A stretch of 46,919 nucleotides of DNA, taken from positions 1 through 46,919 of the forward strand of contig OMIX01000056.1 of NCBI GenBank assembly GCA_900299195.1, given 5' to 3'. The notes beneath the pieces were generated by a model, which worked only from the letters and a program-made list of their open reading frames with translations, was not told where the DNA came from and ran no database searches. Within the stretch, counting starts at the first letter, position 1. Each line of letters begins with the position of its first letter. A program made the translations under genes and the position numbers. The DNA is from Deltaproteobacteria bacterium (lineage in GTDB: Bacteria; Bdellovibrionota; FAC87; UBA2466). Below, piece by piece: positions 1-46,919 of the stretch.

Positions 1-877
1 CAGCGAGTTTATACCCTTTTCCCTTTTTGGTAATGGCGTGCACTAAATAAGGGCCCCCTTCGGCCCCTTCAGACCGAATAAATTGAAGGGTATCTACGAG
101 CTCATCCAAATTGTGGCCGTCGATGGGACCAAAATATCTAAAACCGAAACACTCAAATAACATTCCAGGAGTGAAAAAGTTTTTAATACTTTTTCTTATT
201 TTAGATACGACGTTACCTACAGGAACTCCATGATTATTCAGAGAATCAACCAACGAGCGGATTTCTTTTCTCAAGCGATTATAACCAGGATGAGTTACGG
301 TGTGATTTACAAATTTAGATAGGGCTCCTACGTTAGGATCTATCGACATGTCATTATCATTGAATATTACTATCAGATTTTTTGCGGGGATATGGCCTGC
401 ATTGTTGAGAGCTTCATAAGCTAGCCCCCCGGTCATGGAACCATCTCCAATGACAGCAATGCCCATGTGAGGAGATCCTGCGAGACGCATTCCTTCAGCA
501 ATTCCAAGAGCTGCTGAAATAGACGTGCTGGCATGACCTGCTCCGAAGTGGTCGTATTCACTTTCAAATCGGTTCGTGAAACCGCTTAAACCGCCCTCTT
601 GTCGAATGGTGTGAAATCGATCTTTTCTTCCGGTCAAAATTTTGTGGGGATAAGATTGATGGCCTACATCCCAAACAATTTTGTCTTTTGGGGTTTCAAA
701 AACGTAGTGGAGGGCAACCGCCAGCTCAACGGTTCCCAAATTGGAGGCAAAATGGCCCCCTTTTTCAGAAATCACTTGAAGGATAAGCTCTCTAACTTCT
801 TGAGCGACTTGCTTTAGGGAAGAAGCTTTAAGTTTTCTTAAGTCTTCCGGAGAATCGATTTTCTCTAAAAGTTTCAT
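1..877 (-). CDS. dxs: 1-deoxy-D-xylulose-5-phosphate synthase, N-terminal part (runs off the window)
   Basis: DXS condenses pyruvate and glyceraldehyde 3-phosphate, using thiamine diphosphate, in the first step of the MEP isoprenoid pathway in the cytoplasm. About 292 N-terminal residues are visible of a family length near 620-640; the rest lies beyond base 1. Visible family features are HFASNLGTVELAVALHYVF, the WDVGHQSYPHKILTGR stretch, the thiamine-diphosphate site GDGSMTGGLAYEALNNAG and the following FNDNDMSI. The ATG at 877 lies 6 bp after the ispA stop, so translation is probably coupled. It follows xseB and ispA on the same strand, the common xseB-ispA-dxs order. Function is secure; only the C-terminal transketolase domains cannot be checked. 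Confidence 0.96.
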   Translation of the reverse strand, partial: MKLLEKIDSPEDLRKLKASSLKQVAQEVRELILQVISEKGGHFASNLGTVELAVALHYVFETPKDKIVWDVGHQSYPHKILTGRKDRFHTIRQEGGLSGFTNRFESEYDHFGAGHASTSISAALGIAEGMRLAGSPHMGIAVIGDGSMTGGLAYEALNNAGHIPAKNLIVIFNDNDMSIDPNVGALSKFVNHTVTHPGYNRLRKEIRSLVDSLNNHGVPVGNVVSKIRKSIKNFFTPGMLFECFGFRYFGPIDGHNLDELVDTLQFIRSEGAEGGPYLVHAITKKGKGYKLA

Positions 878-883
878 GGTTTT

Positions 884-1783
884 TTAAGCTTTCCTTGTAC
901 GGATGAACTCAGCAATATCCACCAAATTTTGGGATTTGTCACCCAAGGATCTAATGGAATTGATGGCATGATCAATTAAAAAGTTAAGTTTTTGCTTCAT
1001 TTCTGATGGGCTCATCACCTGCGTATAGCAGGGTTTGGGTTTTTTTCTGGGGCCTCGAGAATAACGCACCGAGGTCTCAGAATCCAAAAGGTCATCTGAA
1101 ATTTGAAAAGCCAAACCTAGAGCTTCACCATATCTTCGAAAACTTTGAATTTTTTCCTCTTCTAGAGGAATTAGCTTAGTAGGAATAAGCACTGAAGCCA
1201 AAATCAAGGCTCCCGTTTTATGGATATGGATAAACTCAATTTCGGGTAAAGAGGCGTCGGACGTATCAATGGTGACATCGAGTAATTGTCCCCCAACCAT
1301 TCCTCTCACTCCTGAATGATGAGCTAAAAGATCCACTACGCCCAAAATTTGGGCCGGCAAAAATCGACCCGATTCCCCCAAAAGAAGAATTTGACCAAAG
1401 GCTTCAGTGAGTAAAGCATCTCCCGCCAGAATGGCCACCGCTTCTCCAAAACGTTTGTGACTTGAGGGTTTTCCTCGCCGAGTATCATCATCATCTAAAG
1501 CGGGAAGGTCATCATGAACTAAGGAATAAGTGTGAATGTATTCTAAGGCGCAAGCTGCGGGAAGAACGCTCTTGGGGTCTAAACCCAAGGCCTCTGCGGC
1601 AGAGAGAGTTAGAATCGGTCGTAGTCTTTTTCCGCCCCCTTCAAGAGAATACCTCATGGCTTCGATAAGAGGCTCAAATCTTTGGGAACAAGATTTTTCA
1701 AAGCGAGATAAGTTGGTCTCTAAATAATCGTTGATTAATTTAACTCTGGAATCACTGAATGCAGTACTGCCCGACTTTTCCAT
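884..1783 (-). CDS. ispA: Polyprenyl (farnesyl/geranyl) diphosphate synthase
   Basis: Trans-prenyltransferase that adds isopentenyl diphosphate units to dimethylallyl or geranyl diphosphate, giving farnesyl or geranylgeranyl diphosphate. The 299-residue protein has the substrate motif GGGKRLRP (about residues 50-56), the first Asp-rich motif DDLPALDDDD (91-100), with the two-residue insertion typical of bacterial short-chain enzymes, and the second motif ISDDLLD (228-234). The ATG at 1783 is preceded by a purine-rich GGGGATAGGGG stretch. It sits 58 bp after xseB and 6 bp before dxs, matching a coordinated isoprenoid operon. Product chain length (C15 versus C20) cannot be decided from the sequence alone; ispA is the conventional name for this position. 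Confidence 0.95.
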   Translation of the reverse strand: MEKSGSTAFSDSRVKLINDYLETNLSRFEKSCSQRFEPLIEAMRYSLEGGGKRLRPILTLSAAEALGLDPKSVLPAACALEYIHTYSLVHDDLPALDDDDTRRGKPSSHKRFGEAVAILAGDALLTEAFGQILLLGESGRFLPAQILGVVDLLAHHSGVRGMVGGQLLDVTIDTSDASLPEIEFIHIHKTGALILASVLIPTKLIPLEEEKIQSFRRYGEALGLAFQISDDLLDSETSVRYSRGPRKKPKPCYTQVMSPSEMKQKLNFLIDHAINSIRSLGDKSQNLVDIAEFIRTRKA

Positions 1784-1841
1784 GAAACACCCCTATCCCC
1801 AGCCAAAAGAATAGGTGAGTTAATCGAACAGTGTCAACAGG

Positions 1842-2081
1842 TTAAGAATTTTCCGGCCAAGGGTTGGTTTGGAGTTCTTTTTGGGAGTTGCGAGTTAATA
1901 GTTCAACCCGTTTTTCAACCTCTTCTAGTCTTTTTACGCAGTCTCGAGATAAACCCACACCCTTTTCAAAAGCCTTTAACTGGGATTCTAAAGAGCCGTC
2001 CCCTTTTTCTAATTCGGTCACTATTTTTTCCAATTCTTTAAGCGAGGCCTCAAAGGTTAGGCTGTTTTCCTCTTTTTTCAT
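1842..2081 (-). CDS. xseB: Exodeoxyribonuclease VII small subunit
   Basis: XseB binds the XseA catalytic subunit to form exonuclease VII, which degrades single-stranded DNA in both directions. The 79-residue protein shows the family signature LTFEASLKELEKIVTELEKG followed by SLESQLKAFEKGV and a coiled-coil rich in Leu, Glu and Lys ending near VELL. Length matches the family (about 70-90 residues). A GAGGAT ribosome site lies just before the ATG. It is first in the xseB-ispA-dxs block; xseA is not in the window. It is transcribed divergently from the liv operon, sharing the 140-bp region 2082-2221. Confidence 0.93.
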   Translation of the reverse strand: MKKEENSLTFEASLKELEKIVTELEKGDGSLESQLKAFEKGVGLSRDCVKRLEEVEKRVELLTRNSQKELQTNPWPENS

Positions 2082-2159
2082 ATCCTCGAAACTAAAAGAG
2101 CAGGAGAAGTGCTGTCAAAGGGTAAAAGTAAATTAATTATATTCGGTGCTTGGGATTTA

Positions 2160-2188
2160 TTGACAACCTGTGTTTAACCCCTTTTACT
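2160..2188 (+). promoter_or_regulatory. Candidate sigma-70 promoter of the liv operon
   Basis: A perfect TTGACA (2160-2165) is followed after 17 bp by TTTACT (2183-2188, 4 of 6 matches to TATAAT). It lies 34 bp before the ATG of the substrate-binding protein gene, leaving room for a leader that contains the GGGAG ribosome site near 2208. Judged by eye only. Confidence 0.5.
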
Positions 2189-2221
2189 ACCTCAAGCATT
2201 GTAATTTGGGAGAAAAATTAA

Positions 2222-3412
2222 ATGATCACTTAAGCAAGCCGAACGACTGTTAAAATCCTCTCTTTTGTAGGATGTGTCTTATTCATTTTAAATTCAGGTT
2301 GTGTCAAAAAAGATGGCACTACGGGAGGTTCTTCTTCAAATGTTGCCACGGGAAATGAAATTCTAGTGGGAGAATTTGGGTCGATGACCGGATCCGAGAG
2401 CACATTCGGTGTTTCTACTCATAAAGGTATTTTGATGGCGCTTGATGAAGTCAATAAAGCGGGTGGAGTTAAGGGTAAGAAAATTCAGTTAAAAAATTAC
2501 GATGACCAGGGGCAAGCTTCTGAAGCAGTGACTATCGTGACGAAGTTGATCACGCAAGATAAAGTCAGTCTGCTTTTAGGTGAAGTAGCAAGTTCCCGTT
2601 CCATTGCTGCTGGAGCTGTGGCGCAACAATATAAAGTTCCAATGGTGAGTCCTTCGAGCACCAATCCTAAAGTAACTCAAGTGGGTGATTACATCTTTAG
2701 AGTTTGTTTTATCGACCCATTTCAAGGCTCTGTGATGGCCAGATTTGCTATTAACAATTTGAAACTTAAAAAAGCAGCTGTGTTCCGTGATATCAAAGCT
2801 GATTACAGTGTGGGCTTAGCCAACTTTTTCGTCGATGAGTACAAAAAAATGGGTGGAGAAGTTGTGGCTGATGTGTCTTACGCCAGTGGAGACATGGATT
2901 TTAAATCTCAGTTAACTTCGATTAAGGGCAAGAATCCCGATGTTTTATTTGTCCCCGGCTATTACACTGAAGTGGGACTGGTAGCTCGTCAAGCCAGAGA
3001 GCTCGGTTTAAAAGCCGTTCTTTTGGGTGGTGATGGATGGGACAGTGAAAAGCTGACTGAAATTGGTGGAGATGCTGTGGTGGGCGGTTATTTTAGCAAC
3101 CATTACTCTCATGAGGATCAGAGCCCAGTGGTTCAAAATTTTGTAGCTCAATTTAAAGCTCGTTATGGGGAAGTTCCTAGCGGCCTTGCAGCTCAAGGTT
3201 ATGATGCAGCTATGGTTGCTGTAGATGCTATGAAGCGGGCCTCTGAGCTTAGTCCTAAAGCTTTTCGCGAGGCTCTGGCTCAAACTAAGAACTTTCAAGG
3301 CGTCACGGGTATGATCACAATCAATGAAGAACGAAATGCGGTAAAACCGGCCGTGGTGTTGAAAGTCGTAGGCCCACAAAAGTTCAGTTATGTGACTACC
3401 ATTAACCCCTAA
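2222..3412 (+). CDS. livK: Branched-chain amino acid ABC transporter, substrate-binding lipoprotein, with an in-frame TAA at codon 4
   Basis: Periplasmic-side solute receptor of a Liv-type importer. The mature part has the type I periplasmic-binding fold signatures: GEFGSMTGSESTFG, GILMALDEVNKAGGVKGK, the SLLLGEVASSRS loop and PMVSPSSTNPKVTQ. A GGGAG ribosome site precedes the ATG at 2222, but the reading is ATG-ATC-ACT-TAA. After this stop the same frame codes for a perfect lipoprotein signal peptide: basic residues, a hydrophobic core LSFVGCVLFILNS and lipobox Cys (codon at 2300), then a Ser/Gly linker. One CAA-to-TAA change would explain it. The next in-frame start, GTG at 2366, would remove the signal and lipobox and give 348 residues. 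Expression is therefore uncertain: nonsense allele, sequence error or non-standard initiation. It heads livKHMGF. Confidence 0.85.
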
Positions 3413-3424
3413 ACTGAGCTTTGG

Positions 3425-4330
3425 ATGCTACAAGCTTTTTTGCAAAATATTATTAATGGTCTGGCCCAGGGCAGTGTCTATGCCCTAGTGGCTCTGGGTT
3501 ACACCATGGTGTATGGGGTACTTCAATTTATCAACTTTGCTCACAGTGATATTTTCATGCTGGGGGCTTTCTCCGGTTATTATTTAGCCAAATGGTTGTC
3601 GCCTGCGATCCAAAATCCCATGCTCCTCATGGTGTCGATTATTTTGGGGAGTATGGCCTTTTGTGTGGCGGTGGGATTAACCGTAGAACGAATAGCTTAT
3701 CGGCCGCTTCGTGGAGCCCCTCGATTGAATGTCCTTATTACTGCGATTGGGGTTTCCTTGTTTTTAGAAAACTTAGGGCAGATTATTTTTGGTGCAGATC
3801 CTCAAGTATTCCCCGCTCTCATACCGACCCGTTCATTACTCGAGGGTGATGGATTGGTACTCAATAATATTCAGCTTACCGTTGTTTTGGTTTCTCTGAT
3901 TCTTATGGGTGTACTTCACTGGATTGTTCGTCACACGAAGCTAGGAATTGCCATGAGAGCTGTTAGCTTTGACATTGAGGTGGCAAACCTCATGGGGATA
4001 CCCACCGATACGATTATCATTTTTACTTTTACAATTGGTTCTTCTTTGGCGGGTGCGGCTTCAATTCTTTATGGTCTCTCTTATCCTAAGATTGAGCCTT
4101 TGTTAGGTATGATGATTGGACTCAAAGCTTTTGTGGCTGCTGTTTTTGGTGGTATCGGAAGTATTTTAGGAGCTGCTGTCGGCGGGATTGTTCTAGGATT
4201 GGCAGAGTCTTTCACTGTTTATTACATTTCTTCCACTTTTAGAGATGCGATTGCTTTTGGTATTCTTATTCTAATTTTATTGTTTAGGCCTGCCGGACTA
4301 TTCGGAACTTTTCGACGAGAGAAAGTATGA
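3425..4330 (+). CDS. livH: Branched-chain amino acid ABC transporter permease LivH
   Basis: Inner-membrane permease that forms the translocation channel with LivM. The 301-residue protein has about eight hydrophobic segments and family signatures near the N-terminus (NGLAQGSVYALVALGYTMVYGVLQFINFAHSD) and in the loop that contacts the ATPase (AVFGGIGSILGAAVGGIVLG). Length fits the family (about 290-310). It starts 12 bp after livK stops and its stop overlaps the livM start by 4 bp (ATGA), showing translational coupling. The ATG at 3425 is the only sensible start. No missing segments seen. Confidence 0.95.
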   Translation: MLQAFLQNIINGLAQGSVYALVALGYTMVYGVLQFINFAHSDIFMLGAFSGYYLAKWLSPAIQNPMLLMVSIILGSMAFCVAVGLTVERIAYRPLRGAPRLNVLITAIGVSLFLENLGQIIFGADPQVFPALIPTRSLLEGDGLVLNNIQLTVVLVSLILMGVLHWIVRHTKLGIAMRAVSFDIEVANLMGIPTDTIIIFTFTIGSSLAGAASILYGLSYPKIEPLLGMMIGLKAFVAAVFGGIGSILGAAVGGIVLGLAESFTVYYISSTFRDAIAFGILILILLFRPAGLFGTFRREKV

Positions 4331-5271
4331 AAGTTTTTCAATCAGCTATTCTAATCGCCGTCGTAGGTATCTTGTATTCTGTTAACTACCTACTGGAAGA
4401 CATGGTTAATCCCTACGTCATTCGAGTGATTGTTAACTGCGGTATCGGAATGATATTGGCCATGAGTTTAAATTTAGTGAATGGTTGCGCTGGACAATTT
4501 TCATTGGGGCATGCCGGTTTTATGGCGGTAGGAGCTTACACGAGTGCGACTCTCACCACTGTCCTTGCATTGAGCCCGTTTTTCAAAACAGATGTCGGAG
4601 TGGGCTGTGCCATTGTGACTGGGGGAGTTGCTGCTGCCTTGGCTGGATATTTAGTGGGATTACCTTCATTGAGATTAAAAGGGGATTACCTAGCTATTGT
4701 CACCTTAGGTTTTGGTGAAATCATTAGAATCATTTTTTTAAATATTGAGGATGTAGGAGGAGCTAGAGGCCTTCCTGGAATTCCACCCAGAGCCAATTTC
4801 TTTTGGGTCTATTTGTGGGTGGTGATAACTTTTATGGCTCTTCTGAGATTGTTAAGATCCAGCTATGGTCGGGCCATTCTATCTGTAAGAGAAAATGAAA
4901 TTGCTGCTGAATCCATGGGAGTAGATATCTCGAAATATAAAATAGTAGCGTTCGTGGTGAGTTCCTTCTTTGCTGGAATTGCGGGGGGATTATTCGCCCA
5001 TTTCCAAAGTTTTATTGATCCTAATTCTTTCGTTTTTAATAAATCGGTGGAAGCTGTCATCATGGTGGTTATGGGCGGGATGGGTAGTTTATCTGGAGCT
5101 ATTTTTGGAGGCATTATTGTCACTTTATTGCCTGAGCTTTTACGTGTGTTCGAGCAGTACCGAATGGTTATTTTCCCTTTGATTTTGATTATTCTCATGT
5201 TGGTTCGGCCCATGGGACTTTTTGGGCATAAAGAAATTTGGGAACTCTTTAAAAAGAAGGCATCGTCGTGA
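4327..5271 (+). CDS. livM: Branched-chain amino acid ABC transporter permease LivM
   Basis: Second inner-membrane permease of the Liv importer, partner of LivH. The 314 residues contain the LivM signatures MSLNLVNGCAGQFSLGHAGFMAVGAY, LPSLRLKGDYLAIVTLGFGEIIRI and VMGGMGSLSGAIFGGIIVTLLPE, with eight to ten hydrophobic helices. It overlaps livH by 4 bp and livG by 4 bp. The C-terminus RPMGLFGHKEIWELF is typical. Function is secure as a transporter subunit; whether the substrate is leucine, isoleucine, valine or another amino acid or amide cannot be told from sequence. Confidence 0.95.
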   Translation: MKVFQSAILIAVVGILYSVNYLLEDMVNPYVIRVIVNCGIGMILAMSLNLVNGCAGQFSLGHAGFMAVGAYTSATLTTVLALSPFFKTDVGVGCAIVTGGVAAALAGYLVGLPSLRLKGDYLAIVTLGFGEIIRIIFLNIEDVGGARGLPGIPPRANFFWVYLWVVITFMALLRLLRSSYGRAILSVRENEIAAESMGVDISKYKIVAFVVSSFFAGIAGGLFAHFQSFIDPNSFVFNKSVEAVIMVVMGGMGSLSGAIFGGIIVTLLPELLRVFEQYRMVIFPLILIILMLVRPMGLFGHKEIWELFKKKASS

Positions 5272-6056
5272 CTGCGGAATCGAATCAAATTTTAGGTGGT
5301 GACTTTAAAGTAGATTCCCTATCCATCGCATTTGGGGGTCTCAAAGCGGTCAATCAATTTAGTCTGCATTTAAAGCCCATGGAACTTCAAGGTTTGATTG
5401 GTCCCAATGGAGCTGGGAAAACGACCTGTTTTAATCTGATCACAGGGGTTTATCTTCCCGATTCTGGTTCGATGGTTCTTAATGGCAAATCGCTAGTGGG
5501 ATTAAACCCTCATCAAATTGCCGAGGCGGGAATTGCAAGAACCTTTCAAAACATTCGACTCTTTGCAGACCTGACCGTTTTAGAAAATGTCATGGTTTCT
5601 TATCACATGAGGGTTGAGTACGGTTACTGGGATGTCTTTCTTAGAACACCTAAGTACTATCGAATTGAAAAGCAATTTAGAGAGAGTGCAAGTGAGCTTT
5701 TGAAAGTCATGGGGCTTGAGAATAGAAAAGAGGATAAAGCCAAGAGTTTGTCGTATGGAGATCAGAGGCGTTTGGAAATAGCCAGAGCTTTAGCGACACA
5801 GCCTAAAGTTTTACTTTTGGATGAGCCAGCAGCAGGATTAAACACTCAAGAAAAAGCGGCTTTGATGGGGACGATTGCAGATATTAGAAATAAGTTCAAA
5901 ACGACTATTTTATTGATTGAGCATGATATGAAACTCGTGATGGGAATTTGCGAGAAAATTACGGTTCTTGATCATGGGGAAATTATTGCCGTTGGAACTC
6001 CGAGGGAGATTCAAGATAATCCAAAGGTTATTGAAGCTTATTTGGGGGTAGGGTGA
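5268..6056 (+). CDS. livG: Branched-chain amino acid ABC transporter ATP-binding protein LivG
   Basis: Cytoplasmic ATPase that powers the Liv importer together with LivF. The 262-residue protein has Walker A GPNGAGKT (about 45-52), the Q-loop region GIARTFQNIRLF, the LivG-specific signature LSYGDQRRLEIARAL in place of LSGGQ, Walker B VLLLDEPAAGLN and the H-loop LLIEHDMKLVM. The GTG start at 5268 overlaps the livM stop by 4 bp (GTGA), the same pattern as the other junctions in this operon. Its end overlaps livF by 4 bp. Confidence 0.95.
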   Translation: MTAESNQILGGDFKVDSLSIAFGGLKAVNQFSLHLKPMELQGLIGPNGAGKTTCFNLITGVYLPDSGSMVLNGKSLVGLNPHQIAEAGIARTFQNIRLFADLTVLENVMVSYHMRVEYGYWDVFLRTPKYYRIEKQFRESASELLKVMGLENRKEDKAKSLSYGDQRRLEIARALATQPKVLLLDEPAAGLNTQEKAALMGTIADIRNKFKTTILLIEHDMKLVMGICEKITVLDHGEIIAVGTPREIQDNPKVIEAYLGVG

Positions 6057-6754
6057 TTCTATCGGTTAAAAATTTGAGCGTGAATTATGGCCTGATTCCC
6101 GCGGTTCGAAACTTATCCATGGAAGTGGCTGTGGGAGAGACCGTTGCTTTGATTGGAGCTAATGGCGCAGGTAAGACGACCATTCTGAGAGCTATTTCGG
6201 GACTTATCAAACCAGCCTCTGGAAGTGTGGTCTTCGATGGACAAGATATTGCGAATGTTAAACCCCATTTGATTGTTCGTAGAGGAATGTCCCATGTTCC
6301 AGAACGTCGAGGTATTTTCGCGAACTTAACGGTTTATGAAAATCTTCTGATGGGTGCATACACTCGTAAACTTCTTCCCGGAGATTTGGATGAGGTTTAT
6401 TCGCTATTTCCGAGATTAGCCGAAAGAAAAAAACAGGTGGCCGGGACTTTATCTGGCGGAGAGCAACAGATGTTAGCTATCAGCCGAGCCTTGTTATCTC
6501 GTCCTAAACTGATGTTATTAGATGAGCCCTCTTTAGGATTGGCTCCACAGATCACTAAATCGATATTTGAGACGATTCAAAGAATCAATAAGTCTGGGAC
6601 GACAGTTCTTTTAGTGGAGCAAAACGCACAAGCTGCGTTGAAGATTGCTCATCGAGGTTATGTGCTAGAAGTTGGGGAGATAACTTTCGCGGACTCTTCT
6701 CAGAAGTTACTGAATAATGATGCGGTCAAGAAAGCGTACCTAGGGGAACACTAA
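6053..6754 (+). CDS. livF: Branched-chain amino acid ABC transporter ATP-binding protein LivF
   Basis: Second ATPase of the Liv importer. The 233 residues have Walker A GANGAGKTT, the LivF hallmark RRGMSHVPERRGIFANLTVYENL, signature LSGGEQQMLAISRAL, Walker B LMLLDEPSLGLAP and H-loop LLVEQNAQAAL. Start is GTG at 6053, overlapping livG by 4 bp. It is the last gene of the plus-strand liv operon and converges on the zinc-ribbon gene, 15 bp apart. No clear terminator hairpin is seen in that short gap. Confidence 0.95.
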   Translation: MILSVKNLSVNYGLIPAVRNLSMEVAVGETVALIGANGAGKTTILRAISGLIKPASGSVVFDGQDIANVKPHLIVRRGMSHVPERRGIFANLTVYENLLMGAYTRKLLPGDLDEVYSLFPRLAERKKQVAGTLSGGEQQMLAISRALLSRPKLMLLDEPSLGLAPQITKSIFETIQRINKSGTTVLLVEQNAQAALKIAHRGYVLEVGEITFADSSQKLLNNDAVKKAYLGEH

Positions 6755-6769
6755 ATCGTTTTAAGATTC

Positions 6770-7213
6770 TTATCCGATCCCATGGACTAAAATTTTTTCA
6801 CCCGAACGGAATATCACGACAATTTTTTTATCTATTCTTACCTCTTCGATGATGCCAACCCCAAAGGTGACGTGATTGATGACATCCTGTTTTTGAAAAG
6901 TTTGTTTAGGGCTGTAGGGCTTTAGGGGTTTGCCTTTCTGTAGATCCATTTGTTGCTGCCAATAATCCTGGGCTAAAACAATTTGCTTTCTAGGGGCTCC
7001 CGAGGGTGTCGAGGATCGCGACACAGATCTTGCCCTGCTATCGCCTATTCTCTTGAAATTATGGTTGCCTTTGCACATCTTGCACTGGACTCTGGCTGGT
7101 TTCCTATCGACCATAGAAACGACAACATGAGAAAATTCACCTTGGCATTTCGAGCAATAAGCTAAGATGTCACCGCCAACTTTAGGGGGGTCGTAGAGAG
7201 GTAATTCTGCCAT
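6770..7213 (-). CDS. Small zinc-ribbon protein with C-terminal UvrD/Tudor-like segment
   Basis: No named family was recognised with certainty. The 147-residue protein begins with two CxxC pairs (Cys20/Cys23 and Cys44/Cys47), a zinc-ribbon layout, separated by a basic linker. A low-complexity Ser/Arg stretch follows (about 58-72), and the last 45 residues (NHVTFGVGIIEEVRIDKKIV, then a VIFRSGEKILVHG strand pair) resemble the Tudor-like tail of UvrD/PcrA helicases that binds RNA polymerase. A role in transcription or nucleic-acid binding is therefore an inference. An AAAGGAT ribosome site precedes the ATG. It is transcribed divergently from the thioredoxin-like gene 56 bp away and convergently with livF. 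Confidence 0.8.
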   Translation of the reverse strand: MAELPLYDPPKVGGDILAYCSKCQGEFSHVVVSMVDRKPARVQCKMCKGNHNFKRIGDSRARSVSRSSTPSGAPRKQIVLAQDYWQQQMDLQKGKPLKPYSPKQTFQKQDVINHVTFGVGIIEEVRIDKKIVVIFRSGEKILVHGIG

Positions 7214-7235
7214 GGATCTATCCTTTGAATAACTA

Positions 7236-7244
7236 TGCTATCAT
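7236..7244 (+). promoter_or_regulatory. Candidate extended -10 promoter for the thioredoxin-like gene
   Basis: TGCTATCAT (7236-7244) is an extended -10 element (TGn plus 5 of 6 matches to TATAAT) in the 56-bp divergent intergenic region. The expected start near 7251 would give a 19-nt leader that includes the GGAG ribosome site before the ATG at 7270. No good -35 box is visible. Confidence 0.35.
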
Positions 7245-7269
7245 TAAGATGTATACTGGAGTTTAAACC

Positions 7270-7824
7270 ATGGCAATTCCTAGCGGAAATAAAATATTAA
7301 AAAAGCATGAGGTTATTTTAGCTGTAGGAATTATTCTCATGGCTTTTGGACTTATTTTGTTTTTTGCCGGAAGGTGGGAGTTAAAGCAGGAAGGCTTTTT
7401 AGGGAAACCAGCTCCGGAGATAGAGTTTGAGCTTGAGCCTGGTGTTTCGAATAGTTTGTCGAAACAACAAGGTTCGGTGGTTCTATTAAACTTTTGGGCG
7501 AGTTGGTGTGCCCCTTGTATCGAAGAGATGCCAAGTTTAAAAATGTTAGAGGATCATTTTAAGAGTCAGGGATTTGTCTTGTTAGCCTTCAATATTGAAG
7601 GGGATGCCCATGAGACGCTGGATGGAAAACTAGAGAAAAGTCAGCTTCCAGGTAATCTCGTTTTTAACTTTCCTAAAGAGCAATTAAAGCCCTATTCGGT
7701 AGATGCGATACCCATCTCCATTTTGATTAATAAGAGGGGTAAAATCCACAGGGTTTATCAGGGACCTAGGAATTGGATGAAACTTGAAGTTTTGCGAGAG
7801 ATCGAAACTCTGATTAAAGAGTAA
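7270..7824 (+). CDS. Membrane-anchored TlpA/ResA-like thioredoxin-fold protein
   Basis: Thiol-disulfide oxidoreductase of the TlpA/ResA type, acting outside the cytoplasmic membrane, usually in cytochrome c maturation or protection of secreted thiols. The 184-residue protein has one N-terminal membrane anchor (about residues 15-33), then a redoxin domain with GKPAPEIEFEL, the active site WASWCAPC (Cys80 and Cys83) and the cis-Pro region AIPISILINKRG. A GGAG ribosome site lies 8 bp before the ATG. No cytochrome biogenesis genes adjoin it, so the partner is unknown. It is followed 55 bp later by the PAP2 gene, which seems to have its own promoter. Confidence 0.88.
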   Translation: MAIPSGNKILKKHEVILAVGIILMAFGLILFFAGRWELKQEGFLGKPAPEIEFELEPGVSNSLSKQQGSVVLLNFWASWCAPCIEEMPSLKMLEDHFKSQGFVLLAFNIEGDAHETLDGKLEKSQLPGNLVFNFPKEQLKPYSVDAIPISILINKRGKIHRVYQGPRNWMKLEVLREIETLIKE

Positions 7825-7844
7825 GAAACTTGTAAGTTACGAAG

Positions 7845-7873
7845 TTGACGATGAAAGACCTCTTTGGTGAAAT
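7845..7873 (+). promoter_or_regulatory. Candidate promoter placing the transcript start at the PAP2 start codon
   Basis: TTGACG (7845-7850), a 17-bp spacer and TGAAAT (7868-7873, 4 of 6). The normal start point 7 nt downstream falls on the A of the ATG at 7880, and no Shine-Dalgarno precedes that ATG. This is one of several such arrangements in the window. Confidence 0.35.
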
Positions 7874-7879
7874 AATCTC

Positions 7880-8554
7880 ATGAAAACTGACAGCCCTTAC
7901 GAATTTAAAAGTAAGCTTAAGTTGTTTGTTTGGTTCATGTTGGGCTATGGGGTTTTTTATATTTTTCCTAATTTCTATGCGCCTTGGACCCCTGTTAAAC
8001 TCCACCTAACCTGGATTGATAGGAATGTACCTTTTATTCCGTGGACTTTTTTAATCTATACTTCCGATTATTTTTTGATTTTTCTCGCTATCTTGATTAT
8101 CCAAGAAAAGAACCACTTTCTTTCTTTTAGTCGAAAGATGTTTGCCACTTTAGTCCTTTGTGGATTTTTCTTTTTGGTTTTTCCCACGACCTACCCGAGA
8201 CCAAGCTATCCTTTAGTGAGTCACTGGTTAATTCAATCCGCAATGGATTTGGTCTATGTTGCCGACAGTCCAAACAATTGTTTTCCCAGCATGCATGTCG
8301 CTTTGACTTCAGTTTCTGCTTGGAGTTTAAAAGATTCCTATCCACGTATTTTTAAGGTTTTTGCTGTATGGACCCTAGCTATTATTTTTTCAACTCTAAC
8401 TACCAAGCAGCATTATTTTGTAGATATTGTGGGGGGTTTATCCGTATTGGCGAGTGTGACTTACCTTGAGAAAAAGTGGTTTTCAAAATACTTTTCCCGT
8501 TCTCAAGACAGAGATAGAAACGTAGAAACCTCTGGATTTACGAAGGTTTTCTAG
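7880..8554 (+). CDS. PAP2-superfamily membrane phosphatase / inositolphosphotransferase-like protein
   Basis: Integral membrane enzyme of the type 2 phosphatidic acid phosphatase superfamily, of the branch that includes AUR1-type phosphosphingolipid synthases. The 224 residues carry about five to six membrane helices and the three catalytic motifs: YPRP (105-108), FPSMH (135-139) and KQHYFVDIVGG (176-186, with the catalytic His178 and Asp182). PSMH instead of PSGH is the form usual in the AUR1-like group. The substrate (lipid phosphate or a phosphoalcohol transfer) cannot be decided. It has no Shine-Dalgarno and may be leaderless. It lies alone between the thioredoxin-like gene and nadC. Confidence 0.85.
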   Translation: MKTDSPYEFKSKLKLFVWFMLGYGVFYIFPNFYAPWTPVKLHLTWIDRNVPFIPWTFLIYTSDYFLIFLAILIIQEKNHFLSFSRKMFATLVLCGFFFLVFPTTYPRPSYPLVSHWLIQSAMDLVYVADSPNNCFPSMHVALTSVSAWSLKDSYPRIFKVFAVWTLAIIFSTLTTKQHYFVDIVGGLSVLASVTYLEKKWFSKYFSRSQDRDRNVETSGFTKVF

Positions 8555-8568
8555 GGTTTTCCCTTCCG

Positions 8569-8597
8569 TTGTCACTTTTGATGTGGTGTGCTAAGAC
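8569..8597 (+). promoter_or_regulatory. Candidate promoter of the nadCBA operon
   Basis: TTGTCA (8569-8574, 5 of 6) followed after 17 bp by TAAGAC (8592-8597, 3 of 6) with an extended TGC just before it. The expected transcript start, 7 nt downstream, coincides with the first base of the GTG start at 8604, and there is no ribosome site. Suggests leaderless nadC; by eye only. Confidence 0.35.
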
Positions 8598-8603
8598 TTT
8601 CTA

Positions 8604-9458
8604 GTGTTAAATTTAACGGAATTAATGCATGCCATCTCGACTGAATTAGAGATCGATTCGGTCAATGACGATGTCACAGTTCAATTGTTAAAAAATCATC
8701 AGAACGATCGCTGTCGGGCCATCTTAAAAGTCAAAGAACCAGGGGTTTTTTCCGGTAAGTGTGTAGTTGATGCATTGGGTGGTTTGTTTGAGGGAAGATT
8801 AAAAATTGATTTAAAGGTGGCCGAGGGAGATACGCTTGTTCCGGGACAAGCGATTTTATGGTTAGAGGGCAGCGCTGCTCAATGCCTCTCTCTAGAACGA
8901 ACTCTCATTAACTACTTGAGCTACTTAAGTGGAGTTGCCACGCTGACAAGAAAATTTGTCGAAGCAGTCCAACCTCATTCCACTAAAATTCTGGCAACAA
9001 GAAAAACTCTTCCCGGGTTAAGGTCGCTGCAGTTGAGTGCGGTAGTAGCAGGCGGAGGAAATATTCATAGAAGAAGTTTGAGCGATGGGATCTTGATTAA
9101 GGAAAACCATCAGATATTTTTGGAACCTGTAAAACTTTTAGAGCATTCAAGACGCCAGAGATCCCCTCTCCACAGCATTGAAATTGAGGTTCAAAGTTTT
9201 GATTTGCTTGAGGTAATTTTGGAAAACCCTCCAGACATTATTATGTTGGATAACTTTTCGAAGAGTGAGCTTCCGGCAGCCATTACTAAAATACGACAAC
9301 ACCCCAAGGGGAAATTCTGCCGAATTGAAGTTTCTGGAGGAATGACATTAGAACGAGTTTCGCACATCGCTGCTTTAGGAGTGGATTTTATTAGCGTGGG
9401 TCAGCTCACTCACTCCAGCCCCTCGTTGAATATGTCGATGGATCTTGAAAGGTTATGA
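8604..9458 (+). CDS. nadC: Nicotinate-nucleotide pyrophosphorylase (quinolinate phosphoribosyltransferase)
   Basis: Converts quinolinate and PRPP to nicotinate mononucleotide, the entry to NAD. The 284 residues show the NadC sequence EPGVFSG, ERTLINYLSYLSGVATLTR, the TRKTLPGLR motif with its Arg-Lys pair, GGGNIHRRSLSDGILIKENH (retaining His-Arg and the Lys), and PDIIMLDNFS near the C-terminal active-site Asp. The usual NHR appears as IHR and the LEKYAV-type strand as LQLSAV, slightly divergent but with the recognised catalytic positions kept. Start taken as GTG at 8604; an ATG at 8625 would remove 7 residues. Its stop overlaps nadB by 4 bp; the order nadC-nadB-nadA supports the call. Confidence 0.93.
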   Translation: MLNLTELMHAISTELEIDSVNDDVTVQLLKNHQNDRCRAILKVKEPGVFSGKCVVDALGGLFEGRLKIDLKVAEGDTLVPGQAILWLEGSAAQCLSLERTLINYLSYLSGVATLTRKFVEAVQPHSTKILATRKTLPGLRSLQLSAVVAGGGNIHRRSLSDGILIKENHQIFLEPVKLLEHSRRQRSPLHSIEIEVQSFDLLEVILENPPDIIMLDNFSKSELPAAITKIRQHPKGKFCRIEVSGGMTLERVSHIAALGVDFISVGQLTHSSPSLNMSMDLERL

Positions 9459-11032
9459 CGGCAAAAATAACAACCCAATGCTTAATCATTGGGGGAGGAA
9501 TTGCAGGAATATCGGCGGCAATTTCAGCGGCAGAGAAGGGGCTTGAAGTTATTGTCCTGACTGCGGCTAATGAAATTAAAGAAAGTAACACTTTATACGC
9601 TCAGGGCGGAATTATCTACCGAGCCCTAAAAGAAACACCCGAGAGATTAGAGAACGATATTTTAGAGGCGGGTTGTGGGATCAATTATTTACCCGCAGTG
9701 AAACAGCTGTGTCGATTGGGACCTGCGTTGGTGAAAGATATTCTAATCGAAAAAGCCCAAGTGCCTTTTGATATGGAAGGCGGACAGCTCAGTTTAACTC
9801 GAGAGGGTGGACACAGTGAGAGCCGGATTCTTCATAAGGGCGACCAAAGTGGTTTAGCGATTGAAACTGCGCTTCTCCATTATTGCGAACAATTTACAAA
9901 TATTAAATTTTTGACCTCTCACACCGCAGTCAATTTACTCATGACGTCGTTTCACTCTAGAGATCGATCCCTTCGTCATGAAGAGGCTCGTTGTTTTGGA
10001 GCTTTCGTATTTAACCCATTGACTGAAGAGGTTTATCCCATTTACGCGGACCATACTGTGCTTGCAACGGGTGGAATTGGACAGTTGTTTTTGCATAATA
10101 CCAACAGTCAATTTGCTCGGGGCGATGGCATTGCACTAGCCTATCGTGCTGGTTGCCGAATGGAGGACTTAGAGTACATTCAGTTTCATCCGACTACATT
10201 TTATGAGCCCGCTAGCCATCGGTTTCTAATTTCTGAAGCGTTACGCGGCGAAGGGGCGATTTTACTAAACGCCCAAGGAGAGAGATTTTTACCCAAATAT
10301 CTTCCTCAGTATTCTATCCCAGAGCTAGCGCCGAGAGACCGAGTCGCCAAAGCCATTCATCAAGAGTTACTTTCTTCAGGGCAACCTTGTGTTTACTTAG
10401 ATATCAGTTTCAAGGAGTCTAATTGGATCAAAGAGAGATTCCCCTTTGTTTATAAAGCATGCCTGAACCATGGGGTTGATATCACACAGAAACCGATCCC
10501 AGTAGTTCCTGGAGCTCATTATCATTGTGGTGGAGTTTGGGTTGACCTCCAAGGAAAAACCTCGGTAGCTCATCTCTGGGCTGTGGGGGAAGTAGCTTGT
10601 ACTGGACTTCACGGGGCCAATCGATTGGCCAGTACTTCACTTCTTGAGGGATTGGTTTGGGGTTCAGAAGCAGGAAAGACGATTGCTTCTGAATTGGAAC
10701 GTCAGAAAAGTTTTGAATTTCCAGAGATTGAAGAATGGAAGAGCGAAACAGCTAAAGTAGACAGCTCATTTTTAGTTCAAGACTGGCTGACTTTAAAAAA
10801 TACGATGTGGAATTATGTAGGATTGATTAAGACGGAAACCCGACTGAAACGGGCTCAAGGTATTCTTACTGAGTTATCTAGAGGAATTGATGTCTTTTAC
10901 AGAAAGGCACAGTTAAGCGATGAATTGATCGGGCTACGACAAGCTGTCTTAGTAGCGAACCTAGTTGTGGAGGCTTGTCTTAGAAACAACAAAAGTTTGG
11001 GCTGCTACCAGAGAGAGGACCTTGTCATATGA
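9455..11032 (+). CDS. nadB: L-aspartate oxidase
   Basis: FAD enzyme that oxidises L-aspartate to iminoaspartate, the first step of bacterial de novo NAD synthesis. The 525 residues begin with the dinucleotide-binding GGGIAGISAAISAAEKG, then NTLYAQGGI, the fumarate reductase/LASPO signatures LTREGGHSESRILHKGD and YIQFHPTTFY, the PGAHYHCGGVWVD segment and GANRLASTSLLEGLVWG. The C-terminal helical domain ends in a CYQRED motif. Length matches the family (about 510-540). It overlaps nadC and nadA by 4 bp on each side, so iminoaspartate is made beside its consumer NadA. Confidence 0.96.
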   Translation: MTAKITTQCLIIGGGIAGISAAISAAEKGLEVIVLTAANEIKESNTLYAQGGIIYRALKETPERLENDILEAGCGINYLPAVKQLCRLGPALVKDILIEKAQVPFDMEGGQLSLTREGGHSESRILHKGDQSGLAIETALLHYCEQFTNIKFLTSHTAVNLLMTSFHSRDRSLRHEEARCFGAFVFNPLTEEVYPIYADHTVLATGGIGQLFLHNTNSQFARGDGIALAYRAGCRMEDLEYIQFHPTTFYEPASHRFLISEALRGEGAILLNAQGERFLPKYLPQYSIPELAPRDRVAKAIHQELLSSGQPCVYLDISFKESNWIKERFPFVYKACLNHGVDITQKPIPVVPGAHYHCGGVWVDLQGKTSVAHLWAVGEVACTGLHGANRLASTSLLEGLVWGSEAGKTIASELERQKSFEFPEIEEWKSETAKVDSSFLVQDWLTLKNTMWNYVGLIKTETRLKRAQGILTELSRGIDVFYRKAQLSDELIGLRQAVLVANLVVEACLRNNKSLGCYQREDLVI

Positions 11033-12105
11033 GTTTCGATTTGGAACGAATACGCAAGTTAGAAGCTCAGGATGATAATATTTTGTTCGATCGAATTCAA
11101 AAGATCCGAAAGGATTATGGAAAAGATTTGTGTGTGTTGGCTCACTTGTATCAGCGAAAAAAGATTACCGAACTTGCAGACTTTGTAGGGGATTCGTTTG
11201 GTCTTTCTCAATCTGCAGCTCATTTTTCGGGTGGCAAATACATTGTGTTTGCTGGAGTTAGATTTATGGCTGAAAGTGCTGCGATTTTATGTCGTCCTGA
11301 TCAAGAAGTGTTACATCCTGATCCCGAAGCGGGATGTCCTATGGCTGATATGGCTTCAATTGAAGAAGTCCACAGAGCTTGGAATTTTTTGAAAGGGTTA
11401 GAGGATCAGGCACCTATTCCTGTGACTTACATGAATAGTACCGCTGACATAAAGGCTTTTTGTGGTGAACACGGGGGAACGATTTGTACTTCGAGTAATG
11501 CGACTAAGACTTTTGAATGGGCATTTCAAAAGTCGAAGAGAATTTTCTTTTTACCCGATGAGCATTTAGGCAGAAATACCGCTTTGAAATTTGGAATAGA
11601 CCCCAATGATATTGCCGTTTGGGATCCTGAGAAGCTCGACGGAGGAGAACCTGAAAATTATCAGGAGGCTCGCGTCATTTTATGGCGAGGCTATTGTCCG
11701 GTACATCAAAAATTTACCGTGAGAGATATCCAGCATGTCAGGAAGTTTTATCCCAACGCCAAAGTAATAGTGCATCCTGAGTGCCCTACCGATGTCGTTA
11801 AAGCTGCGGATTTTGTAGGTAGCACCGATTTTATTCGAAAGTATGTAGCCCAAGAGACTAAGGCTCGGGATCAAGTTTTTATTGGTACTGAAATTAATTT
11901 GGTTCAGAATCTTGCAGCCCAATATCCGGATAGAATGATTCAGAAATTACATCGTTCTTTATGTTTAACCATGTATCAAATCACTTTGGGGAGATTGCTT
12001 TACACTTTGGAGAACATTGAAACTTTTGACAGGGTTCAAGTTTTGCCTAGCGTGAAGCGTTATGCCAAAGTGGCTTTAGACCGAATGTTGAGCCTTCCTA
12101 GCTGA
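11029..12105 (+). CDS. nadA: Quinolinate synthase
   Basis: Condenses iminoaspartate with dihydroxyacetone phosphate to quinolinate, using a [4Fe-4S] cluster. The 358-residue protein has the three NadA motifs with cluster cysteines: DPEAGCPMADM, GGTICTSSNATK and VIVHPECP, as well as CVLAHLYQ and ADFVGDSFGLSQ near the N-terminus and FLPDEHLGRNTA in the middle. ATG at 11029 overlaps the nadB stop. It completes the three-gene NAD block. No terminator hairpin is obvious in the 70 bp that follow. Confidence 0.96.
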   Translation: MSFDLERIRKLEAQDDNILFDRIQKIRKDYGKDLCVLAHLYQRKKITELADFVGDSFGLSQSAAHFSGGKYIVFAGVRFMAESAAILCRPDQEVLHPDPEAGCPMADMASIEEVHRAWNFLKGLEDQAPIPVTYMNSTADIKAFCGEHGGTICTSSNATKTFEWAFQKSKRIFFLPDEHLGRNTALKFGIDPNDIAVWDPEKLDGGEPENYQEARVILWRGYCPVHQKFTVRDIQHVRKFYPNAKVIVHPECPTDVVKAADFVGSTDFIRKYVAQETKARDQVFIGTEINLVQNLAAQYPDRMIQKLHRSLCLTMYQITLGRLLYTLENIETFDRVQVLPSVKRYAKVALDRMLSLPS

Positions 12106-12157
12106 CGCGTTAGAGTCCACCACTGAGTTTTGAGATACTCTCTCATCTAAGCCGGGG

Positions 12158-12163
12158 TATAAT
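12158..12163 (+). promoter_or_regulatory. Consensus -10 box just upstream of the membrane-protein gene
   Basis: A perfect TATAAT lies 12 bp before the ATG at 12176, so the transcript would start near 12170 with a leader of about 6 nt. No ribosome site is present. A TTGAGA at 12130-12135 is 22 bp away, too far for a usual -35. Suggests a near-leaderless mRNA. Confidence 0.4.
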
Positions 12164-12175
12164 AAAATTCTCCGC

Positions 12176-14014
12176 ATGATTGAAACTCAGTCGAAAAATG
12201 GTTCCTATATTTTTTTCCTCACTCTCCTGTTTACTCTTTTCACCGTTCTTTTAGTGGGGTCTTTCGATTCCAGATTAGCTAACAGCAACGGGGATGACCA
12301 CCCTATGGTTTGGGCGAGGTTTGTAAAAAATTCTGAATTTTGGAAAGGGGATGGAAACTTTACCACAGCAAAATCATTTGCTAGAGCTTCGTTACCAAAC
12401 TTGTTGGCGACTCTCTCTATCCAGTGGGATCAAAGGCTCCCCAAATTGTTGAGTTGGTTCTACATTCTATTTCAAAATGTGGGCTTAGCAGTGGCCCTAT
12501 TTGCTTTTGTTCGGTGTTTCCTCCAAGATGCAGTCTGGGCAGCTATCGTGGTTGTTTTAACGATGTTGATGGAGCCCTGGGGATTGAATTTAGCTTACTA
12601 CCCAAGCATGATGCATTCCCCTTATCCCGGGCATCTCGTCATGCCTTTATTAGTCTTTGCCTCCGTAGCGCTAATCAAACAGAGTCAACTATGGATGATG
12701 GCCCTATTGGTTTTAGCAAGTCTCATTCATCCAAGTCAGACTTTACATTTCATAGCCTTGGCAATGTGCTATCAATTCTTTCGAGAAAGAAAAATTCAAT
12801 ATAAAAAATATGTTCCCTTCATTTTACCCGCGCTGTGTACTCTGGTTATTCCCTTTTTACTGATTCCAAAACCTACAAATCCTCTGACGGATCTTGAGTT
12901 ACTTCCCTCTGCCCTAAACAATTCGCATTTAGTTCCATGGTCGACCAACATCTTTTGGCCTTGGGGAGTGCCCACAATGGTGATGATTTTTGGGCTCTCC
13001 TGGTGGGCCTCGCGGTCGGAGTGGGGACGGGCCTCGAGGCTGTATCCATTTTGGCAAGCGCACTTTTTGAGTTTTGTGTTATTAGCGAGTCTTCATCTGG
13101 TGGGAGTGAAATTAAAGATACTACCGTTGATTCTTCTCTGCCCCTTAAGAATAACCGTCATCAATTCGGTTTTGCTTGTTCCCATTATCTTTTCATTCTT
13201 AATCAAAATGATTTTGGAATCAGAAAAAGGAAAAGCTTTTACGGCAGCTACCTTGCTCACTTTGATGGTGTTTTCAAAGCGGGGTTTGTTTTGGGGGCCT
13301 CTGTGCATTTTAATTTTTGCTAACTCCAAGAAAGAAAATCGGAAAAGTTTTATCAAAGCTGGAGTTTTAACTGGAATCTGGTGGGCTGCGTTTTTGTTGT
13401 TAGGGCGACCGTTACGGGGAATCCTCGGTGAGAATTTAAGCGGAACGATGAGAAATGTCATGGCGCCCGGATTTTCTCTCGTCTCTTGGCAAATATATCT
13501 TTCAATCGCGATCGGTGTAGTAGCGAGTTTCTATCGAGAAATTGGTCAAAGGGGATTTCGATTTCTAAAGGAGATGATTTTAATCTCAATGATTGTTGGG
13601 GCGGCGGGACAGTATTATTGGAAGGGTCGAAAAACTTTAGAAGGGGAGTTGGGAGCAATGCTTGAACTTCAGAGGTGGGCTAGCCAGTCTACCCCTAAAG
13701 AAAGCATATTTTTAATCGAAGGCAGTTCGTGGAGGGGAATCTCAGAGCGACGAGTTCAGGTCGTTGGGCTTAGAAGAAATAGACTGCTTCCTTACATGAG
13801 AGATAGGGAGCCCTTAATGGTTGAAACTAGACTACAGGATTTGTATTCGAAATTCGGTGTCGAACACTACTCCCAACTAACAAATCAAAATATCAGGGAG
13901 TTGGCTTATGAATTTGAAGCAAACTACGTTTTAGAATCGGTGGTAGTCCCCTTGAAGAATTTTCCGGTAATGTTTGAGAACAAAATTTGGAGAGTTTATC
14001 AAGTCAGGAACTAG
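12176..14014 (+). CDS. Large polytopic membrane protein, GT39/DUF6798-like architecture
   Basis: Family not recognised with certainty. The 612 residues form an N-terminal membrane anchor (about 11-29), an extracytoplasmic loop containing GDDHPMVWARF, a series of about ten further hydrophobic helices up to residue 470, and a soluble C-terminal domain of about 130 residues. That last domain starts LQRWASQSTPKESIFLIEGS and ends with a KFGVEHYS/EANYVLESVVV strand pattern, resembling the tail of membrane proteins related to lipid-linked glycosyltransferases. A role in cell-envelope glycan transfer is inferred from this and from its radical SAM and GT2 neighbours. The ATG follows a TATAAT by 12 bp. 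Confidence 0.7.
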   Translation: MIETQSKNGSYIFFLTLLFTLFTVLLVGSFDSRLANSNGDDHPMVWARFVKNSEFWKGDGNFTTAKSFARASLPNLLATLSIQWDQRLPKLLSWFYILFQNVGLAVALFAFVRCFLQDAVWAAIVVVLTMLMEPWGLNLAYYPSMMHSPYPGHLVMPLLVFASVALIKQSQLWMMALLVLASLIHPSQTLHFIALAMCYQFFRERKIQYKKYVPFILPALCTLVIPFLLIPKPTNPLTDLELLPSALNNSHLVPWSTNIFWPWGVPTMVMIFGLSWWASRSEWGRASRLYPFWQAHFLSFVLLASLHLVGVKLKILPLILLCPLRITVINSVLLVPIIFSFLIKMILESEKGKAFTAATLLTLMVFSKRGLFWGPLCILIFANSKKENRKSFIKAGVLTGIWWAAFLLLGRPLRGILGENLSGTMRNVMAPGFSLVSWQIYLSIAIGVVASFYREIGQRGFRFLKEMILISMIVGAAGQYYWKGRKTLEGELGAMLELQRWASQSTPKESIFLIEGSSWRGISERRVQVVGLRRNRLLPYMRDREPLMVETRLQDLYSKFGVEHYSQLTNQNIRELAYEFEANYVLESVVVPLKNFPVMFENKIWRVYQVRN

Positions 14015-14052
14015 AAATTCTGAATCACTAAATTCTGAGGAGTTTCAATCAA

Positions 14053-15162
14053 ATGAAGATAAGACACAAAATAGGAAAAGTAATAAAGAGCTCAACAATT
14101 AAAAGATTATTAAACTACGAGTCCGGTGTCTATCGAAAAGCGAGCGGTACGTTTGCTCATCGCAGGAAAATGGCTGGAGTAACCTTTGAGACATCACTGC
14201 CAAAACAGATTGAAAAAACACTATTAGAGGAAAGCAATAAAAATATGCTTGCCTTAATAGATGAAAACTCCCCCTATTTTAGCAAAAAACAACTCTTAAA
14301 AACGAATCTGAACTTCATTGAAGTAGAGGTTTTTTCTTATTGCAATAGAAATTGCTGGTTTTGTCCGAATTCAATGATTGATCGGAGATCAGAAAACATT
14401 TACATGTCAGAGGAATTATATTTATCTATTTTGAAACAACTACAGGAAATTAGTTTTCGAGGAACTATCGCGTTTAGTAGATATAATGAACCCCTCGCAG
14501 ACCGAATTATTCTAAAAAGAATTGAACAGGCCAGACAAGCTCTTCCACAAGTCGTTCTACATACTAACACTAATGGAGATTATCTGAACGATCGAGAATA
14601 TCTTGATGAGTTAGCCAGGGCTGGGCTTAATAAATTATATATGCAGTGCTACTTAAAGAACGGAGAAAAATTTGAAAAGGACAACATCATTTCAATCATG
14701 AAGAAAAAGATGGCTAAGATAGGTCTGGAATTCGAAATTGCCATCCAAGAGGAATCTCACATCTTGATTAAGCCAAAATACTCTGCGCTTCAAGAGTTTG
14801 TCTATCAGGCTATCGATTTTAATAGTCACGGGGTTGACCGAGGAGGGACCATTTCATCTCTAATAAATTACGAACGTTCGGCTCCCTGTTTTATACCCTT
14901 CAGTCGGATGTATATTGATTTTAATGGGGCCGTGATGCCCTGTTGTAATTTTAGATCGGATGTTTCAGAGCATCAAAAATTTATTCTTGGTGATTTGAAT
15001 GAATCATCTATGGCTGAAATTTTTTCTAGCAGTAGGGCTTGTAAGCTGAGAAAACAATTGTGTGGTTTCGGTAAAAAGCTCACTCCTTGCGGAACTTGTA
15101 AATTTGGAGTTAATTCGGAAGTCGAGAAAACAATTCCGGAGCTTCCAGATTTTAGACCCTAG
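14053..15162 (+). CDS. Radical SAM protein with SPASM-type C-terminus
   Basis: Uses a [4Fe-4S] cluster and S-adenosylmethionine to start a radical reaction; the substrate is unknown. The 369 residues have the cluster motif SYCNRNCWFCPNS (Cys97, Cys101, Cys104; CxxxCxxC), a TIM-barrel middle region, and a C-terminal SPASM-like set of cysteines: MPCCNFRS, then LGDLNESSMAEIFSS and a final CKLRKQLCGFGK/CGTC block that would hold auxiliary clusters. A GAGGAG ribosome site precedes the ATG. It sits between the membrane protein and a GT2 glycosyltransferase. Such proteins occur in peptide modification and in polysaccharide clusters; no small precursor peptide gene was found next to it. Confidence 0.85.
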   Translation: MKIRHKIGKVIKSSTIKRLLNYESGVYRKASGTFAHRRKMAGVTFETSLPKQIEKTLLEESNKNMLALIDENSPYFSKKQLLKTNLNFIEVEVFSYCNRNCWFCPNSMIDRRSENIYMSEELYLSILKQLQEISFRGTIAFSRYNEPLADRIILKRIEQARQALPQVVLHTNTNGDYLNDREYLDELARAGLNKLYMQCYLKNGEKFEKDNIISIMKKKMAKIGLEFEIAIQEESHILIKPKYSALQEFVYQAIDFNSHGVDRGGTISSLINYERSAPCFIPFSRMYIDFNGAVMPCCNFRSDVSEHQKFILGDLNESSMAEIFSSSRACKLRKQLCGFGKKLTPCGTCKFGVNSEVEKTIPELPDFRP

Positions 15163-15173
15163 GTAATCGAAAA

Positions 15174-16121
15174 ATGAAAAAAAGCGAAAATCCAAAAATA
15201 TCAGTGGTCATTCCATGTTTTAATGCCTATCCCTATTTGATAGAAAGTCTAGATTCCGTTTTGGATCAAACATTAAAGCCTTTTGAGGTTATTGTTGTGA
15301 ACGACGGTTCGACGGATAGCAGCCTTGAGATTTTAAATTCATATTTACCAAAAATAAAAATAATTAATCAAAATAATCGTGGCGTCTCGGTCGCTCGCAA
15401 CGTAGGAATTCGGCATTGTAAAGGTGAATGGATCGCTATCCAGGATGCGGATGATATCTGGGACAAGGAAAAACTAGAAAAGCAATGGGTCGCAATTCGA
15501 TCCTCCGAAGAAGAGGTTGTGTGTTGTTACACAGAAGTTTTTATGTTTGGTCCGAAAATAGAAAGGACTGTCTGTAATCGACCGGAGTATCATAAAATGA
15601 AGGACTCACTGGCTGAGATGCTAGCTAATTGGTGTGTTACCTCTAATTCTGCTCTTTTTCGATCGGATAAATGCCAAGAAATCGAATTTCCTGAGGACGT
15701 CAAGGACGGAGAAGATGACATATTTTTTGCTCTGTTGAGAATGAAAGGGTCTTTTGTTAAGGTTAACGAGCCTCTTGCTGGTTATCGAATTCATTTGGGA
15801 CAGCGTACATCGAATCACTCCCATGAATTTCAAAAGTTAAAATCCAAACTGAATTGGTATTCCCAAAACCGAATTCTTAATTCTCAAGAGGAGAAACTAT
15901 TCTTCAAGAGACTGTTCGAAAACTTGAATGATATGTATGAGCGAGCTTATTGGAGGCGAGACTGGAACACTCTAAAAGCGTGTAGGAGGTTGTATCAAGA
16001 GAATTTCAAACATTTGGGATATCGAAACACAAATCTTAATAAGATGTTGCCACCCAAATTAGCAATTCAGTTTAAGGATTTGATCTATAATAGGTTTTTG
16101 TCAAAGTCGAAGGAAGGTTGA
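15174..16121 (+). CDS. Family 2 glycosyltransferase
   Basis: Inverting GT-A glycosyltransferase, probably adding a sugar to a cell-surface glycan. The 315-residue protein has the GT2 start ISVVIPCFNAYPYLIESLDS, VIVVNDGSTD, the acceptor-loop region NNRGVSVARNVGI and the DXD-type metal motif QDADDIWD, followed by GEDDIFFAL later in the domain. There are no membrane helices, so it is cytoplasmic or peripheral. It starts 11 bp after the radical SAM gene and its last 50 bp overlap the end of the opposing GT2 gene. Donor and acceptor sugars cannot be inferred. Confidence 0.9.
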   Translation: MKKSENPKISVVIPCFNAYPYLIESLDSVLDQTLKPFEVIVVNDGSTDSSLEILNSYLPKIKIINQNNRGVSVARNVGIRHCKGEWIAIQDADDIWDKEKLEKQWVAIRSSEEEVVCCYTEVFMFGPKIERTVCNRPEYHKMKDSLAEMLANWCVTSNSALFRSDKCQEIEFPEDVKDGEDDIFFALLRMKGSFVKVNEPLAGYRIHLGQRTSNHSHEFQKLKSKLNWYSQNRILNSQEEKLFFKRLFENLNDMYERAYWRRDWNTLKACRRLYQENFKHLGYRNTNLNKMLPPKLAIQFKDLIYNRFLSKSKEG

Positions 16122-17010
16122 CTAGGTTCTTTATAAGTTTCTTAAATGTCGGAAAATCTGATGGGTTCCAAAAAAAGGCTTTCACTAGGCTTAACAACGA
16201 ATGTGAAGGTTTAATCGGGTACAGATTATTTGAGAGATTAATATAGTTTAGAGCAATGCTTCGCCTAACTTTTTTTCGGTCAAAATAGAGTGAGTTTAGA
16301 TATCTTTTTTGGACTTTGATATCTGTGGTAAACATCAGTTCAGTTTTGGAAGTTAATGAATTGGTGTTTCCTATTCTATATTTAACAGTTGGGGTATCTG
16401 TTTGACAGAAACGAGCTTTGTGAGTGATTGCCCTGAGCCAGTAATCATGGTCTTCGCAACATCTTAACGATTCGTCCATCGGTCCGATTCGCTTTATCAG
16501 GTCTTTAGAGATAATAGCGCCCGAAGGAGCAATGAAATTTCTTCCCAAGAGTGCATCTGAGAATTGTTTTAAGTCCTCTGCAGTGGGGCCCCAAACATAG
16601 GCAGTTGATTCAATGCTAAGAGTGCAAAACAAAGCGGGTGTAAAAAAGAACTCAGCTTGATTTTGGTTGAGAAGCCTCAATCCTGTTTCGAGATGGTGGT
16701 TTTCCCAAACATCGTCATGGTCAAGAAAAGCAATGTACTGTCCTCGACAGAGATTTATTCCAACATTTCGAGTTCCGGCGAGTCCTAGGTTTTTGGTGTT
16801 TTTGGTATATAAAACATTATTATTGGGGTGAAGAGACCGAAAATTGTGGATGATCTTTTCGCTATCGTCATCCCAACAATCGTTTACTGCGATAATTTCC
16901 CAATGAGAGTAGGTTTGCTGCGAAACTGATCTGAGAGCATCAGGAAGTTCTCTTTCGGCTTTGTAACATGGGATAATAATGGAAACTAAAGGAGAGTGAT
17001 TTTGAGACAT
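16072..17010 (-). CDS. Family 2 glycosyltransferase
   Basis: Second GT-A glycosyltransferase of the island, convergent with the previous one. The 312 residues include VSIIIPCYKAERELPDALRS, an unusual VNDCWDDDS where most relatives have VNDGSTD, NLGLAGTRNVGI, the metal motif LDHDDVW and CCEDHDYWLRA at the position of the catalytic-base ED motif. It starts 38 bp after hutI on the same strand but has its own extended -10 box right at the start codon, so it may be transcribed separately as a leaderless message. Substrate unknown. Confidence 0.9.
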   Translation of the reverse strand: MSQNHSPLVSIIIPCYKAERELPDALRSVSQQTYSHWEIIAVNDCWDDDSEKIIHNFRSLHPNNNVLYTKNTKNLGLAGTRNVGINLCRGQYIAFLDHDDVWENHHLETGLRLLNQNQAEFFFTPALFCTLSIESTAYVWGPTAEDLKQFSDALLGRNFIAPSGAIISKDLIKRIGPMDESLRCCEDHDYWLRAITHKARFCQTDTPTVKYRIGNTNSLTSKTELMFTTDIKVQKRYLNSLYFDRKKVRRSIALNYINLSNNLYPIKPSHSLLSLVKAFFWNPSDFPTFKKLIKNLVNLPSTLTKTYYRSNP

Positions 17011-17016
17011 GTTTTT

Positions 17017-17025
17017 ATTATAGCA
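17017..17025 (-). promoter_or_regulatory. Extended -10 promoter at the GT2 start codon
   Basis: On the minus strand TGCTATAAT (17025 to 17017) is a perfect extended -10 element. Its last base is 6 nt before the ATG at 17010, so the predicted transcript start falls on the ATG itself. No ribosome site is present. Extended -10 promoters need no -35 box, and none is seen. Confidence 0.45.
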
Positions 17026-17048
17026 ATAAAGCTGAATGTCCGTTTGCG

Positions 17049-18272
17049 TTACTCAAGTTCCCCAAAGCAGTAAGGTAGAGCTTCATAGGACTGGGCTTTG
17101 ATCTGGCAAACTCGGAACTGTTTACCTGCTTCTAAAGAGCCAATTTGGTTTTCAAGTCCTAAGGCTGCTGCAGCATTATAGGTGACTCCAGCGATAGCCT
17201 CAGCGACAGTCATTTTCATTTGAGTGCAAGCTAGAGTTGTCATGAGGGGTAAATTTCGGCTTGGACACGTTCCCGGATTAAAATCGGTGGTGAGCGCTAC
17301 TCGAGCTCCCGAGTCTATTAAATCTCGAGCAGGAGCATAAGGAGTTCCCGTAAAAAGCGAGGCTCCTGGGCAAAGAACTGCTACGGTATGGGATCCACTC
17401 AAAACTTTAATGTCCTCTTTTGAAATGTGATCTAAATGGTCGACACTTTGAGCATTAAGTCGAACTGCAAGTGAAGTCCCACCCAAACTTTTGAATTGAT
17501 CTGCATGAATTTTGAGCTGTAGTCCGTGATCTTGGGCAGCAAGACAAAGTTTCTCTGCTTGATTAACGGAAAAATAACCCTCTTCAATAAAAACATCAAA
17601 GTAGTTGGCAAGACCTGAATTTGCAACTTCGGGTATCCATTCCTCACAGACAACTTTCACATAATCTTCAGATCTTCCTTTATATTCCGGCGGAATAGCA
17701 TGAGCGGGCATGAAGGTTGGAACCAATTGAACTGGAACTCTTTGTTGAAGGATCTGAATGCATTTTAGAATTCTAAGTTCAGATTCTAAAGACAGTCCAT
17801 AACCCGATTTAATCTCGATGGTTCCGACTCCTAATTTTTGAAATCGATTGATTTCAATTTCGGCACTTTCCATCAATTCTTCAAAACTTGCTTTTCGGGT
17901 GTGAGATAAAGTTGTAAGGATACCACCACCTTCAGCAGCAATCTCAGAGTATGTTTTTCCTTTTGATCGCAGAGCAAAGTCATGGCTTCTATCACCCGCA
18001 AAAATCAAATGAGTATGGCATTCCACTAACTCTGGTAACCAAACTTCCCCGTCGCAGCTAAAACGATTTACGATCGATTGATACTGTGTAGGAAGATCGT
18101 TCGATTTTCCCACCCAAACAATCTGTGAGGTTTCAGAGTTAGCTACAACCGCAGCCTGAGAAATAACTCCTAAGTCAGCTTCGGTGACGTGTCGCCCCTT
18201 TTTGGCAGCTACGCCTGATAGAGTTACGCACTGGTGGATATTTTCATAAACCACTAAAGCGTCTAGGTTCAC
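17049..18272 (-). CDS. hutI: Imidazolonepropionase
   Basis: Hydrolyses 4-imidazolone-5-propionate to N-formimino-L-glutamate, third step of histidine breakdown. The 407-residue amidohydrolase has the metal motif [12 protein letters not shown], the ARG-type loop [37 protein letters not shown], the HADQF metal site and [17 protein letters not shown]. The ATG at 18272 overlaps the hutU stop by 4 bp. Length matches the family. The next enzyme (HutG or HutF/HutG) is not in the window. Confidence 0.96.
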
Positions 18273-19930
18273 TTTGACCTCATAGGAATATTTAAATGAG
18301 TCTTACTAGCTACTTTTTCTGCTATTTCATATCCTGCATCAGCATGTCTAAATACTCCCATGGCAGGATCAGAATTTAATACTCGTGACAATCGTTGGTC
18401 TGCCTGAGGAGTTCCATCGGCAACAATAACCATCCCAGAATGAATGGAGTAGCCGATTCCCACTCCTCCTCCATGATGGAGAGAGATCCAGCTAGCACCA
18501 TTGGTGGCATTAATCAAAGCGTTAAGGACTGGCCAGTCAGCAATAGCATCACTGCCATCTTTCATAGCTTCAGTTTCACGGTTTGGACTTGCTACACTTC
18601 CACAATCCAAATGATCACGCCCAATCACAATAGGGGCTTTTACCTTACCCTCTCTGACTAATCGATTGAACATGAGTCCAGCTTTCTCCCGCTCTCCGTA
18701 ACCTAACCAGCAAATACGGGCCGGAAGTCCTTGAAAGTGGATTCTTTCCTTTGCAAGCTTTAACCAACGAGCCAACGATTTGTTTTCAGGAAAAAGTTCT
18801 AAAATGGCCTTGTCGGTGGTGTAAATATCTTCGGGATCCCCGCTAAGAGCGACCCATCGAAACGGTCCTTTTCCTTCACAGAATAAGGGTCGAATATACT
18901 CGGGAACAAAACCGGGGATTTTAAAAGCATCTTCAATCCCCTCAGATTTCGCCACAGCTCGAATGTTATTTCCATAGTCAAAAGTTGGAATTCCTTTTTT
19001 CAAAAAAGAAAGTAAACCGTTCACATGTAGACAGATCGATTGCCGAGAACGTTTTAAATACTCATCGGGATTTTTTTGTCGAAGTAGATTTGCCTCCTCG
19101 AGGGTTAAACCTACGGGAATATAACCTAGAAGAGGGTCATGAGCCGATGTTTGGTCGGTCACTAAATGAGGAAGAAAATTTTGTTCTGCAATTTTAGGAA
19201 TCAGTTCAGCTGCATTACCAACGAGCCCTATCGAAATAGCTTTTTTTTCAGAGGTGTATTTTTTGATTTTTTCTAGAGCCCTATTCAAATCGGTTTCTAT
19301 TTCATCGAGATAGCCAGTTTCCATTCTTCGCTTAATTCTTGAAGCATCAATTTCAATTCCAAGAAAACAGGCCCCATTCATCGTAGCGGCAAGAGGCTGA
19401 GCTCCACCCATTCCACCTAACCCTGCGGTGAGAACCCATTTTCCGGAAAGATCCCCGTTGTAGTGGCGACGTCCCGCCTCAGCAAAAGTTTCAAATGTTC
19501 CTTGAACTATCCCCTGAGTCCCAATGTAGATCCAAGAGCCGGCGGTCATTTGACCAAACATGATGAGCCCTTTTTTTTCTAAGTCCCTAAAATAATCCCA
19601 ATGGGCCCATTGGGGAACGAGAAGAGAATTGGCTAATAATACTCGAGGTGCATTTTCGTGGGAACGAATCACTCCGATAGGCTTTCCCGACTGTATTAAA
19701 AGAGTTTCATCATTATTCAGTTCAGTGAGTGCCTTGACTATCGCATCGAAAGCAGGCCAATTTCTAGCAGCCCGTCCTGACCCGCCGTAAACGACTAGAT
19801 CCTCGGGTCGTTCTGCAACGTCCGGATCTAAATTGTTCATGAGCATTCTCAGGGCGGCCTCTTGAACCCATCCTTTGCAGTGAAGTTCACTCCCTCGAAA
19901 TGCTCTGATATTGTCATGAGGTATTTTCAT
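18269..19930 (-). CDS. hutU: Urocanate hydratase
   Basis: NAD-dependent enzyme that hydrates urocanate to imidazolonepropionate, second step of the hut pathway. The 553 residues contain [38 protein letters not shown] (NAD site), the [16 protein letters not shown] segment, [10 protein letters not shown] and the active-site block [19 protein letters not shown], then [17 protein letters not shown]. Length is standard (about 550-560). ATG overlaps the hutH stop by 4 bp and the stop overlaps hutI by 4 bp, so the three hut enzymes are tightly coupled. Confidence 0.97.
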
Positions 19931-21441
19931 AAACCTAATTCCTTTTTCATCGCTTGAAACATTTCGCCCGTTCGAAAAGTATTTAAAATAGTTTCTATGT
20001 CTCCATGTAGATTTCGATCGGTTTCAAGAGCTGGAACTTTTTCTCTAACAAATTGATAGAGAAACTGAGGTCCCTTTCCAGGTTTTAGAGGCTTTCGAAA
20101 TTCAAGAGCCTGACTTGCCGCTAGAGCTTCAATGGAAAGACAGGTTTGGGTATTTTCCAAAATAGTTTTTGCTTTCCTAGCACAAAGAGGTCCCATACTG
20201 ACATGATCCTCTTTTTCATTATTGGTAGGTATGGAGTCGGTAGATCCTGGATGGCTAAGCAGCTTGTTTTCTGAAACCAGCGCAGCTGAGGTGACTTGAG
20301 CCATCATAAATCCGGAGTTAAGTCCTTCCTGTTTTACTAAGAAAGTGGGAAGTCCACTGAATGACGGGTCAATCAGTTTAGCCATTCTTCGTTCTGATAA
20401 ACTGGCTAACTCCGAAATGGCCATGCCTAGAATATCCAGCGCAAACGCAACGGGTTGCCCGTGAAAATTACCATTTGAAATCAGTTCACCCGTATCTCCA
20501 TTGACCAAGGGGTTATCGGTCGCTGCGTTTAGCTCGATGGATAACATGTGGCGCACAAAGCTTAAAAGCTCTCGAACCCCTCCGTGAACTTGTGGAGCAC
20601 ATCGGAAGGAGTAAGGGTCTTGAACTCGATCACAATTCTCATGGCTTTTGTAAATTTCACTGCCTTCCATGAAACCTCTTAATAATTTGGCTGTCTGTAT
20701 TTGACCTGGAAAAGGGCGAGTTTGCTGAACCCAATCGGTATAAGCTTTGGGTGTTCCTAAAACTCCTTCTAAGCTAGTGGCGCAGATCAAATCGGCCAAA
20801 TCCATGGTTTCTTCCGCTCTTAGCAAAGTAAGAGCTCCCATAGCGGTCATCTGCTGAGTTCCATTGATGAGGGAAAGACCTTCTTTAGCTCCTAGCCTAA
20901 TGGATTTAAGCCCCGCTAATTGTAAAGCTTCGTGCCCTTTCATCCGTTTGCCTTGGTAAAAAGCCTCTCCTTCTCCAATGAGCACAGAAGCCAGATGAGC
21001 CAGTGGCGCCAGATCACCGCTAGCCCCTACAGAACCTTTGGAAGGAATGACAGGGTGAATTTTGCGATTGAGCATTTCAATGAGAAGTTCCGCAAGTTCT
21101 GGTCGTGCCCCACTATAGCCTTTTACTATCACATTGGTTCTTAGCAAAAGAATGGCTCGCGATTCGGTCTCGCTATGAATTTCTCCTACTCCTGCACAAT
21201 GACTTCGAATTAAATTAACTTGAAGTTGTTCTAACTGGTCCTTATCGATTTTAACTTTACTTAATACGCCAAAACCTGTGTTGATGCTGTAGACTTTTTC
21301 ATCTTGTTGAGCCGCTTTTTCTACCACAGCTCTTGATTTTGCGAGTCTCTCTTTGGCTTTGGGACACAGGGAAACTTTTTCATGCCCCTGAACGATTGAT
21401 TTGAATGATTCCAAAGTAAGCGAATGACCATCCAGCAACAT
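19927..21441 (-). CDS. hutH: Histidine ammonia-lyase
   Basis: Deaminates L-histidine to urocanate, first step of histidine use. The 504-residue protein has YSINTGFG (from Tyr51), the self-forming MIO cofactor tripeptide Ala140-Ser141-Gly142 inside [21 protein letters not shown], and later [10 protein letters not shown] and [15 protein letters not shown]. An AGAGGT ribosome site lies before the ATG at 21441. It follows rpe by only 13 bp on the same strand, so it appears to be co-transcribed with alaS-lptG-def-fmt-rpe. No hut repressor gene is adjacent. Confidence 0.97.
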
Positions 21442-21454
21442 AACTACCTCTTAA

Positions 21455-22123
21455 CTAACGAGTAACCTGTTTTGTAAGTTCAGCAACTGCAGTTTTATAA
21501 TCCTTAAAACTAAAAAAACCAGTTCCCATAACAAGAATATCGCAGCCACTGACAACAGCTTCTCGGATATTTTCTTTTTTAATGCCGCCATCGATTTGAA
21601 TTTTGACCTTCCTATTTCCAATTCGATTCTTAAGCTCCTTCACTCTTTCGAAAGAATTTTCAATGAAAGACTGTCCCCCAAAACCAGGATTGACACTCAT
21701 GATAAGAATAAAGTCGGCAAAATCTAAAACTCCATTTAATTGCTCTAGAGAAGTGCCTGGATTAATGGCTACCCCAGCTTTCATTCCGAGCTTTTTGATT
21801 TGTTGGAGGGTTCGATGGATGTGCGGACAAGCCTCAATATGGACCGACAACCAATCACATCCGGCTTTTTTAAAATCTTCTAGGTATCGGTCGGCGTCCG
21901 CAATCATTAAATGAGCATCAAAAATGAGTTTCGTTTTTTTTCTCAGCGATTCTAGAACCGGAAATCCAAAAGTAATATTGGGGACAAACTGCCCATCCAT
22001 AATATCGAAGTGAAGTACTTCAATACCCGCCTTTTCCAGTTGTTTGATCTCCTCTCCCAAAGAAGACAAGTCAGAAGCAAGCATAGAAGGAGCGATTTGA
22101 AAGCTTTTTGATTTTGAAGCCAT
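21455..22123 (-). CDS. rpe: Ribulose-phosphate 3-epimerase
   Basis: Interconverts ribulose 5-phosphate and xylulose 5-phosphate in the pentose phosphate pathway. The 222-residue TIM barrel shows IAPSMLASDLSSLGEE, the metal-binding HFDIMDGQFVPNITFG, FDAHLMIADADRY, MSVNPGFGGQSFI and QIDGGIKKENI, followed by a phosphate-binding VMGTGFF. AGGAAG ribosome site before the ATG. It lies 8 bp after fmt and 13 bp before hutH. Confidence 0.96.
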   Translation of the reverse strand: MASKSKSFQIAPSMLASDLSSLGEEIKQLEKAGIEVLHFDIMDGQFVPNITFGFPVLESLRKKTKLIFDAHLMIADADRYLEDFKKAGCDWLSVHIEACPHIHRTLQQIKKLGMKAGVAINPGTSLEQLNGVLDFADFILIMSVNPGFGGQSFIENSFERVKELKNRIGNRKVKIQIDGGIKKENIREAVVSGCDILVMGTGFFSFKDYKTAVAELTKQVTR

Positions 22124-22131
22124 GACAGTTA

Positions 22132-23073
22132 TTAACTTCCTATCTTGTTAAAAGGAAAATTTCCCCGAAAGGCTTGAAGAAATTCTTGAATTTTAAGTCT
22201 TTTTCTATTCTCGGGCTGGATCTCTGTCAAGGCAAGGGCAGTCTGTTGCCCACATTGGATGGTTAAATGGCTTTTATGATCCGTAAAAATGTCGCCGGGT
22301 TTACCTGCGTCTTTTAAAGGAGAAACTCTAGCTCCAAAGATTTTAACTCTTGTGTTTCCCAGTTTAGTTTCGGCTACTGGCCAGGGCTGAAGAGCCCGAA
22401 TCTGGTTGTAAACCTGATGAGCGGGAAGCTCAAAATTGATTCTAGCATCCTCTTTTTCAATTTTTTTTGCATAAGTGACTTGAGATTCATCTTGTGGAGT
22501 CAGATGTGCCTTACCTGCTTCGATAAGCCGAACCGATTCGACCAGAGCCTCGCCGCCTAGATGAGCCAATCGATCCATCAATTGACCAGCAGTTTCCTCA
22601 GGTTCGATGGCTATTTCCTTCTTGAGGACAATATCGCCGGCATCAAGTTTTCTTACGACCTTCTGAATGGTAATTCCAGTGAAGGTTTCTCCGTCCCAAA
22701 TAGCCCTTTGGACAGGGGCTGCCCCACGATATTTCGGGAGTAGGGATCCATGCACATTGAAACACCCTAATTTGGGCAAAGAGAGAATCTCTTCTTTTAA
22801 AATTTGGCCGAAAGCGGCTACTAAAATAATATCTGGCTCGAACGTTCTTAAAACATCAAGGGTAGGTGAGGCATTCACATTGAGCGAAGTTATCACATTG
22901 AGTCCCAATCTACGTCCCAAATCCTCAACCGCAGAGGGAATAACTTTATGACCTCGGCCAGTCGCCTTGGCCACTTGGGAAACTACTGCCACTGGGGGAT
23001 AAAGTTCGTCGCATAGCTTTTCTAGAATCGTCGCTGCAAAAGGGGGAGTTCCCATGTAAATGATTTTTAGCAT
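22132..23073 (-). CDS. fmt: Methionyl-tRNA formyltransferase
   Basis: Transfers a formyl group from 10-formyltetrahydrofolate to initiator Met-tRNA. The 313 residues have the N-terminal IYMGTPPFAATILEKL, the catalytic stretch LPKLGCFNVHGSLLPKYRGAAPVQRAI (with the Asn-His pair), GITIQKVVRKLDAGDI and the C-terminal domain with RALQPWPVA. It begins 1 bp after def ends, the classic def-fmt pair; the formyl group added here is removed later by Def. Length is typical. Confidence 0.96.
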   Translation of the reverse strand: MLKIIYMGTPPFAATILEKLCDELYPPVAVVSQVAKATGRGHKVIPSAVEDLGRRLGLNVITSLNVNASPTLDVLRTFEPDIILVAAFGQILKEEILSLPKLGCFNVHGSLLPKYRGAAPVQRAIWDGETFTGITIQKVVRKLDAGDIVLKKEIAIEPEETAGQLMDRLAHLGGEALVESVRLIEAGKAHLTPQDESQVTYAKKIEKEDARINFELPAHQVYNQIRALQPWPVAETKLGNTRVKIFGARVSPLKDAGKPGDIFTDHKSHLTIQCGQQTALALTEIQPENRKRLKIQEFLQAFRGNFPFNKIGS

Positions 23074-23074
23074 T

Positions 23075-23578
23075 TTACAGAGTCACCGTCTTAGCCAGTT
23101 TTTTCTTAGCCATTCTTCGACGAATGGGAGTTAATCTGTCCACAAATAAAATTCCATCTAAATGGTCGTTTTCATGTTGAATCGCAACAGCGATAAGCCC
23201 TTCGGCCATTAGTGTTTGGGGTTTACCGAAACGATCTTGGAAATCGATCTGGATTTTCTCTTTCCTTTTTACTTCTTCAGAAAATCCAGGAACACTCAAA
23301 CAACCCTCTTCAAAAGTAATGCTTCCGGAACCACAAGAGATAGTAGGGTTAATAAATTCGTAAAGCTGCTTTTCAGCTCCCTCTTCGATAGCGATGTCGA
23401 TCACAAAAACTCTCAATTTGTGGCCCACCTGAGGGGCTGCAAGACCAATCCCGTTTGCGTGGTACATGGTTTCAGCCATATTGTCTAAAAGAGTGTGCAA
23501 AGTCTTATCAAATTTCTCCACTGACTTAGACAATTTGAGTAGTTCTGGATTTGGGTACGTTAAGATATCTAAAAGCAT
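23075..23578 (-). CDS. def: Peptide deformylase
   Basis: Metalloenzyme that removes the N-formyl group from new proteins. The 167-residue protein has all three motifs: GIGLAAPQVG, EEGCLSVPG (metal Cys) and QHENDHLDG (the HExxH-type site; Asn replaces the more usual Ile/Val/Met after HE, which should not matter). A GGAGGAGG ribosome site lies before the ATG. It is placed between lptG (4 bp upstream) and fmt. Confidence 0.96.
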   Translation of the reverse strand: MLLDILTYPNPELLKLSKSVEKFDKTLHTLLDNMAETMYHANGIGLAAPQVGHKLRVFVIDIAIEEGAEKQLYEFINPTISCGSGSITFEEGCLSVPGFSEEVKRKEKIQIDFQDRFGKPQTLMAEGLIAVAIQHENDHLDGILFVDRLTPIRRRMAKKKLAKTVTL

Positions 23579-23582
23579 AATT

Positions 23583-24650
23583 CTATTTCCTCCTCCAAAT
23601 CATGGCTGAGGCAATTAACAAAAAAACCAAATTCGGCGTCCATCCAGCTAAAAAAGGCGGGATGTGGCCTTCTTTACCCACACTAACGGTCAATCTAAAC
23701 AGGATCAAATAGATAAACACTATCACAAAACAAAAACCCACGCCTTTAGCTACCGATTGAGTCTTTAAGGGTTTAAGCGCAAAACCGATTCCGAGCAGAA
23801 CAAAAATGATTGGGGTAAATACCATAGAGATTCGCTCATGATAACTGACCTGCTGTCTTGTGGTATCAAGACCATAGTTTCGATTCCTAGAAATGAACTT
23901 TCTTAGTTCCTTCAGCCTCATCGTTTCTGGTTGAACTTCTAGGGTTTTGTAATCAGAAGGCTTTTCAGGAATTAATCCCTTCTTTTCCTCAAAAGATTCT
24001 ACGACCGGAAATGGGCTGTTGCTATAAGAAGTCGTAAAGCCGTGTTCGATCACCCAGTCCGAATTTAAGTAGGTAGCCTTTTCGGCCCGAATTCGTTGTG
24101 AAATTTCTCCAGAGCTTCCCAGGACAAAGAGGTTAATGTCTTCTAGATTATTATTTTTAGGATCAAAGTGGCCGACGTTGTAAATGACTTTTCCACTGCG
24201 GTACCAGAATCGATCTCGATTAAATTCCAAGTAAGCGTTTCCTTGAGTTTCGATACCCTTTTCTAAAAGCTGACGCTTCTTTTCAAGAAGAGGGACTAAG
24301 GGATCAAACACCACAAATGTAATAGCACTTAAAGCGGCCACAGCGGCCACAAACGTACAGGCCATTCGAAATGTGCTAATTCCGCTGGCATAAAGCGCAA
24401 TGACTTCATTTTGCTTCGATAAACTTGAAACGACTAGCAAAGTCGCCATTAGACAGGCTACAGGCACAAATTGTCTTAAAGCTTCGGGAATTTTGTAGAA
24501 GTAGAGAGTGAGAACCTTCTCAATAGGAAGTCCCAATGACCAAAATTTAGTGAGGAAATCAACAGCCAGAAAAAGCACAGAAAGCCCTAGCAGAATGAGA
24601 ACAAAATAAACTAAGAGCTCTTTAACTAGATATTTATCTAGTGTATCCAT
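23583..24650 (-). CDS. lptG: LptG/LptF-type LPS export permease (YjgP/YjgQ family)
   Basis: Inner-membrane component that, with LptF and the ATPase LptB, extracts lipopolysaccharide and drives it to the outer membrane. The 355 residues have three N-terminal helices beginning LDKYLVKELLVYFVLILLG, the conserved ALRQFVPVACLMATLLVVSSLSKQNEVIALYASGIS coupling region, a periplasmic jelly-roll domain (about 130-260) and three C-terminal helices. Start at ATG 24650, 11 bp after alaS. LptF and LptG are hard to tell apart; lptG is used because of the N-terminus and the lone copy here, with moderate certainty. Confidence 0.88.
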   Translation of the reverse strand: MDTLDKYLVKELLVYFVLILLGLSVLFLAVDFLTKFWSLGLPIEKVLTLYFYKIPEALRQFVPVACLMATLLVVSSLSKQNEVIALYASGISTFRMACTFVAAVAALSAITFVVFDPLVPLLEKKRQLLEKGIETQGNAYLEFNRDRFWYRSGKVIYNVGHFDPKNNNLEDINLFVLGSSGEISQRIRAEKATYLNSDWVIEHGFTTSYSNSPFPVVESFEEKKGLIPEKPSDYKTLEVQPETMRLKELRKFISRNRNYGLDTTRQQVSYHERISMVFTPIIFVLLGIGFALKPLKTQSVAKGVGFCFVIVFIYLILFRLTVSVGKEGHIPPFLAGWTPNLVFLLIASAMIWRRK

Positions 24651-24661
24651 GTTTTTAACCT

Positions 24662-27316
24662 TTATGGGTTAGCTTCTAACCAACTTCTAAATTTGCTAAA
24701 AGCTGCAGGGATTCCCGCGGGATTGGTTCCTCCCGCTTGCGCAAAATCGGCTCTTCCGCCGCCGGATCCCCCAACTTCAGGGGCCAATTCTTTTACAATT
24801 TTCCCGGCATCATAGCGGTCGACAAGATCTTTAGTTAAACCGACACACAACGAAACCTTTCCATCTGCTTGAGAGGCTAGCACCACAATGGTTTTTTCTT
24901 TGAGTTTGTCTCTAAATTGATCAACCAGAGCTCTAAGAATTTTGGCATCACCCGAAGGAATTTGCTCCAGCACAAATTGAATGTCGCGTATTTTTTCAGT
25001 TTTAGTTTCAGTTTTTGAACCTTTGAGATCCGCCTGAGCGACTTTAATTTTTAAGTGCTCATTTTCTTTTTGAAGGTGTTTTAACTGAGAAACTAAGCCC
25101 TCAATTTTTTCAAGAGTTTGGTCCTTAGATCCAAGGAAATGTTCTATTTTAGAAAGCGAGTGACTGCGATCCGATAAAAAATGAAGAGCTTTATTTGAGG
25201 TAATGGCTTCAATCCTTCTGACTCCGCTCGCTACGGAAGACTCAGAAAGAATTTTTAAAACACCAATGTCTGAAATGTTCTGAAGATGGGTTCCTCCACA
25301 AAGCTCAACGCTGAAGTCCCCTTGGCTATCTCCTACTCGAACCACTCGAACTCTTTCTCCATATTTCTCGTCAAAAAAAGCGAGAGCCCCTTTTTTAATG
25401 GCTTCATCGTAGTTCATTTCTTTCACTGTCACAGGAAATTGTTTCTCAATTTGAACATTAACTAAAGTTTCTACGGTGGTGAGTTCTTCCGGAGTGAGTG
25501 CCCTAGGGTACGTGAAATCAAAGCGCAAGCGATTAGAATCTACAAGAGATCCTGCTTGTTTGATCCGTTCTCCCAAAGTTTTTCTTAGAGCAGCATGAAG
25601 CATATGGGTTGCAGTGTGATTGACGGCAGTTTGTCGGCGAGAGATAGGATCCACATCGAGAGTGTAAGGTTTTTGGTTTTCTAAAAGACCTTTTTCAACA
25701 TGGATTTTATGAACAATTTGTTTCGCAACTTTAAAAGTAGCTATTACCTTAGCGTGTACTGTCGGATTATGGATAGTTCCTTGATCTCCTACTTGTCCCC
25801 CACTTTCTGCATAGAATGGGGTGACATCAAATAAAGCGTATCCTTCTTGATGAGTCTCTAAAGTGTGCACTCCTTTACCATGACTGTCGAAGAGCTCGAT
25901 CAATTTCCCCCCTAAGTGAAGATGATCGTAGCCAGCAAATTGGGTGGTGAAATGATGTTTCTCAATAGCTGAAGCTATGGCTTCTAAAGCCCTATTGTGT
26001 TCTCCATGTTGAACCGAGCTTTGGTGTCTTTGTTTTTCCATAAGAGAATCAAAAGACTGTAGATCGACAGATAATCCATGTTCTTTGGCAATCACTTCAA
26101 CCAAGTCAATGGGGAAACCGAAGGTGTCATAAAGTTTAAATGCGACTTCACCAGGAAGTATTGAATGATTATTTTTTGTGACTTTACCGATAGCATCTTC
26201 AATCACCCCCATTCCACGGTGAATTGTTTCATGAAATTTAGCTTCTTCTTCTTCTAACAAGGTCTCTATCAGTTTTTGGTTTTTTGCCAGTTCCGGATAG
26301 ACTTTTCCTAGAATAGCCACAACACTTCCGACTAATTCAAAAATAAAAGGTTGTTCCATTCCCAGTTTTTTTCCGTGACGAATGGCGCGTCTTAAGATCC
26401 GACGTAAAACATATCCTCTTCCTTCATTGCTCGGGGTAACTCCGTCAGCTAAAAGAAAGGTGCTGGATCGTAAATGATCTGCAACAACGCGCATAGAAAC
26501 GTCTAAAGCTTTATCTTTCCCAACTGGGATGTTCACTCGCTTAGAAATGGCATGAATGATCGGAGTAAAAAGATCGGTTTCGTAGTTGCTGTAAACTCCT
26601 TGAAGAACACAACTTAAGCGTTCCAGTCCGGCACCGGTATCTACACTGGGTTTAGGGAGTGCCGTTAGTTTACCTGAGGCATCCCGGTTGTATTGCATGA
26701 AAACTAAATTCCAAATTTCTAAGAATCTCGTATCACAGGGGCATCCAGGCTGGCAGGTAGGTTTTCCACAGCCATATTTTTCACCCCAATCATAGTGAAT
26801 CTCAGTGCAAGGACCGCAAGGACCTGTATCCCCCATGGCCCAGAAATTGTCTTTTTCGCCCAGGCGTACAATCCAGTCGGGACGAACTCCTTGTTCTTTC
26901 CAAATTTCAAAGGCTTCATCATCAGTTTCAAATACGGTGACTCTCAACTTTTCTTTGGGAATTTTGAAATGTTGAGTTAGGAGATCCCAAGCAAAATGGA
27001 TGGCCTCCTTTTTAAAATAGTCTCCGAAAGAAAAGTTACCCAGCATTTCAAAAAAAGTATGATGGCGGGGAGTGAAGCCCACATTTTCTAAGTCATTGTG
27101 TTTTCCTCCGGCTCGAACACATTTTTGAGCGGTAGTGGCTCGGCGGTAACCCAAATCATTATGGCCTAGGAAACAATCTTTAAATTGAACCATTCCTGCA
27201 TTAGTGAAAAGAAGAGTGGGGTCGGCTGCGGGAATTAGGCTAGAGCTTTTAACTTTATGGTGCCCTTGTGCTTCAAAGTACTTTAAAAAGTGGTCGCGAA
27301 TTTCTTGTGATTTCAT
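24662..27316 (-). CDS. alaS: Alanyl-tRNA synthetase
   Basis: Charges tRNA-Ala with alanine and edits mischarged Ser or Gly. The 884-residue protein has the class II start IRDHFLKYFEAQGHHKVKSSSLIPAADPTLLFTNAGM, motif 2 region VGFTPRHHTFFEMLGNFSFGDYF, an editing domain with HTATHMLHAALRK and the zinc/editing VELCGGTH, a coiled segment, and the C-terminal glycine-rich GGSGGGRADFAQAGG of the C-Ala domain. Length matches the family. It is the first gene of the alaS-lptG-def-fmt-rpe-hutHUI run; a gap of 70 bp separates it from the HD-domain gene upstream. Confidence 0.97.
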   Translation of the reverse strand: MKSQEIRDHFLKYFEAQGHHKVKSSSLIPAADPTLLFTNAGMVQFKDCFLGHNDLGYRRATTAQKCVRAGGKHNDLENVGFTPRHHTFFEMLGNFSFGDYFKKEAIHFAWDLLTQHFKIPKEKLRVTVFETDDEAFEIWKEQGVRPDWIVRLGEKDNFWAMGDTGPCGPCTEIHYDWGEKYGCGKPTCQPGCPCDTRFLEIWNLVFMQYNRDASGKLTALPKPSVDTGAGLERLSCVLQGVYSNYETDLFTPIIHAISKRVNIPVGKDKALDVSMRVVADHLRSSTFLLADGVTPSNEGRGYVLRRILRRAIRHGKKLGMEQPFIFELVGSVVAILGKVYPELAKNQKLIETLLEEEEAKFHETIHRGMGVIEDAIGKVTKNNHSILPGEVAFKLYDTFGFPIDLVEVIAKEHGLSVDLQSFDSLMEKQRHQSSVQHGEHNRALEAIASAIEKHHFTTQFAGYDHLHLGGKLIELFDSHGKGVHTLETHQEGYALFDVTPFYAESGGQVGDQGTIHNPTVHAKVIATFKVAKQIVHKIHVEKGLLENQKPYTLDVDPISRRQTAVNHTATHMLHAALRKTLGERIKQAGSLVDSNRLRFDFTYPRALTPEELTTVETLVNVQIEKQFPVTVKEMNYDEAIKKGALAFFDEKYGERVRVVRVGDSQGDFSVELCGGTHLQNISDIGVLKILSESSVASGVRRIEAITSNKALHFLSDRSHSLSKIEHFLGSKDQTLEKIEGLVSQLKHLQKENEHLKIKVAQADLKGSKTETKTEKIRDIQFVLEQIPSGDAKILRALVDQFRDKLKEKTIVVLASQADGKVSLCVGLTKDLVDRYDAGKIVKELAPEVGGSGGGRADFAQAGGTNPAGIPAAFSKFRSWLEANP

Positions 27317-27386
27317 GAGGGCAGTTTACCTTTAACCCTCCGCATAACGCAAACGACTAGTTGAGCAAAAAAGGGTGAATTTTAAG

Positions 27387-28727
27387 CTATTTTCTGGGCC
27401 AAACGTCTTTTTGGCGAAGTTCTTCCATGAGTAAATCGACCGGGGAAGTTGGAGAGGCTGGTTTGTTCTCGGGTTTGAACTCTTTATTGTTAACATCCCA
27501 GATTTCTATAAAGGCTTCAGCTTTGTTTTGTCCATTGATTCGAATCCATTGTCCATCGCCTCTTTGAAATACGAGTGTTCCCGGGTCTACTGGAATATTC
27601 TCTAGTTTGGCTGTTACGTTCATGTTTTTGAGAGTGGTTCCCAGAGCGATCATATCTGAGTTAAGTTTTTGCCCTGCTGCAGTCACTGCTTCTGCGGCTT
27701 GTTTCTGGCCCATCTTTTTGAGTTTAGAGCCTTGGGCTTCAATGAGAGCGATGTTCCCTTTCGCAGCGGTTGTTGTTGAATCTTCAACTAGCTCCAGTCC
27801 CCAACTCATGGTGCCCAACCTCTGGGCCATTAGTTTAGCCGGAGCGCTGGGCGAGGCTAGAGTGGCTCTGTCGATGAAATTAAGTGCATCTCCGATAGGA
27901 TTCGTTTCTCCCCCATATTCCTCTTTTTTCAATCCTAGGTCCCGCGCAAACTTTTTATAATTTTCTGGCCACCAAGCTTTTTGAACTTGCTCGACCTCTT
28001 CGGGGGTTAGGGTTGGATATTTAGCTTTTAGATCTCCGGTAACATCCACTCCATTGTGAAGTCGTATCGCTTCCATGATCTGTTCAGAATATTTCTGGAT
28101 CTGTGCTTTCCCATCTGGAGAATCCACATTTATACCTTGGCTTTTTAAATGTTCTTTAACGACTCGGGGAATTCCCGCTATGCTGTGAAGTTCATGAGAC
28201 AGAATAAAGTCTCTTAAAAACGGAGCCAGTTCTTGTTTAGAACCCTTAGCTTTTTCGGTAATGTATTTAGCGATTCCTTCGTCTAGGCGCCCTTTTCCAA
28301 TATCATGCGCAGCCATGGCGAGTTTTAGAGAGGGAATATCAATTCCCAATTTTATAAATTCAGCTTTATGCGCATCGATAAAATCAAAATGATCTTTCAT
28401 GTGGCCCACATTGCCTTTAGCGGCAGGGCTATTTCCGGGTGTTTCGGCGGCAGTTTCATAATCTTTGATGAATGCCTGAGTCAGACCCTCGATAACATCT
28501 TTAGGAATGTCGAGCTTTCGACCTTGATCCAAAAGTTGAGCGCCCGTTCCCTTATCGATAATCCGTTGGGCAGCTTTGAAACGAAGGGCACAAGCTTTTG
28601 CAGATCCGCCCGTGCACTCCATCAAGATTTTACAGTCGTTAATAGCGACTGAAACAGAGGAAATGGAAGCTGCAATCAGAAACAAACTTAAAACAAAAAA
28701 ACGGTCGGACTGGACTACCCTAACCAT
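27387..28727 (-). CDS. Secreted HD-domain protein of unknown substrate
   Basis: A 446-residue protein with a Sec-type signal peptide (VLSLFLIAASISSVSVA, cleavage probably near residue 28) and a metal-dependent HD phosphohydrolase-like domain: His113 in MKDHFDFID, His141-Asp142 in MAAHDIGKG, His178 in LSHELHSIAG and His224 in IRLHNGVD. The C-terminal part (about 300-446) is unrecognised, with an Ala/Lys-rich helical stretch and a basic end. I chose the ATG at 28727 because it follows a G-rich ribosome site and begins the signal peptide; an ATG at 28808 would add 27 residues before it. HD domains are mostly cytoplasmic, so an exported one is odd. No function is claimed. Confidence 0.75.
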   Translation of the reverse strand: MVRVVQSDRFFVLSLFLIAASISSVSVAINDCKILMECTGGSAKACALRFKAAQRIIDKGTGAQLLDQGRKLDIPKDVIEGLTQAFIKDYETAAETPGNSPAAKGNVGHMKDHFDFIDAHKAEFIKLGIDIPSLKLAMAAHDIGKGRLDEGIAKYITEKAKGSKQELAPFLRDFILSHELHSIAGIPRVVKEHLKSQGINVDSPDGKAQIQKYSEQIMEAIRLHNGVDVTGDLKAKYPTLTPEEVEQVQKAWWPENYKKFARDLGLKKEEYGGETNPIGDALNFIDRATLASPSAPAKLMAQRLGTMSWGLELVEDSTTTAAKGNIALIEAQGSKLKKMGQKQAAEAVTAAGQKLNSDMIALGTTLKNMNVTAKLENIPVDPGTLVFQRGDGQWIRINGQNKAEAFIEIWDVNNKEFKPENKPASPTSPVDLLMEELRQKDVWPRK

Positions 28728-28883
28728 AACCCCCCCTTTTTTTCTAACCCAATACTCGATAATAGATGCAATGAGCTTACCAAATCCACAAAAATAGAAA
28801 TCACTCATATTTTCAGTTGTTTAGAAATTATGTGGGGCACGATTAGGGTGGGGCTGTTGTCGAAGGATTGGTCAGCTAGTTAG

Positions 28884-28921
28884 GTGTCAGTCTCCCAGTA
28901 AGCTTACTGGGAGACTGACAC
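28884..28921. repeat. Perfect 38-bp palindrome
   Basis: The half GTGTCAGTCTCCCAGTAAG is followed directly by its exact reverse complement, centred on AAGCTT. It lies 11 bp beyond the stop of the metallo-beta-lactamase-fold gene and before the HD gene, both on the minus strand. It may end transcription of that operon, but no U-tract follows on either strand. It could equally be a dispersed palindromic repeat or a protein-binding site. Confidence 0.85.
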
Positions 28922-28931
28922 GCCAAAAATT

Positions 28932-29843
28932 TCAGCGGGGCTTTGAAAAGTTGCGAGCACTAAAGGCGATCCCTTGAGCGTTTAATTGGAGATCAAGTTC
29001 GAGATCCTTCTCATAAGGGTGGTAGATCGTTTTTAGTTGGTTCTCGATTTGGGGAGCCAAATCATCTCCAAGGTCAAGATGGGCTTTGGCCCATTCGTAA
29101 AGTTTTTCGTGGATGTCTAAATTTTCTATCAATGCTAAATAAGCTTTTGAAATATCGGAGACTTCTCCAAAATGGGTCAGAAATAGACGTTTGGGATGGA
29201 AGCTTAGAATTCGGTCAGCACTTTTTTTGGCTTCAAGTGGGTTGTAATCGATGGGACTTGTTGAAGGCAAAATGAAAACTTTCGACTTTTGAATGTCTGG
29301 ATACCGAAGTCCAAAAGTATCTCCTGTGAAAACACTTTCGGTTTTGGAGTCGTAAATACACATGTGGTGGGTGGCGTGTCCAAGCGTGTGGAAGAAGGTA
29401 AAAATTCTTTCACCCCAATTTAATTGTTCCCCGTCTAAAACGGAACGTATCTTTTCTTGCGGGATGGGTTGGATAGTTCCATAGAGTCGGTGAAACTCGC
29501 TCTCACCATAAACTTTTTTAGCGCTTTCAATTAGCCTTTCAGGGTTGATTAAAGTCTTTGCTGCCTTCGGGTGGGCGAGGACTTTGGCATTTTTACAATG
29601 ATTCAAAAGTTCTGAAGTTCCCCCGGCATGATCCAAGTGAGCGTGTGTGACTATAATGTAATCCACCGATTCTGGGGTGAGAGACTGGCTTTTAAGAGCG
29701 TCGAGCAAATAAGGAAGTGCTAGCGAAGTATTATTTTCGACAAAAGTCGCTTTTCCTTGTTCGACGATTAAGTAAGCCGCGGCAAATCGGGGCTTAAGAT
29801 AGTGGCAATCGATGGTAAAAACCGAGGATTGGGACTGCGTCAT
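28932..29843 (-). CDS. Metallo-beta-lactamase-fold hydrolase
   Basis: Cytoplasmic MBL-fold protein of the glyoxalase II-like type. The 303 residues have the metal signature THAHLDHAGG, the later HTLGHATHHMCIYD (third His) and FTGDTFGLRYPD (bridging Asp), with LTHFGEVSD supplying the last His. A C-terminal helical extension of about 80 residues ends the protein. Substrate unknown. It starts 3 bp after the Fe-S oxidoreductase gene, so the two are probably co-transcribed. Confidence 0.9.
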   Translation of the reverse strand: MTQSQSSVFTIDCHYLKPRFAAAYLIVEQGKATFVENNTSLALPYLLDALKSQSLTPESVDYIIVTHAHLDHAGGTSELLNHCKNAKVLAHPKAAKTLINPERLIESAKKVYGESEFHRLYGTIQPIPQEKIRSVLDGEQLNWGERIFTFFHTLGHATHHMCIYDSKTESVFTGDTFGLRYPDIQKSKVFILPSTSPIDYNPLEAKKSADRILSFHPKRLFLTHFGEVSDISKAYLALIENLDIHEKLYEWAKAHLDLGDDLAPQIENQLKTIYHPYEKDLELDLQLNAQGIAFSARNFSKPR

Positions 29844-29846
29844 GGA

Positions 29847-31889
29847 TTACACTTTGGAAGAGGTTTCCATATTTTGGGCAACCATTTCCATGATGTCCAT
29901 GACCTGAACTTTTTCTCCCATACCTTTTTCGTTCACACCGCTGCTCATCATTACTCGACAAAACGGACAGGAAACCCCAATGACATCCGGTTTTTGCTCT
30001 AAGGCCTGGTCGGTTCTCACCATGTTCACTCGTTGTTCTTTCTTTTCCTCCATCCACATCATTCCGCCGCCAGCTCCACAACACATGGCTTCTTTCTTAT
30101 TTAAAGGCATCTCAACTGCCGTTTGGCCAGTTACTTTCTGTATCAGATTCCTGGGTTGCTCGATAACATCGTTGTACCGAGCGTTGTAACAGGAGTCGTG
30201 GTAGACCACTTTTTTATTGAGGTCGCTTTTTACTTTAAGTTTTCCGTCGGTCACCAGATTATTCACAAAATCGGAAGCGTTGTGAACTTCCCAATTTCCG
30301 CCCATCTCGGGGTAGTCGTTTTTCAAGGTGTTAAAGCAATGAGGGCAGTTGGTGATTATTTTTTTAGCTCCGTAACTATTAATTTTTTGAGTTAAAGTTT
30401 CTGCCATCGACTGGAAAAGGTATTCATTTCCAAGGCGTCGTGCAGTCTCTCCATTGCAGGTCTCTTCACTTCCCAAAACGGCATAGTTTACTTTAGACTC
30501 ATTTAAAATTTGGGTCAGAGCCTGAGCTGATTTTTTATGATTGCTATCAAAACAGCCGCCACATCCGACATAGTACAAATATTCTGCTTTGGAGTTGTCT
30601 GCGATGGTAGGCACGTTGAGTCCGTCGGCCCAAGCGAACCTTTCAGCAGAGCTAATTCCCCAAGGATTTGAATTTCTTTCAAGCCCCTGAAAAGTTCGAT
30701 TCAATTCTGCGGGGAAGCGGGAAGCTTCTTGGGTCAGGTGTTGGCGAATATCAACTATTTTATCAACATATTCGATATTGACCGGGCAGGCTTCTTCGCA
30801 AGCCCGACAAGTCACACACGACCAAACCACATCATCAATGACAGCTTTTCCCTCTCCTACAACCACATCGAATTCTGTTTTGCCTTGAATAATATTGTTT
30901 TGGTTCTCATATAAAGAATCTCGTAAATTGAGAAGAAACTGTCTAGGGGCTAAAGGTTTTCCAGTCGCCGCAGCAGGGCAAACTGAGGAACATCTTCCGC
31001 ACTCGGTGCAACTGTACATGTCGAGAACTTGTTTCCACGTGAACTGATTGACTTGCGAACGACCAAAAATGGCGCCGTCGACGGTATAGTCTTTTTTAGC
31101 AAGTCTTCCTTTGGGTTCTACTCGGCCCAAGAACACATTAGCCATCGCGGTGATGATGTGGAAGTGCTTCGAGCGAGGGAGTAAGTTTAAGAACACTAAA
31201 ATCACTAAATTATGAACCCACCAAGCTAGTTGTGAAATGCAATCGGCAGATTCCATGCTTTGGGGGAGCCTTCCTGCGATAAATGAGGTGATAGGTTGCC
31301 ACTTTGCTTCTGCGATTGAGTCAATATCGGTTTGATGGATGATCAGCCTAGCCGCATCGTAGAAAAAACCCGAGAGCATGATGGTAAAAATGAAAACTAA
31401 AATCACCTTAGCTTCCAGGTGGCTTTGCCCATGTAATTTTTCCTCAGCTGGGAGAATGCCAAAAAGGCGTCTGGGTTTGGAAATGGTCCAACGATAAAGA
31501 GCTAAAAGAACTCCAGCCATCACAGAAATTTGAAAGATGTCTTTAAGTAACCCGTAAGGGCCCCCTAAAAAGTGAACGCTTAGCCCAGGAACCACAAACT
31601 CAGGAAACCACCCTCGAGTGAACATGGTAATGACCTGTAAAGACAAAACGGTAAATCCCCAGAACACGATGACATGCATCAGGCCTGCAGGTTGTTCCCC
31701 CTTAAAAAATTTCTTTTGAAACACGCCGTAAATAATCATGTTTTTTAAGCGTAATCCCCAAGTAGCCTTCGAGTAATCTCGACCATCGTCTCGACGAGCC
31801 TTTAAAAGAACCTGAATTCGTCCTTTCATTTGGTAGGAAAAAAATCCGATAGCTCCCAGAAATACTAAGGTCCAAATGATGATAGTCAT
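29847..31889 (-). CDS. Membrane Fe-S oxidoreductase, HdrD/GlpC-like with N-terminal cytochrome-type membrane domain
   Basis: Multi-domain electron-transfer protein. The 680 residues begin with membrane helices of the nitrate reductase gamma-like type (to about residue 270), then two 4Fe-4S motifs, CTECGRCSSVCP and CVTCRACEEACP, then two CCG-type domains: YYVGCGGCFD with a later EETCNGE, and YHDSCYNARYND with AMCCGAGGG and SCPFC. This is the architecture of HdrD-like proteins that often pass electrons from acyl-CoA dehydrogenases through ETF to quinone. No etf genes are next to it. A GAGGAG ribosome site precedes the ATG. Donor unknown; architecture is clear. Confidence 0.9.
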   Translation of the reverse strand: MTIIIWTLVFLGAIGFFSYQMKGRIQVLLKARRDDGRDYSKATWGLRLKNMIIYGVFQKKFFKGEQPAGLMHVIVFWGFTVLSLQVITMFTRGWFPEFVVPGLSVHFLGGPYGLLKDIFQISVMAGVLLALYRWTISKPRRLFGILPAEEKLHGQSHLEAKVILVFIFTIMLSGFFYDAARLIIHQTDIDSIAEAKWQPITSFIAGRLPQSMESADCISQLAWWVHNLVILVFLNLLPRSKHFHIITAMANVFLGRVEPKGRLAKKDYTVDGAIFGRSQVNQFTWKQVLDMYSCTECGRCSSVCPAAATGKPLAPRQFLLNLRDSLYENQNNIIQGKTEFDVVVGEGKAVIDDVVWSCVTCRACEEACPVNIEYVDKIVDIRQHLTQEASRFPAELNRTFQGLERNSNPWGISSAERFAWADGLNVPTIADNSKAEYLYYVGCGGCFDSNHKKSAQALTQILNESKVNYAVLGSEETCNGETARRLGNEYLFQSMAETLTQKINSYGAKKIITNCPHCFNTLKNDYPEMGGNWEVHNASDFVNNLVTDGKLKVKSDLNKKVVYHDSCYNARYNDVIEQPRNLIQKVTGQTAVEMPLNKKEAMCCGAGGGMMWMEEKKEQRVNMVRTDQALEQKPDVIGVSCPFCRVMMSSGVNEKGMGEKVQVMDIMEMVAQNMETSSKV

Positions 31890-31968
31890 GATATCAGCTC
31901 CTCAACTAGATATTTGGTTAAGTTAACAGGAGTTCTCGGTCTCGAAAAGGCCTTAAACGTCAAAAGAT

Positions 31969-32778
31969 TTAGGGAATAGGAAGGATCTCTTCCCGACGAC
32001 AACTCCAAGCTGGTACTTTGCTTTCCGCTTCGATGATTTTAGAGGTTTCAATCTCAATGACCTCTATTCCCTCACCAAGTTGGAGGTTAGTCAAAATTTC
32101 GCCCCAGGGGTTGACCACCATAGAATGGCCATATTTAGTCGTTCCGTCACCCGAGGTTCCTGTGAGTCCCGGTGCCACCATGAAAAATTGATTCTCGATA
32201 GCTCGAGCTCGAATTAAAATTTCCCAGTGCGCTTGTCCCGTTGGAACGGTAAAAGCTGAAGGAAGAAAAACAACTTGAGCTCCCCGTTTTTTTAAAGCTC
32301 GAAAGAGTTCCGGAAATCGTAAGTCAAAACAGATTGCAAAACCCAACTTGATCCCTTGCCATTCCACCGTCACCATTTGGTTCCCTGCTTCTGAGTACTC
32401 GGTTTCATCGTAGGTTTTTTCAGGTAGAACTGCTTGGTATAGAAAAATTTTTCGGTATTGCGAGATAACTTTTCCAGAAGAATCAATCAGACATAAAGTG
32501 TTATAAAATTTTTCTGGATTTTTCGTGGGTTCTCGTAGGGTCCCTGGGAGGATAGCCAAGCCAACTGATTTAGCAAGCCCTTGAAACTGTTCGATCAGTT
32601 TTGGATATTGAGGGGCCAAAGCCATCCAATCTTTTTTCTTTGCAGAGAAATAGGCCATTTCCGGAAAAACGATGAGCTCTGCCCCGAGCGCTTTGGCTTT
32701 TTGAGTAAAAGCCTGAAAAGTTTCAAAGTTTTTTTCAAAATCTGAATGGGCGATAGTTTGGGCGATTGCGATCTTCAT
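31969..32778 (-). CDS. Nitrilase-family amidase (carbon-nitrogen hydrolase)
   Basis: Cytoplasmic C-N hydrolase with the full catalytic triad: Glu40 in VFPEMA, Lys110 in YRKIFL and Cys150 in GFAICFDLRFPE. The 269-residue length and the MKIAIAQ start fit the Nit1/YbeM-like branch, which includes deaminated glutathione amidases; the exact substrate is not established. The AGGTGG ribosome site lies 5 bp before the ATG. It faces away from the gamma-glutamyltransferase gene 38 bp away, an interesting neighbour if it handles a glutathione derivative, but this is only inference. Confidence 0.9.
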   Translation of the reverse strand: MKIAIAQTIAHSDFEKNFETFQAFTQKAKALGAELIVFPEMAYFSAKKKDWMALAPQYPKLIEQFQGLAKSVGLAILPGTLREPTKNPEKFYNTLCLIDSSGKVISQYRKIFLYQAVLPEKTYDETEYSEAGNQMVTVEWQGIKLGFAICFDLRFPELFRALKKRGAQVVFLPSAFTVPTGQAHWEILIRARAIENQFFMVAPGLTGTSGDGTTKYGHSMVVNPWGEILTNLQLGEGIEVIEIETSKIIEAESKVPAWSCRREEILPIP

Positions 32779-32816
32779 CAGTTGCCACCTTTTTGAGATA
32801 GAAGTAATTTAATACC

Positions 32817-34577
32817 ATGAAAATCTCAATTTTTCTTCTTTGTGTGCTTTCTCTTTTAAGCTGTCAGTCTTTGACTCCCACTGCTCCTCGTCCTGAAAAG
32901 GCTGAGTACTCGGAGGATCACATTCCCCTGGAGAAATGGGGACGTTCGCCTAATTGTTGTACGGCTCAAGGGGGAAAAGCTGCTGTGGCTTCAGGGGGAA
33001 CTTACGCCTCTCAAGCAGGAATTGAGATGTTAAAATCCGGAGGCAATGTCGTAGATGCGGCAGTGGCGACAGCCTTTGTTCTAGCGGTAGAGCGGCCTCA
33101 TTCGGCAGGTTTGGGAGGAGGGGGCTTTATGACTCTCTACCTCAAAGGTAAAAAACCTCAATCCCAATTCATCGATTTTAGAGAGACCGCCCCGGAGAAA
33201 GCCCACCGAGATATGTATCTGGATAAGCAGGGGGAAGTGATTCCAGATCTCAGTGTGATCGGCCCTTTAAGTGTTGCCACTCCTGGATTTGTTCCCGGTC
33301 TTTATGAAATTCACAAAAAATTTGGAAAACTTCCTTGGAGAAAACTTTTAACTCCAGCTGTGGAGCTTGCTTTTCGTGGATTTAAAATTTATCCCTCTTT
33401 AGCCGCCCACATCGAAGAGAAAAAAGAGTGTCTGTTAAAAGATCCTCAAGCAACAAAAATATTATTTCGTGACAAAAGTCCGCTAAAAGAAGGGGACACG
33501 CTGGTTCAGTTAGATTTGGCTAATACTTTACGTAGAATCGCTCAAAATGGCTCCAAAGAATTCAAGACTGGAAAAACGGCTCAGGAGATTGTTCGATACA
33601 TGCAGCAAAATCAGGGGATTTTGTCGCTGAACGATCTTAAAAATTACCGCGTAAAATATCGGGCGCCTATTTCAGGGCAGTTCAAAGGCTGGGAAATGAT
33701 CAGCGCCCCACCTCCTAGTGCGGGAGGTGTTTTGATTTTGCAAATGTTAAAAGTTTTGGAAGGGTTCCCTTTAGAAGAGATCAGTCAGAACACCCCTCAG
33801 TACACTCACCTTTTGTCGGAAGTTTTAAAGCGAGCTTATGCCGATCGCAGTCATTTTGTAGGGGATCCTGAATTTGTGCAGGTCGATTTTTCTAAGCTAA
33901 CTTCAGATAAATATATTGAGGCTATAAGAAAAAATATCTCTCTCACCAAAGCGACTCCATCGTCTGAAATTAAGGGAGGACAGTTGATGGAAGATAAAAC
34001 TCATACGACTCATCTCAGTGTGATTGATACGGAGGGAAATGCAGTAGCGAGTACTTTGACTATCAACGATATTTTTGGATCTTGTGTGGTAGCCCCAGGT
34101 ACTGGAATTTTCTTGAATGATGAAATGGACGATTTTAGCGCCAAACCCGGGGCTTCCAATATTTATGGTCTGACGGGTGATAAAGCGAATGAGATTCAGC
34201 CTCTAAAAAGACCTGCCTCTAGTATGTCTCCTACTATTTTAATCAAGGCGGGTGTTCCTGTGCTTTCGGTGGGAGCGGCTGGTGGTTCTAGAATTACAAC
34301 GAGTGTTTTTCAAGTCATCTTAAATGATCTTTTCGTTTTTCCCGGAGATCTCAAAAAAGCTGTTTTTGCTCCAAGGCTTCACCAACAATGGATGCCCGAA
34401 TTTTTGGATTTAGAGAAGAGCTATACGGAATCTACCAAGACTTATCTGGAGTCTATTGGGGAAAAAACGAGACTTGCGCCCTGGAGTGCTATCACTCAAG
34501 CTGTGCATTTAGAATCTGACGGAAAAGTGAGAGCGGTATTTGATCCTCGAGACGAAGGCGGCGCCTCCGCCTATTAG
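32817..34577 (+). CDS. ggt: Gamma-glutamyltransferase, predicted lipoprotein
   Basis: Cleaves the gamma-glutamyl bond of glutathione and related peptides, as a proenzyme that cuts itself into two chains. The 586 residues start with a lipoprotein signal peptide ending LLSC (Cys16). The large-chain part has GGNVVDAAVATAFVLAVERPHSAGLGGGGFM; the self-cleavage and nucleophile Thr397 lies in THTTHLSV; the small chain has DIFGSCVVAPGTGIFLNDEMDDF and SSMSPTILIK. Most family members are soluble periplasmic proteins, so lipid anchoring is a variation. There is no ribosome site; TTGCCA (32782), a 17-bp spacer and TAATTT (32805-32810) would place a transcript start at the ATG. Confidence 0.94.
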   Translation: MKISIFLLCVLSLLSCQSLTPTAPRPEKAEYSEDHIPLEKWGRSPNCCTAQGGKAAVASGGTYASQAGIEMLKSGGNVVDAAVATAFVLAVERPHSAGLGGGGFMTLYLKGKKPQSQFIDFRETAPEKAHRDMYLDKQGEVIPDLSVIGPLSVATPGFVPGLYEIHKKFGKLPWRKLLTPAVELAFRGFKIYPSLAAHIEEKKECLLKDPQATKILFRDKSPLKEGDTLVQLDLANTLRRIAQNGSKEFKTGKTAQEIVRYMQQNQGILSLNDLKNYRVKYRAPISGQFKGWEMISAPPPSAGGVLILQMLKVLEGFPLEEISQNTPQYTHLLSEVLKRAYADRSHFVGDPEFVQVDFSKLTSDKYIEAIRKNISLTKATPSSEIKGGQLMEDKTHTTHLSVIDTEGNAVASTLTINDIFGSCVVAPGTGIFLNDEMDDFSAKPGASNIYGLTGDKANEIQPLKRPASSMSPTILIKAGVPVLSVGAAGGSRITTSVFQVILNDLFVFPGDLKKAVFAPRLHQQWMPEFLDLEKSYTESTKTYLESIGEKTRLAPWSAITQAVHLESDGKVRAVFDPRDEGGASAY

Positions 34578-34582
34578 TGGTC

Positions 34583-34676
34583 TTGAAAGGGGTCAGTGGT
34601 CTTGAAAGGGGTCAATCGACTTTCAATATCAATTGAAAGGGGTCTAAATTGAAAGGGGTCAATCGACTTTCAATAT
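34583..34676 (+). repeat. Left repeat array of the RAYT unit
   Basis: Four copies of TTGAAAGGGGTC begin at 34583, 34602, 34633 and 34649. The second and fourth continue as AATCGACTTTCAATAT, so two longer copies of about 28 bp alternate with two short ones. They lie between the ggt stop and the transposase gene, on the plus strand. Confidence 0.85.
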
Positions 34677-34754
34677 TGAAAAGTCGCGGAGTAACAATAG
34701 CATGCTACCCTAGCAAGCTTTCCATGACTTAATAAGTAGAACTATATAGTTTCT

Positions 34755-35411
34755 ATGCCGAGAGCCAAACTATTTAGAACCTCATCTTTTTGTTACCATG
34801 TCACTACCCGATCGAATAATCGTGAGTGGTTTTATCTTCCGATGGAAATTTCTTGGAAAATATTTTGTTATTCAGCGAATGAAGCCGCAGAACGATATGG
34901 GGTAAATCTTCATAGTTTCCTTCTGATGTCGAATCATTTCCATCTATTATGTGGGACCCCAAGAGAAAACTTAGACGAATTCATGAGATATTTTCTTTCT
35001 AACGCGACCAAAAGAATGCAAAGACAAGCTAATCGAATAAATCATATTTTGGGAGCCCGTTATCGTGGAACGGTAATTGAATCAGCCTGGGCATTGGCCT
35101 ATGTCTTTAAATATATTTATCGAAACCCAATTAGAGCCGGAATAAGTGATAAGGTTGAAGATTACCCATGGAGCTCGTTTCAAAAACAAAATGATTTGGT
35201 ATTAAGTGAAGGCATAGATTCGTATTGGGGGAGCATCCCGAAGGATCCCTCTGATAGATTATTATGGTTAAATAAAGCTACTTCGAAAGATAATGAATTG
35301 TTGATCGGACGTGCATTAAGGCGATCAAAATTCAAATTTACAACAGATAGTAATTTTCAAGCCAGATTAAGAGAGCTTGAAAAAAGTTATGGAATCAGTA
35401 GATACCTCTAG
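34755..35411 (+). CDS. REP-associated tyrosine transposase (Y1_Tnp family)
   Basis: Single-strand DNA transposase or nuclease of the IS200/RAYT type. The 218 residues show the HUH metal motif SNHFHLL (His61 and His63) and the catalytic tyrosine region YVFKYIYRNPIRAGI (Tyr120 or Tyr122), followed by DYPWSSF, typical of RAYTs. Both active-site motifs are intact, so it may be functional. No ribosome site is seen; TATATA (34743-34748) ends 6 nt before the ATG, another leaderless-type arrangement. Repeats in opposite orientation on both sides are its probable substrate. It separates ggt from the outer-membrane protein gene. Confidence 0.9.
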   Translation: MPRAKLFRTSSFCYHVTTRSNNREWFYLPMEISWKIFCYSANEAAERYGVNLHSFLLMSNHFHLLCGTPRENLDEFMRYFLSNATKRMQRQANRINHILGARYRGTVIESAWALAYVFKYIYRNPIRAGISDKVEDYPWSSFQKQNDLVLSEGIDSYWGSIPKDPSDRLLWLNKATSKDNELLIGRALRRSKFKFTTDSNFQARLRELEKSYGISRYL

Positions 35412-35494
35412 GAAACTTATCCCAAAGTCGACTTGCAACCTTTCAATATTGAAAATCGATTGTTCGTTTTAACAGATACTCACGGGAATTATGA

Positions 35495-35528
35495 GGTATC
35501 GGAGCGCTCTTATCAGCGCCCCGGTACC
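35495..35528. repeat. Imperfect hairpin next to the right RAYT repeats
   Basis: A 14-bp stem (GGTATCGGAGCGCT against AGCGCCCCGGTACC, one G-T pair and one mismatch) with a 6-base loop (35509-35514). It overlaps the first 5 bases of the right repeat array. It may be the structure recognised by the transposase or a transcription terminator for it; no U-tract follows directly. Confidence 0.65.
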
Positions 35529-35603
35529 TTTCAATATTTAAAGTCGATTGACCCCTTTAAATTAATTGTACCTTTCAATATTTAAAGTCGATTGACCCCT
35601 TTA
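35524..35603 (-). repeat. Right repeat array: two identical 36-bp copies
   Basis: Copies at 35524-35559 and 35568-35603 are identical over 36 bp. Each starts GTACCTTTCAATATTTAAAG and ends TCGATTGACCCCTTTA, separated by 8 bp of A/T-rich sequence. Read on the minus strand they give AAAGGGGTCAATCGACTTT, the same core as the left array. A partly matching copy lies at about 35437-35462. Confidence 0.88.
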
Positions 35604-35687
35604 TAAGAGGATGCTGAGGTTTACCGTCGGCATGACGATTAAGGCCCCACCGAGGCTTCCAAACTTGGCTTCACCGTTAAGGCCAAC

Positions 35688-36188
35688 TTACTTACCAATA
35701 TTCCAGTAAACGCCGGGTCGGAAAACCATGAGGAAGTCGACACCGGTGCTGGTGGTTATTTCACCAGCTTTAATCACATTTAGGTACAGGTAAGGTCCGG
35801 CAGAGAGCCCCAAATAGGGAATCCACGTGGAGTTGGATTCTAAAGTATAAATGGCTGTCGGAAGAAGTTGTATTGCAGTGACGCTGTTATCCCCGTTGGA
35901 CAAATCTTTGAATTTTCCCCAGAAGTGGATTCCAAAATCTCCTCCCACATAGAGTCTTTTTGAGGCTTCTGTTTGAGTTAAAACGCCGAAGGCCAAGCCC
36001 AATCCTGTTTCTCCCGAATCGGGCAGAATAGGCATTGCAAATCCAGTCGTGAGATGGGTTGTGCTGGTTGAGGTTGAGACTGTTTCAGTTGTGGTGGAAG
36101 CACCACTTCGCCCGGTATGTTTGCCTGCAGCGAAACTTAAATTGGCAACGACCATAAGAGCAGTTACCGTTACGAATAATTTACGCAT
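35688..36188 (-). CDS. Outer-membrane beta-barrel-like protein, apparently cut short by TAA
   Basis: A 166-residue exported protein: Sec signal peptide KLFVTVTALMVVANLSFAA, a Ser/Thr-rich linker (about 25-46), then alternating beta strands such as GLGLAFGVL, KRLYVGGDFGIHFW and WIPYLGLSAGPYLYL, as in small outer-membrane barrels. The TAA at 35690-35688 is followed in the same frame by VGLNGEAKFGSLGGALIVMP and TVNLSILL to a second stop at 35601, a convincing last pair of barrel strands. So the full gene is probably 35601-36188 with one nonsense codon. GGAG ribosome site before the ATG. Exact family and function unknown. Confidence 0.75.
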   Translation of the reverse strand: MRKLFVTVTALMVVANLSFAAGKHTGRSGASTTTETVSTSTSTTHLTTGFAMPILPDSGETGLGLAFGVLTQTEASKRLYVGGDFGIHFWGKFKDLSNGDNSVTAIQLLPTAIYTLESNSTWIPYLGLSAGPYLYLNVIKAGEITTSTGVDFLMVFRPGVYWNIGK

Positions 36189-36274
36189 AATTGACTCCAG
36201 TTCAAAGGTTTCATTTACAAACGGTCCCTAAGATAGCTTTGCTAGGCCCCTGGGTCAAGAAACGGTCAATAAGA

Positions 36275-37102
36275 ATGAACCAAAAACTTATTGTGACAGA
36301 TTACGATGGAACCCTAGCTTCTAATCATGGAGCGGTTTCCTCACAAAACAGAGCTTTGTTAGACCAGCTGGGTCAAGAAAAGCATATTCGTGTGATTGCG
36401 ACTGGGCGAAATCTTTACTCTGTGAAAAAAGTTATCGATCGAAACTTCCCGATAGACTATGTGATTTTTACTACGGGTGCTGGAATCATTCATTGGCCTT
36501 CACAAAAGATTTTGGTCAGCCACCACCTTGATGAAAAATCGATCCAAACCACTTTTGACTGTTTCAAGAGGAATCAGATGGATTTTATGATCCACCAACC
36601 CATTCCAGATAATCATTATTTTCAGTTCTTCTCGACAGGATTTCATAATGAAGATTTTGTTTTTCGAAAAAGACATTATGGCTTGTACTGTCGCGAGGGA
36701 AACTTAAATTCACTTCCCTCTTTGGCGACTCAGTTTGTGGGAGTTCTTCGCCCGGAACAGTCGGAAAGGGTTTTTAATCAAATCAAAACTGACCTTCATA
36801 CGCTAAATACAGTCAGAGCCACTTCCCCGTTTGATCACAAGTCGATTTGGGTTGAGGTGTTTTCCCACTTGGCTGGAAAACATCGAGCAGCCGACTTTCT
36901 TTTGAGAGAGTTGAATTTGTCTCACACTGATACTGTTGCGATAGGAAATGATTACAACGATATTGATCTTCTGAGCTGGGCTGAAAAAGCCTATGTGGTT
37001 CAGAATGGGATTGAGGAGTTAAAAGATCAGCATGAAGTGGTCAGTTCAGCAGAGGAACACGGGTTTTCGGAAGCCATCAAGCGGTTTTTTAAAAAGGCTT
37101 AA
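36275..37102 (+). CDS. HAD-superfamily phosphatase (Cof/sucrose-phosphatase-like)
   Basis: Cytoplasmic Mg-dependent phosphatase of the HAD class IIB. With the ATG at 36275 the protein has 275 residues and begins MNQKLIVTDYDGTLA, placing the nucleophile Asp in its usual position; an upstream ATG at 36191 would add 28 unrelated residues. Later motifs are VIATGR (motif II), the substrate-binding cap, and GNDYNDIDLLSWA (motif IV) with the basic residue in GKHRAADFLLREL. Substrate is likely a sugar phosphate but not determinable. It ends 4 bp inside the end of the convergent carbamoyltransferase gene. Confidence 0.88.
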   Translation: MNQKLIVTDYDGTLASNHGAVSSQNRALLDQLGQEKHIRVIATGRNLYSVKKVIDRNFPIDYVIFTTGAGIIHWPSQKILVSHHLDEKSIQTTFDCFKRNQMDFMIHQPIPDNHYFQFFSTGFHNEDFVFRKRHYGLYCREGNLNSLPSLATQFVGVLRPEQSERVFNQIKTDLHTLNTVRATSPFDHKSIWVEVFSHLAGKHRAADFLLRELNLSHTDTVAIGNDYNDIDLLSWAEKAYVVQNGIEELKDQHEVVSSAEEHGFSEAIKRFFKKA

Positions 37103-38856
37103 CTCGCTTTTTTGACAGCTTCTCTTTTCTTTCCTAACACTCGGGTTCCCAAAATAAGATAATCCAAGTCGCTATTTAAAAAACATCGAATCGCATCATC
37201 AGAAGAGCAAACGATAGGCTCACAATCATTGAATGAAGTGTTGATGATCATGGGAATTCCGGTTTTTTTTCTAAAGGCCTCGATGAGCTTCCAATAAAAA
37301 GGCTGAGTTTCTTTACTCACCGATTGGATACGACAAGAGTTATCAGCATGGACAACTGAGGGAATATCCCCTCGTTTGTTTGGCTTAACTTGAAACACCG
37401 CTTCCATGGTTGGACTAAAGAACACATCTTCAAACCAATCCTGTTGATATTCTTCTAAAACAGAAGCGGCGAAAGGCCTAAAACTTTCCCGGTGCTTAAC
37501 TCTAGCGTTGAGTTTGTCTTTCATTTCTGGGTTTCTAGGGTCTGCCAAAATACTTCGATTTCCAAGCGCTCTGGGACCAAATTCCATTCGACCTTGAAAA
37601 AGCCCCAGAATTTTTCCATTCTGTAATTCCTCGGCTGCCCAAGAGATGAGTTTTTCCTCGTTTTTAAATTCGAGCTTCTCAAAGTGCTCTCGGTTTTCAA
37701 CTAATAGAGGGGAGGAATCGGTTTTTTCTTCTAAAGGCTCAGGACCTAAAAGACCCCAGTGCCCTCCTTCGGGTGAAATTTCTCTTCGAGCTATAGCTAT
37801 GGCAGCTCCCACCGCGATACCCGCATCATGAGAGGCCGGAGCTACGAGAACTTTCTTAAAGGGAGTGTTTTTTGCAATTTGTCCTACCCAAACACTATTG
37901 TGAGCACAACCTCCGGAGAGAGCCACAGTGGTTAAAGGGACTTTATTGTAAAGCTGAAAGAGAAGGTGGTTACCTATTTCCTCGAAACAAACCTGCGCCG
38001 ATTTCGCGAGGTCCTTGTGGCGTTGAAGAATAGGTTCGTTGGGTTTTCTCGGGGCAAAACCCAAAAGTTGTACCATGTAGTTCAAATTGAAAAAGGGCAA
38101 AATTTTAGGTTGCGAATTTTCAACGAAATATTGAAGCGGTTTTTTCAAGATGGGAAAAGCTTCAAGATTAAGCTCGCAACCAAAAAGTTCTTTCTTGCGA
38201 ATTAAGTTGCGCATTTCTGACAGATAGGTGGGCTTTCCGAAGCTGGAAAGGCCCATCACTTTAAATTCATCGCCGTAGTGGGGGAAGCCTAAATATTGGG
38301 TGATAGCGGTATAGAAAAAACCGACTGAGTGCGGAAAAATCATTCGATCTAGAATTTGAATTTCATGTTTCTTTGTTTTTCCGATGGTTGCAGAGACAAA
38401 GTCTCCTAGTCCGTCAAAAGAAAGATAAGCAGCTTCTGTAGCAGGAAGTAAGTAGCGACAACTGTAGAGGTGAGCTAAGTGATGTTCCACTCTGCGAATT
38501 TTGGAATTTTTTAAGCCTAATTTTTTCAATTCTGAGTGAATCGATATTTTTTTGTCTCTGGAACCCAATTTGGGTTTTCTGATTAAACCTGGATGACGAA
38601 GAATCAGGGAAAGTTTTTTGTGAAATAAATTCCAGGGTTTTTTTGCAATCGCAACTACTTCGACTTGTTCAGGAGAAATTTTGGCATGTTCCAAACAGTA
38701 CCGAATAGATTTTTCAGGAAATCCGGCGAAGTGTTTAATTCTGTTAAAACGTTCTTCCTCTACGGCCGCAACGAGCTGTTGATTGACAATAAGCGCAGCG
38801 GAAGAGTCGCCGTGACCAAAGCTAATACCAAGAATAATTTGAGGTTCTTTTGCCAT
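37099..38856 (-). CDS. Carbamoyltransferase (NodU/CmcH family)
   Basis: Transfers a carbamoyl group from carbamoyl phosphate, through carbamoyl-adenylate, to a hydroxyl of a sugar or small molecule. The 585 residues have the TsaD-like N-terminal domain (ILGISFGHGDSSAALIVN, VEEERFNRIKH, HHLAHLYSC), VALSGGCAHNSVWV, and the YrdC-like C-terminal region with GRMEFGPRALGNRSILADPR, HRESFRPFAASVL and MIINTSFNDCEPIV. Length is typical. In other bacteria such enzymes decorate Nod factors, antibiotics or O-antigen sugars; near glycosyltransferase-like genes a surface-glycan role is a fair inference. The leader lacks a ribosome site. Confidence 0.93.
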   Translation of the reverse strand: MAKEPQIILGISFGHGDSSAALIVNQQLVAAVEEERFNRIKHFAGFPEKSIRYCLEHAKISPEQVEVVAIAKKPWNLFHKKLSLILRHPGLIRKPKLGSRDKKISIHSELKKLGLKNSKIRRVEHHLAHLYSCRYLLPATEAAYLSFDGLGDFVSATIGKTKKHEIQILDRMIFPHSVGFFYTAITQYLGFPHYGDEFKVMGLSSFGKPTYLSEMRNLIRKKELFGCELNLEAFPILKKPLQYFVENSQPKILPFFNLNYMVQLLGFAPRKPNEPILQRHKDLAKSAQVCFEEIGNHLLFQLYNKVPLTTVALSGGCAHNSVWVGQIAKNTPFKKVLVAPASHDAGIAVGAAIAIARREISPEGGHWGLLGPEPLEEKTDSSPLLVENREHFEKLEFKNEEKLISWAAEELQNGKILGLFQGRMEFGPRALGNRSILADPRNPEMKDKLNARVKHRESFRPFAASVLEEYQQDWFEDVFFSPTMEAVFQVKPNKRGDIPSVVHADNSCRIQSVSKETQPFYWKLIEAFRKKTGIPMIINTSFNDCEPIVCSSDDAIRCFLNSDLDYLILGTRVLGKKREAVKKAS

Positions 38857-39026
38857 TTATTTAAGGAGGTTTTATTAAGTTTACCTGTTTTAGTGCTCCG
38901 TTTCAGTATTTCTTGCAGATAGAAGCAGTGAGTCCAAACAAAAAAGCAAAACCTACCGATTTCTACTGAGGCCGAAATAAAAAAACAGTACACTATTAAG
39001 ATACACGAACAATAAGAAGTATAAGC

Positions 39027-39051
39027 CGTATTCCTTTTGAAAGGGAATACG
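39027..39051. repeat. Inverted repeat upstream of the WecA-like gene
   Basis: CGTATTCC pairs with GGAATACG across a 9-base centre that can pair further (CTTTTGAAAG). It lies 26 bp before the ATG at 39077, in the leader or promoter region, and could be an operator or an mRNA hairpin. No clear -10/-35 pair was found around it. Confidence 0.5.
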
Positions 39052-39076
39052 CAATCCGTCTTCAACTTACAACTCA

Positions 39077-39793
39077 ATGCATATTCCTTTACAAGAAATG
39101 TTGGAATTCTTGTTGCTGATGGCTGGAGCTGCCATCATCGCCTATCCGTTGCTTCTTCTCAACGTTAGCTTAGCTCCCAGGTTAGGTTTAATCGACTGGC
39201 CTAAGGCACGAGGATTAACCGAACATCAAATCCCCATCATCGGCCACAGCCTAGTATTAGTCTCAATTCTTTATTTCAGTGTGGCCAAGGTCTTTTTTCC
39301 TATCAGTGGTTGGTTTCTTAGCACTGCGGTGGTGATTGGAATGATGGGAATGTTGGATGACCGTCAACCTCTGCCTGCTATAGATAAAATGTTTGTACAA
39401 ACGGTGTTTGTAGTTTGTTTGGTGTTGTTTGATCCTAATTTGAGAAACGGAATTAGCGAGCAATTTGGTCCGAATGGAACTTTTCTTTCTATATTCTTTA
39501 TTTTGGGATTGATGAATGCTGTCAATTTTATCGATGGGATCGATGGTTTAGCAGGACTGGTTCTTCTTCTGGGGGGTGTGGGTTTTTTCTTGGTGTCACG
39601 GAACCATTCCGATCTAGGCGTGTTTGTTTCCTATGCTCCAGTGCTTATAGGTTCTCTTATACCCTTTTTGTATCTTAACGTAGCCAAGCGAAAAGGGTTT
39701 TTAGGCAATGTGGGAAGTTATTTTTTTAGTTTTGTATTGGCGTACATGCATTTGAGTGTGCCTATCGAGGCTCACGATGCTTTTTCACGGTAA
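39077..39793 (+). CDS. WecA/MraY-type polyprenyl-phosphate sugar-1-phosphate transferase, N-terminal fragment
   Basis: Integral membrane enzyme family that loads GlcNAc-1-phosphate or MurNAc-pentapeptide phosphate on undecaprenyl phosphate to start a glycan. Residues 1-238 contain the nucleotide-binding GMLDDRQPLP, the NAVNFIDGIDGLAG motif, and RKGFLGNVGS where the family has F-x-G-D-x-G-S: the conserved Asp is Asn here. The frame ends at TAA 39791-39793 but continues without shift in the next entry, so one stop splits a gene of about 457 codons (39077-40450). The catalytic change and the stop suggest decay, although each needs only a single transition. Confidence 0.8.
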   Translation: MHIPLQEMLEFLLLMAGAAIIAYPLLLLNVSLAPRLGLIDWPKARGLTEHQIPIIGHSLVLVSILYFSVAKVFFPISGWFLSTAVVIGMMGMLDDRQPLPAIDKMFVQTVFVVCLVLFDPNLRNGISEQFGPNGTFLSIFFILGLMNAVNFIDGIDGLAGLVLLLGGVGFFLVSRNHSDLGVFVSYAPVLIGSLIPFLYLNVAKRKGFLGNVGSYFFSFVLAYMHLSVPIEAHDAFSR

Positions 39794-39838
39794 TCCATTT
39801 CTGGATTATTCTTTTTAGTACCGATTTCCGATGCGGCA

Positions 39839-40450
39839 ATGGTGCTATTGAGTCGATTGGTGACTCGTCGTTCCCCATTTCAAGCTGATAAAGGACATTT
39901 GCACCATCGTCTTATTCAAACCTCCCTTCCTCTGAGATACATCTTAATTACTTTTGCTATTATCGATTTGACCGGTCTAGTCACTGGCTTTGCCCTCATT
40001 CATAGTGGGGCCATGAGAAAATCGATTTTTCCTGTAGTCACTCTTCTTTCCCATGTGTGTGTTGTGGGTTACATGATAGTTTTCGTTGAAAAAGCCACCA
40101 AACGAAGAGTTCAATCTTTTTTTGAGCACTTAGATTTGGGCCATTCGCTTTATTTTTTGAAATATCGAATTAGTAAAGAAAATGGGGACAAGGTTCCTTC
40201 TTATATGCTCAACCGAATTGCATCCAGAATTAACTCTGAAATCCGAGTCACCGATGTTTGTTATCTGGAAGACCCCGATGTGCTTTTTGTAGGTCTCAAA
40301 CTTCACAATGAAACTTTGAGAAGTATTGCAGTGAGATTAGAAGCTGTCTTTAATTCTGAGAAACTTAAAGTTCATTTAGAAGTTGAGAAAGGGGAGTTTG
40401 TGAAAATGAAAAACCCTGCTTTGAGTTCTCAGCTCAAAAGAGTTAAATAG
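39839..40450 (+). CDS. WecA/MraY-type transferase, C-terminal fragment in the same frame
   Basis: Direct in-frame continuation of the preceding gene: reading from 39794 gives SISGLFFLVPISDAAMVLLS before the first internal ATG at 39839. The fragment holds the family motif FQADKGHLHHRL (cytoplasmic loop, UDP-sugar binding), two more membrane helices and a soluble tail of about 110 residues that is not part of the usual WecA core. The tail ends LSSQLKRVK. Alone, this fragment cannot be active. There is no ribosome site before 39839. Its end overlaps the end of the convergent ABC exporter gene by 8 bp. Confidence 0.75.
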   Translation: MVLLSRLVTRRSPFQADKGHLHHRLIQTSLPLRYILITFAIIDLTGLVTGFALIHSGAMRKSIFPVVTLLSHVCVVGYMIVFVEKATKRRVQSFFEHLDLGHSLYFLKYRISKENGDKVPSYMLNRIASRINSEIRVTDVCYLEDPDVLFVGLKLHNETLRSIAVRLEAVFNSEKLKVHLEVEKGEFVKMKNPALSSQLKRVK

Positions 40451-42251
40451 GTAGAGTTTCAGAAAGCAAAGACTGTGACGATTGTCCCCAAGAGGTCCCA
40501 GTTTGTCGTTCATAAAACTGTCGATAAATTCCATTAGCTTTTAACAACTGGTCGTGCGTTCCCGATTCTACAATTTTTCCATTTTCCACCACATAAATTC
40601 GATTGGCTTTTCTAACTGTGGACAATCGATGAGCGACCATAAAGGTAGTTTTTCCCTCGATCAATTCCTCCATAGCCGTTTGAACGATTGCTTCACTCTG
40701 GCTATCTAAACTCGATGTGGCTTCATCCAGGACTAAAATAGGAGCATTTCGTAAAATAGCTCGTGCAATTGCAACTCTCTGTCTCTCCCCGCCACTTAAG
40801 CAAATACCACGGTCACCAATTTTAGTGTTGAATCCCTCTTTGAGTTTAAAAATAAAGTCAGAACAATGGGCCTTTTCAGCCGCTAATTCCACTTCTTTAA
40901 TAGTGGCTTTTGGATTTCCATAGCGAATATTTTCCAACAAGGAATCATTGAATAAAAACGTGTCTTGAGTCACAAACGAAAAAAGATTTCTCAAATCATG
41001 GATTTGGAATTGGGAGATTGGGGTTCCATCGAACAAAATTTGCCCCTGAGAAATTTCGTAAAGCCGTGGGAGTAAATTCACAATACTGGATTTCCCGCTT
41101 CCACTATGGCCCACGAAAGCGACACATTCTCCTCGTTGGACTTTAAAAGAGAGGTCCGTTAGAGCGGGTTTGTCGTCATATTTAAGTCCCACACGATCGA
41201 AAACAATTTCTCTTTCTAAAAGTAGTATCCGTTGCGAACCTAAAGTTTGTTGTTGCGAGGGGAACGTATCTAAAACCTGGTAAATTCTTTCAGCTGCGGC
41301 CTCTGCTGTTTTCAGTTTGAGATAGGCGTTGTTTAATTGTTTTAAAGGCATTTGAGCTAAACCCAATGCAATGATGAACCCTACTAATTGTCCTGCTGAG
41401 AGCTGTCCTAAAGAGGCTCGGTATCCCCCATAGATAATAACACCAGCGATCAAAAGGGATCCAATGAACTCAACTAAGGGAGTAGCTAGCTCCTCAACCT
41501 TGATCGCTTTCATGAGAATATGAAAATAGCTTTCTTGGATGTTTTTAAACTTTTCGAACAAAGGTTTCTCAAGTTGAAAAACCTTAACCACTCTAGCGCC
41601 TGAAATACTTTCTTGGCTAATCGACATGAGGTCGGAAAAAGTTTCTAAGTTTTTAAGAGAATATCTTTTTACAGCACTTCCCGACTTCGAAAACAAAAGA
41701 GCGACAATGGGAGCCACGATTAATGTACTTAAGGCTAAACGCCAATCGCAGTAAAAGGCTGCACCCAAAAGCCCCAAAAAGGTAAACGGTTCCTTGAGGA
41801 CTAAGATAAGAGTATCTATGCCTGTGGATATTTTCCCTAAGTCATTTTGGATACTTGATAGAAAATCACCCGACCTAGTTTTATCCAGAATCGATAAGGG
41901 GAAAGTGAGATATTTTTCAAAAATAAGAGTTCGATATCTGATAATGACTTTTTCTGAGACATAACGACGAAGAGTGTTGTGAAAATATTTCGCAAGTCCA
42001 CTGATAAAAAATACAATGATCAAAAGGCCAGGAACCTGTTTGAAGAAGGCTCCCTTAATGAAACTTCCATTTTGCAGTTCATCAATAATTCTTTGAGATA
42101 ATTTAACGCTGATGGGCTGAATCGCAGAAATAACCAGACCAAGAACCAGAACAATCGCAATTTGAAAGCGATAAGGACGAAACTCTCCTAGAACCCTTTT
42201 TAGAGCAAAAAAAGTACTTTGGGGACGATGGTTTTTAGCAACAAGATCCAT
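40443..42251 (-). CDS. MsbA-type ABC exporter (fused permease and ATPase)
   Basis: Homodimeric lipid or drug flippase of the inner membrane. About 602 residues: six transmembrane helices (about 30-315), then an ATPase with Walker A GHSGSGKSS, Q-loop SFVTQDTFLFNDSL, signature LSGGERQRVAIARAI, Walker B ILVLDEATSSLD and H-loop MVAHRLSTV. This is the layout of MsbA and of lipid-linked glycan exporters; the neighbouring WecA-like gene makes a glycolipid substrate possible. I chose ATG 42251; a TTG at 42266 would add 5 residues but lies inside a TATATT box (42270 to 42265) that would otherwise give a leader of about 7 nt. Confidence 0.9.
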   Translation of the reverse strand: MDLVAKNHRPQSTFFALKRVLGEFRPYRFQIAIVLVLGLVISAIQPISVKLSQRIIDELQNGSFIKGAFFKQVPGLLIIVFFISGLAKYFHNTLRRYVSEKVIIRYRTLIFEKYLTFPLSILDKTRSGDFLSSIQNDLGKISTGIDTLILVLKEPFTFLGLLGAAFYCDWRLALSTLIVAPIVALLFSKSGSAVKRYSLKNLETFSDLMSISQESISGARVVKVFQLEKPLFEKFKNIQESYFHILMKAIKVEELATPLVEFIGSLLIAGVIIYGGYRASLGQLSAGQLVGFIIALGLAQMPLKQLNNAYLKLKTAEAAAERIYQVLDTFPSQQQTLGSQRILLLEREIVFDRVGLKYDDKPALTDLSFKVQRGECVAFVGHSGSGKSSIVNLLPRLYEISQGQILFDGTPISQFQIHDLRNLFSFVTQDTFLFNDSLLENIRYGNPKATIKEVELAAEKAHCSDFIFKLKEGFNTKIGDRGICLSGGERQRVAIARAILRNAPILVLDEATSSLDSQSEAIVQTAMEELIEGKTTFMVAHRLSTVRKANRIYVVENGKIVESGTHDQLLKANGIYRQFYERQTGTSWGQSSQSLLSETLPI

Positions 42252-42319
42252 TGGATTAGAGGACAATATACGAATTTGGCTCAGAGGCGAGAAGAAATTG
42301 ATAGGGAGGGAAAAAGCAA

Positions 42320-42667
42320 CTACTCAGGTTCGATTTCTGAAGGGGATTCCGGTGGAGTGAACTCGTAAGTAGAGAGCTCTAGGTTCCTTTTGACTTTAAT
42401 GACTTTTCCATAGGTTTGACTTTTTTGAGGAGTTCCACAGCCATACATGGATTTGACTAATAATTCATGGGTTTCTGCTTCTAAATCTTGAACCACGACT
42501 GCTTTAACATGGTGGGGAATGTGGGCTGAGGTTGATTCTAGATACACCAAATATTCTGATACCACCTCGCGACTAAAGGCTGCAGAGTCTTCGTAGGATT
42601 TTTTTAGCATGTGGTGCTGAAACAATTGAAAGAGAGGATCTAAATTCTTCATTTTTTTGCCACGCAT
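42320..42667 (-). CDS. Small hypothetical protein
   Basis: A 115-residue protein without a recognised family. It starts MRGKKMKNLD, is mostly helical to about residue 55 (LFQLFQHHMLKKSYEDS, SREVVSEYLVYLE), then has a mixed segment with one Cys (MYGCGTPQKSQ) and an acidic, Pro-rich tail. No signal peptide or membrane helix. AGGA ribosome site 8 bp before the ATG. It ends 68 bp before the ABC exporter start on the same strand, so they may share a transcript. Function unknown. Confidence 0.6.
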   Translation of the reverse strand: MRGKKMKNLDPLFQLFQHHMLKKSYEDSAAFSREVVSEYLVYLESTSAHIPHHVKAVVVQDLEAETHELLVKSMYGCGTPQKSQTYGKVIKVKRNLELSTYEFTPPESPSEIEPE

Positions 42668-43018
42668 CGGTTTTTTCCTATTCAGTGCTTTGTTTGTCCG
42701 ATTTCCGTGGACGTTTGAAAGATGAGGTTTCCAACCTACACACCACTCAACGGAAAGGATCGAAGAATGCTTTAGAAACTCTTCGTGGAAAGTGTTTCAC
42801 AATTGCGCACTGTAACATCTTAGATTTATTGACACTTTTTGTCTTGAGTTGAGCCACTGATAGTCAAAGTGACAGTTAACCCTCAAAGCTCAAGAAAAGA
42901 CGCATTGAAAAAACAAACAAATACAAGGCCTTAGGTTTGCGCACTTGGCTCGTGCTTTGCTTTTATTTAAAAGTAATCGTGAAAACGAGCTTAGTTAAAC
43001 AACTTAGGTGTAGACAAC
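42668..43018. other. Intergenic region with regulatory signals, no gene
   Basis: This 351-bp gap separates the hypothetical gene (minus) from the lipoprotein gene (plus). It holds a sigma-54-like promoter near its right end and an imperfect inverted repeat TGTTTCA (42793-42799) with TGTAACA (42811-42817), placed about 130-150 bp upstream of that promoter, where an enhancer-binding activator could sit. A lone TTGACA at 42829 has no matching -10. No RNA gene is recognised. Confidence 0.5.
42945..42961 (+). promoter_or_regulatory. Candidate sigma-54 (RpoN) promoter
   Basis: TTGGCTCGTGCTTTGCT fits the -24/-12 consensus TGGCACG-N4-TTGC with one mismatch (T for A) and the exact GG-N10-GC spacing. 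The start point would be near 42972, giving a leader of about 47 nt before the lipoprotein ATG at 43019. Confidence 0.55.
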
Positions 43019-43540
43019 ATGAACACTTCAAATCGATTTTTAAACTTTAGGTTCAGCCCAGCGATTCTATTGGGATTAGCTTTAATCTCTCAGTTGATGG
43101 GTTGTCTTAAGATGTGTCCAACTTCTAAAGAGCGGCAAACAAGCGTAGCGGCCACACCTTGGCGTTTAGTGGAAACCACAGACCCTGAATTACAAGAGGA
43201 CTTAAACAACTTCTCCTTTCTTGTTTTTACATTTAATCAGAACTTTTCCGGGGATATTAAGGCTGTGGTTAATAATACTCAGTACGACAATCCTATTCGA
43301 ACTTTTAAGTACAATATTGACCCAAGAGGCAATTTGATGAGAATTCAATTTGCCTTTGCGCCTGGTGAAGACGGTGGGGGTGCCCAATCCGATTCCGGAG
43401 CTGCCTCAGGGGGTGATCAGGTGGTTGAGTACTCTTATAAGTTGGGGAGGAGTTTAGAGTTGTGGCGTCAAGATGGAGTTTACTACCGGTTGGTTCCGTT
43501 TACCGGAATTCTTAGTCCAGATGAAACTTGCACCTTCTAA
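43019..43540 (+). CDS. Predicted lipoprotein of unknown function
   Basis: A 173-residue protein with a lipoprotein signal peptide: basic N-terminus, hydrophobic core AILLGLALISQ and lipobox LMGC (Cys29). The mature part starts with TPWRLVETTDPELQ, is rich in beta-type sequence, and includes a Gly/Ser/Asp-rich loop (GGGAQSDSGAASGGDQ) before a YSYKLGRSLELWRQDG strand pair. This reminds one of META or lipocalin-like small lipoproteins but no assignment is made. It seems to stand alone behind a sigma-54-like promoter, so it may be under activator control. Confidence 0.75.
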   Translation: MNTSNRFLNFRFSPAILLGLALISQLMGCLKMCPTSKERQTSVAATPWRLVETTDPELQEDLNNFSFLVFTFNQNFSGDIKAVVNNTQYDNPIRTFKYNIDPRGNLMRIQFAFAPGEDGGGAQSDSGAASGGDQVVEYSYKLGRSLELWRQDGVYYRLVPFTGILSPDETCTF

Positions 43541-43660
43541 GGGCTGTTTTAACCCAATCCTCACCTGAAATTCATTTGCGGCCGCATGCGTTTGCTGCTA
43601 GAACCAGCTCAGAATGACCAAAGACACGGTGCGTTTAATCGCGCTAAAAGGAGGATTCTT

Positions 43661-44068
43661 ATGTCGATTCGTCCCAACCTTAAAGTTGATTTTAGCAAAT
43701 GGGCTAAGCACCCCGCCATCAACCAGTTGACACAACAAGTAACCACTTATGAGAAACGGGTTGCTGGTCTGGTCAAAGATTTTGATCTGAAAAGTCGCGA
43801 AGCCAGAGAAAGAAGCCGAAAGCAACTGGACAAAGTTTTAGTGCAGTTAAAACAAACTCGCGCGAAGGTAGAAAAGCGAGTTACGCAGCTTGTTCAATTG
43901 GAGAGCAAAAAGTTGAATAAACGAGTGAACGAGTTGGTGGCGTATGTCTCTAAGATTTCTCGTCAAGAAGTTAAAGTAAGAGCTGCTGCTGCGGGAAGAG
44001 CCAAAAAAACTACGACATCTAGAAAAACTACTACGACCCGCTCTCGCAAAACTCGTTCGGGTAAGTAA
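43661..44068 (+). CDS. Coiled-coil protein with basic, histone H1-like tail
   Basis: A 135-residue very basic protein. Residues 20-100 are a continuous charged helix of heptad character (KDFDLKSREARERSRKQLDK, LKQTRAKVEKRVTQLVQLE); the end is a Lys/Arg/Thr low-complexity tail (KKTTTSRKTTTTRSRK) like bacterial histone H1-type DNA-binding tails. The start is ATG 43661, directly after AAAAGGAGGA, the strongest ribosome site near; an ATG at 43586 would add 25 residues. Phasin-like or nucleoid-associated function are both possible. It lies 9 bp before ribF. Confidence 0.7.
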   Translation: MSIRPNLKVDFSKWAKHPAINQLTQQVTTYEKRVAGLVKDFDLKSREARERSRKQLDKVLVQLKQTRAKVEKRVTQLVQLESKKLNKRVNELVAYVSKISRQEVKVRAAAAGRAKKTTTSRKTTTTRSRKTRSGK

Positions 44069-44077
44069 AATTTTCCA

Positions 44078-45001
44078 ATGCAAGTTATTCACGGGCTTTC
44101 AGGGATTCCTGAAGGCCTTTCTCATTCTGCAGTAGCTATTGGTAACTTTGATGGCATTCATTTAGGCCATCGAGTGCTGCTCAATCTAATGCTCGAAGGA
44201 GCTTCTCGGGAGGGGGTTACCCCTTCAGTTCTTACCTTTTATCCTCATCCGGTTGAAGTCTTAAACCCACAAAAAAAACTCGAACAGTTAACGACCACAT
44301 CAGAAAAATTGGAGCTCATGAAATCGATGGGGGTTAAATTTGTTTGCGTTGCTCAATTTGACAAAGCTCTTTCCGAGCTTTCACCGGAGGAGTTTTTTGA
44401 AACCCATCTCGTGAAGGGGTTAAAAGCCAAGTTGGTTTATGTGGGCTATAATTTTCGCTTCGGCAAAAATAGAATGGGAGATACCCATTTATTGAAAAAG
44501 CTCTGCGACAAGCACCAAATCAGCCTAACCGTAGTTGAGCCGGTTTCGTTAGGTGAAAAAGTCAGCAGTTCATTGATTCGTGAAAAGATCATTCAAGGAA
44601 AAGTGGGGGAGGCGAATCAATTATTGGGGCGTCCGTATAGCCTTACCGGGATTGTGAAATCTGGCGATGGTCGAGGAAAAACTCTGGGATTTCCTACTGC
44701 CAATCTTTATTGTGCCCCTGAGAAGGTGTTACCTAAAAATGGGGTTTATGTCACTCGAGTCAGATGGCAGTTACAAACTTTCAAATCTATCACTAATGTG
44801 GGAGTTCGACCCACTTTCCATACTCATGCCAGCCAGAAGTTGGTAGAGGTTCATATTTTAGATTTAGACGCCAAACTCTACGATGAATCTCTTGAGCTAG
44901 AGTTTTTAGGATTTGTTCGAGATGAGATGAAGTTTAATTCCATGGAACAGCTCAAAGAACAAATTGAAAAAGATATTCTTAAGGCCCGGTCTTTTTCTTA
45001 A
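44078..45001 (+). CDS. ribF: Bifunctional riboflavin kinase / FAD synthetase
   Basis: Makes FMN and then FAD from riboflavin. The 307-residue protein has the FAD synthetase nucleotidyltransferase motif AIGNFDGIHLGHR, LTFYPHPVEVL and the YVGYNFRFGKNRMGDT loop, then SSSLIRE; the riboflavin kinase domain begins near LTGIVKSGDGRGKTLGFPTANL and has VYVTRV and NVGVRPTF. Length is standard. It follows the basic coiled-coil gene by 9 bp without its own ribosome site, and supplies FAD that enzymes such as NadB need. Confidence 0.96.
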   Translation: MQVIHGLSGIPEGLSHSAVAIGNFDGIHLGHRVLLNLMLEGASREGVTPSVLTFYPHPVEVLNPQKKLEQLTTTSEKLELMKSMGVKFVCVAQFDKALSELSPEEFFETHLVKGLKAKLVYVGYNFRFGKNRMGDTHLLKKLCDKHQISLTVVEPVSLGEKVSSSLIREKIIQGKVGEANQLLGRPYSLTGIVKSGDGRGKTLGFPTANLYCAPEKVLPKNGVYVTRVRWQLQTFKSITNVGVRPTFHTHASQKLVEVHILDLDAKLYDESLELEFLGFVRDEMKFNSMEQLKEQIEKDILKARSFS

Positions 45002-45002
45002 T

Positions 45003-45031
45003 TCGACACTCGAAAAAAACTTGATTATAGT
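45003..45031 (+). promoter_or_regulatory. Candidate sigma-70 promoter of glmU
   Basis: TCGACA (45003-45008, 5 of 6), 17-bp spacer, TATAGT (45026-45031, 5 of 6). The predicted start near 45038 leaves a leader of about 4 nt before the ATG at 45042, and no ribosome site is present. Confidence 0.5.
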
Positions 45032-45041
45032 TTGAAACATC

Positions 45042-46424
45042 ATGAGTTTAACACCGCACATTTTAATTTTAGCAGCGGGTAAGGGTAAAAGGATGAAATC
45101 TGACCTTCCCAAAGTGCTGCATGAAGTTCTTTTTCAACCTATGATTCATCATGTTCTGGATCTTGCTTCGGCGCTTCCACACTCTTCAGTTTCGGTGGTC
45201 GTTGGGCATGGGGGTGAAGAGGTTAAGGGTGCTTGTGGGGGATATCCTTTAGTTCAGTTTGTGGACCAAAAAGAACAAAGGGGAACTGCGGACGCAGTCA
45301 AAAGTGCAGAAACTTTTTTGAGTAAGCAATCAGGTTCGGTTCTGGTTTTAAGCGGGGATGTTCCTCTTTTAAGAAAGGAATCGATTCAGAAACTCCTAGA
45401 TAGTCACGAAAAACAAAATGCAGTTTGCAGTTTAGTGTCGACCCGATTGCAGAATCCGAAGGGTTATGGAAGGATTTTGAGAGACTCTTCAGAGGCCGTT
45501 TATGGAATTCGAGAAGAAGCAGATGCCTCAGAATCAGAGAAAAAGATCCCCGAAGTAAACGCAGGTATTTACTGCTTTGAAATCAAAGAGCTGTTTAATG
45601 CGCTTTCTAAGGTTTCAAATCAAAATCGACAAGGCGAGTTTTATCTAACGGATGCCATAGAGATTTTGGTGAGAGAAAAAAAGAAAGTGATCGGGGTTTT
45701 GTTTGAGGACAGTGAAGAAACCCTAGGGATTAATGATCGAATCGCTTTAGCTCAAGCGGAAAAAGTTTTACAAAAAAGGGTCAATCAATTTCATATGGAA
45801 AATGGCGTCACTCTTCAAGGGAGCGATGATATTTGGATCGACACCCACAGTGAAATAGCTTCGGATGTTGTGATAGAAAGTGGATGTCGAATTTTTAAAT
45901 CGAAAATTGGAGGGGCCTCTCGAATTGAAGCGCAATCTCGGGTTCAGGAGTCTGTTTTGGGCTCAAGAGTGAAAATTAAACAGGGAAGTGTCATTGAGGA
46001 AAGTAAAATAGGTCACGAGACGACAGTCGGACCCTATGCGCACCTAAGACCTGGTTCAATTTTGGGTAGCCAAGTGAAGATTGGAAACTTTGTTGAGGTA
46101 AAAAAGAGTAGTTTTAAAGATGGGGCTAAGGCCTCTCACTTAAGTTACATTGGGGACGCTGAAATTGGAAAAGATGTGAATTTGGGTTGTGGCTTTATTA
46201 CCTGCAATTACGACGGAGTCAAAAAACATAAAACGGTAATTGAGGATGGGGTTTTTGTGGGAAGCGATTCGCAAATGATAGCCCCGGTAACATTGGGCGC
46301 TGGAAGTTATGTAGCTTCGGGAACCACAGTGACTCGGGATGTTCCTCCAGAGAGTTTGGTGATTAGTCGAGGAAAGCAAGTGACCAAACTTGGCTATGCA
46401 AAAAAGTTTCTAAAAAAGAAGTAA
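45042..46424 (+). CDS. glmU: Bifunctional GlcN-1-P acetyltransferase / GlcNAc-1-P uridylyltransferase
   Basis: Makes UDP-GlcNAc, precursor of peptidoglycan and LPS. The 460 residues have the uridylyltransferase motif LAAGKGKRMKSDLPKVLHEV, DQKEQRGTADAV, VLSGDVPLL, and VNAGIYCFEI, followed by a left-handed beta-helix acetyltransferase with LRPGSILGSQVKIGNFVEVK, HLSYIGDAEIG (catalytic His region) and NYDGVKKHKT. Length matches the family. It lies 40 bp after ribF with its own promoter. The product would feed a WecA-type transferase such as the one split at 39077-40450. Confidence 0.97.
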   Translation: MSLTPHILILAAGKGKRMKSDLPKVLHEVLFQPMIHHVLDLASALPHSSVSVVVGHGGEEVKGACGGYPLVQFVDQKEQRGTADAVKSAETFLSKQSGSVLVLSGDVPLLRKESIQKLLDSHEKQNAVCSLVSTRLQNPKGYGRILRDSSEAVYGIREEADASESEKKIPEVNAGIYCFEIKELFNALSKVSNQNRQGEFYLTDAIEILVREKKKVIGVLFEDSEETLGINDRIALAQAEKVLQKRVNQFHMENGVTLQGSDDIWIDTHSEIASDVVIESGCRIFKSKIGGASRIEAQSRVQESVLGSRVKIKQGSVIEESKIGHETTVGPYAHLRPGSILGSQVKIGNFVEVKKSSFKDGAKASHLSYIGDAEIGKDVNLGCGFITCNYDGVKKHKTVIEDGVFVGSDSQMIAPVTLGAGSYVASGTTVTRDVPPESLVISRGKQVTKLGYAKKFLKKK

Positions 46425-46451
46425 AAACTTTTGACACTCAACGTCTTATAA

Positions 46452-46484
46452 ATTGTGAAGAGTTTTTCACAATCGGCTTTTTTT
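46452..46484 (+). terminator. Candidate intrinsic terminator of glmU
   Basis: ATTGTGAA and TTCACAAT form an 8-bp stem with a 6-base loop, followed after CGGC by seven T residues. Position 27 bp after the glmU stop fits. The stem is A/T-rich and so only moderately stable. Confidence 0.5.
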
Positions 46485-46550
46485 ACGCACGAGATAATTT
46501 TTTTAAAAAACGCGTTATAAAAAACTTAACCTTTCCTCCATGGTTTCCGT

Positions 46551-46556
46551 TATACT
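46551..46556 (+). promoter_or_regulatory. Candidate -10 box of the pilin gene
   Basis: TATACT (5 of 6) lies 112 bp before the pilin ATG; a weak TTAACC is 19 bp upstream. No good sigma-54 element was found here. A long leader would follow. Weak evidence. Confidence 0.25.
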
Positions 46557-46668
46557 TTTAATTAGAATTTAGCAGCACGTATTCGGCTTGGTCAGTCCAC
46601 ACTAAACTCATCACACTAAACACATTTTATCGGTTTAAGTTTTAAATAACGGAGATAAGGAGACACGT

Positions 46669-46919
46669 ATGTTGAAAGGTTATAAAAAAACTCTAGCTAG
46701 TTCCAAGGGTTTCACTCTAGTGGAATTGCTGATTGTGGTTGCCATTATTGGTGTGCTGGCCTCTCAAGGGGTTCCGGCTTACCGAAGAATGATTCAGAAG
46801 TCCAGAAAAGGAGAGGCTCAAGTGATGCTGGGCAACATTGGAACCGCGGAAAGTGGATTTTTCAGTGAGTATGGGGTCTATACAAATAACATCGCCAGAG
46901 CAGGAGCTCAGATGGAAGG
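46669..46919 (+). CDS. Type IV pilin-like protein, N-terminal part (runs off the window)
   Basis: Pilin precursor: short basic leader MLKGYKKTLASSKG, cleaved by prepilin peptidase between Gly14 and Phe15, then the hallmark FTLVELLIVVAIIGVLASQG with Glu at mature position 5. About 83 residues are visible, including SRKGEAQVMLGNIGTAESGF, the start of the globular head. A GGAGATAAGGAG ribosome site precedes the ATG at 46669. The C-terminus lies beyond the window, so major pilin versus pseudopilin cannot be decided; the long leader region and strong ribosome site are compatible with a major pilin (pilA). Confidence 0.9.
   Translation, partial: MLKGYKKTLASSKGFTLVELLIVVAIIGVLASQGVPAYRRMIQKSRKGEAQVMLGNIGTAESGFFSEYGVYTNNIARAGAQME

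Follow-up and report, generated by a model that had tools for sequence, protein, structure and literature searches.

An early in-frame stop, private to one draft genome, in an apparently ordinary livK lipoprotein gene

Young bacterial pseudogenes can arise from a single nonsense change, and draft metagenome-assembled genomes can carry single-base consensus errors. The gene described here belongs beside the binding proteins of LivK/LivJ-type ABC transporters (PF13458), with which it shares the full domain, the livHMGF operon, and a start, a ribosome site and a lipobox at the orthologous place; it differs from them in that codon 4 reads TAA in a single draft genome. It was found in a window of 46,919 nucleotides, which is one entire contig (OMIX01000056.1) of a draft genome in 128 contigs that total 2.83 Mb. 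We consider it very probable that the gene is a livK of the ordinary lipoprotein kind, with ATG 2222 as its true start, and that the TAA at codon 4 is either private and very young or absent from the organism. The interruption is most probably an ordinary one-base change or a draft error, and not a new protein-making route.

Direct reading of the 5′ end confirmed what the original prediction had described, namely a GGGAG site, the codons ATG-ATC-ACT-TAA and, in an unchanged frame beyond the stop, a signal sequence (ASRTTVKILSFVGCVLFILNSGC) that runs up to the lipobox cysteine (coordinates in Table 1). The lipoprotein signal had also been called perfect; it is indeed in frame, but position -3 of its lipobox (N-S-G-C) is Asn, as is the corresponding residue in the sister genome G001. 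The livK frame is shut immediately upstream of the start codon by TAA 2219-2221, and from the signal sequence onward it is open through to its terminal stop. Past the codon-4 stop the next ATG, GTG or TTG in frame is GTG 2366, which lies downstream of the signal sequence. In the deposited sequence the export signal is not joined to the start, the TAA parting the two. A gene caller that accepts only ATG, GTG and TTG would start livK at GTG 2366 and would yield a receptor without an export signal. Upstream of the gene, the TTGACAAC part of the predicted promoter was also found ahead of livK in the sister genomes G001, G002, G003 and G004.

Table 1. Positions of livK, its operon and the three private in-frame stops in the window
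Feature	Position	Strand	Remarks
Sigma-70-like promoter, predicted	2160..2188	+	TTGACA 2160-2165, 17-base spacer, TTTACT 2183-2188; direct reading
Ribosome binding site GGGAG	2208..2212	+	9 bases ahead of ATG 2222-2224; G001, G002 and G003 have GGGAG or AGGAG in the same position
Orthologous start ATG ATC ACT, then private stop TAA 2231-2233	2222..2233	+	G001 equivalent: ATG ACG ACT TTA
Rest of lipoprotein signal sequence, in frame, up to Cys 2300-2302	2234..2302	+	Same length as in G001 (27 codons, Met to Cys), gapless
Mature LivK, intact, stop TAA 3410-3412	2303..3412	+	Peripla_BP_6 match, sister identity, constraint
livH, livM, livG, livF, all intact	3425..6754	+	Downstream of livK
Second private in-frame TAA	35688..35690	-	Gene for a small exported protein (35604-36188), 28 residues short of its end; Lys (AAA/AAG) in G002, G005 and G004
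Third private in-frame TAA	39791..39793	+	wecA-like glycosyl transferase 4 gene (39077-40450); Leu, Met or Phe in sisters, frames open

The product of livK is covered by the Peripla_BP_6 domain (PF13458; E 2e-62, residues 43-378 of 392) and shows 86-91% identity to its orthologues in sister species. Judged from these sequence comparisons, a full-length domain protein conserved to this degree is beyond what a chance reading frame would give. The solved proteins that LivK most resembles are binding proteins for branched-chain amino acids, while its score against NCBIfam PRK15404 was 178 bits, below the cut-off of 477. The operon had been described as complete, which holds: livH, livM, livG and livF follow livK and are intact, and the binding protein is thus encoded in the context expected of its type. 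By domain and operon, LivK is a LivK-type periplasmic binding protein with a putative branched-chain substrate.

The gene was then set against its relatives. The sister species are uncultured Bdellovibrionales represented by metagenome-assembled genomes (freshwater drafts), one of them from Lake Baikal. In three of these (G001, G002 and G003) livK begins at a matching ATG behind GGGAG or AGGAG and runs on without a stop, which identifies ATG 2222 as the orthologous start and makes the stop private to the window genome. An alignment of homologues had been proposed as a check on the original prediction; once run, it revealed no relative that starts livK elsewhere. Nor was a conserved in-frame stop present in G001, G002, G003 or the more distant relatives. 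Among 30 loci, an in-frame start ahead of the signal sequence is missing only from those of the window and of G004, and in G004 (L005, G004:C106) a two-N scaffold gap falls exactly across the start and signal sequence. No second genome of the same species was returned from GTDB r220, in a search that may pass over the genome of the window itself and its closest neighbours.

The comparison with G001 is codon-for-codon and gapless from the initial Met through the lipobox Cys (27 codons), and codon 4 of G001 is TTA (Leu). A single base change suffices to interrupt the gene, as had been supposed, although the intact codon proposed at the time, CAA, is supported by no relative. On the aligned sequences the stop would have arisen most simply from TTA, a likelier source than CAA; the ancestral codon 4 is not certain, as signal sequences vary fast. 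A compensated pair of indels near codon 4 is unneeded, given the gapless alignment.

Beyond the signal sequence, livK appears to have been kept under ordinary constraint. In protein trees the tip branch of mature LivK in the window genome was 0.012, the shortest of the five sisters, and private changes numbered 5, as against 2 to 20 in the other sisters. Neither relaxed constraint nor other lesions were found in mature LivK, and the protein trees gave no acceleration in livH, livM, livG or livF of the window genome. A long-dead pseudogene was rejected on the short tip branch and the intact frame. Since constraint on mature LivK is normal, the stop should be either very young or a base error.

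Two further private in-frame TAA codons lie on the same contig, one in a gene for a small exported protein, for which no family match was found, and one in a wecA-like gene (Table 1); each of the three genes is otherwise intact. In ~268 kb of sister genes the same comparison detected not a single internal in-frame stop. Roughly 100 kb sampled from other contigs of the window genome was equally free of them; the sole lesion there was a frameshift by one base, in one of the genome's two copies of nuoL. This frameshift lies at about 54,730-54,785 of its contig (L070, G000:C81), and the G002 counterpart of the gene has an open frame. An in-frame-stop scan by coding potential picked out normal gene ends for the most part, together with the wecA-like gene and a UbiB-like kinase gene. 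The latter (L075, G000:C114) carries a frameshift and an in-frame TAG (789-791, - strand) and had no match in the eight relatives searched. The window also has an IS200-like Y1 transposase-domain gene (PF01797; 34755-35411, + strand), of the single-copy-looking REP-associated type, with ggt on one side of it and the gene for the small exported protein on the other.

All three stops fall in the window contig, which makes a consensus problem at the level of the contig the favoured reading. A consensus or assembly error of this kind would mean that the organism carries a sense codon at 2231-2233 and makes LivK normally; we give this about an even chance, and rank it somewhat likelier than a true null. 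It accords with the normal constraint on LivK and with the fact that the assembly gap in G004 falls at the same spot of livK. A generally high error rate would however tend to leave other traces, and private radical missense changes in the contig numbered 8, where about 10-12 were expected from sister rates, and frameshifts relative to sisters were absent, both being low-power tests. A high random base-error rate was set aside, as there was no excess of radical missense, though again at low power.

The alternative is a real and very recent nonsense mutation, which we hold to be possible on a more tentative footing. Here livK would be a fresh null, with the transporter's own receptor lost, or the stop would be segregating in the population. 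The presence of nonsense without an excess of missense agrees with a true mutation, as do the lesions elsewhere in the genome: the nuoL-copy frameshift, and the frameshift and stop in the UbiB-like gene, which is missing in sisters and suggests that real pseudogenes may be present in the window genome. Set against this are the absence of any decay in livK, the clustering of the three lesions on one contig, and their uniform character, all being nonsense and none of the three an indel. We infer from this balance that an error in the contig is a somewhat likelier account of the stop than a recent mutation.

It is improbable that LivK is made from the deposited sequence itself, by readthrough of the TAA, by re-initiation or from a near-cognate codon, for instance ACG 2243. 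The original prediction had offered readthrough, re-initiation and a rare start, and the evidence did not bear them out. Such expression would draw on the signal sequence and mature frame, which stay intact past TAA 2231. Between that stop and the cysteine, however, the frame contains neither ATG nor GTG nor TTG. A rare start was rejected because inspection showed no ribosome site for the early near-cognate codons ACG 2243 and ATC 2255, and because livK of relatives begins at the equivalent of 2222. RNA around the livK start was less structured than shuffled sequences (z +1.45); with no stable structure there, structured re-initiation was likewise discarded. The 41 tRNA genes found, counting an arginine tRNA (read by eye) that is truncated at a contig end, included none that reads a stop codon and thus no suppressor for TAA, in a survey that is incomplete for this draft, some tRNAs being missing (e.g. 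tRNA-Tyr was not seen). Moreover, TAA terminates 61 of the 104 sister-supported genes sampled, ahead of TGA (25) and TAG (18); as TAA is the commonest stop, a change of genetic code was rejected. The in-frame stop of livK is also not kept in relatives, as it would be in a conserved recoding or readthrough gene. Decoding or bypass of TAA at a few sites in the lineage, giving full LivK, WecA-like enzyme and small exported protein despite their in-frame stops, is more improbable still.

Returning to an error or a recent mutation, the two would differ in outcome after the same step, in which one base turns codon 4 into TAA in this single draft genome. With an error, LivK would still be produced as a normal lipoprotein. 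With a real stop, ribosomes would halt after Met-Ile-Thr and the receptor would be either not made or not exported, leaving livHMGF without a receptor of their own; an amino-acid transporter that is otherwise intact would then have been deprived of its receptor very recently in this strain. The locus is chiefly a caution: three in-frame stops on a single contig, where sister genes have none, put the question of its base quality ahead of any biological reading.

A search of the literature on stops in metagenome-assembled genomes found nothing, and one on re-initiation yielded nothing that bears on the present case. The change in livK resembles young nonsense pseudogenes and draft consensus errors in being private and limited to one base, with the remainder of the gene intact and constrained. 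It departs from them in that one contig carries the same stop codon in frame three times with no indel relative to sisters, which is somewhat unusual.
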